From: Diploscapter coronatus
Lineage: Eukaryota; Nematoda; Chromadorea; Rhabditida; Rhabditidae
Assembly (NCBI GenBank): GCA_964036155.1
Contig: OZ038423.1
Span: 6,339,249 to 6,403,248, forward strand
Direction of reading: 5' to 3'
Length of the DNA stretch: 64,000 nt
How positions within the stretch are numbered: position 1 is the first letter of the stretch; every line of letters starts with the position of its first letter. Below the pieces are notes generated by a model that was given only the letters and a program-made list of their open reading frames with translations, was not told the origin of the DNA and did no database searches. Below are positions 1-64,000 of the stretch, piece after piece. Position numbers and translations under genes: made by a program.

Positions 1-81
1 CCAGAAACATTTCATAAAATTTCTAATCGAATAAAAACTGGCAGAACTATTCAAATAATTAATGAAATCTAAAATACTCAC

Positions 82-3000
82 CAGCCATATTCATATAGCC
101 AGGATAAGCTTCAGGCGCAGTTAACCATATAGGTGTTGAGCCCTCGCCTGGTTCAGTACAATTGTCAAAACAACCCACTGAAATAAATTATACATATTGA
201 AATTAGTAAATGTCCGAATATGCTGTAAAACATCTAATTGAGGTCCCTTTCCATTTGAAGCCCTCCTCAATATAAGCTCCCTTTTTAAAATTAACAATTT
301 CTGGCATGTATAGATAAAAAATCGCTTAGTAGTATAATATTTAGCCTAAAATGCGCGGGAATAGCATTGCTCTATCAGCAAATTGAGGGTGTTGAAAATA
401 GAGGTCCCGGACTTCTATTAAAGGTTTTACGGTATATTATAGGCTAAATACTTAATTTATGGATATACATTTATGTTTTTTTTTCAATGAATCAGAATAA
501 AATAGCAATTAACGATATTTTAACTAGAAAAGGATTAAGTTCAAAAGTGAATGTCAGTAAGGACCAAAGTCGATCGAAACAGAGGTCCACCGATCGAACT
601 GATTTTCACATATCCTGTAGTATTTAATTTCCAGCACTTTTCTTCCTATTGAAAGGGTAAAAATTACGAAAAACTGCGGTCAGGTAGGATCGTATTTTCG
701 AATTTTTATTTTTTGGCGGAAAATTAGATTGTAGCAGGTAGTCGTGATGATATTATCTATGGTATTTTCCATTGGCTATCCAACGGTGAAAACCCCATGC
801 GATTTGGTTCAGAAATAAGAAAGTTATGAATTTTTTTCCGAGATTGAGTCTGAAAAACTCTTAAGCTACCGTAATCTCACTATCGTATCCACTTTCGAAA
901 AAAAACCACGCTATGATCAGTGCTAAAAACTGAACAAAATACGTGAAAATCATCCCGATCTGCGGACCCCTGTTTTGACCCTTTGTTAAGACTTTGATTT
1001 TTGCTGATATTCACTCAATAATAACAGTTAATTTTAATGAATTTTTTTGCAATTAAGTTGTGCAATTTAAAATAATCCATTATAACTTGCGAATGTTGGC
1101 ATGATTTAGAAATCAGTGATGATATTTTTCTCAAGATATAATTGTTGAATAACAGTCGGACTTACGAGCTCTCTGAAAATGATTGAAATTTGCATATTTA
1201 ATGAGGAATATTTGAATTTTGAGACTTTTTTATCATCTATCTCCGGCAAAAATAGACCAAAATGAGCATTTTAGAAATGTTATAAAATTAGAATTTCATA
1301 AAATGAACGATGCATGCACGGTTACCGTAGTTTTAGAACTCATTATTGGAATTTCGCTAATCCTGTGCGGCATTATTCAGTGATTTGTTCCAATTTCTCA
1401 ATATTTTTATGTCAGAAATAACGGTTATCTTTCTGCATGCCGCACGGAGTTAGAGAGTTTTCAATAATGAGCTCGATTATTACGAAAATCATAAGCATTC
1501 ATCGTTTGTTTGATGAAATATCTCATTTTTAATGTTTCTTGAATTTTAGACTTTAACTTATTTTCGTAGGGAGATGGATAATACAAATTCGTTAAAAAAT
1601 AAATATTAAAATTATTTCTGAAAAAGTCAGAAAATTCAATCTAATAGTTTTCGATCAAAAATATATAATTAATTCGGTATTAAATCGTGCATCTCTTTCT
1701 TATTCGGTACAGTTAGAAAGTGGGCTCCAATGCGAAAATCGAAGCGCGAATAATAATCGTTCACAAACACCGCTTTTCGCTCATTTCTTCTCGATGATTA
1801 TGACTTCTTCACAAGAATGTTTGAACACTTTGATAGAGAAAATTACAATCCTTGGGAAGGAATGATGAGAAATGAGTGAGAAGAGGGGCAATTAGTAAAT
1901 GACGGAATGACGGATGATGAAGTCTCCGTCAAATAGTAATTGTCAGGAGAAGTGTTCGTGGACGATTATTACTCGAGTTTAAATTTCCGCATTGGAGCGC
2001 ATTCTCTAATTGTACCGAATAAGAAAGATTCATGATATTCAATTGCATGAACTTTAGCCAACCTTGTGCCGACGCCACTGTTCCATTGTTTTTTTGGCAT
2101 TAGAATTTTGCCTCATCAAATCCACTCGTCTGGCGACTCCCATATTCAGAGAGTCATAAGGATTGTGTGTCAAATTTGTTCCGTGTGCCCAATTAAATAA
2201 AAGCAATCTAAGTCTGGTCTGTCGTTCTTCATTCTGAAAGTTATATATTATTTAGCTAGGATATAAGTGAAAATGTAATATTTTCATTGGATGAGAATTG
2301 TGAAATTGTATTTAAACAAAACGCATTACAATTGGATATTTCTACTTGATCACCATTTTTTCTTTTAATTTCTCTTGCAATCATTATTTCTACTCACACT
2401 CAATATTCGATTCGACACTCACTCGTGTTCATAATGAAACATTTTTCGCTGTATAATATTTCAAAATTCGATAGGCGTGTCAAAAGCCTATTTGCTTTTT
2501 CAATTTTAGCTGCCATTTTTAACTTCTCATTTTTTTCATAAGAATTCAGAGTGAGATTGTATAAAGAAATGAGTGAAACCAAGATGAACGAAGGCTGTAG
2601 TTATAACTTTTCTGCATCTGTCATCGATATTTATTTCTGAAACACCCTCGTGAAAGATTTAGAAAAGGAAAGAAGCTCAAGCAGCAAGATCAAGTCGCAG
2701 AAATACTAGGACAGTCACATTTATCTGGGCCTGATTTGTTCGCGATTGCCCTCGAGATGAACCTTTCTTGCCAATTTCTCTAAACTACTACGTTGGTGCG
2801 AAGCCTTTTTTCCTTGTCCGACTGCATTCTCTTCCATTTTCTCCTATTATTTTTATTGCGGTTAGCATCGGCATCTATACTCTTCCCTTAGCTGGTATCA
2901 TTACCTTGCTACTAATCCTTAGATTATACTAAATAAATATTATGGTGTTAAAACAATGGATGCATTGCTAAATTGGTAATATTTAAAATAATTAATTTCT

Positions 3001-3462
3001 AACCGTTTCATTTGGCAGCTTGGTAAATACTATTTTTCGAAATTGCTCTTTTGTCATCGATCTCTTTTCCATCGGCAATGGTTTCAGAGTCCGCAGCAGC
3101 TGGATGTCCGCTTCTCGTCTTTTTCTCTGCTCCTCATGCTTGTCCCCGTTCAGCATCACAGACGAGTCGATATCCTCGGGAGATTTGACGATTGTTTCCG
3201 CCTTTAATTTGCATTTATCAAGTTTCATGCTTTTAAATGCACTGGTTATGTCGAAACAAATACATTAGGATCTTTTACATGAAAGAGTTTATTTATAAAT
3301 GCATATTTCTGAAATTAATAACAAAAAATCTACCAATTTGGGCTCGATTGTGGGACTCGGTTGATCCCAGAACCAGCCATTTGAATAGCCAATCAAAGTC
3401 ACGAACAACAGAACGCATATCGTCCGCGTTGGGGCCCAAGGATGAGACGATGATATGACCAT
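82..3462 (-). CDS. Unrecognised secreted or membrane protein, 5' part (exons 3334-3462, 3004-3201, 2063-2233, and 82-177)
   Basis: The first three exons are 43, 66 and 57 codons long, all phase 0, and join without a stop. The start exon opens MVISSSHPWAP and then has a hydrophobic run (ICVLLFVTLIGYSNG), a good signal peptide or signal anchor. Exon 2 is charged (KHEEQRKRREADIQLL, then MEKRSMTKEQFRKIVF). Exon 3 contains NWAHGTNLTHNPYDSLNMG with a possible N-glycosylation site. The bases before the ATG read AATCTTCAG, so the ATG sits on a splice acceptor, either a trans-splice site or a cis intron from an upstream exon. Exon 82-177 (GCFDNCTEPGEG, then TAPEAYPGYMNMA) is phase 1-1 and cannot follow exon 3 directly, so at least one exon between 178 and 2062 was missed. 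The gene continues past the left edge. I do not recognise the family. Confidence 0.6.
563..984. repeat. Foldback/MITE-like inverted repeat (~420 bp)
   Basis: The left arm from about 563 (AAACAGAGGTCCACCGATCG, then TGATTTTCAC) matches the reverse complement of the right arm ending about 984 (AAACAGGGGTCCGCAGATCG, then TGATTTTCAC). Similarity continues inward for roughly 80 bp. There is no coding capacity. The target-site duplication is unclear. It lies in the intron region of the gene at 82-3462. Confidence 0.6.
1230..1582. repeat. Long imperfect palindrome (foldback element, ~350 bp)
   Basis: The two halves are inverted copies. The central arms contain CTCATTATTG followed by CTAA and GTGCGGCA on the left, and the matching inverted block at 1438-1475 on the right. 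Similarity extends outward through an ATCGTTCATT-like segment to about 1230 and 1582. It is non-autonomous, with no open reading frame. Confidence 0.6.
1694..2028. mobile_element. MITE with ~75-bp terminal inverted repeats
   Basis: The left end TCTTTCTTATTCGGTACA is mirrored by TGTACCGAATAAGAAAGA at the right end. The match continues inward through GCTCCAATGCG and AATAATCGT for about 75 bp with a few mismatches. The interior is about 185 bp without coding potential. No convincing target-site duplication was found, so the superfamily is unassigned. Confidence 0.7.
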
Positions 3463-5263
3463 CTGAAGATTATTGAATTAGATGATATATAGTAGGCAGA
3501 AATGCCAAAATTAGCATTCGAATTATGCGTTCGAAATTTATCACCAATGCGTCTAATTTACCATTTTCGGCATTTACATACTTAAAGTTTTGCTAATTCA
3601 ACAAGTAGGTGATTATGGTACTTTGAAAATATGCATGGAACAGAATTTATATGAGTCTAAATTTATACGGGAAGGATTATTAGAAAGAAAGTTACAGTAA
3701 TTTGATCATATTAGGCTATAAAAAGTGATCAGCGAAATGTTGAAATTTAAAGCTGGGCGAATCGCTCTGTCGAATTGAAACTTAGAGGATCTTCCTTTCA
3801 ACTTCCATTTAAATATATGCTGTTCTCAGCCATCAGCCAACGCGACACATGTTTTCTACAGAGGAACAGGAGAACAGTATGGCAGCTAGGCAAACAGTTT
3901 AACTGAAACTCGATGAAATGAAGCAGACTTTTCGACACGAAAATTCCTCTCCATCTTTTCGCAGTGATATTTTTTACAATTGAGCTCAAACTTCACATGC
4001 GAATTTTCGACTAAATTCTTCCCTCAAATATGCCACACCAAACTAGACGAAGCATATCCTTCCTTTTCGAATTTTTTCATCAATTTCATTTCATTTCTAT
4101 AAACATCCCATTCAACATGTCAAGTGACTTCGACCCTATGGTATGTCTGGTCAAATATAGTTTTTCTTCATATGAAATCGAAAATTAAAAATCCAAATAG
4201 CTTAGAAAACAAAACGTTATCAAATTAAGAAATCTAAAGAATTGCAGTATGTCTTTTTTCTGAGAAGTCACGACTTTACCCATAGATTCATTTCGTATTA
4301 CTTGCGTTATTAACATGGTTTTGCACGGCTATGATCAGTAGGGATGTGCGAAAATACTTCCGCACACCCCTGATGGTCAGTTTGACCCATTTTTATTTTG
4401 TAGCCGGTTGGATTTGGTTTGGCTCGGCTTGATTCATGATTTTCAGTAATAATTCTTTATTTGGTTCGGGAATTTCAATGCCTCTTCCGATTAATTTTCA
4501 ATTTTATACGAACTGCGCAAAGCCCTGGCTACTAATTTATAGGAATTAATATGAAAATTTAATTATTTTGGCTTTACTGTTTTTCATCCAAATCTGGCCA
4601 TGGCTCTCATTTTCTTCGTTTATCATTCGTCTCTTGATTTCAATTTTCACTAGTCTCTTGAGGCGAAAGATGGCAAAATTATTGCAAAGGAGAGTCGTGA
4701 CCGTCTCCAAATGATTTTTCTAAACCCAATATACTATCACTGCGCTACAGTCGCCTTACTTCGCACATCTAAAGCTAAATGTGCCGAAAAGGGAGAAGCG
4801 AGAGAACATTTGAAAGTGAGAGAGCGAATGAGAAGCTAGAAAAATTAGAGTCAGGGCCAGATTTCGGTGAAAAGCGGTATACATAGTGGCGTCGTGGCGC
4901 GTCGAGTTCTATTCGTAATTCAATGCACGCTGATTTCGATCCTGATCCCCGGCATCAATTTTTTCATAAATCTACTTCAATCCAAATATTGTACATTATT
5001 ATTGAATTTGCATTTAGGCTAAATTCTACTATTTTCAACAATAATCTAATGTAGCAAGTAAGTTAATCATTATTTCTATAATTATTTTCCATGAATTCAG
5101 TAGTGACACGCCAAAATTTGGCATAGCAATATTTAGTTTGACGGGTCATTTATCTGAATATTATCATTTGCGCATCTCAAAAAGCGATGTATACGAGAAG
5201 AATTTAAAGCTATAAAATTAGAATAGAAATTTTCGATTAGCTTTCTTAAATCTAGGTGGGAAT

Positions 5264-5333
5264 TAGAGATGTACGAAGTTTTGATTTGAAAATTCTCGAA
5301 GTCAAAGTCGAAGTCGAATTTTGTGCACCTCTG
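5264..5333. mobile_element. Decayed 70-bp hAT-like MITE
   Basis: The ends TAGAGATGTACGAAGTTTTGA and (inverted) CAGAGGTGCACAAAATTCGA form an imperfect terminal inverted repeat. The flanking octamers GTGGGAAT and TTGGAAAT agree at six of eight positions, compatible with an old 8-bp target duplication. It resembles the better preserved elements at 16712 and 40835. Confidence 0.4.
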
Positions 5334-7106
5334 TTGGAAATCATAATATGATTTCATCTTTAACAATGAAACTTAGAACGTTCATAGAATGCGTTAAATA
5401 TATGAGTTCTTCAAAGCTTCGAGATTTTATCCAGATTAGTTTATATCACAAGAGCCTGCCAGCTATTTCATAAAGCATGAACTGTTCCTAGTATTTGTGC
5501 GAAAATGAAATTTTATTTCCTTTCCTCTGCATTTAGTGTTACAGTACGCATTTTAATTATAAAAATCAGAGTTTTATCAACATTACGAATTGGTTCAGAA
5601 AATAGCTAAAGATGCATATAACAGGGTGACTAAAGTCATCTCTTTAACTGTTATCTGAGCCAATTTGTGTGTACGTGAACTAGCTAAAATTTATTTGTGC
5701 AACTATTTTTTATTGTATTTTAGGATAGAATTCGAGTATTTTCTGCTCAAATAAGTCGTTCCATTGAAACATACCATACTCTTCAAAGTGTTGCGATATC
5801 CTCAGAACTAGGGAAGACGCTCGTCAGAAGTCGTTACGACCTTCCCCATGCAGTTTATTTTCGTCTGACGAAAGTACTCCTTTGATTTGAATTCTATTCA
5901 AATTTCGTTTATAAAGTCAAAGTCATAATTGCATTATTTTCTCATTTTCATGATTTTTGACAAAATTCTAAATCATTACTTCCTTCCGCAATTTTTCTCC
6001 TCAAATTTAATGTTGAAATCTAAATTCCTAGATTTCGAATTTTTCATCAATACGTGGATTTAGTTAGATAGGAACATGGAAATCAAACTAGCAATTGCAG
6101 TCAATTGACCCAGTGTTTGTTCAGATGTGCTCATGATTCTTGTATGAAGTAGCGACATCCGAATCGTGGTGTATTGTGATGCGAAGTCGAAAGGTCGGAG
6201 AGGCTAATCGAAAAAGTTGTTTGCCACGTCCCATGTTCGATTCTATAGAAACCACACAAACACAGCAAAGGGGAAGCTATTTGTTGAAACTGAAAAGTCT
6301 ATCACTGACAAGCTGTGGAAGTAATTTGCCACGAAACATGTAGAATTCCATAAAAGTTCATCAACATTTGCACAACTCGGTATGTAGGAAGTTTTCTGTC
6401 TGAGCATTTCAATAATGTTGAAATTGAATTTTTACTGAAAATCATAGATCGGCAAATTAGAAATCTATCGAGCACTAAATTCCCATTTTATGAAATGACA
6501 ATGAAGCAGAAATAAAGTAGTTCATAGTGGATCCTGAAAAATACTAGCGACTTTACTTTCATTTCTTGATTATAATTTCTTATAAAATTGAAAGATCGAT
6601 TTTTAAAAAAGTTTATTTATCAAATTATCCTAAGAAAATGACTAGAAATTGCCATTCTTCCGTCAGCGCAAAAATTTCGTGAACTTAATGAAGTTATTGC
6701 ATAACGAAATGACACAGGATATCGTGAATGAGCGAATTTGCGAACATCTTCTTAGTAAGATCAGAGATATCGAATTTTACTTTGTAAAATAGAAGCATTT
6801 CTTATTCGACTTTTGGGCAAAAACTGACAAATATTGGATTTTCATCCATAGCTTAGCATTGTAGATACTTTTTTTAAGCATTTTTAATAGTCATTCAATA
6901 TCTCATAAAGATAACAGCATGTCAACCTCCGAAACATTAGAAAGAATGACTCAGTTTTCAGTTTCAGAAAAATCTAACCAAACTTCAAAGTGATCATTGT
7001 GAAATATTGCGTAGCATTGTGTAATTTGCGTTGTTCTCGGTCTCTTTCTTCGCTATTAAACGCGAAATGTAATGCCGGTCAACATTCAGCATCCCATTCG
7101 CGTTTC

Positions 7107-7274
7107 CTATATAATCACCCTGTTCCTAACATCTCTCGACTGGTCCGGCGTTGTTGAGTTATCAGTCCATTCGACAAAGGTAGAAATACCCGAGTCACCA
7201 AAAAAATCAAAATAGACGTCCTGTGCGTCGAAAACCTTCTGAACCGTCTGAGGTCTATCAGCGGTATCGCCTTC
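7107..7274 (-). CDS. Possible terminal coding fragment, unassigned
   Basis: On the minus strand an open stretch of about 55 codons (VQKVFDAQDVYFDFFGDSG, then FVEWTDNSTTPDQSRDVRN) ends at a TAG at 7107-7109. The composition looks protein-like rather than AT-rich noise. Another such stretch lies at about 7600-7680 (QKRGEQAAFFGYYPVTQ). I could not join these to each other or to the signal-peptide exon at 8218-8346 with consistent splice phases. They may be exons of one gene, relics, or chance. Confidence 0.25.
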   Translation of the reverse strand, partial: EGDTADRPQTVQKVFDAQDVYFDFFGDSGISTFVEWTDNSTTPDQSRDVRNRVII

Positions 7275-8217
7275 TCAGCGGCACAACTCGACCGGTTACA
7301 CTTTTTTAGTTTTAAATAAAACTATATAGTTGATTCTAGAGACTTTTAAATATGCTTCTAAGCTTCATCTTGATAAATTTTTCATTTTTTCGAAAGAAAT
7401 AAAGCTCAAAGATTTTGCAATTTAGAAATCAATAGACTGCATTGAGAACTTTTGCGCTGCTTGTTGGCATCTCTGATTTAAGATTGAATTTTACTTTTCA
7501 ATACTGCCAATGCTGTCATTTTCCTCTCCGGATGTTCCCAGAAAGGTAGTTTCCAAAAAGTAGCTGATCGACGCGAGTCGAAACTCGGTCGGATTCTCAA
7601 GCTAACCTTGAGTAACTGGGTAATAACCAAAGAATGCAGCCTGTTCTCCTCTTTTCTGCACACATTGCGACGCATTTGAGCTGAGTTCCCCGATGCTATC
7701 GATCTATAGTCACAATTGAGAGAGCGTAGAGAGAAGAGGAATGAGAAATTTTACGTTTACAGACTCATTTGCTAGAAATGACTGTCAATTTTGAAATTGG
7801 TTAGACATTGTTTTAGAAGTATCGAACAGAAAATCTACCATCGCTTTGACATTGAATGGTTCCATTTTTCGAAATGAAATGACGGTATTTGATTTGAGTA
7901 AGATTACTATGTTCGAAGTACGAAATAACTAGAGTTTCTGATAATCTATAAATGAATGTTACTATTTCGTCGAAACAATTCAATTCAAATTCCGTGAACT
8001 TTTTAGTTAGCCCAATTTTGTGAATTATCGAGCTTTTATCTAAAACCATCAGCTCTAAAATAGGTAATCTTGATTCAATTTTTCTTTTTGTTTTTTTATC
8101 CAAGTGGTAATAATCGTCTATTGAAAATAATTTATTCTAGAGTATAATTTTGCTATAAGTACTCTGAATTAGGCAAAGCATTTTCTACTATACTAATTAG
8201 TGATTATGACTCGTAAC

Positions 8218-8346
8218 CTGCAAGCTAGCGGTATATGCGCCTGACGATAAAGATATTTGATTCAACCCGTAATAAATTATATCTACACTGACAGATTTGG
8301 CACTTGAATAATGAACCAGCAAGAATATTAAATAAAACTTTTTCAT
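8218..8346 (-). CDS. Candidate first exon with signal peptide, possibly of a Cys-loop receptor-like gene
   Basis: This is a 43-codon exon beginning MKKFYLIFLLVHYSSA, a good signal peptide, and ending TASLQ at a GTTACG donor in phase 0. The ATG is directly preceded by GATTCAG, suggesting a trans-splice acceptor. The segment after the signal peptide (VSVDIIYYGLNQISLSSGAY) resembles the first beta strands of Cys-loop ligand-gated channels. At 7.8-7.95 kb a possible exon reads HFISKNGTIQCQS, like the pDGtv motif of those receptors. The conserved W-x-D-x-R-L block, Cys loop and membrane helices were not found, so a functional receptor is not supported. It may be a divergent gene or a pseudogene. 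Confidence 0.35.
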
Positions 8347-8677
8347 CTGAATCATAACGTACATTGAAGCTTGGACTCTCTTCAAGATAAGAAAAGCAGC
8401 GAGATAAACTTAAAAATGACTATATTTTCCTTCTCTGATCAAGAATTGTTAAAAACCAATCTTAATAAATTCGAGGTGATATTAATCGTCCATCTATAGA
8501 TATAAATCTGTATCATTTTTACAAAGTTTCAAAGAAACGTAGTTGCATGCAGATATTTCAATGATCTGACTACTCTTTCAATACTTAATCCCGTCATTTT
8601 ACACGGAATATTTTTTCAGAAAATTCTGAATATGCTGATCTCTCTCAAAATTTAAATGAATTAATGCAAGAATCTTG

Positions 8678-11082
8678 TTAATGAAGAATTTCGCCTCGAT
8701 GAGCCATGAAATCTCGAACTGCAGAAGCGATGTAAATGAACACGATCAGGCAGATCAGCAGGTCGTCCATAAGTCCTGGAATTTCGAAATGAAATTGATA
8801 AGATTTCAAAGCACGAAAGTTGTTTAGGAAAATCATGAGTTTGAACCTTGTTCAGCATACCAGCTAAAATATCAGAAAATAGAATAAAAAGCGGATGACG
8901 GAATAATTCGCTCATAAAAACATCATGATATTACACATTCCTGGCGGTGAATTATTCAAAAGTCGCTCACGATAAATTTTGCTAACTGAAAAACGAACCG
9001 AAGAATCCATGAACTCCTTCTGGTATGATGTCAAGCGGACTTATCAGGTACAGCGACATTGCCAACAGAATTATCGCCATTCGAATCCTGTATAAATGGA
9101 AATTGAATTAAAAATACTTGCAATAAATAGCGCTTTTAAAATAATCTTACCTAAATACGAGTACGATTCCGTTGCCAGTCGGATCAAAGATGTTTCGGAT
9201 TATGTAGGGGATAAGCACTGGCAGATCTCGCACATAGTCCATCCACTGAAATTAATTACTTACTACTTTATCATGAAGGTTCACAACTACTCAAAATGTT
9301 TGCTCAAGAAAAGCCTAACCCGTAAACTTTATCTTTTTAAATTTTACCACGACTAGAACTACTCAAAAATTTAAAGCAATTTTAACTGAAATGATGGCGT
9401 CGGTTTTGTTCCGAGTATTTTCGAAGTATTAAATCGATTTTTTCATCAAAAATTAATAACTTTGTAATACTTCATGAAATATTATAGAATTTCATTTCTT
9501 TCATCTCATTCTTCATTCTTCATAATTCAAAAAAAAAAAAAAAAAAAACCACGATGTTACAGATTCAACTTTGGGCTAGAATCAGGCCGGACGAATATTA
9601 TTCCATATAAGCATTAATGAAATAACAGGATAATCCGATCCGATGGAAACATATTTATAGTTTATTTTTCTTCTGAATGCGCAAAATCAACAACTTGCCG
9701 GTCGTTCTGTCGAAAACCGTCGATTGTAGTCGTTCAGCGCAATATTGTTTTCCTGATGTTCATTCGGATTTTCTGCGTTTTCCCGTTCGACTTCCAATGA
9801 CCAATTCAATGGCAAAATCATCGACACCTGGAAATTTGATATTTAGAAAGGCAATATTAAATAGCAATGACTAACTGGAGCTCTGCAGGTTGGGCAGTTT
9901 ACAGGAGTGATTATGCTCGCACTGTGCCGCCAGTAGCCGATTATGCATGAACCTGAAAGTAAAAGGACGGAAATTTGTCAACTGTGAAACGACCGACAAA
10001 CTCACAAAGATATTCATTTAGAAAGAAAGTACCTGTGTAGTCTTACTAATCAGATCATGAGAATAAAAATCGATTTTAGTTTTTTGAAACGGTCCATAAT
10101 AAGATAGCAATGCTAGAGCTTACAGCAGAAAACGTGCCCGCAATTAGTGAGAATGGCGTATCGAGCATCGTTTTCCAGACAAACAACGCACTCGCGACTC
10201 GTCTGCCCTCGACGAACCTCTTCTATTCGCTGAAAGTCATATTGTTGAAAACGAAAAGGAAATATTTTAACAAGGCTCATATTCTTCGAAAGTTGTGTTT
10301 ATAATCTGAGTTTTTAGAATTATTTTATCGCCACTTGCAAAACTATGTTTGAAATATTTTGATTTTGATTTCAATAATTTCTGAACCTATGAAAATTTTC
10401 AGATATTAATTTTACATAGCTCTTGATCTAAGAAAATATAGTATGAAATAGCGTCTTTTTCCCTCAGAAAGCCAAATTACAGTGGCGAGCAAAAGTTTGG
10501 AAACGCAATATTTAAAAATCTTGCTGGAATAGTCATTTATCATTAGATTTGGATAAAATTTGATACACATGTTGAGAATACTAATCTATATAATCCTTTC
10601 AAATTCCAAACGAATTGCATTACATTGGTATGGGTAATCAGTTGAATAACGATTTACTTGTCTCCAAACTTGTGCTCGGCGCTATAAATTTGATTTCGAA
10701 AAAGTCATTATGCACAGTTATAAAGAAAAATTTTAAATATATAAACTCAAGAAGCTTACTCGAGGTACAATTTCCCTGTAGTTTCTTGGCTGATTTTCTT
10801 CCCCGTTTTGTTGATTATTTCTAAGAGGATTTTGGTTATGCTGTCGTCTGAAATATTAACCGAAAAAATTACAAGAGAAATAGTAAAGAACCTTAAATGA
10901 TCTCGTAATTTCAAGGCACCAACAACACCGAAGAATATTATTGTAATGACTAGTTCAAACGTCGAAGACGAATAATTTAAATCTAAAATTGGATAATACA
11001 TTTTTATTATTAAATTTAAAAAAAAAAAACCTTCATCGCTATAATAGGAATCGTTAATGTCGTATTCTAAAACTGCATCCAT
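8678..11082 (-). CDS. rnf170: RNF170-like RING E3 ubiquitin ligase of the ER membrane (complete, 9 exons, 274 aa)
   Basis: Exons (minus): 11031-11082, 10892-10982, 10760-10847, 10124-10229, 9876-9952, 9699-9827, 9151-9245, 8999-9087, 8678-8775. All phases match, giving 274 aa; vertebrate RNF170 is about 260. Order: short acidic N terminus; a membrane helix (ELVITIIFFGVVGAL); a RING-type domain with CVVC, CGHVFCCSCI and CPTC, completed by CRAP; then NDYNRRFS, a motif recognisable from RNF170. A DUF1232 region with two hydrophobic helices follows (MSLYLISPLDIIPEG, DDLLICLIVFIYIA). Vertebrate RNF170 acts with erlins to ubiquitinate activated IP3 receptors; that role here is inference from the family. 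The intron after ...FSTERP uses the GC donor GCAAGT. A Tc1-like MITE sits in the intron before the RING exon. The ATG at 11082 gives a plausible short N terminus. Confidence 0.9.
10478..10686. mobile_element. Tc1/mariner-like MITE in an RNF170 intron
   Basis: The left end TACAGTGGCGAGCAAAAGTT is followed by TGGAAAC. The right end read inverted is TATAGCGCCGAGCACAAGTT followed by TGGAGAC. The CAGTGGCGAGCAAAAGT-type terminus and bordering TA fit Tc1/mariner insertion. The copy is about 209 bp with no transposase, and the ends have diverged. Confidence 0.65.
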
Positions 11083-14000
11083 CTACTACTCTGAAAATAA
11101 TTAGCTTAACAATTTGTTAATGTAAAAAATACAAATAAAATCGGATAATACTGGAATATGTTCAATTTTAGCGAAAAATAACGGCACAAGTGCATTCCAG
11201 CAAGTGTTTGTTGCAATCGATAGAAAAGGGCTGCGGTTGGACGACATTGCAATTTGAAGGCAGAGGAATGTGAATAAATCAATTTACGAGAAAATAAGCT
11301 TTTAGAGATTATTTCCGAATATGAAACGTACAATTAACCACGAATTCTCGTGAGCAAGCATTATCAATGGGTTTGTCCGTAATCATTAGTTGCGATGGAG
11401 AAAATTTTGGTATCAGTTCGAATCTAAAATCTTAGTGCGTTAGTCTATTATTAGAAGGAGCTTAGAAGATTAGAAGAACAATATGCAGAGAATTGATAAA
11501 ATGCGGCAAATTTCGAGGTCTACACTTATCGAGAAAAAGAAATGAAAACGGAAAGTAGAGCGTCAGCATAAGGAATTTCGCAATTGGTAATTTCTGTTTA
11601 TCTTATTGTAGTTTGGAAATACTGAGCAATGAAATAAATTCATTAAGATATCGTTCATTTATGGTAAAAAATCTACACAAGAACCTTTGTTTTATTTTTC
11701 AGAGATATGATTTAGATTTTGAATGAATTTTCTAAGAAAAAAATTGCGAAGGTAGAGAATACAAAAGACATAACAAGCTGCATAACATTGAATTGTTTAT
11801 AGCGGATGGTAAAATTTAGGGTCTAATGTTTGAGACGAACCCATTTTAACAAATTTATCCCATCGATGCTCGATTTAGATATTTGAGTTTTATAGCAACT
11901 TCAATCTGAATTATATTTTTCTTATTTTTTTACTATTTCTGGCATGCGGAAGATACATAATTTGAATAAATTTCTTTCTTCACATTTCTATGTCATTTTC
12001 GATCTGTCTTGTCAATAAAGCTACTGAACCGAAAATACTCTTCTCATCTTTGAAGCGTACAAGAAAGGAAAGTCAATCAGCCAAGTAATCGGTGAGAAAA
12101 CAGACAGACAAAACACACAGAACAAGTGATAGAGCAAAGCCAGAAATCAGTCAAACCCCAAACTTGTGAAAGTCATTAGGAAGGGTCATCACTGGTCGCT
12201 GTGAACAGAGGAGGAGAAAACCAACGGACATAACGCATTCAAAGATGGATCATCCCTAGACACAAATCCATTAAACTCAAACAACCCACATTTTTCAGTT
12301 TTCGCCTGCCGTACCAACTTTAGATAAAATTATTATAATTTTGCTGGAAACGAGTCCCTTCAATCTAACAAAGGTTGTTGATAAATATTTACTGAGATTT
12401 GCAGTTTTAGATACACCTTAATCTATTAGGGAAAAACATATTGAATTGAAGATGTACATTGTTCTTCAGATTTGACAATTAAAAATTGCAGGCATTTCGA
12501 AAAGCCAACTGAAAACGACAAGTGATAAATCTCATGCTAATAAATCCAGTTAGATAAATTGTGGATTTCTCATCCTTCCGAGTAAATTAACCCAGAATCA
12601 GGCGCGTCTTTCCTTATGAGTGATTCGCAATCCTCCCTAGGCGGTCTCGTCCTTTGCTCGAATTTACAAATGTTGTCTCGTTTTTCTTTGTTTCTAGTCT
12701 TTAATCTGTTCATGTATTCGTGACTAGATGACTAATAGTTGAGGATTTGTTAGACAAATTTCTACAATTCATTTTGGAAGTTTTTTCTTCTGATTCTTTA
12801 AATCATATCTAAAACAATTCTTCACTTCGATATCTTTAAAACAACTTTTAGACAAATTTGAATATCAAAAATTTTCTAACTTTGAAGAAAATGATAAATG
12901 ACCTCTAAAAATTGCGACTGCTCGATACTTCAATTTGCAAATTGCCTGGGTTAGTTTTCGCGTAAGGAGATGAGTTTTCTCCTGCTCTATTTTGCCTTCC
13001 GAGTTAGTCAATTAGCGTCCTTCCTTGGCATAACTCGGTTTCAGGAAAAGTTCCCCCAGGTCAGGTTGAAGAGGTCCAACGTCTATATATTTGGCTCCCT
13101 CCTATACAATTTTCAAAAATTCGTATTCGCCCTCGGAAAACTTTTGGCTGTGTTTAGTTTTATTGATGCTCGTTTGTGGAACATCATATTAATGCGCGCG
13201 TAGTAAATTCATATTTGTGGACTACTATTTTGGAGTGCTTACGAGAAGAGCTTTGCGTGAAGTTTACATTCACTCGGCACGTTCCTTGTCTTTATTCTCT
13301 CTGCCCTCTCGATTTGACGTAGTCTCGGACTCATTTGGAATAGTATAAAGACGGAAAGGCTCTTGGTTGGGCTGCTTGAGCTGCAGGCCTTTTGTCCTTT
13401 GTGCTTGGAATTCTCCTTCTTGCTCCCCCTCCAAAAAGAGAAAGGCTTCCAAAATGGACTGACAATCAGTTAGCCCTTAGTTGCTCGTCTGGATGCGTTT
13501 GGATGAGATGAGAAGGATTCACATTTACTAATGCACTCATATGCACATATGTACGACATCATCTCCAGATTCATAAGGACTATATCTACACGCATTCATC
13601 ACAGTCTATCATTTAAATTATTTCTTACAAAAGTATTTTTTAACATTCTCTCCTTGAGCTACATCTCTTAGAAAAGGTAAAATTTGCAACCATAATTTCA
13701 CTTAATTTGCATGGGTGAATAAAGGAAAGTAGATTGAAAAACCTTGTGAAATATTTTTTTCTCTCCCTGTAGATTGAATCATTTCAACTTTCTATAAATA
13801 TAGTTGCGTTCAAGCGTCTTTCCTCATTTTATAATTTGCGTCCTGTTAGTTCAGCTACTCGTGAACACCAATTGTCCCGAACTTTGACAGGTTTTCATGA
13901 TTAGAAATAACAACAATGTCTGCCGAGCTTAATTTGACTCGGAGCCCCACAGTAAGCTGATGAATTTGTAGCAGAAAATTGATGGAATATTGAAAATCCC

Positions 14001-14449
14001 TGAGCTTTAGTGCACTATAACATCATAATTTCATCTTTCTTTCGTTAAAAATGTGTGTAAGCTAGAATAGATGTTTTCTGTAGTTGAATTTGCAAAAAAA
14101 AAACAAATTTGATTCTATGTTTTAGAAGAAGATTTTCAACATTTTTTCTTTTTAAACTTTATACCTATATTAAAAATTTTACAAATGTAATAGCTATTTC
14201 TGCAGAATTGACCGATTGCCTACGAGCCGCAGCTCTAGTTACTTCCCACGTTGTTTGTCACTCTATCTTCTTCATTTCCCTATCCTCTTTTCCTCCTGCG
14301 CTATTTTCACTTCTCGCAGATTTTATTTCGCTGTATGCTAGACGATATCCGCTTGTTTTGACGGCACATTAGTGCATTCGTGATAATTTTTTATCGATTT
14401 TTTGTTGACTGATCGTTAGTTCATGAGAAAATGTTTTCTCAATCTGATT

Positions 14450-14666
14450 CAAGGGTGTTCGGATTTCTATTATGACAAATTGAGAAGCGGAATCGGAGTA
14501 GAATTTAAAATTTTGCGCGATCTCGGAATTGTTATTAAAATTGGAATCTCTAAGGCTATTTGAGAACTTCAAGCCATGTCAAAAAAGATTGTGTTTCAAC
14601 GCCGTTTCGCATGGTTTGAGGGCATGAATGTCTGAGGATCCTAAGTTGCCATTCCGAACACCCTTA
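14450..14666. mobile_element. hAT-like MITE, 217 bp, with exact target duplication
   Basis: Terminal inverted repeats CAAGGGTGTTCGGA and TTCCGAACACCCTTA flank a non-coding core. The octamer ATCTGATT occurs immediately outside both ends (14442-14449 and 14667-14674), with the preceding A also shared. An 8-bp duplication is the hAT-superfamily signature. Confidence 0.8.
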
Positions 14667-16711
14667 ATCTGATTATGCGACAAACAAATGAATCCTATCT
14701 TGAAAATCATCGTCTAACAGTATGGTATCATGCGATCATTGTATGCGATAGGTATTAGTTAAGGGAGTTGAGTCATGAGAATTTACGAATAAGGAAATAT
14801 TATTGATATTTTATAGCAATCTTACACAGCTTTAGCAGCCCTTAAAATTAGAAAAATATCTTGTATTTGGATTGATTAGTTGCTAACTGAATTCTTATAT
14901 CTCTTCGAATTCTCAACGAAATCTCTAGCTTCGCATCACTTGACGATTTTCTAACAACAGTAAACCTTTCCATCACATCATTTCGAGAAGAAGGTTGAAT
15001 TTTTCTATTTGGAGAGACAGAAAAAGGCTATCAAAGTCATTAGGACAGTCGATTCTAGCAGAAGATTTATCTTTTCTTCTCTCGATTTTCCTCGCTATTT
15101 TCTAGGTTTCTTATCCATTTCGACCTTATTAGGAGAGGCTTTTAAGTAATCGTCTTGAGCTGCATCCTCAGGGATTCGGTCTCCTTTTCCTTTCCCTTGC
15201 CATTGTCGCTACAAAGTTATTCTCATTCTCATCCGATTTAACGAATTACCCAGGTTTTCATCGTCTCTACTTCACCTATTCCAAATCTAAATCCAGTTTC
15301 TACAAAGTACAGTAGTATTTGAGAAAGGCTTGAAGTAGGTAATTTTGAATATCCTCGCATCATTCATTTTTAATAAACTTTGAGTTGGTGATGTTGATTT
15401 GTTAAGTTTATAAGATAATGCGGTGAATATTTTTTAAATCCTATTTATCAGACTTGTTGGCGAAATGTATATCTCATTCTGAAAGTTTAAAAATAATCGA
15501 GTATGGAAAATTTTCGTTGGTTCTGATTCAAAAATGCATTGGAGCTTTTCATTAACAAGCATTTATTCACTGTTGCGGTTTGCCCTTGCAATTGTAATTC
15601 AACAATTGAAATACTGAAAAACATAACCAAACAAAGCTATTCTTCTTATAATTTAGTTTACTTAAAGTCACCAGTTTTATTTATAACTTTTCCAGTGAAA
15701 TTATCTAAATTTTCAACAAAACTTTTAACATTTCGTGCATGCTCAAAGAGTTGAAATCTTTGCTTGAAAACCATCTTCTCGTGCGATGTTCGCATATTTC
15801 CGTGAAGAGTTCTTGTAGCGTTAGTAATTCGATCTGTTGTCATGTCAAAAGTTGACGGAGTGTCAGCGCGATTGTGAATATGCAAAAAGTGCTGAGTGAT
15901 TGCGATGTTTCTGCCATGACTCAGGAACTCAGACAGTCGTGTCCTCTGCTCTGATGCTCCTTCCCCCATGCTTCCTCTCTGTCCTCCTGCATTTCAGCTC
16001 CACAGCTGTGAGCTCATCATTTCAGCACTTTTTGCGTCTGTCATTTTCTCTGTCCCCTCTCACACCTTCCATGTGCCCATTTCATCTCTCATTCCGTTCC
16101 TACTCCTCTTTTCTTCTTCAAGTCATTTTGTAATTATGATTGCAGCAATAAATCCGAGAGTATTCCCTCGAATGCCCAGAGAATTTCCCCGATTTCAGTC
16201 TTGATTTGCCATTTTCCACTTCCCTTTCAGCTGCCGTTCAAATCGTAAAATCTGCGATTTATCATCCATTTTCTCGCGCCTCATCTCGAACACATAACAA
16301 ATCTTCTCTTAGTCAATTTTCGCCTTTGTTCTTCATCTTCACTTCCAATTCCAATTTTCACGTTCCATTTCACGGTTCCCCATTTTCTTCCTGAAATCTC
16401 ATTCGAATTACAACGATGAGTTATGACCGCTGTAGAGGACATTCGTCCAAACTATTCTTTCGGCACTTTGATCAAGGGTGGCAAAGGACTACTATTTTAT
16501 GCCATTTTTATTGAAAAGATGCTATTCAACCTGATTTGATCCTATCCGAAAATTGTCCTCCAACTATCTATGAACAGTCTCGTCATTTTTCGAAATTCTT
16601 AAAGATATTTTACTTAAGATGATATAGGGAACTTGAAGCTCACTGAAAAACCCTCCAAATTTTCAACGAAAAAACACAAATGACGTAATCCACCAGATTT
16701 CAAATCACGAA

Positions 16712-16776
16712 CAGAGCTGGACGAAATTGAAAATTTTGACGACCCAAAACCGAAACCGAAATTTCGTCCAGCTCTG
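16712..16776. mobile_element. 65-bp hAT-like micro-MITE with perfect 8-bp target duplication
   Basis: The element begins CAGAGCTGGACGAAATT and ends with its exact reverse complement AATTTCGTCCAGCTCTG, with only about 31 bp between. ATCACGAA is repeated exactly on both sides (16704-16711 and 16777-16784). It is among the shortest complete-looking transposons one could expect. Confidence 0.8.
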
Positions 16777-18610
16777 ATCACGAAAAGCATTTTCTTCTCT
16801 TCAAAAAAGCTGTTCCGAACTCCAGTTAACTTCAATCGTTCATTTATGTTGCTGGAAAAGAATCAGAAAACTATTCGTTACGTCTTCGAAATCGTGCATC
16901 CTTTCCAAGTCACTTCGACTAATAACTTTCGATTTATTTATTTCTAATATTCATATAAAAATACCTTATAGTCCGTTATTTTCTTGGCTTTTTAATCCTA
17001 TCGCTGATTTTTTCTAAATTAGTTCTTCTATGTCATTTTTCTAATAATTTTACATCTCTAGATTTTTTGTTCAAAAAATATTCTGAAAGATTAGATGAGT
17101 AATTCAGCTTGCTGAATAAATCATTTTGTAGGTCAAAGCATACGAATTCCGAATATTTGGGAATGTGATCACGCAACTTTCGAATGAGCTGAATTTGCAA
17201 CTTTTGGAACTTTTGGAGAGCGAATGGCTCAGATTTGCCTATTTTCATGCATGTTCTATTCTGCCTACTACATTTCTGCATTGCATCATTGCATCATCTG
17301 CATAACTAGTGAATTTGATTCTATGATTCTATTAGATGCGAAGAGTCGAAGTGTAGAGGAGCAAGAAGGGATTGGCACTGGTCAGCGTGAGAGGAAGAAG
17401 GAGAATGAACTTGAGCCGTTCCATATTTCATGCCTCATTATTTTCGAACATGCTCTTCAAGGTCTATAGAACATGTATATTTTCTTTTTCGAAATATTTC
17501 AATTATTATCAAATCAAGATTGTTGATATTGCTCATGGATAATAGTTTGAATGAAAATAAAACTCGTCTTAATTATTTTTCTTCGGAGAATTTTATGATA
17601 TCAACAATTTCACAATATTTTAGAATAGATATTTCACAGCTTTTTGATTTCCTTATCTTCGAAAATCTTAATTTCCTTCTGGCAAACTGAAAGTGAGAAA
17701 GAGTAAATGAAGAGATTGAGAGATGAGAGGAGGCAACGAGTTCGAAAAGAACAAAAGCTACATTCAGTCGCTGTAATTTGATTATTATTCTGTTGGTCAG
17801 TTTGGAATCCGATTAATTCTTCGAATTCTTTATATGTACAAAATCGTTCGCAATTATGAACAATTTTTGAGTTTTATTTTTTTAAAGATTTTTTTAAAAA
17901 TAAAATATACAAATGAGATAAATTTCAGACTCGACACTGTTCACATCTAAAAACGGATCACTGAATCTGAGGTTAGCTCGTTTTGATAATTATTTTTGAA
18001 AGAAAATATATAAACTGGAAATTACTACAATATAATTGAAGACTGTGTCACTTAGTTAGTGAAAACATTTATCTCGTTCTATGCATTATTTCTAATGTTT
18101 CAGATTTATATTTTTGACAACTTGTTGATATTTTCCTTCCATTCGTGTTATCTGAGAGTTACTGTATTCTCCGTAAATCAGTAGTCATATCTCTGCTGCT
18201 ACTCTCTATTATCCACGAGATGAACGCTTGTAAAGGGATGAGGGAAGAGGTACTCATGAGCTTTAACTATGTGACTGCGTCTCTGCCATCTGTTCCTCTT
18301 ACTCCCCTTCAGTGCCGATGCGTCGCGCTCGCAGATACGCACTCCTCCTTTTAATGCAAACGTTCATCTCGTAGATAACGGGGAGTAGTTAGTTTCCAAA
18401 TTGATTTTTTTCACTCAAAATTCAACGCGAACATATTTCTACTGTTCAGCTAACTATTGCAACCTTATGAAACGAAGAAAACATCTTCTGGATATTTACG
18501 TCTAAATATGAAAGTTTATAATTGGGGGAAATGAATATAATACTTGAAGCGGTTTGATTTGATTTTTTATTATTAGTTAAGTGATATTGCGATAAAATTC
18601 AAAGAGTGAG

Positions 18611-18945
18611 ATATCGTTCGTCTCCAGCGAAGTGGCATAACAATGAATGCGCCAAAATTTGCAAAAATTAAAAACCAAACTAATGTACAATTTGCTATCA
18701 AAGTTCCCCACTACTGACGAATTTTTCGACCTTTCTAGCGTTATCCACAAGAAGTTTCATTCATTTCTCACCATTAGAATATTCGACAGTATCTCGAAAA
18801 ACACGAATCGTCTTGCTCGTGTTGAAGAAGACAGGTAATGAGAAATTTTCACGAATAATTGTGTACGATAATGAGGTTTCTAATTTGTGTAACTTTTGGC
18901 GCATTCAATTTTTAAGATACTTCGCTGGAAACAAACGATACAATT
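18611..18945. mobile_element. MITE with ~50-bp terminal inverted repeats
   Basis: The left arm ATATCGTTCGTCTCCAGCGA, then AAGTGGCATAACA and ATGCGCCAAAA, is mirrored at the right end (TTTTGGCGCATT, then TTCGCTGGAAACAAACGAT). The core lacks coding potential. A diverged relative of the right half lies at 25683-25780. Confidence 0.7.
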
Positions 18946-21777
18946 AATTCCAAATTTTTCCCTAGTAACTAAGAGTTCAAATTTATCTTCAAATTTTCAT
19001 ATTATAATTAAACTATGCATCAAACTGCAGTTGATAGCTATGAGCAATCATTCCTGATCATCTTTATGAGTTATCTTTCACCTAGTCGTCTCTCTAGCAG
19101 CTGTTTCTCTGTCCTCTGTCTGCTCATCTTTCTCATCTCTCTGCACAACATGCATGTGGCCGTCAACTTTCTTGCTTTCCTCCTTGTTTCTCCTCACCCG
19201 CAGTTGTAAATGTCAACTCTTCGCGCCAATCATCAGGTACACGGGCAAGAGATATGCGAATGCGAACCAGCAGATATTTTTGACGGGGATAAATTAGATT
19301 TTATAAGTTAGATACTAATAAAGAAATTCATTTCTTTCGCGAACGTTATCCAGAATCTAGTTCAATTGTTCAATGTTGCAATGATAAATTGGCTACTTTT
19401 TAGATCATGCTGAAATCTTTTGATAGCTTTCATACTATAGATTAATTATCGAAGAATTAGTTTCAAATATCTACTAATTGAGATAGAGATGATATGTTAA
19501 ACTGATTTTAAAAAAAAAACCTCAAATTAGTATGTTGCTTAATGCCGAATTGATGACACTTCTAGTACTAAGAGTTGATTTTGAATTACTCCTGATTATA
19601 TGTCAAATTTTAATTCAAGGACGATCAGCAATGGGATTTTTACTTGATTTGGCATTATCGTTAAGGCTGTTCTCCCATCATTCTTTCGATAGCGTCAGTA
19701 TTACTAAAATCTCCTGAAATTGCACGTAAGAGTTAATTTCCATTAAGTAACGCATTATTTTTCTTCTTTTTCAAACTCAAAGCGAATTAAAATAAATTTA
19801 ATATGAACATTTTGACTAAGATTTAGCAAAATCATACAAAACTAAGCTTATTTTATTGTATCTTATTGATGTGTACAACGTTAAAATTTTCAATACAAAT
19901 TATCAAAACACGGCTAATTTTGCGATAACCGGTAGACTGATGAAAATTGTTCCGAAAAAATCTTTTTCCGTATTTGTCGTTAAATAATGCGTCACTAAAA
20001 ATTCTCTCTTCTAATTCCAGTGAAATGTAATTTGTCACAACTGTCATTCATTAATCTTAAAAATAGTCAATTTATCGATAAATTAGCATAACAAAATTAT
20101 CTAAAAACTATCAAGTAGGAAACTTCGATCTACTTTTTGAAACTAATATATTCTTAATGCATAAAAATTGCACAATTCATCAGATCTGATTTCATATATC
20201 GTCAGCTTTTCTCTATGCAAATAAAAAATATACGCATACACAAATCAATTGTTGAGTTTTGTACCTTTGCGTTGATAACATCCCATAATCATGAAAAAAT
20301 AAGTTCACAGGATTATAGATTTGAATTTTCTTCAATTATCTAGATTGCTATATTTCTCATGGATATCGACATGGTTTCATAACTCAATGATAACTTACAT
20401 CATACTCTGTTCAAACACAAAGCATAACAATCATTTTTTCAGCGTTTGACTTTTTTTCAGAAACGAGGTTTCACTTTTGTCGTTGTTGCTGTTGAGCTTT
20501 CTTGAATTTCAAAGCTCTCTTTTCGTTAGCATAAATGGCTAGTAACCGAGAGAAGACTAAGGGAAGAGCAAGGAGAGGCACGGGAAAAGGAAAGAAGGGC
20601 TGCAGAAGCAAAACTGCACACCCAATGGCCCAAATCTACGGGAGGACCTTATTGTGTTAGAAGAGTCTGAGGAGGCTAGCCGAAGATAAAACGAAGCGGC
20701 TCAAATCTATTTCAAAAATATCTCCACCTCCCATTATTTGCCATAATTTTTCGCGTACTTTACATTTCACAATTGCTTTATCGCAAAATATTCCGCATTG
20801 ACGAAATATACATGAAGGGAAAATAGGAAGAAAAGTCTCAACGTCTACATAAACAGAGACAGCAGAATCTTGGAATGCTTTATAGCAAAAAAAGACGAGG
20901 AACGCAGCTGTTCTGTTCCTTTGCCTTATTATATTAATTATGAAAGCCGAGCCGAGTGGAGTTATTCAATATAATTGAATCACGGGATTATTTCAGGAAC
21001 CTGCTGCAATTGACGCTTATTGTTTTCACGCGCATTTTTCCGAAAGAAATGCTCTCATACATAACAGACTCGAAGAAGTCGAAATTGAGAAAGAATAAAA
21101 ATAAAAGATTCATGACCAAGAAACTACAACAATATGTGCTATGGACATCATCATTTTCTCCATGATGTCTACTCCAAATGCCATGCATGTAGTTTATTGG
21201 GTCTGCATACATCAATAGCGATGGTCCAGCAGCTGTGGGTCGTGCAGTCTTTGATGCATATTTGTTTGTTGCATCCGAGGCAGTGCTTCTCTTTCAGCTA
21301 GTCAGAGTCAGTTCGGGTTGAGCAGCGCCCAAGGGAGTCGTTGCCACTGGCCTCTGATTGTGCCGCAATTTCTCTCCCCTTCTATATCATTTTCACTCTT
21401 TTTTCTTCCCTTTTCTCTTTATGAATCTCGTGTGTTCACGCCTTTTCTACTTGTCCATGCCTTTTTTGCACAAGCTTTTCCCTCCCTCTAACTCTATTTC
21501 TCGCCACCTCAACACTCTCCCTCCCTTGCCCACTCTCTAATTCTCTTCCCCTCCTTTTCCTCTCCAGAAGGAGATCTGCCTTCTCCTTCGTCCCTTTGCC
21601 CCTGCCTTTCTCTCCTGTCGCACCTCATAAACCGACAACGAAACACGACTCTGTGTGACGTCCGTTCGCTCATTCATAGGCAACCTCTGCAGTCAATCAA
21701 CCAATCGTGTCATAATTGAGTCCTATTCCAAATTTGATTCAATCTGGCTCTGGCGAAGACGGTGATGTGCCTGCTGA

Positions 21778-22149
21778 ATGTCGGAGAAAGTGACTCAGCC
21801 ACAGACAGAAGAAATCTTCGTTCCGCCGCTCATTCCTATTCCTACTAGTCGCTCAGCTCAGCAGTTCACAGGTCTGAATCAATCCCCAGTCAGAGCCGGT
21901 CCGCTTCCACAAGTCGCTCGTATTCCTCTGTCTGCCTCATTCAACAACAACCCGCCAGTCGATCGCAATCAGAACGTCAACAACGGCATTCACCCACACC
22001 GTCCTCGACCCACTTCCCCAGTCTCGAACGGCTCAGCTGGAAAAGTCAAGAAGGCCTCCATTCCCGTTCCCGTTCCCGCCGACCCCCGCAAAAGACTCCT
22101 CAGCGAGAAGTTCCCTCTTCCGAGCTACTCAGCTCTCTCTCCCTACAGG
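21778..22149 (+). CDS. Candidate upstream exon: 124-codon proline-rich N-terminal region
   Basis: An ATG opens 124 codons of low-cysteine, proline/serine-rich sequence (MSEKVTQPQTEEIFVPPLIP, later KASIPVPVPADPRKRLL, ending YSALSPYR), closed by a good donor AGG|GTATGT in phase 0. Its GC content is clearly above its surroundings, as expected for coding DNA. It may be a 5' exon of a long isoform of the downstream unc-7 gene. I could not connect it to the exon at 34.9 kb because that exon needs a phase-1 donor, so an intermediate exon would be required. It could instead belong to a separate gene. Confidence 0.5.
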
Positions 22150-25100
22150 GTATGTCAAACACACTTCATTAAATTTTCATGGCGCATTTTTGCCTTAGTT
22201 GCAGCTTTTCATCTTTCCTAGCACATTCGTCTTCATTAATGGTTGCTAATTTATTTGACAATTCTCTCTTCCTGGTCTGGCAGTCTGCTTTTTACTCGCT
22301 ATTCCCCCCTCGTTATCTCTCACGTTCGGCTTATCTACCGGATGGGTAGACTCTCTTCATTTTACTCGCTTTCAGCTCTTTTCTCATTCTCACGCTAATC
22401 CTACCATCACGTCTTTTGGATAAAAAAAAATACGAACCATCCCAACAAAAATGTCTCTTATTTTGCATCGGTGTATACAAATAGGAAATAAAAATGTGTA
22501 GCTCATTTTTTATCGCAATTAAAATGAGTCACAATCTAAAATTGCGAAAATTTAAATAGAAAAAAAATCGTTGAGAATATGATAAATTAAGCCTAGCTTA
22601 TCTTGCCGACTACATACAGAATGCGTCAAATTTAACGCTTCATTAAAAATCTAACTGCCTAAAAATAATAAAATCATTTATCATTAGACATTCGCTCGCA
22701 ACTTTGGTCGATAGCTTCGAGTTGCACTATAATTTCTTGAAATTTGTCATTAATCACTCCTTCAAAGTGTTTTCTCGAAAAAATGACGCTTTTATTTGAC
22801 ACAATTACGAGCAATTTTTACACTCATTTTACTGCACATGCCATGCTAACGCTAACGGCTCATCAAATCGTTAAATTTTCATCTATCTTCGAGTTTTTAT
22901 ACTAATATTTAATTTTAAATTTCTTATTCTTTTGTAATTTTATTAATATTTCTCGCAGACCTATAATTTCTTTAAGCTAAAATCCTACACGTAAATGTTT
23001 GTCATTGTTTCTAATTGCTGCAGTTGTTTTCACCTTCTCATTTTTGCCTTTTGGAATCTTGCACGCATAAGTCCCTTTGAACATTCACTAATAATTCATC
23101 GGACAAATGGTGTATGTTTCTTTAAAAAAGTCTATGATTTGAACAATAATCTTCAAAGGGGTACAATATCTTCGAATAATTTATCCTAGTTCCATTTCTT
23201 CTGCATTCCAGAAAAGAAATGTCGATAAAAACGGTTGAATCCGAGAATAGAAAATATGAAAGTAACCTCCGTGCTCCTTTCCGCAAGTGAACCAATGAAC
23301 TAGAAATACAAAATGAAAAACTAAATTTAACACTGAAATTGCGCATTTTCCCGAATTGGCCTGTGGTTATTGGATGCAAGAAAAATTTGAAAAGTGACCC
23401 GATTTCATTCTGCTTTCACATATGCTCTGACGCGTTCTCGACTGGCACTTTTCCGCTTGAACTGTGCTTGAAACGATGGTTGAAAATGGCTGAATGAGCT
23501 CATGAAACCGACAGATTCCAGATATTCGAGCAAATTGACAAACAACTAAAAGCGAATATATATTTTTGGAAATGCAACCGACCGACTAATTGCCATTTGG
23601 CCATTTGCTTATGTCGTTGCGTTGCGTTTTGCGAAAGGAGTGTTTTGTTTGCCGCGTTCAGTTCGAAGCCCGAAAATATGCTTCGCGTCTTTTTGAAAAT
23701 GCCGAAGAGCGTTCAAGAATAATGATAGATTGCATAATTCGACTTCTTCAACAGCAAAAGCGACTGCTTAACTTTTTCGTGCTATCATATGAAATTCCAT
23801 AAAAGAATATGCAGTTTTTGAAAATTGAACATCAATAAATTATTTATCGTTTTGCATTTTTTACGTCCATTTGACTGATTTCATGAAAAGTTTTGATGTA
23901 CGGCTCTAAAATGAGGAAGTTGGCTCTGAAAATTTTAGGACTAACTTTTGAAGTGTGAGAAGTGCCTAAAACAGCTCCCAACTGAATATTTTTTGCATAG
24001 AGCATTTTCAGGTCGAAAGAGCCGACTTTCTTTCTTCGCATTTTTTATTTTCATTTTCAAACCAAAGTTAGAAACGAAGTCGATGAGACCGGAAATGCGC
24101 TTTGAGAGGCAGAATGCGAAACAAAATGCAGCACTGAAATAAATCGAAATATGCGAACAATTTTAGGAAAGACTTTCATCGAGTTAAATTCGATGAAATG
24201 TGCATTTTCCTCTTTTTTAAACAATGATTCGTGTTTATTATCTGTCATAAAATAATACATAAAATTTTGAAAATTGGACATAATTATTGCTTTGGTTGTC
24301 AACTTCTCAATATGGGTGGTATTACCTAAATTGGGTAATGGAATCAGCTCAGCAACACATGGCATTTTAGATAATTTCGATATCCCTTATTTTTCAATCA
24401 CGAACCTAAACCTTTATATAAAATGCCTGTGAAGTCATCACTAATTTGCTATATCTTATATTTGTCATAAGCTCCTAAAATTTCTCACGAACTTCGAAAG
24501 TGGCAACAATTTTCAAAAATGTCTACCACAGCAGCTAACATTGGGCAAAAGTGTTCTTTTAGAATGCTGAAAGTGTGCAATGAGAAAGTGGCGAAAGAAG
24601 CGAGATCGCACTTCATAAATGAGAGAAAACGTCTTACTTCGAATGGCAAAGGGGCCCACTTTAGACAGAAGACAGAGGGAGGGGAAGGATCTGGGAAGTC
24701 GGCCCACCACAAGTGAATACTAAACGCGAACCACTGAACTGACTTTACTTCCTATACTTTTTGAAATTACCTTTACTTTCAAGTTTCAGTAGTTCATTTC
24801 ATATTTTTAAATAGTTGTTTTTTTACGATCTCAATTAGCATCATTGAATTCTATTTGCTGACCGTTTTGGAAATCATTTTCGTAAGTTAATAATATGTGA
24901 TAACATTCCCACATTCTTGGTATATCAGTTTGTTGTGTTGCGCAGCAACTTTTGCCATCCCTTTGAGTTATATTTTCGACAACTGATCATTTGCCGAGAT
25001 AAGCGTTGTTTCATTATCTCTGGGGAGTAGAAAATTGTGACAGCGAACTTTTCTGCGAGGGCGCGCGACCCAGCGACCCGTTGAAACTAAAGGAGCGGGA

Positions 25101-25682
25101 AGTGTCACAGAGGGCAAATTTGTCACGAGGGAATTGTCACGGAGCTCATCGTTTTCCGCTTTTTGCAGTCCTGTGAAACGGCTAAAAGTCGGATGGGAAC
25201 ACGGAAAAGTCTACTTGACTCTGCTCTTTCGGAAGGGATGATACGAGAAAGAGAAAAGAGGAAAATTCGAAATGCTTTGTTCCCCGAAAATGGAAAATGA
25301 ATTTCTCTCAAATGATAAAGTGAGATGTGAACACTTCGAGAAGAGGGCAAATGCACAACTCAAATGGCAAAAATAGCATCGAAGCAGAAGTGAAGCAGAG
25401 ATGAAAGAGATGAAGCTATGAAACAATTTCCGGCTCTCACTCAGAAGTTATCGCTTTCTCGGAAAGGAAATGCCCTAGGTCTTCCAATTGTCTTGACTAT
25501 TAGTCTTTGATTTTAAGAATTGTGTGTGACTTTGAAAGAGAAATAGTCCTTTGAATTATCATTACCGACGCATTTTCAAATTGATCTGTAGGAAGATTAA
25601 TCTATTTACCGCCTTCAGAGCAAGGATAAGCACAAGCCACCTTACTCTATTGAAAATGTGTTGATATGAAAAAACTTCCAGA

Positions 25683-25780
25683 CTAATTGTGCACAATAAT
25701 GAGGATACTTATTTTTTCAACTTTTCACGATTTCAATGTTGTACGCCATTTCGTTGGAGACAAATGATAATAATTTGTTC
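25683..25780. repeat. Partial, diverged relative of the MITE at 18611-18945
   Basis: The segment TAATTGTGCACAATAATGAG, later GTTGGAGACAAATGATA, aligns with the right half of the 18.6-kb element (TAATTGTGTACGATAATGAG, later GCTGGAAACAAACGATA). The left half is not clearly present. Confidence 0.5.
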
Positions 25781-28700
25781 TATAATTTTTGTATGAAATT
25801 TCACAAAATGATTTTCCAATACTCTAATCTGATAACTCATTTTCATAAGTGAAAAATATAGCATAATGGTGTCGGTAAAATCGATAAAATCTCAATCACC
25901 CACAATATTTATTCAACTTGATTAGCAAAAATCCCTGCCAACTCTTTATACTAATCCCGCTAATCCAAAGAGCAGAGGATTCTATTAGCAAACAAAGCTA
26001 TTTTTGATTGACAATTTCGAACCGCAGTTTTGACACTTCGCGTAAATTTTTACACTTAACTTTTGAATTGATGATAAATGATCATTTTTGAACAGCTGAT
26101 TTTTTACTCTTAAATGATAAGTATAACTTACTTTTGCTCTAACGGATACATGAAATTACGAAAACATGTTACTGGTCAACAATATTTATTCCTGCATAAG
26201 AACGATTTCCGAAACCATCGATGAAATGGTTATTAGAGTATTCCATGATAATTCAACAGAAATGATCACGGTTAGTTTAAGTAGTCTATATAAAAAATTC
26301 CAACGTTAAAATATATGAAGAAAGGTGTATTATGACAAAGCGATCATTGCAAATAGTCATCAAAAGCAATACGTCTATGAGATTACTTTTCTTGCATAAT
26401 TATATGAAAAATCTCATCCTTAAGAGATAACGACACTAACTTTTAGAGGGAATCTTCTAGGAGCATAATGATTGCTAAAACTTTTCGAACTCGAAATTAT
26501 CGATCATCCCGGATATTTGTGATGCGATCGGCGAAAATATCATCAAGAAAATCAACCCAGTGCAACTATCAAGTTATTCTATGCAAAGTTATAATAAGCG
26601 CATCCTATCTAGTCTCTAAATAAGATGAAATTTTAATGTTTCTAACTCGAAGTAAAGATGGACTATTCAAAATATCGTGGTCACAAGCATAGTTACAATT
26701 TTGGCTCTGATCCAACCCATTAAATCTTACGATAATTTATCAGAGCAAAGCGTGATTTTTTAAAGATTTTCGGCTGTTCTATTCAGTATTATTCCAGCAA
26801 TTAAAAATAAACCTGACTTCCTTACTTATCATCCTCTCCAATTCCTTCCTAATGATTGTTCCTTGTGTTTCTCTTCTTTTCATCCCTTTCCTTCTACGTC
26901 GATCTCCCCCTTTCCATTCTCAATCCCCATCTGTTGATTTGCCTGCTCTTTGCAATCTCTTCATCCTCTCTCCTCATTTGCGACGATCTTTTCACTCACC
27001 GTCTAAATTAGATAAAGGCGCTTCTTCTGCTTGCTTAGCAGCCGTGGTCGTGCCATCGTGCCATTGCATTCTTCCTTCTTCATTCTCTTCATCTTCCTTT
27101 CCTCCCTTCATCCCCCATCCGACTTCATGCAGGCTCCCTTTTTGCCTTCTGCCTTCTGTGCACTACTTGTTGCTCTGGCTCTTGTCCTCCCCTCCCATCT
27201 CAATGAATACATCGTCAAATTTATTCACAAACGTTCGTTGGCCTCTCTTCTGCCTTTCTTGTTGTCTGCTGCTTCTACGGGAGGTCTTCCAATCAGTCTA
27301 GTCATAGCAATAATTGGCCGGATACTTTAGTGCCACTTATCACCGTTGCAATTTTTGATGAGGCTTTAGAATTCGAACTTAATAAGCCATACTGTTTTTC
27401 CTTAAACTTTCTTCATTCAATAACTTGATAGCTTTGAATTATCGCAAAAATCAATCAGCTCAAAATTCTATTTTGCGCATTTCTTACGCTTTTTGAAACA
27501 ATGCTATACATCTTGAGAATTGAAAGACACATTTGTCGTGTTTATATTCAGTTTTGTCAATGTTTCTTCTCATCTTAGCCATTTTCTGTGATCATTGCTG
27601 TTCAATTTTGGTTTCTTTTTCCTTAATACTTAAGCTAAACACAGTAAGCAAAGGGCAGTTAGCAAATAATAATTCCATTTGGGCTAGCACTTTCTTTAGA
27701 CTCGAAGCAATTTTTATTACCTTTCGGTCATGAAATATTCAATTGATTTTTGTAGTCGAGTTGTTGCTTCATCCAATTCAATTCACTTCAATCAACTTGC
27801 TCATTCGAGAGCAACTTTTTGTGTCTTTTTTACGATCATTCGAAGTGCCTTTGTGAATTTTATTATATTCATCCCATTTTCATTCGATGAGCTGCAGTAG
27901 TTCTCTCTCTTCCTTCCTCCCTCTCATTCTTTGCATCATCATCAGGAGAGTAAGGACGACATCAAGGAGAAGTGCTACTTCTACTTTTCTGCTGTCCTAC
28001 TGCAGCAGCCCTTGATCTCCTTCTGCACACCAGCAGCTATCCTCTTCTCCATTCTTCATTCTTCGGGTTTCGTTATCGAGAAGTCATCTTCTCATTTCAT
28101 TCTTTCACCACCCTTTTTCTCATTTCACCGTTCATTTCCTCCATTTCTGCCATTCGTAAGCCCATTTTCATTCGTAAAATACATCGAATTTCATTTGGCT
28201 CAACAAAGCTAACTTTCCGAAGGAATACTTTTTATTTTCTGTTTAGATTTATAATTTACCAATGATGGATCATTATCTTGTCGATTTCGAAAATCTGGGA
28301 GGTGAAAAATGGGGAGAAAAAGAATAATCTTCTTTTCATGTGCTATTTTTCCATTTCTAATATGCTGAAAATAGCCTTGCACCACTCTGCACCTCCCAAA
28401 TTTGAGACTCAACAATATCAATTACATGCTAGTTTTTTCGGAAATTTCCTGGACCAATGCATAACATTTCTGTTCCAAATTTTATGACCAGTACCTTTTC
28501 AAATTAGATTACGAGCACGATATTGTGTCTGCAGATGATGATTGAAAATGTAAGGCGTAAGACAAGTCGAAATTTGAAAGTGATAATGAATTTTTGCCAA
28601 TATCATAAATTTAATCCTTTCGTGGTTCTTAGAATTCTGAAAATTCCATGCACAATCACATCGCGATTTGCAAAATAAGGCGCGTAATGGATATGATTGT

Positions 28701-29533
28701 TCATGAGTTCTATTTTCTCAGAGTATGTCAATTCATGATAGCATTCAGTTTTCAGATTAGAACAGTCTCATTTACTCTTCAAGATTTGCTTTAAATTTCA
28801 ATCGTAAACTATCATAATGATGTCCTCTTTAAGATCGCAATTTTTTAATTATCGCCAATCCCAATATTTATTTTAAATTATTAGCAGACGTTTTCGATCG
28901 GGTTGAAATCAATTATATCAAATTTAAATTGCTTCCTGATATGATCCAATTTATTTCGAAAAATAGTTGTAGTTCAAATATTTTAGTATTATTTATTTCT
29001 GAATAGCTGTGCAGGTGTTGATTAGCCCACCCTCCAGCTTATTTTGTCCCAATTACACGCACCTTTAGAGGCGTTTCTCAGACTCACAGCAAAAGGCAAA
29101 CAATGGCAATTCTTGAGGTGAGAAAGGAGCAGCACGAAAGGACAGAAGACGAGAGCAGCGAGAGGAATGACTGCAGCCGTTGCTGCTCGCTGCACGACAA
29201 TTTGCCCTTGCCTTTGTCGCTGTTTCATCCGACGACTAACTGACTGACTGCACTCTTCATCTACCTGCCATCTTCCCTAAATACGATTCCGTGGGAATCG
29301 GAATCGTTAATTGGGTTACCTAGCCCAGCCTCATCCATACGCTTCCTCGTCGTTAGTACAACGTCCTGACCTGTTAAATTCACCAAGCAACCATCATCTC
29401 TATTTGCCTCAATAACAGCCGACTATTCAAAAACTCCAACATCAATTTCATCCTACTACCAGAATTATCCTCTACTAGAGTTAATCGCACGATGATACAT
29501 TGTCGTCGTCGCATCTGAGGAAATGAATAAGCT

Positions 29534-29611
29534 ATGTGGGTGGCAGAATCCGAATCTGCCTCCGAAGAATCGCTGTCCGATGAAGAGGAAAGAGATGAGT
29601 GGAAGAGTGTG
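29534..29611 (+). CDS. Candidate alternative first exon, acidic N terminus
   Basis: ATG at 29534 opens 26 codons (MWVAESESASEESLSDEEER, then DEWKSV) and runs into a consensus GTAAGT donor in phase 0. Its acidic, Ser/Glu-rich composition suggests a disordered N terminus. It lies within the region upstream of the innexin core, so it could start an alternative unc-7 isoform. No downstream partner with matching phase was proved. Confidence 0.35.
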
Positions 29612-32600
29612 GTAAGTTATGATCGTTATGAGACACTTTTAAATTTTATGAGATTTCTTTGTCAAATAGCGATAACTTGAAACAAAATCAACGATATGCA
29701 GATTTGAATATGCAAAATTTGCATCACGTTGCTTTCCAAAATAGTCGTTAAAATATGTAATTCTTTTAATCGCCGAAACGTCTTGAAGTCTCTTACAAGT
29801 AACATGATAACTTCAGTGCATTTCATTTTCATGCCTTTAATTCTGTCTCAATTTGCAAGTAATTAACATTCTCTGGATTTTAATAATCACTTTGACACCA
29901 TTTTTGAGGTTAAGCGCGAAAATTTTGTCTCAATTTTTAAAATTTCGTTAACTATATTTTTCTGTTCATTGTTCCCGTTTTCGCAGTTCGCAGAATTGCT
30001 AAATACCGAAAAGTCTATCTTTTTCTACAATCAACATTTCAAATATCGGTAAAATAAAACACGAGGCACTATTCTAGTGCATTCCTCTAATAAATTATCA
30101 GTAATACAGTTTCATGAGTTTTTTTCTTACAAAATACTCCAATCCCTTATTGCATAGTTGCATAGGAATCCCAAATACAAATACATAACTTATCGGCAAA
30201 TTGGTTCATAAGAAGTCCGCATGGCACCCTGTTCAGGCAGGGAGCGGGCTAGATCGGATTAGGAAAGGATACTTTTTATCCTGCTCACTTGCCCTTCTCC
30301 AGTGTCTGTAGTTGCGAACTCTTCTTTATGCCTTTAGATAGATACATATGAGCGGGTAATTTGATCGTCACGAAAGCGATAGAGAATGAGAGTGAGAAAG
30401 AAGGTACCTATCGCTTGCATCCTCCTCTTCTTACCAAAATGGAACGAAGAATAGAATTCGGACCAGGATGAGCCTAGTTTCATGTGGAAAACGAATGAAC
30501 TCCAGTTTCACATGACTGAGTAAATTGGTGAGGAGATCGGAAAAATGTTAAATGAAAATGTACTTTTCAATGGACTATAAGAGTCAGGAAGCAATTTACA
30601 AGTGATTTAATTTTTGATCATTTTTTGCAAAAAGCCTATCGTCAACATTTAGAAATCTTTGAATACATTATGACGTAGCTCCTGGGTTTTTTTATCACAA
30701 CGTGCATAAACTTACAAATCTCCCGCGCATTTGAAAATAGCCCTCTTGAACCTCAATATGCTGAGGAATTTTGCTTGAAAATGGATGTGGTCCTCGGACC
30801 GACAATTTTGAGGTATTTTTGCACAATTCGCAGCCTCGATTTGCTTACCTCTGTTGGCTAAATGCACACGCAATTTATACGCCATAACTCGTTCGACGAA
30901 TCACTCACCGAACTCAGCTAACCATTTTCGCGTATATTCAAATGAATTTTAGTATTTGTAAAAAAAAAAGCTCCTTATTTCGACTTTTTACTGTGTTTAT
31001 GAGTTATATTTGGGCTTTTGAATGGCCGAATTTAAATTTTCTTACTCTCACTTCTCTTTTTACTACTGACTATTGTCCTCGTCCTCACGGAGCAGTCATC
31101 TCTCTATTGTCTTCTTTCGGCGCTTCAATTGTCTTCTTTGTCAGTGACTCCTTTGAACTTCGTGTCAATTCATGCCCGTCGTGTAATATTCGTGAATGAA
31201 ACCTCGCACTTTGAAGGAACATCCGGAGACAGATACATAGATGAGTATAGAACAAAGTTGATTGGCCATATTACATACAATGGCCTGCACCTAGCTGGCC
31301 ACAATGTATAAACCACATAAGGTAAGCATTGAGTTACAAGAGAAATTTTACTTTTTTAGATAATTAAACTTTTCCATTAGCTGACTTTTAGTTAAAGTCC
31401 TCTGATTGAAAATCTCATTGTGTCTGGGAAAAGAAGTCAGTCACTAAATATGCAAATGAGCTGGCAACACTTGCTTTCTGCAAACTAAGTTGCTCTAATT
31501 AACGCATTTCATCGCATCAGTTGGTATCTATCAAAGAAAATTCATTTTCATTTATCGCACTTAGCAAAAGGGGTCTTAGGAGATTCCTACGATCCACTTT
31601 TATCATTTTGTACCTAATTTTCAAATTAAAACAAAAACTAATTACAGTGGTGTTTCCTTTTACCTCCCTTTATTCACGTACGTATAAACATTGTGCGCAA
31701 GCGTAAATAAAACAGCGATTGATTATGAGATTTTGAATGGCGAGATTTGAAATTTTCCCGAATTATTCTTGAAGTCTTTACTCGTAAGAGCATCTCCTAT
31801 CACTCGAGATGTTTTGAAATAGAAAAGCGGCAGAATTTTCGAAATTTTATTGTGACTCGATGATTTCCCTCCTTTTCGTGTATCATTCCGAATGCATTGG
31901 CTAAGTGAATGCTGCATTCGAATATTTTTCCTTTAGATCCCCTCTCCGGATCTGCCATACATGACTTCTTTCTCACTCAATTAGCGTCCTGCTCATGTTT
32001 CGTGTCCCTTTCCTTGTCTCTTGATATCATCAGCCGTTAATCACATTGAAACACACAAGCTTTCTGGCTCTAGAGCGATAAAGTGCAAGTGATAGGGGAA
32101 AAGATAAAGAAATGAGCAGAAGGTGACAGAGTCGATAAGGCAATGGATGGATTGGAGCAGGAGGCTGAGAAGCCGACACCTTGCCAAAACAGGGCAAGCC
32201 TAGCACTAACTCCCTTAGGTCCTAAGCAAGATAGATTTCTCGTTTTTCAAGAATTGCTATTAACCAGCATTTCTATACAAACAACCACTCCGTTAACATG
32301 TGTTACTAAAATTGGCTGCAGGATATTACAAAATTCGGCATTGAAATAGCCAAAAATGAGCAATGCTTCGGAGGACGAATTGCTCTCCCATTTTTCAATG
32401 GATGCAACCTATCATTTGTCATCTAGACATCATAAAATCAACATCTGCCTCTTTTGGCAGTTTCGAGGATCAAGAATGGATGCGACAAACAAAGGACATG
32501 ACAGAATTAGCGAGACACAGACAAAGACGAAACGACTGGAAACAAAAACTAAGGATTAGGAGGAAAATGGACACTTGTGACTGCGCGAGTTGGCAGGACA

Positions 32601-33179
32601 TCTTACTTCCTTTCATTATTTCATTTGCCTCTCCTTTTAGGCATTCAGCATTCGACTGCGAGTGCGAGCACAGCAGCGGGAGTAGCGAGTCCAACGGCAG
32701 TCACCAGCCCCTCCCCTCGTCTTTCGTCTCGACTCCGCTCTCCCATTCCCCATTCCCCAGTCCCCAGTCTCGCTCAGCTCTCTTTTATCTCTTGTGTCTT
32801 TCCCCCGTCTGCCTTTTGCCTCCCTTCCTTTCGCCTTTCCCCTTTCCATTCCCTTGCTTCTATCTTTTTCTCTTCTTTTCGCGAGGTGCCATCCCTCACA
32901 CCGCCGCTAGCTGCTTTTCCCATAAAGTCAGTCGTCTTCGCAGCCGAAATCGGGGCAACGAGCAACAGAGGGAAACGCTTTGGAATCTGACACGAATCGA
33001 CGTTTCTTCGACACTTCCCACTCCACGCTTCTATTGATTATCATACAATTCTGACGTCGAAACCATTCTGGGCCGACTCTACCGTATCTTGCCAGCTACA
33101 ATATTCGAGCTATTGGAATCATCACTCTTGCTCTTCCCATAGAACTTTGCCGGTGCAATTCGTTCCTAATCTATTCTAG

Positions 33180-33472
33180 CATTGTCACCGAGCATCTTAC
33201 GTGGCAGCCAACCGAATCATAAGAACCAAGAGAAGAAGCCGAACGAACTACCACATCGTCAACTATCGAAATTACGTCTTACATCAGGTCGAGCTTCTAA
33301 CGGAACATCGTCTCACCAATGCAACGGTCATCTGCATTCCCAGCCTCAGCAGCAAGACGAAGGAATATTTCCCTCTTCTGCTGACGCCCTTTTCCTCTTG
33401 CACTGCCACTCGACTATGCACGCTGGACAGGCTTCTTGGCACAGATTCACTGCGAGACTTCAGAAATACAAG
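33180..33472 (+). CDS. Candidate internal exon upstream of the innexin core
   Basis: A TTCTAG acceptor at 33179 opens a reading frame of about 97 codons, polar and rich in His, Gln, Asn and Ser (SPSILRGSQPNHKNQEKKPN, later HLHSQPQQQDEGIF), ending KYK at GTGTGA in phase 0. There is no ATG, so an upstream exon is needed. A second frame is also open across the segment, so the frame choice is uncertain. Confidence 0.3.
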
Positions 33473-34957
33473 GTGTGAATGTAATTTTATTGGGTTGTGG
33501 CATAAACTATTGCATATCTGAGTCTGAAACTTTTTATTGCTTTCTTGCACAAAACCAACCTATAGCAGTCGGATATGATAATGCCTATACGTGATAATAA
33601 CCAACGATTTATTACTTATTATAGCATAGGATGTACAATATCAGAAAATTGACATGTAGTTATCTTCAAAAATAACAACCCTGCTCGAAATTATACAGCA
33701 GCTCAATGAAACAAACGTGCAAATATTTCTTTGCATTTTTGGTCTACACTTTGAGACTTGTGCCTTCTATCCTTGAACCTGCTGATTTTTTGTATCTAGA
33801 AATCTGAATGATATATACAGTATTTTTTTAAATCTTTATTCTATGGGTTAATTTTTGCGTATAAAATATCAATCGTGAAATTCATTCTTTCCTCTATATT
33901 CCGTGCAATTTCTAAGCAATTCCTCCATTTCACTCCTCTCACTTTTTCTAACTATCCGATTCCCTGTCTCTAGGGCAACAACATTTTTCCCGTTTTTGCT
34001 CGGCGATTTCACTCGATTTCTTCTGCTTTGGAGCCGTCTTGAGATGTCCAATGGGCGGCAGCCATTCCGCTCGAATTTTGCATGGAATAGACTAAAATGG
34101 ACGGAATGTGAAAGGTGTAGGAGAAGGGGCTGAAATTGGTCCGAAGGGAGAAGAAGTTGAGATGGAATTAGAAGGAAGTAGCGCTGCGGACAAAAATAAC
34201 TGACAATGAAAAGAAGTAAAGATTGGGGCAGAAAGCAGAAAGAAATGCGTGTGACACAATCTCACAATCGACATCTCGAAGCTCATTCACTTTTATGGTG
34301 CCTATAGGCCATTTTAGAGATTGGCAGAATAAGGGAGTGAATGGCAAAAGATAGCGACCGAGGGGGAAAAACAGCCACCAAATCGAAGGAATTAGAAGCA
34401 GAATTAGTAACTGCTAACTCAGAGGACTAATTTGCGCAATTTCACACGCACTAACACTAACAAGTACAGGCGGCGGCAAATGTCGTTAAATGCGCCTAGC
34501 GCTTCGGGTTGCCTACGAGCTGCATTTGTGATAAGACAAGAATTGCGAGATGGCGAGGGGACAGAGCAAATGAAGGGGGAATTCTAAAGCATAAGGGCAA
34601 AGCGGCCCAAAGCAGAAACGCATTTCGCTCTGTCGCTGCTGCCAATTGAATGCTCGCTGTTTTTTCCAACCTACTTCACTATTCATCACTATCAACTTCG
34701 TTTAGTCTTTTTGAGGTAAAGCCACTACATTTGCTTTTTCTGTTAGCATAGAGTGCTTGCGAACATACATTGTTGAGTTTTCACCAGAAACACAGGATAA
34801 ACTAACTACTCATTGTGCAGAAAAATGACTTTGAATTTAAAATAGCTGTACTTCAATGACACAGTCTTCAAATACGCCGTCACATTTTTGGTATAAATAT
34901 TATGAGTTACAAAACGTTGAACGAGTAATAACTGCGGTATCAGCAGCATCCTCATGT

Positions 34958-44203
<9,246 letters not shown>

Positions 44204-45238
44204 TTGGTTGGAAGGGAAGCAGTGCATCGCTAGTCTCTGATAGATTCGCGGATTCGTCCTAATCCTGAGAGTTTGACCCCTTTCATTCGTCATCCATTTG
44301 CCGACAATATCGAGTTGCTGTCGAACTGCTGCTTTACTCAAATTACGTGTCATTCATAGCATATGTTTGCATTGTTGGTTATGAATCATTCATCATTAAC
44401 TCTCCCATTATCCCATTTGCCATTCAATTCTTTCGCCTAAAGCTGCCTCGTTATGAATTACTGACATTTTAAAATTTATATTTATCTACTGAATTTCTTT
44501 CGTGCCAGGACAAAATCAAATTCCTAGTCATTTTCGAAATATATTGGTCTAGTCATCGTTTTATTGTATGAATAATATTCAAATGTCCTTCAATTTCATA
44601 ATAGTCAACCTGGGTGCTATGAAATTTTCAATAGTCATTTTTTACTCTTTTAATTTCGAATATGCCACTCTTGCAATGAAAATCTATGTATCTCATTTAT
44701 GTCCTGCCAAGTTTCAAGCATGATGATAGGATATCTCAGCAATCCTTGGTTTTGGTTGATCTTGTAAAACAATCAATATTATTGCCATACAAAAATCGAA
44801 TTATGATCTCAAAACTTCACGAAATACTAGCCATATGATTTTATTTTTCAGTTGTTTCCATTTGTTTCTCTCATATTATGATTTTTTGGATTATTATGAA
44901 TTATTAAATTCCAAAGGAAGATAAAGATTGCACTATTTAAAAATCTTGAAGGTAATTTTTTGCGTAGCATAATTACTTGTGTGGGCGCAAGTTTCTAGTG
45001 ATTGATAAGGTCGTTGCTCGATTTCGACTATTTGTGTGTATTTTGACATGTCCTGGAACAGATTTCGAACATGGAGTTTCAAGAATAAATGGTTCATTGA
45101 ACAAACTGAATGAAACTCCTGATTTGCCAAAGATCTCGATGAGTAGGCAGGTGGTTGTTAGGGGCTGATGAGGCAGGTTTGATGAAAGGACGTTTCCCCA
45201 TCCTAGCTACAGCTAGTGAAAGAATAGTGAGGTATTGT

Positions 45239-45320
45239 CGATGACCGATCGCTTGGAGCTAAGTAAAAAGGGTGCAAATGTGTTTTTTCCTTCCACTTTG
45301 GAGCCCCAAAATACGCACAC
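45239..45320. repeat. Partial repeat related to 43610-43801
   Basis: CGATGACCGATCGCTTGGAG, followed by CTAAGTAAAAAGG and a GAGCCCCAAAATACGC segment, resembles the left ends and core of the copies at 39679 and 43610. No partner end was identified. Confidence 0.35.
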
Positions 45321-45974
45321 AGACGCAATCGTTAATTGACGATTTTTCTTATTTTCTTCGTTCCTTCATCGAAATTAATGGGATTTTCGCTATAAGAGCT
45401 TTCTAATTATTGCCCTCTATCGATATTGATAACAAATTAATTGACTAATTAGCACACAATTGAGGAGAAGAAAAAAACAAAAAGTATCGTCAAATCGAGG
45501 AAGATCCGTGGTGCACAATAAGGGAGGAGAAAGAAACGCACCCCTTTTATTTATTCCAAATTATCGTCCATCGACAATAATAACTTGTGGTTTGAGAAAA
45601 TGGCTTAGACTAGATTGTAGTTTAATTTGGGCCAAAACGTCTTCTTCTTACTCTAACTATTGAAAATATGAAAAACATGCGTTCTGTTCTAGAATGAAAT
45701 TTCTTTAGAAATAAATAAAGCTATGATGGCTGAAACAATCTAATAGTTCCGGCCAGATTTTGTTTATAGTACTAAGCATTTTTATGTTTGAATGAATCTA
45801 ATCCACTGATTAACACGATGCACATGATTTATTGAACATAACTGACACAGATGGTAACGTGTTTAGATAGTAAAATATAAATAAGATACATTTTAAATAA
45901 ACTACAATCCATTTTTCCAATAATGATAACTGGAATATTAAACAATACACCACGATGATAACTTATAATGAACG

Positions 45975-46190
45975 ACCAAACTCAACGGATGCTGGCATTG
46001 ATGTTGCAGCCAGAAATTACAAGCACACAAATAGACAGGATGCCGGTAGATGGAAAATGACCGGAGGTGACGACGATCCGAAATAGGCAAGGAAAAATTC
46101 GACAAGGATGCCGGCCGAGATGTTAAAGCCGGAAACGACAGATGACGCCATAGATGATGCCGGTAGATGGAATAACCGGAAAATGTGGAA
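45975..46190. repeat. Diverged tandem duplication (~85-bp unit, period ~122 bp)
   Basis: The segments at about 45977-46064 and 46098-46185 share the order GGATGCYGGC, GATGTT, AGCC, GAAA, then GATGCCGGTAGATGGAA and an ACCGGA segment. Both strands contain stops in the combined unit, so it is probably non-coding. Confidence 0.55.
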
Positions 46191-47100
46191 GCAAGCACAT
46201 TTGATATGGTGGGAAAAATATGATGACGTAATAACGATATATACAGGCAAGATTATTGGCGAAATAATAAAGTCATTTGATATAAATGACTTGTTCTAAT
46301 TCTGTAAATATATGTGTTATTTTCATCCGTTAATCATGAAAGTTTCATTATCCCTATATTTCTTAAATATTACGATTCCTTTTCTCATAGAAATTTATCA
46401 GCTTATTTTTTGCAAATACCAGCACAGAAACATTCATATCAATGTTTCGTTCAATTTCATGAATAAATCCACGTAAACTTCAAACAATAAGTATATATTT
46501 TTTATGTTAATTACTACCCAGCTCACCCCTACCCACTCTTCCGTCCGAAATGTTCATATGATGAGATCAACTTTTCTGCAAAACTGATCCACTGTGGAAA
46601 TTGTTTAGCTTAATTTTTCCTAATGGATTTTTTAACTCAATTGGTACCAAATATTACTATTTCAATTGTATCAAATAATTATAAATTTTGCCAATAATGC
46701 TTGTCTTGTATATTTCTAGGTGTGAAAAAACGCAAAATATAATCATTTCAGCTTCGAAGAGTTTGGTCACATACTCAACACGAATAAGGTGTAATTAAAA
46801 TTAAACGAGATTGAAAGGAATCTATACGCTAGTAATATTTAATTGTTAAAAATATGATATTGTACCGATGTTATGGTACTTGCTGCAATCAATAAATCAT
46901 GCGCATCTTATGAATGCAGGCAATTACTAAACTAATTTTTTTGGGTTTTTTAATGCTCAGGGGGATAAATATGAAAGAGACTAAACTCGTTTGTTTAGTC
47001 ATAGAAAAATGGTTTGATTAGGGAACGATTTTTTTTGGTTTTTTTTAATGCTCATAAAAGTGTTTGACCGATTTGACTTTGAACGGCTATGAACTACTCG

Positions 47101-50100
47101 TTATGGCAATACGCAATGGTACGTTCTCGCAGTTCTGTTGAGTTGTTTTATGTATCCAGGGCAGCAGGACTGACGAGGATAGAGACAGACTGGAGGGCCG
47201 CACGCTTGGAATCCGTCATAATCGTCGCCTCTGAAAAAAAACCTTTTGATTCGAATTGATCATTTTATAACAATTATTTGACAGATAAAACGTATAGTAT
47301 AAATTGGGAAAATGAATTGCGAATTTCGTTGATATGCACAAATGAAAACAGACCAATAAATTTCGAAGTGTAAATTCATTTTCCTGTGCTTCAATAAGTT
47401 TTACAATGCATTGTTGTACGAAAAATTAACTCATTGATTTTCTTTTAACAGCGCACTTTTCAACTAGTAAAATTTACAACAAAAAACATCACTTGAGAAA
47501 TAATTTTATATATTGATAATTAATGTATTTTTTTGTTATATTTATCTCATGAAGTTTTGGCTAGCATATTACATGCAAAACTAGAAAAAAATAAAGTGAT
47601 AAAATTAAAACTTACGAGCACTGACATCCTGATGGGAAGCAATATCTTTTCTGAGGAATAGATCCACACATTCCTGAAAGTTAATCACTTGCATGATTTA
47701 GAATTTTTGGCACTTATTCTAAATAAATAAGAACTTTTAAAAGTCGGAATCTAAGCGTTGCATTGAGGTAACTTTCCTATTCTTAGTTTGATAGGGATAC
47801 AATTCCATTTAAATATCAAATTTCTTATTATGAAAATGTATCAGTTTGCACTTACCGCAAGTGTCATTGCAAGTGGCTGAAGCGTCAACTGTCCATTCTG
47901 TCCAAGTTCCGGTGCACACTTCTGGCTGAAATTATATATTTGATATTAAACAGATATTTTATCTTCAAATTTCCATCTTATTTTTATTTAATAAATACTT
48001 ACCGGGAATTCTTGGCAATAAACATATCCATCGTATCCTTTCACTGGGTAAGTTCCAGGACAACATTGGGATCCATTTTCGCAACTGTTGTGAGTACATT
48101 TGCGTGTTTCAGTACTGTTTCCACTGAATTCAAATTATTTTTTGAAGAAGTGATATTACATTGATCGTACGTGCAAGGACATCCATAGGCAGCCGAGGCG
48201 CATGTTCTGTTGCGAGTCTGAGTTCCGCAAAGACCTGAAGAAGTAAATAGCAAGGTTTCAAAAATTTGTATAATTTTTCGTGAAAGGACATCTATTTTAA
48301 CGTCTCACATTTCTTTCACTCGAACTTACAATGCAGGCAAAGATTTGGAAGCACTCATGATTTCAACTCCGTGCATACTTGAAGGTAAGCACTGTTGTGA
48401 AACACTAACTTACTCTTTTTTACTTTCTTCATTCTGGCAGGAAAATAATGCTTCTAGCTGGGTTGAAATTATCTATACCAGAGATGTTTACAAAATGTTA
48501 ACCATGTGAGATACAGAGACGCAGAATCAAAAGAAGATCGCGTTTGACTTATCCCTACACAATTGTATCGCTCTAAGTTTTGTATAGTAAGAATTAAATA
48601 AAAAATTGGAATGGGCTTGCGAAAATACGAATCATGATACTTACCGCAATCAGCAGTGCAATTCGACCACGCGCCCCAATCGTTCCAAAGTCCGGTTCCT
48701 TCTGAAATTGTCTTATTATTGTCAGATTATTAAAGACGAGAGATCATTCAATTGGTAAGAGGTCGCTTCCGGAATGATTTAAAAATCGAAAGAAATTGTT
48801 GACCTGGATCACAGCAGGTTGTTTGCTGGATTGGCACAGAATTGTTGGGAAGAGGTCCGCAGTAGTAGACTTTGTTGACTCTGTCAAGCACCCGTATGTA
48901 CCCTGGGCAGCATGATAGACGAGGGAATAGGCAAACATAAATTCCGCAGGGTTCCGTTTTTGTTATATCGCCGCTGAAAACTATATTACATACTAATGCA
49001 GAATAACAATATTGATTATTAGATCAAAAACTGAAGAACGTTATGAGAGGATTCATAGCATAATAATCTGATTTGCTGACGATCAAGAGTATGTAAACTA
49101 CGGAAGTTCAACTTTGATGGCAATATCTTGCAAATTCAAGCAGTTTTAGTATTCTTAAAATCTAGTGACGTTATAATATTCTGATTTATCAACTCGGTTT
49201 GAAATTGGAATGTCTATGCCTGAATCTCTGGATTTTCAAATTTTTGCTATTTCGAGAAAGAAAACACATACACGCAATCACACCCATATCGCGTTGAGAG
49301 GCATTTTCTTTTCATCGTTTGAGTTCCACAAGATCCTAAATTTTTTCCTATATTATTTGGACAATATTTGCAACAAATTAAATTATAATAATGTGACATT
49401 TCAATGATTAAAGCGAAACTTAATTAGATAGCAAGCGAGAGTAACTTTGAGTAACTTTAGATGCTTTTCGAGTATTGTTGAAACGAATTAGATAAGAAAC
49501 TATTCCTCTCACCACATGTGTCATTACAAGGAATCTCAGCTACCCATTCACCCCAAATTCCTAAAACAGTGTATTAGATAGTTCTAAATCAGCCAAACAA
49601 ATTGAAACGAACCTTCTGTCGGACAGCAAGCTACGTTGCAAGTATTGATGTATTCGGGTTGGTCTGGTGTTGGCGGCTAAACATAGGAATAATTAAATTA
49701 ATTTTTAGAAATCTAATATTTTTAAACCTGAGGACCGCATGCATGTTTACCGTCGATTACCATCATTTGGTAGTTAGGACAGCAAGTGTTCCTATAAACG
49801 ATTTGATATTTTTGTAAAGATTTTTAAATCTATATTTTATTACCTTGGATAGTAACAGACTCCAGTTCCGCAATTCTCAGTTATTGTTGCATCGCCACTA
49901 AAAAAATTCATGGTGTATTAATCTAGCAAAATAAAATTTTTACGCGCAAGGACATCCATCTGCTTCCGATATGCAAGTTCGTGTTTTGGTAAGATTGGCA
50001 CATGATCCTTAACACAAACTATTTACTCACTATTTTTCATTAGATACTTAACAAAATATGTACTCGATATCGTTTTCGTGGTTTGAGAAAATAAAAATAA

Positions 50101-53100
50101 CTTTGTCTAATATTCCAACTATAAATTAATTAACTTCTCACCGCAATAATCCCTGCATTGCGGTTGCGAGAATGTCCATTCTGCAAAGAAAATAATCGAT
50201 GATGGATGTTTCGCATTACTCTTGTTTCCTTACCTGACCACACGCCGTTCAATGCGCAGCAAGTCATGTTACAGAATTCATCGTATGGAGCTTGTGTCTG
50301 GTTTGTCACTGGCTGAAATATGGATATTTTCATAGGAAATAACACAATAGCTTGACTCGAGATCTATCGATTAGATGACAATAAAACAGGTAATCGCATC
50401 AAATAAACTCTAATAAGGCATGCCTGAGGCCCGCAAGCGTGTTGTCCATCGATTACCGTCATGCTATAACCAGCGCAGCACGTATCGTTCGGATAGGCAC
50501 AAACCCCAATGTTGCAATTGATGTCACGTTCAGGGTTACCTCTGAATTTGTCGGTCATTTAGCTTAATGATTTTTTAAACTTGAGGTAGGTTTCCCGTAT
50601 ATTTCAACCAGATTGGTCATTGGGAGACGTCCAAAATGTCGATTGTTTTAGATTTGAAAACTTTTATATCATTTTTGACAGATCCTGCTGCGAATTCGTC
50701 GGGCGCTAAGGAAGGAAAATCGTCAACCCATTAGTCGGTTGCATTTTAACAAAGAAAATTCGTCATGAAATCGCTTTGCAAAGTTCGCTTCAAAAATTTG
50801 ACTCCACTTGCGCTCTCTAATCATAACAGTCATTTTTTCTAAATTAAATAAAACTCCAACAGTCGAAATTGCCATGCATCATGTATCAAAGTTAGAGTAG
50901 AATTGGACATGAATTAAATGAGAACTTATGGAAAAGGTAGAACAATGTAAAGCTGATGATTAACCTGCATGGACATCCATTGGCCTCTGTCTGACAAGTA
51001 CGGATTTGATGAACAGTCGAGCAGGATCCGCAAGTCGTGTTGCAGCTGGTGGTCGTGGCCCATTCTGACCAGTAGCCTCCTGTCTGAGGACAGCACGTGT
51101 AGCACTTGTCTGAGGGGGGTGGAGATGGGTTCAACTGAATGGAAGATTGTCGATCTCTTGCGTAGAATATTATTTAATTTCAGAAACACGCTATTTAAAA
51201 TTGAACATTTTTGGTCAGAATAAATCCTATATTCATACGGGAAGAATAATTTGTATAAACATCTGATGGAAAGATTTTAATTTTGAAGCAACTTGAAATC
51301 TTACATCATCCTGGCAATAATATTGCCTAGCGTCTTTATTGAGGTATTTGGGTCGATTGTCACAGCAAGAAAGTCGAGGATAGAGGCAAACTTGACCTCC
51401 GCAAATCTGATCTCTTTCTGTCGGACCGCTAAATTTAGGTAGTTAAATTTATGTCTTGTTATCAGAAATTAGCAACTAATTTATAATCGGATTTAGTTCA
51501 AAGAAAATAATATGCTTTTCCTTTTGAATACTTTTCGTGAAGGACAAAATGAAGAATCACCTTTTCTACTTCCCTTTAGCTATCATTTTTCAATTTAAAA
51601 TGATATGAAGAAATACATTCATAAAATGGTCTTGAAATATTGTAATTCATTTGACAAAGAATGGTAAGGCGACTCTGACAAATTGGATAAGTGAAATTCT
51701 TACGAGCAAGGACAGTTGTAGTCTTGCGAAATACAGAATCTTTTGACTGTCGTTGTTCCACACATTCCGCAGGTATCTAAATTAAGCGTGTATGCTTGAA
51801 TAATATGATTTATTGCTGTACTGCTACCCTAGCTTTGCTAAGAAATAGTTTAAGACGCGTTCTTTGAGTAACCCGAACAAAGGCCGGACAACTGCAAAAG
51901 TGTCTCGGATCCGAACCAAACTTATATGGTGGATACACCCATGGGTCTTAATCACAAAAATTAGGCTTTTAGGTCCCGTCCCTAAAAGTGGGCGGGGCTA
52001 GGTGGGGGTCAAAGTTGAGCATTTTCACGATTTGACACCCCTCAGGGGGTACCAAGAAAACTTTTTTGTTATAAAAGATTTTCGAAAAATTTAAAAAGGA
52101 TGAACACAACCATGGAATGTACTTTCTAAAAATATAATGGTTTAGGGGGTCAGCCACTTGCTGGGTATGGGAGGGGGTCCTGAAGTCAAAAAGTGTCAAA
52201 AGTGGCAGTTTCAAAACATGCATTTTTTGCATAAAATCGATTTTCCTGAAAAGTTTAAGGCGAGTTCCAAAAATCTGATGATATATTCGAATTCTACGTA
52301 TCAAATTACCCTAAAAACAGTCATAAAATAGATAGGTTAGGTATGCCACTTTTGAGAAAAAAGCAATCAAATGGGCGTGGCCCGAGGGTCGAAGTTTTCA
52401 AAATCGATCGGAAAAATTCAAACGATACACCAATCGATAGCCCTTGAAAAACTAAGCAACTTTTGTGAAGACACCACATGGTTATCTATTATGGTATGGG
52501 AGTGGTACTCCAAAAACCAAAACTTAATGTCAATTTTCAAGAAAATGATACGAGAATATTTTCATAGGCAGTCTACCAGAATTTGAGCTCAAATTGAAGC
52601 TAGAGACATCTAGTATTTATTCCCATTCAATTTGGAGTCGAACAATACCAAACATGGTATGGTACCAAATGGTAGCGACCCATATGGTCAAGTCACCATT
52701 TAGTAACCAATATCCATCATGTTATATACCAAACGAAAGCCCTTATCGAACTGAGTAATATGCCGAAAACTACTTGAAAAACAGATTAGTCTATCGCCTT
52801 TTATGGTCATTTGAAGTTACTCCATTTTTGGTCTTTTTCAGTAGATGGTTATAACTAATTACAATGATGATATAATGAAACCACTTGCTGAAATTGATAG
52901 GAATGGGCTCGAATATTATTCTCCAGTCAATTTCAAGTAGAATGATATCCATTTTGGTATAGTACCACTCGAGTACCGTATGGGTGGTATATCATGGACC
53001 CATATGATAACATGATAAAGTGATAGCACGGTACTCTGGGAAGCAAAAATGAAGTATTGTCCTTCAACTGCTATATTCCGAAAAGATGTTTAAATTTGGT

Positions 53101-56100
53101 TTGATTTTCGAAAAGCTATGCATTTTTTGTCATTTTCGCGTGTATAACCATTCAAGCCTCCATACCACGCATACCATAATAGATAACCATGAGGTGTCTT
53201 CACAAAAGTTTCTTAGTTTTTCAAGAGCTATCAATTGGTATACAGATTGTGGGGTTAAACCCTCAAAATTGAAATTTCGATATTTGGGTCGCCAACTTTG
53301 GTGCAATGGCAAAGTGTAGGGTCATACCTAACCTATCTATTTTATGACTGTTTTTAGGGTAATTTGATACGTAGAATTCGAATATAGAATCAGATTTTTG
53401 GAACTCCTCCTAAACTTTTCAGGAAAATCGATTTTCTGCAAAATATGCATATTTTGAAACTGCCATTTTTGGCGCTTTTTGACTTTGGGACCCCCTTCAA
53501 CTCCAAGCAAGTGGCTGACCCCCTAAACCATTATATTTTTAGAAAGTACATTCCATGACCATGTTCATCCTTTTTAAATTTTTCGAAAATCTTTCATAGC
53601 AAAAAAGTTTTCTTTATACCCCCTGAGGGGTATCAAATCGTGAAAATGCTCAACTTTGACCCCCACCTAGCCCCGCCCACTTTTGGGGGCGGGACCTGAT
53701 CTTCCCATTTTTGTGATTAGGGTCCATGGGTGTATCCACCATATAAGTTTGGTTCGGATCCGAGACACTTTTGCAGTTGCCCGGCCACTCTTTATATTTT
53801 GTTCGGGTTACTCAAAGAATGCGTCTTAAGAATCGATATTCTCAAAATATCAACGAGCGAACCTGAGCACGGTCCTCCACTAGACCATTCGCTCCAAACT
53901 CCTCCCAGCGTGCAGCAATCCGTTAGATTTTGACCGCATTCCGGAATTGGATCTGGTTCAGTAGTTGGTGGCTGAAATAATTCAGTTTCAATTCAAAATA
54001 TTGAATCTCAATGTAAGAACGATTATTTTGGAATTCTTAGGAAGTTCACCCACTTCGAAAATTCATCCATTTGGAAATACTTACTGAGAGTTTTTTTCTT
54101 CAATCAGGAGTGTGTTAATTGCGAATTCTATTTCGAAAAACTTCTATTTTGAGTTTTATAATGTAATGTAGGGCTTCGATTTTGACTCCAAAAGGTTTTT
54201 TTCTTGCAATTAATCTTCGAGATGTTTCAATCCAAAGCTTTATGAACCTCCTGATGGGAAGTGCGTGGGCTATGTCTAAGATGAAGAGATTTGGTGAGTT
54301 ATCCTGACAAATACCAACTCCGCGCAGTACCTAACCTATTATATTCCAGCAGCGTTCAAATTTCAAAATTTATTGAATTTTCAAACGGATTTCGGAAAAT
54401 AGGTATTCATTAAATAAATGTATCATTTTATGAACATTGATAAAGGTGGCGATATATTTACAAATTGTGTTTTCGATTCTAAATGCTTATCATCCCATAT
54501 TTTTAAATTGGCGAACTTGCGCAGACATTTTTTTCCTCATTGTTTTAAAAGTAAAAATTCAACGTACTGTAGGTCCACACGTGGGTACACCTCCATCCGA
54601 CTGCATGAGAGTGTAGTTTCCACAGCAGGTGGTTGTGGCAGTCTTGTTGACATTATTACAAGGGTTCAAGTTGCAAACTTCATATTTGGTCGTGGAACCA
54701 CTAAATTTTGCATGGGTGCATTTAAAAATTCAATTTATTTTATTTTTTCTTGACTGTATTTATAAATGTTGATAAAAGCTTCTGTTGAACAATCTATCCA
54801 ATACGGGTACAATTTAAGTAGTGTTTAAACTTAAATTCGCTATTTTGATCATTTGAAGATTTAAATCTTATTTGGTAACTCACAGGCACATGCAGGTTGA
54901 ATCAGAAGTGCACGTTCTGGTGTATTGCCTCATTTCACAGCCTCCGCAGTTGACATTCGAATCATTAGAGCAAGGAACTGATACCTAAATGATTCGCATT
55001 ATCTTTAATGCTGACATTCATCCTATAAGGTGGCATAGCAGCTGGCAAAATATTCAGTACTCCGACTGCCCTTTAAATATTTCCTGCTTATCCAGCATAT
55101 TTATGATTATCTAAATATGACTCGACGTTTGCATACATGTCGTAGATATCGAATGATGAAAGTCTATCAAGTTTAAGCCCGATTGGGTCATTAAAGTCTC
55201 CAGAAGAGACTCAAAATTTCCAGGGCGGTTAGATACTCGTCCGTTACTGTAAATATCTTTCGTTTTTATTTATATATCAAAGCTCCGGATCCATCTGAGT
55301 ACAAACGAAGTGTGTTTACCGTCCATTCGCTCCAGGTTCCAAGCACACGGCATGTCTTAGTTTCAGTCAGGTTTCCATTGCAGCTGCAGCCGTACGATGC
55401 AGAACGGCAAGTTCTGTTTCTTGTGCTGGTGCCGCACTAAAACAAGATTAGTGCTATTATAGTTCTTTCTAAGTATTCAAATTTATTGTTTATATTTAAA
55501 TTCAGAAATACTATAATACTATAATCTTACCTGTGTGCATGTTCCAGCGGTGCAAGATGACCATTCACTCCAGGAACCTAAATCATAATAATTTGAGGAG
55601 ATTTTAACGATGTAACTTTTTTTTATTAATTCTTTTATGCTTATAGAGAGCAAATGATTTCTCGAATTTGATGTCGGTAGAATTTTGAACTCGCAAAAAT
55701 TTTGTAAAATTCTTTAATCAAAGAGATTTGTAGTTTTGACCAATCTAAACCCTCTAGTTAACTCGATAATTACCCTTCCTAATGTCCGTGATTATTCTTC
55801 AATGAAAGTTAGAATTTCAATTCACTTTTATGCATCCGAATCAAAAATTGACCATTTCTCTACCAAATGCGAACTCATTTCCCAAATGATTCAGCACCTT
55901 GCTAACGGTGAGTTGTAGAAATGAATGGAAAAGGCGTTCATAACTGACAAAATGATGAATACTCTAATGCAGTTCCGTTATATCAAAGTGATTTGAAATT
56001 TTGTAGAAATAGCCTACTCATTGGAATCAAAAGTCTTTTAAGCGTGCGACCATCAGATCGAATTTAGGGTATTTTTTCGCATACTTACCTTATATATAAT

Positions 56101-59100
56101 TCTGATTAGAATAGTAAAAACGCAAGATTTATAGTGTTAACATATTTTTGTCAGAAATTATAACGATTTACCGAAGAATCCGTTTGGAGGGCAGCAAGAA
56201 GTATCAGGAGCTGGTTCTGTGTAGTTCGGCTAAACTCGAAATAGCTAATATATTTCAACTGAATACAATTGAATACCTGTGGACCACAATAATAGACACG
56301 ATTCACACGATCGAGGATCTTATTGTAGTTACCGCAACAAGATAATCTAAAAGATGCATATCAAAAATCAGTTTTCTATCATCCGATAAAAATCAAGTAA
56401 ATACACTGGAGATTTAATTACCTTGGAAAAAGACAGACAGTAAGACCGCACATTTGAACTTTTGTCGTGTTGCCACTAAAATAAATTCTTGAAATCGTAA
56501 TATTGGAAAATATCATGTGACTTTTAAATTACTCGAAAGGTTTGACTTTATGATCTATTCTTGCATAATGATAAAGTTTGAAACCAAATACGATTTTTAA
56601 ACAGTACTATATTTTATTTTGAAATAGGAAGAATGGGGCGGAGTCATGAGTAAGTGTGCAAACCCTTGGCATTTTTTCTCTACAATTTTCTCTCTCGCTC
56701 CAACAAGAAGGGAAGATACAACGCTTCCTGTCTACACATCTCTGATTTCTCGAACTTTGTATCTCTTTCTTCTTTCAGTGCTGTTTCTCCTACCAGGGCT
56801 AGAACTACTCTTGCCGACACGCCTCTATTTTTCCTTTCAAAATGAATTCTGTCATAAAATATCAAATTTAATGTGTAAGATTCCCTTACATGCTTCCAAC
56901 CTTAAAATAGATTGTTCATTCAAGATTTTCGATTTGTGATGTTTGTTAAAAATATGTCGTACGTGCAAGGACATCCTTGGTCTTCAGTAATGCATTGTCT
57001 GGTGTATCTCTGCTGAGCGCAGCTACCGCAAGTGTCAGCGCAAGTGTCTGTTGTCGTCCAGTCTGACCACAGTCCTCCTGAAGGACAGCACATTGTCGTG
57101 GTTGTTGACTGAGTCTGAAAAGTGTAAATTTATTCGTATTTCGAAATAAACTAAAAATGCGAAAACTTTAGGGAAATACGTTCCATTTCTTCATTTGATT
57201 TGACTATGCTGTTATGATATTTTTTACTTTTTAAGTAAGATCAAAGTAAATCTAGTAGTAGGGGTTGATAGTATGGGGAATGATTGTGAGTAATCTGGTG
57301 TAATAAATTGCCATAAAATAAAATTAAAGTGAATTTATTTGGTATTTTAACTATGTAGTTAAGATTAAACGAACCGTAGTGGTTGTAGAAGACACTGTTG
57401 TGGATGTTGAAGGTGTCTAAAGTTAAAATAATCATTCAAGGGAAAAATAAAAAATAAATATTATCTACATGACTTTCTCTCAAAAACGCTTGGAATAGTA
57501 ACAAGGTGCTTTAAATGATTATCGTAAATAAAATCAATGTACAGTTGTCGTTGAAGTTGATGAGGATGAGGATGAGGTTGTCGTTGAAGTTGTAGTTGTA
57601 GTCTGAAACATAAGTATAGTTAAATACAAAAAGATGAATCGAACATGGCAAGAGAAAGTCTTAATTTTATGAAGATATGTCAGATTTAATTGAACCAAGT
57701 GATATATATAACTCAACATCGTGAAGATTTTTAACATTTTTGGTCGAGATGATAAATCAGATAAATTTAAAAACGACATTCAAAAGCAGGCAATAAAAAT
57801 AAAAATATTAAAAATAAGAATGTCACGATTTAAGTTTAATCTAGAAACTAGAAACAAGAGATATCTGAGGGAGGGAGTTCGAAATCGTGCTAGATTTGCA
57901 AAATAGCCAATTTTACATCAAAACAGTAATAGCTAGAAAATTTATAGGGTCACATACAATGTGATTATGTATTTAAAATGAGGATTAAACGGAATCTTAA
58001 ACACATACCGTAGTACTGGAACTTGTTGTCTGAAAATTTAATCTAGCGTTGGAAAATTGGTGAAACTAATGATTTTTCTTCTAAATCTTCAATTAATTTT
58101 ATAATAAAAGCAATGCTTACAGTAGTACTAGTCGATGGAGTAGTGGTCGACGTGGATGGAGTAGTAGTCGACGTGGATGGAGTTGTAGTACTAGTCGATG
58201 GAGTAGTAGTCGACGTGGATGGAGTAGTGGTCGACGTGGATGGAGTAGTAGTCGACGTGGATGGAGTTGTAGTACTAGTCGATGGAGTAGTAGTCGACGT
58301 GGATGGAGTAGTGGTCGACGTGGATGGAGTTGTAGTACTAGTTGATGGAGTGGTTGTCGACGTGGATGGAGTTGTAGTCGACGTGGATGGAGTAGTGGTC
58401 GACGTGGATGGAGTTGTAGTCGACGTGGATGGAGTAGTGGTCGACGTGGATGGCGTCTGGAAAATGATCATTTGATTTTTAACTCATTAAATGTCTTGAC
58501 AAATTTATCCTTGTTTCACTTTCATTGCGAATGAGATATCTTTATGAACCATAACCAAGTCTTATTAATTACAGAACATGAAGAGGACTTGTACAGAAAA
58601 ACGATTTTAATCAATCTTAGTCATAATAAGTCTTTTATTCTTCGATTGAAAATTCGCCTCAAAACAACCTATACGGTGGTTTTCCTTCTTTCTCTCCTTC
58701 GCGAAGGGGGAGGTATTTGTGCTCTCTACCTATGCGCGAGATGGAGTTCGAGAAAAGGCGCAACACAAGTAAAATGTAACAAAAAATTTTATTGATCAGA
58801 TAGTAAGTTGAGTTTTCAAAAACTATGCCATAAAATGTGTGATCTAGTTTAACCTTGATGTTACCCAAATTTATCGAGCTATATAACATTTTTTTAATAA
58901 AAACAATCATATGCTGCTTATGAGGTTAAAATCATGGAATTTTCACTATGACCGCCAATCAAGTGCCGGTGATCGCTTTAAATAGGCAAATAGCCCCTCG
59001 ATTATGGCATATATTTCACCCGTGATATCAGTACTCCTAATATCATGCTACAATCACCACGTTCGAATATGCCTAGTTGAGTTATGGGGCCACGACTGGA

Positions 59101-62100
59101 CCGAACCGACATATGACTGCAAAATAGGACTTTTACTCACACTGAATGACTCGAAAACTGTCAAATCGATATGCTAATTAGCCTAATTACATTCTACACT
59201 TAATTCCCTCCAATTTCATGTATGGTTTCCCTAGGCACTAAATTTCCAATTGTCTCCAACAGTATCCCCTAGAATTACTATAGAAAATTGATGATATCTG
59301 ACAGAAATAGAGGTTTTTGAGAGGTATGATTCCAGAAATACGTCATAGGTCCCAAAATCACCTACTAAAATGGGCTATTCTATCATATCTTACTATTCTA
59401 GAAGTTTATAGCCCATTACATCCATCTTTCTAGTCACTGGGTTCATTAATGTCCTCAAATACTATGCACCAACTGACATGATCTCATCCAAGTGCGTCTA
59501 GCGCTCTGGAATACACCCGAAAGCGTACGGCTTTTATCTATAATTTATCTAGGGCATCTGTTCTCCTAATATTGTGGGTCGGAGACACGATCTAGATATG
59601 TGACGGTCAGCAATGGGTCATTTTGTGACCTAATACCTCAAAAAATGACGAGGTTTAAACAAAAAATCCCTATATTCGGGAAAGCGCTGTTCGAAATAAT
59701 GTACCCAGACATTAGAATATGACCTGTGTTTCATCTACGGTAGATATTCTCTAAATTTCATACCTATTTAGACACGCTGTCTTGTGCCGTCCCTCAAAAA
59801 GCAGGAGTGGATGACGTTCATACGGAACGCATTGCAGCGAGCAAAAGGGAGGAGAATTTATTATCGATCAGAAAAACGGAATTAAAGCAGCAAAAAAGTT
59901 AATTACACTCAATTATCTCGCTCAAATATCAAAATAGAAGCAATTTCTGAAATTTTAAGACCGAATACGCGCAGGGACTCGTCAGAAGAGACGCTCGGGG
60001 CAGGTGGGAATGTCAGGGATGCGATTTTTCTCCTAAAATCGTTCGATTTCTGTTAAAATTAGTTTATTTTACGCGATCCCAGACTATTTCAAATAACTAA
60101 ATAGCTGAAGGGACTCAATGGGCATCGATTGAATATAAAATTAGCCTGGAGCATCACTTCCGAAACACAGCAGGGGTGCGAGAACGTACAAGTCCTTATA
60201 TAGGGGAATTTGATGTGATGGGGTTCTGAAGCCCCCGCGCTGAAATTTCGTTCGAAAACTACCAGAATTATTCAAAGACACCTTAAACTTGGATTATTTA
60301 TCGATTTTTCGCATGTCACTTGCTGGTATTCAACGCAGAGTTCAAAACGTACAGCACTTAACTTACTGAACTTTTCGACTTTTTAACCAACTTGAATCTT
60401 TACTAATTTCGATGATTGACAGCGCATTAGAATGCCAATTACACGCTATAGAAACTTGTCAAATAATTTTCCGAATAGTGCAGTCTATCGCAGACAATAA
60501 AACCGGAAGTGGACACAAATCAGGCCAATAAATTCGTACTCGCTGCGAACCGCGAATTTTCCTTTTTTCTGGAGCTACTTTTTCGGATTTTCGACGATTG
60601 TTCATGAAAATTAATATAATTTCACGCTAATTTGTTGAGAGACTTTCGCAAATACATGGTTACATGATTTTTAAAGATTTTTTGAAAGTCGTTAATTTCG
60701 TATTTCCGCGAATTGACTACTTTCGACACGATGTGTTTTTGTGAATACCCAAACAATCGTCGAAGTTTTTACATCAAAATATTCCACAGGCCTTATATTC
60801 CAAAGTTAGCTTCTGTTTTAGTCAACTTGGCACTAAAATTTTCGAGAAATTCGGCGTCTCCGGAAAAGAATCAATTTTTAGTGCGAATTCGTCATTGTGG
60901 AGAGCTAAGTAGTGCGTCTCCAGGACTGAAACTTGGTAAATCTAGTTGACATGTACAGCATATGTAAACATTAGACAAATCCTAGGACCCGCAACTGAGA
61001 TTCTGATAATCCGCGAAATATAAAAGAAGTCAACGCTGAAACGAAAGAGAGTGCAGAGAAAAAGATTCCCAAAGACAGGAAAGAAAGGGGAAAGCGAGAG
61101 GCACAATGCAAACTCTGCGTCTCTAGCCTATTCCATAAATGATTGATTTTTCAGTTTTCAGTTTTCGCATTTCAATTTTTTATTTTTTATTTTCGGAAAT
61201 GAATGCAGAACCCAATGACATATCCATTCATGGGTAAACCAGTGCGGTGGGGTCAGTTTGGCAAAATGACTGGCGGTCCCTCCCTACATGCGAGTTTCAA
61301 AATATTAGTTATTCTACATGCCCTTTTGCTTTCTAGGGGGTGGGAAAAATACAAAGAGAAGGCGGCGTGCAACAAGATAATTGTTTGTTTGGATTATTAT
61401 CCTACAAAAGCAGTTCTAATGGATGATGACGATCCCTTTTTAATCATCAGCAACAAGCCTTGTCATTTCCAGAAGAATCAACGAAAATAAGAACGAACAA
61501 GTTCTAGTGGACGCAGAGAGCAGCAGCAGTAGCATATGTGATGTTGGTGCGAGTGACAAATGGGATTATTCGAGTGAAAAGAAGCAAACTCTTACAGTGG
61601 TGCTAGTCGATGGAGTGGTAGTCGATGTGGATGGAGTGGTAGTACTAGTCGATGGAGTAGTAGTACTGGTCGACGGAGTGCTGGTGGTCGACGTGGATGG
61701 AGTTGTAGTACTGGTCGACGGAGTGGTGGTGGTCGACGTGGATGGAGTTGTAGTACTGGTCGACGGAGTGGTGGTGGTCGACGTGGATGGCGTCTGAAAT
61801 CGCCAGTCACTCGGGAATGCAAAATGTCAATTTTCATCAGTACTACTTTGTTTTGGGTCATTCAGAAATTCAATTGATTAATTCACGCTTACAGTAGTAC
61901 TAGTCGACGGAGTGGTGGTGGTCGACGTGGATGGCGTCTGAAATCGCCATGCTCACAACACTCGGGAATGCAAAATGTCAATTTTCATCAGTACTACTTT
62001 GTTTTGGGTCATTCAGAAATTCAATTGATTAATTCACGCTTACAGTAGTACTAGTCGACGGAGTGGTGGTGGTCGACGTGGATGGCGTCTGAAATCGCCA

Positions 62101-64000
62101 TGCTCACAACACTCGGGAATGCAAAATGTCAATTTTCATCAGTACTACTTTGTTTTGGGTCACTCGGAAAATTCAGAAATTCGATGAATTAATTCGCTTA
62201 CAGTAGTACTAGTCGACGGAGTGGTGGTGGTCGACGTGGATGGCGTCTGAAATCGCCATGCTCACAACACTCGGGAATGCAAAATGTCAATTTTCATCAG
62301 TACTACTTTGTTTTGGGTCATTCAGAAATTCAATTGATTAATTCACGCTTACAGTAGTACTAGTCGACGGAGTGGTGGTGGTCGACGTGGATGGCGTCTG
62401 AAATCGCCAGTCACTCGGGAATGCAAAATGTCAATTTTCATCAGTACTACTTTGTTTTGGGTCATTCAGAAATTCAATTGATTAATTCACGCTTACAGTA
62501 GTACTAGTCGACGGAGTGGTGGTGGTCGACGTGGATGGCGTCTGAAATCGCCATGCTCACAACACTCGGGAATGCAAAATGTCAATTTTCATCAGTACTA
62601 CTTTGTTTTGGGTCATTCAGAAATTCAATTGATTAATTCACGCTTACAGTAGTACTGGTCGACGGAGTGGTGGTGGTCGACGTGGATGGCGTCTGAAATC
62701 GCCATGCTCACAACACTCGGGAATGCAAAATGTCAATTTTCATCAGTACTACTTTGTTTTGGGTCACTCGGAAAATTCAGAAATTCGATGAATTAATTCG
62801 CTTACAGTAGTACTAGTCGACGGAGTGGTGGTGGTCGACGTGGATGGCGTCTGAAATCGCCAGTCACTCGGGAATGCAAAATGTCAATTTTCATCAGTAC
62901 TACTGTGTTTTGGGTCACTCGGAAAATTCAGAAAATCGATGAATTAATTCGCTTACAGTAGTACTAGTCGACGGAGTGGTGGTGGTCGACGTGGATGGAG
63001 TTGTAGTACTGGTCGACGGAGTGGTGGTGGTCGACGTGGATGGCGTCTGAAATCGCCAGTCACTCGGGAATGCAAAATGTCAATTTTCATCAGTACTACT
63101 TTGTTTTGGGTCATTCAGAAATTCAATTGATTAATTCACGCTTACAGTAGTACTAGTCGACGGAGTGGTGGTGGTCGACGTGGATGGCGTCTGAAATCGC
63201 CATGCTCACAACACTCGGGAATGCAAAATGTCAATTTTCATCAGTACTACTTTGTTTTGGGTCATTCAGAAATTCAATTGATTAATTCACGCTTACAGTA
63301 GTACTAGTCGACGGAGTGGTGGTGGTCGACGTGGATGGCGTCTGAAATCGCCATGCTCACAACACTCGGGAATGCAAAATGTCAATTTTCATCAGTACTA
63401 CTTTGTTTTGGGTCATTCAGAAATTCAATTGATTAATTCACGCTTACAGTAGTACTAGTCGACGGAGTGGTGGTGGTCGACGTGGATGGCGTCTGAAATC
63501 GCCAGTCACTCGGGAATGCAAAATGTCAATTTTCATCAGTACTACTGTGTTTTGGGTCACTCGGAAAATTCAGAAATTCGATGAATTAATTCGCTTACAG
63601 TAGTACTGGTCGACGGAGTGGTGGTGGTCGACGTGGATGGCGTCTGAAATCGCCAGTCACTCGGGAATGCAAAATGTCAATTTTCATCAGTACTACTGTG
63701 TTTTGGGTCACTCGGAAAATTCAGAAATTCGATGAATTAATTCGCTTACAGTAGTACTGGTCGACGGAGTGGTGGTGGTCGACGTGGATGGCGTCTGAAA
63801 TCGCCAGTCACTCGGGAATGCAAAATGTCAATTTTCATCAGTACTACTGTGTTTTGGGTCACTCGGAAAATTCAGAAATTCGATGAATTAATTCACGCTT
63901 ACAGTAGTACTGGTCGACGGAGTGGTGGTGGTCGACGTGGATGGCGTCTGAAATCGCCAGTCACTCGGGAATGCAAAATGTCAATTTTCATCAGTACTAC
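47101..64000 (-). CDS. Giant secreted mucin-like / thrombospondin type-1 repeat protein (3' part, 47 exons visible)
   Basis: The gene runs right to left, is open beyond 64000 and ends at TAA 47101-47103. Its 5' part in the window (14 array exons at 61893-63947, then 61596-61793, 58121-58456, 58009-58029, 57543-57602, 57375-57416) encodes only Thr, Ser, Pro and a little Val, a likely O-glycosylated region. The 3' part is 28 exons with fully consistent phases (823 aa): 56963-57114, 56422-56475, 56277-56346, 56172-56229, 55531-55577, 55320-55436, 54884-54984, 54568-54700, 53863-53971, 51704-51776, 51305-51428, 50965-51134, 50424-50541, 50234-50312, 50142-50180, 49944-50007, 49844-49897, 49728-49791, 49613-49676, 49513-49560, 49272-49335, 48804-48973, 48645-48701, 48171-48234, 48003-48123, 47856-47925, 47616-47673, 47101-47230. 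Nine modules follow the plan WSEW...CG.C...RTC...GCPC-G(D/N).T...C...VC.YPR.SCC...Y.CGP. Nematodes have several such TSP1 proteins; function is unknown, presumably extracellular matrix or coat. Confidence 0.9.
51854..53825. mobile_element. 1972-bp foldback element flanked by TTAA, inside a TSP-gene intron
   Basis: Inverted arms of roughly 650-700 bp begin GACGCGTTCTTTGAGTAACC on the left and, inverted, GACGCATTCTTTGAGTAACC on the right. They match through GGATCCGAACCAAACTTATA, a CCCGCCC-rich stretch and TTTTCAAGRGCTATCRATTG. TTAA flanks both ends (51850-51853 and 53826-53829), as for piggyBac-type insertion. The central ~650 bp has no transposase. The host intron (51777-53862) splits the Asp codon of a CSDTCG motif, so splicing should restore the domain. 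Confidence 0.85.
58009..58029 (-). other. 21-nt exon (TTSSSTT) in the mucin region
   Basis: A seven-codon phase 0-0 exon bounded by TTTTCAG and GTATGT. It equals one 21-nt repeat unit of the neighbouring exon in length, suggesting exon and repeat unit share an origin. Confidence 0.7.
58121..58456 (-). repeat. Coding minisatellite exon: 16 tandem 21-nt units (TPSTSTT-type)
   Basis: The exon is exactly 336 nt (112 codons), or 16 copies of a seven-residue unit of Thr, Pro and Ser. It is bounded by TCCAG and GTAAGC in phase 0-0. The copies differ mainly at synonymous positions (GTCGAC versus ACTAGT variants). Confidence 0.9.
58457..61595 (-). other. 3.1-kb intron of the mucin/TSP gene without recognised content
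   Basis: This separates two Thr/Ser exons, both phase 0. The middle (about 58.95-60.3 kb) is less AT-rich than the flanks and looks like unique or inserted DNA, but I found no terminal repeats, transposase motif or exon chain. The small open frames here lack splice or composition support. Confidence 0.4.
61596..64000 (-). repeat. Tandem exon-intron array: 45-nt mucin exons every ~151 bp
   Basis: The first exon, 61596-61793 (198 nt, 66 codons), is followed upstream by 14 near-identical exons: 61893-61937, 62044-62088, 62202-62246, 62353-62397, 62497-62541, 62648-62692, 62806-62850, 62957-63046 (a double, 90 nt), 63146-63190, 63297-63341, 63448-63492, 63599-63643, 63750-63794, 63903-63947. Each single exon encodes TPSTSTTTTPSTSTT, with TTTCAG before it and GTAAGC after it, phase 0-0. 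Introns are about 99-113 bp and nearly identical. Unit spacing is 144-158 bp, or 196 bp at the double exon. The array continues past the window. Confidence 0.92.

Follow-up and report, generated by a model that had tools for sequence, protein, structure and literature searches.

A probable giant mucin-type gene of Diploscapter coronatus encoded by a satellite-like array of whole exon-plus-intron units

Precedents for tandemly amplified exons

Tandemly repeated exons coding 81-base repeats were reportedly described in schistosomes in 1988. Micro-exon genes are coded mostly by symmetric exons no longer than about 36 nt, the spider silk genes compared here have about a dozen exons, and the exons of titin are not copies of one cassette. 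The part of the report on the polymorphic mucins of Schistosoma mansoni (SmPoMuc) used here describes a 27-bp exon located in tandem genomic repeats of ~1 kb, with up to 20 repeats per gene, and its authors note complementary intronic sequences of 12–13 nt (PMC2576457). Schistosome micro-exon genes, as presented in the cited excerpt, contain small symmetric exons that can be omitted in frame, and many of their products appear to be secreted (PMC4015677). Other points of comparison, likewise from excerpts, include the silk genes Flag and Argiope trifasciata MaSp2, with introns of 496–2620 bp (PMC3522626), the nematode protein DPY-6, a secreted component of the cuticle or precuticle with a large mucin-like domain (PMC11304992), and titin, which has been called the gene with the largest exon number, 363 (PMC12198301).

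The D. coronatus locus resembles SmPoMuc in its mucin-like character, apparent concerted evolution and amplification of a short exon together with its flanking intron as a single tandem genomic unit, and in the presence of complementary elements in the repeat introns (PMC2576457). Nevertheless, in SmPoMuc these elements are located in the introns on either side of exon 2 (PMC2576457), whereas those of the worm complement the exon 3′ end, so that this likeness is loose. The worm exons are mostly 42–147 nt long, in units of ~140–250 nt, with 27 to ~455 units per array, and the phylum is unrelated; we treat the similarity as a probable analogy rather than as membership. Unlike those of micro-exon genes, the worm exons are near-identical, belong to one homogenised array, number hundreds per gene and are longer, exceeding the limit given above (42–198 nt in the arrays, and 990–1554 nt for three others). 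The silk genes are a precedent that encodes silk rather than mucin, with far fewer exons and with introns much longer than the ~100 nt found in the worm. Like DPY-6, the worm gene would encode a nematode secreted protein with a large mucin-like domain, putatively of the cuticle or precuticle, but with C6-like and TSP1-like ends; with titin, the worm genes would share hundreds of exons in one gene, the largest worm figure, ~455 on contig C1, being an estimate of array exons. It had been remarked that mucin repeats are normally coded by one uninterrupted exon, which is fair as a generalisation, although intron-carrying cases such as SmPoMuc are known (PMC2576457). A literature search, the coverage of which excluded most subscription journals, found, judged by title and apart from a schistosome review, no exon-plus-intron repeat gene of this kind, and the word ‘mucin’ is absent from the main text of the D. 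coronatus genome paper. Precedents exist in SmPoMuc and spider Flag silk; the scale and compactness of the worm arrays are new.

Array architecture and joining of its units

The window, that is, the whole 64,000-nt stretch of DNA analysed, holds on its minus strand the 3′ end of an array (Table 1) with 15 complete exons (13 of 45 nt, one of 90 nt and one of 198 nt), all of them phase 0-0, and 14 complete introns of 99–113 nt with GT..AG ends. The original prediction correctly recognised 14 near-identical exons of 45 or 90 nt with their own introns, and its view of them as whole exon-plus-intron tandem units that can be gained or lost without harm to the frame is supported. The extent that it assigned to the array contains real exons and introns, but it missed the 198-nt 3′ exon, and the complete array comprises 316 repeat exons over 50.2 kb, reaching extended coordinate 111785, ~48 kb past the window (C2:6400844–6451033). 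These exons amount to 5,475 codons, nearly all for Thr, Ser or Pro. The predicted period of ~151 bp describes most exon start-to-start spacings in the window, but spacings of 144, 153 and 158 bp also occur, as do 189 and 297 bp next to longer exons.

Table 1. Coordinates of the array and of neighbouring features in the window
Feature	Position	Strand	Details
Array, 3′ end within the window	61596–64000	−	continues outside the window to C2:6451033
14 repeat exons	61893–63947	−	13 × 45 nt TPSTSTTTTPSTSTT; phase 0-0; introns 99–113 nt
Double exon among the 14	62957–63046	−	90 nt
Final array exon	61596–61793	−	198 nt (66 residues); TPSTSTT-type repeats; donor GTAAGA
Sample array intron	61794–61892	−	99 nt; GTAAGC...TTTCAG; holds AGTAGTACT element complementary to exon 3′ end
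Intron from array to next Thr/Ser/Pro exon	58457–61595	−	3.1 kb; boundaries by eye
Next Thr/Ser/Pro exon	58121–58456	−	336 nt (16 × TPSTSTT); intron-free; donor GTAAGC; acceptor by eye
Three predicted short Thr/Ser exons	57375–58029	−	phase 0; 21, 60 and 42 nt, by eye: ~58009–58029 (TTSSSTT), 57543–57602, 57375–57416
TSP1-like cysteine-rich exon	56963–57114	−	CCPSGGLWSDW...CPCT; first of several C-terminal modules; boundaries by eye
More WSEW-type cysteine-rich exons	50900–55580	−	C-terminal part; at 55578, 55340, 53902 and 51077; putatively same gene

The multiple-of-three exons with intact acceptors and donors that had been described for the window recur across five arrays. All 622 exons, including the 316 of the window's array, are multiples of 3, and all 621 introns read end to end start with GTRAG and end with YAG. 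The exon count consists of 619 array exons of 42–198 nt and three stop-free, frame-keeping and intron-free exons on C1 (1554, 1539 and 990 nt), which the exon finder had skipped as acceptor-to-donor stretches of at least 700 nt; the intron count excludes one 3143-nt intron at locus L044. Length change in steps of 15 residues, as proposed, fits the usual 45-nt unit but not these other lengths. A tolerant scan for the intron core returned 624 anchors, the remaining three being truncated by the ends of the fetched sequence. The C1 arrays include GTGAGC donors, and under the donor pattern GTRAG donors and acceptors alternate perfectly. A 1254-nt stretch at locus L030 was rejected as an exon in view of its 24 stops; it represents the last array exon, read into flanking DNA because its donor is off the search pattern. 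Intron lengths (91–118 nt) fall into 19 classes, both 3n and non-3n, and retention of any of the 316 introns of the window's array introduces an in-frame stop.

We consider it highly probable that the locus represents a mucin-type gene of giant size, probably for a secreted product, with its Thr/Ser/Pro domain coded by a satellite-like array of whole splicing cassettes, each of which would combine a symmetric phase-0 exon, in the window's array usually of 45 nt (15 residues), with an intron of ~100 nt. As both a 5′ and a 3′ splice site come with each unit, and in phase, copy-number change would always be in frame. Most likely, all exons are spliced into one transcript, which would encode more than 5,000 residues dense in potential O-glycosylation sites, and we infer a product of the cuticle or surface-coat type.

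The likeliest of the alternatives, rather unlikely in our judgement, is a genuine, transcribed gene whose transcripts differ widely in how many exons they join, through skipping or through exon repetition as proposed for SmPoMuc, such that their length would depend mostly on splicing and not on the DNA. With symmetric exons and splice sites that are nearly identical, any join would be in frame, and SmPoMuc genes, which carry no more than 20 repeats, give transcripts with as many as 100 (PMC2576457). Complementary intron/exon elements are also present: nearly every array intron bears a complement of at least 10 nt to the 3′ end of its own exon (at least 10 bp with G-U allowed, in 153 of the 156 distinct exon/intron pairs versus 22 of 780 mononucleotide shuffles). 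When the fold of the dominant unit was predicted, seven of eight samples contained the corresponding hairpin, and the covariation sought in its support amounted to one G-U replacement. The intronic element (AGTAGTRC) is conserved and can base-pair with the last bases of the exon, next to the 5′ splice site. Because the exon end opposite it is that of the same unit, it could equally keep splicing local; in the reading that we prefer it probably, though speculatively, assists each exon in selecting the intron that belongs to it from hundreds of equivalent ones. Joining of all exons into one transcript, as that reading holds, would constitute an extreme test of splicing fidelity, with hundreds of equal donors and acceptors per transcript. 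It is conceivable, albeit doubtful, that these genes surpass all others known in exon number (~455 near-identical exons in one allele), that their exon-end/intron hairpins set the donor–acceptor joins and that each animal produces graded mucin lengths from two independently evolving haplotype arrays combined with splicing.

Codon-level variation

Variable sites in the exons concentrate at the third codon position (60 of 382, compared with four of 382 first and three of 382 second positions, i.e., 60 of the 67 variable sites), whereas those in introns show no period (125, 132 and 135 of 1883 by phase). Synonymous changes account for 61 of 68 codon variants versus 31.5% expected; these counts are non-independent because units are copied, and collapsing leaves 19 of 25 per array and 10 of 15 fully across arrays. 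The variation counts were restricted to array/length classes of five or more members and omit the three long exons. Two frames of the exons, sense frame 1 and an antisense one, are stop-free as well, so that stop-free exons are weak evidence on their own, but the third-position variation, set against the aperiodic introns and combined with frame-keeping exon lengths and intact splice sites, argues strongly for translation.

The predicted mucin-like coding is borne out by composition: T, S or P occupy 11,852 of the 12,011 codons of the 619 exons (T 6516, S 3707 and P 1629, followed by M 128, A 26 and I 5) and 1,359 of the 1,361 codons of the three long C1 exons, giving the Pro-containing tandem repeats with a high density of Thr and Ser by which mucin-type domains are defined. 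A Pfam search of the repeat open reading frame gave no match, nor, as expected, did a DNA search of a phage collection, and no tRNA was found within the window.

That the array is instead a non-coding satellite in a large intron, skipped or with few of its units used, its open frames being a by-product of a 21-nt repeat, appears improbable. Exon lengths do step largely by 21 nt, as slippage alone could produce, and other frames are partly open, but the 45-nt unit arises by an in-frame addition of 3 nt, not one exon is off frame, variation follows codon position in exons only, and the splice sites remain intact under identical rules in five diverged arrays. The coding reading suggests that a spliced gene can act like satellite DNA, with a whole exon plus intron as the amplified and homogenised unit, and that selection preserves both the frame and the splice sites as copy number changes; such a gene could lengthen or shorten as satellite DNA does with its reading frame unbroken. 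Annotation pipelines would be likely to miss or break genes of this type.

Sister arrays and flanking exons

At least five exon-plus-intron arrays are present in the genome, with 316, ~278, ~305, ~455 and 27 units, the three approximate figures being estimates from pattern counts. The two chromosome-sized contigs, C1 and C2, are apparently haplotypes, on which the paired arrays differ in size (316 versus ~278 and ~305 versus ~455, the last three estimated); the largest starts on C1 at 6607766. These unequal sizes support the anticipated genetic length variation, between two chromosomes. A 16-base acceptor/exon-start pattern matched the 169.7 Mb searched 1378 times in the forward orientation, five times in reverse and never as a backwards control, which excludes a chance origin. 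Intron identity is 0.92–0.99 within arrays and 0.77–0.86 between C1 and C2 arrays, and unit sequence differs from array to array. From these array-specific sequences and the unequal haplotype sizes, we infer that units are gained, lost and homogenised at the DNA level via unequal exchange, slippage or conversion. If the two diverged haplotypes evolve without exchange between homologues, as they may, array evolution could be compared within single chromosomes.

Least probable, if only slightly less so than a non-coding satellite, is that the copy numbers are an assembly artefact, with a short true array expanded or separate loci confused: arrays of such repetitiveness pose difficulties for assembly and all unit counts come from a single assembly, but 106 of the 316 units in the window's array are distinct, 47 of them seen once, so that long reads should be placeable, a 193-kb stretch is devoid of any N, and the worry is lessened, though not removed, by five arrays of distinct unit sequence obeying the same rules in one assembly.

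In the window's array, Tandem Repeats Finder reported periods of 311 and 455, but exact unit identity peaks at only 0.119 (lag 4) versus a mean of 0.035; one C1 sample reached 0.30 at lag 14. Window positions 30000–31500 have one further copy, which is collinear on C1 at 96%.

C6-like exons lie upstream of the array and TSP1-like ones downstream; in the product, the repeat domain would be preceded by an N-terminal C6-like part and followed by C-terminal TSP1-like modules. A signal-peptide-like exon, recognised by eye at extended coordinate 116222, adjoins a TTTCAG acceptor and is putatively linked to the array; this exon, the C6 exons and the C-terminal modules are joined as one putative gene by position and strand only. 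The C6-like pieces, joined by eye, scored 22.6 bits against PF01681 (E 1.6e-4), below the curated cut-off of 27.9; two of six C6 piece alignments contained a pair of 1-nt gaps, and a protein search with a C6-like piece gave no candidate. The 3.1-kb intron carries a dispersed repeat (60100–61100 tested). The TSP1-like exon matched PF22195 weakly, under Pfam's curated cut-off, and is in frame in all five other copies compared, with 0–8 nt changes.

Anatomy and genomic distribution of the arrays

Within the window (61596-64000, minus strand), the array contributes 15 exons and 14 introns that are complete. Thirteen of these exons are 45 nt long and read TPSTSTTTTPSTSTT, another measures 90 nt and the last has 198 nt; introns span 99-113 nt, and units are usually spaced at 151. 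The window edge falls inside the array, and the adjoining 129 kb of the same contig were also read for its extent. The whole array occupies C2:6400844-6451033 (50.2 kb; up to coordinate 111785 when window numbering is continued into the adjoining DNA) and holds 316 repeat exons; an additional edge exon, which starts differently, lies directly upstream. Most exons (271/316) measure 45 nt; the other lengths (42 and 63-147 nt) cluster toward the 5' end of the gene, the exceptions near the 3' end being the 198-nt exon and two 90-nt exons. The 316 exons sum to 16,425 nt (5,475 codons) and the introns to 33,872 nt. The predicted tandem array of exon-plus-intron units is thus confirmed in its anatomy and is far larger than its window part.

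A search of the 169.7-Mb genome with the acceptor and exon-start pattern yielded 1378 forward and 5 reverse matches (control, 0), nearly all of which are held by five arrays on the two chromosome-sized contigs, C1 and C2. The totals agree: 1378 - 308 - 27 - ~278 leaves ~765 for the two other arrays, compared with ~760 via donor patterns. At least one match lies at C1:28.3 Mb, and further small clusters beyond the matches listed are possible.

Repeat arrays, intron-free repeat exons and a spliced-leader RNA gene
Feature	Location	Strand	Size	Basis
Array 1 (window)	C2:6400 kb	minus	316 units	read whole
Array 2	C1 from 6742963 on		~278 units, extrapolated	274 exact matches of array-specific exon, scaled by 129 matches/131 acceptor patterns (three samples)
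Array 3	C2 from 6277866 on		~305 units, extrapolated	323 donor-pattern matches minus 18 belonging to window array
Array 4	C1 from 6607766 on		~455 units, extrapolated	311 donor-variant matches; variant in 69/101 units (two samples)
Array 5	C1:13.79 Mb		27 units	counted in the stretch read (L033); acceptors 28
Intron-free exon	window, last array exon	minus	198 nt	
Intron-free exon	window 58121-58456	minus	336 nt	
Intron-free exon	C1:6747983-6749536		1554 nt	
Intron-free exon	C1:6792802-6794340		1539 nt	
Intron-free exon	C1:6788669-6789658		990 nt	
SL2 RNA gene	window 7519-7628	minus		52.7 bits, complete

Predicted coding and splicing of the repeat units

Altogether, 622 exons were read, 619 across eight stretches drawn from the five arrays (316+43+57+48+27+36+67+25) and three long ones, and the length of every one is divisible by 3. 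No in-frame stop was found among them, which is weak evidence of coding because a second sense frame is also stop-free. Strong evidence comes from the distribution of variation over codon positions: in exon-length classes with at least five members, 60/382 third positions are variable, compared with 4/382 first and 3/382 second positions, and the variable intron positions number 125, 132 and 135 by phase, among 1883. Synonymous codon variants amount to 61/68, versus 31.5% expected of random changes, with the units being copies of each other and hence non-independent; after collapsing, the counts are 19/25 per array and 10/15 across arrays. Amino-acid replacements seen within arrays are S-T, P-A and T-I; on C1, the array corresponding to that of the window carries TPSSSTTTMPSSSTT and TPSSSTTTMPSTSTT, still at 45 nt. 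Introns span 91-118 nt in 19 length classes, many of which are not multiples of 3. Judged from sequence, the coding status of the repeat exons, and with it the protein repeat of the original prediction, is strongly supported.

An intron scan with a core word (3 mismatches allowed) gave 624 anchors, of which 621 have both intron ends within the DNA read, the remaining three introns being cut by a stretch end. All 621 combine a GTRAG donor with a YAG acceptor. The sampled stretch of the C2:6277 kb array is fixed for TTTTAG in place of TTTCAG (47/47 introns). Retention of an intron would introduce an in-frame stop in 316/316 cases in the window array and in 39/44, 56/56, 47/47, 29/37, 66/67 and 24/27 in other samples; in the C1:13.79 Mb array the count is 0/27, the frame being shifted instead.

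The exon end AGTACTACT, directly before GT, has a complement, AGTAGTACT, in its own intron, accompanied in many units by ACAGTAGTACT, which covers the junction. For each of eight samples, the dominant unit pairs over 10-12 nt with G-U allowed; 100 shuffles average 6.2-6.9 and reach at most 9-12. Pairing of at least 10 bp is found in 618/621 introns and in 153/156 distinct exon-end/intron pairs, versus 22/780 mononucleotide shuffles. The motif AGTAGTRC, present in 619/621 introns, sits in the best-kept part of the intron, the 5' half of which varies. The related exon at 58.1 kb, which lacks the array intron, reaches a pairing of only 6 as a single control. Part of the pairing could be due to shared descent, and the compensatory change observed in it was limited to one G-U. 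The element might mask or localise the 5' splice site, whereby each exon would use its own intron.

Haplotypes, homogenisation and intron-free repeats

The genome consists of contigs of 87.7 and 82.0 Mb, the rest being ~13.4 kb, and its SL2 RNA gene points to a rhabditid nematode. A non-repeat segment (window 30000-31500) recurs once, at C1:6717145 with 96% identity, between two C1 arrays just as the original lies between two C2 arrays; C1 and C2 therefore behave as collinear haplotypes here. Diploscapter coronatus is described as parthenogenetic, with a 170-Mb diploid assembly, 2n=2 and a mean heterozygosity of 5.7% (PMC5483258). The genome analysed here is probably that of a Diploscapter-like worm. 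Array sizes differ between the haplotypes (316 vs ~278 and ~305 vs ~455 units, the last three extrapolated), which supports the anticipated genetic length variation.

Introns of the same array show an identity of 0.92-0.99; the value is 0.915 for one C2 array against the other and 0.77-0.86 for C1 versus C2 arrays. On C1, it is 0.923 for 6607 versus 13.79, and 0.883 and 0.850 for 6742 versus these; with values of 0.852 and 0.861 to the C2 arrays, C1:6742 is about as near to them as to C1:13.79, so that grouping by chromosome is only partial. A midpoint-rooted tree built from 87 distinct introns (once-seen introns omitted for arrays that have at least 25 distinct introns) groups the two C2 arrays together, C2:6276 being nested near some window units, while the units of C1:6742 are not united in a single group. 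Identities and tree together indicate that homogenisation is clear within arrays and less so within chromosomes. Parthenogenesis and high heterozygosity lead us to infer a lack of exchange between homologues in this worm; if so, sister-chromatid exchange or slippage would have to homogenise the arrays.

Uninterrupted repeat exons are present at every array 3' edge read, and the repeat with and without introns thus coexists within one gene. The 1554-, 1539- and 990-nt C1 exons are open and in frame, with T, S or P for all but 2 of 1,361 residues; the first two adjoin copies of the dispersed repeat seen in the window's 3.1-kb intron. Internal junctions AGTACTACAACTCC in window 58121-58456 and 62957-63046, like but not identical to a spliced exon-exon junction, may be left over from intron loss or from an intron-free ancestor. 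Nine exon units spaced at 156-159 bp occupy C1:6742963-6744227, on the 3' side of the dispersed-repeat copy on C1; C2 has the intron-free 336-nt exon there, so that introns may be present at this site in one haplotype and absent in the other.

Comparison with known systems and flanking sequences

The kringle repeats of human LPA are another intron-bearing coding repeat. The nearest kind is represented by the SmPoMuc mucins of Schistosoma, in which a 27-bp exon is part of a ~1-kb genomic unit repeated no more than 20 times per gene, with transcripts of up to 100 repeats and complementary intronic sequences (PMC2576457). Near-identical introns within a gene are described for Flag and one MaSp2 silk gene (PMC3522626). 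Titin, with 363 exons, has been called the gene with the largest exon number (PMC12198301); with 316 exons in its array besides the others, the gene in the window comes close to this number, which the C1:6607 gene may surpass. No earlier report of the array was found in the literature searched for it.

Exons upstream of the array resemble a C6 domain (PF01681, E 1.6e-4, below cut-off) and are preceded further upstream by a signal-peptide-like start directly after TTTCAG. Cysteines of the C6-like pieces are kept in the two copies compared, and 2/6 alignments contain a pair of 1-nt gaps. Downstream of the array, the 3.1-kb intron carrying the dispersed repeat leads to an exon consisting of 16 TPSTSTT repeats; three short Thr/Ser exons come next, and then TSP1-like cysteine-rich exons, the first of which is in frame in 5/5 other copies compared. 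These five differ at 0, 4, 4, 6 and 8 of 151 nt, with no residue change in three, one in another and five in the inverted C2 copy.

The dispersed repeat (window 60100-61100) has 41 genome matches listed, itself included, the best other copy among them being 98% identical (C2:26640935). An inverted 3'-flank copy, 96% identical, lies at C2:6229649-6230656, ~46 kb from the C2:6276 copy, and a partial one at C1:6558218. In another stretch read (L014), positions 950-1150 are a member of a family dispersed in dozens of copies, some of them arranged as inverted pairs, and 6738-7250 contain an open frame with HDNARLHVA...SPGLAPSDYHLF, resembling a mariner-type transposase.
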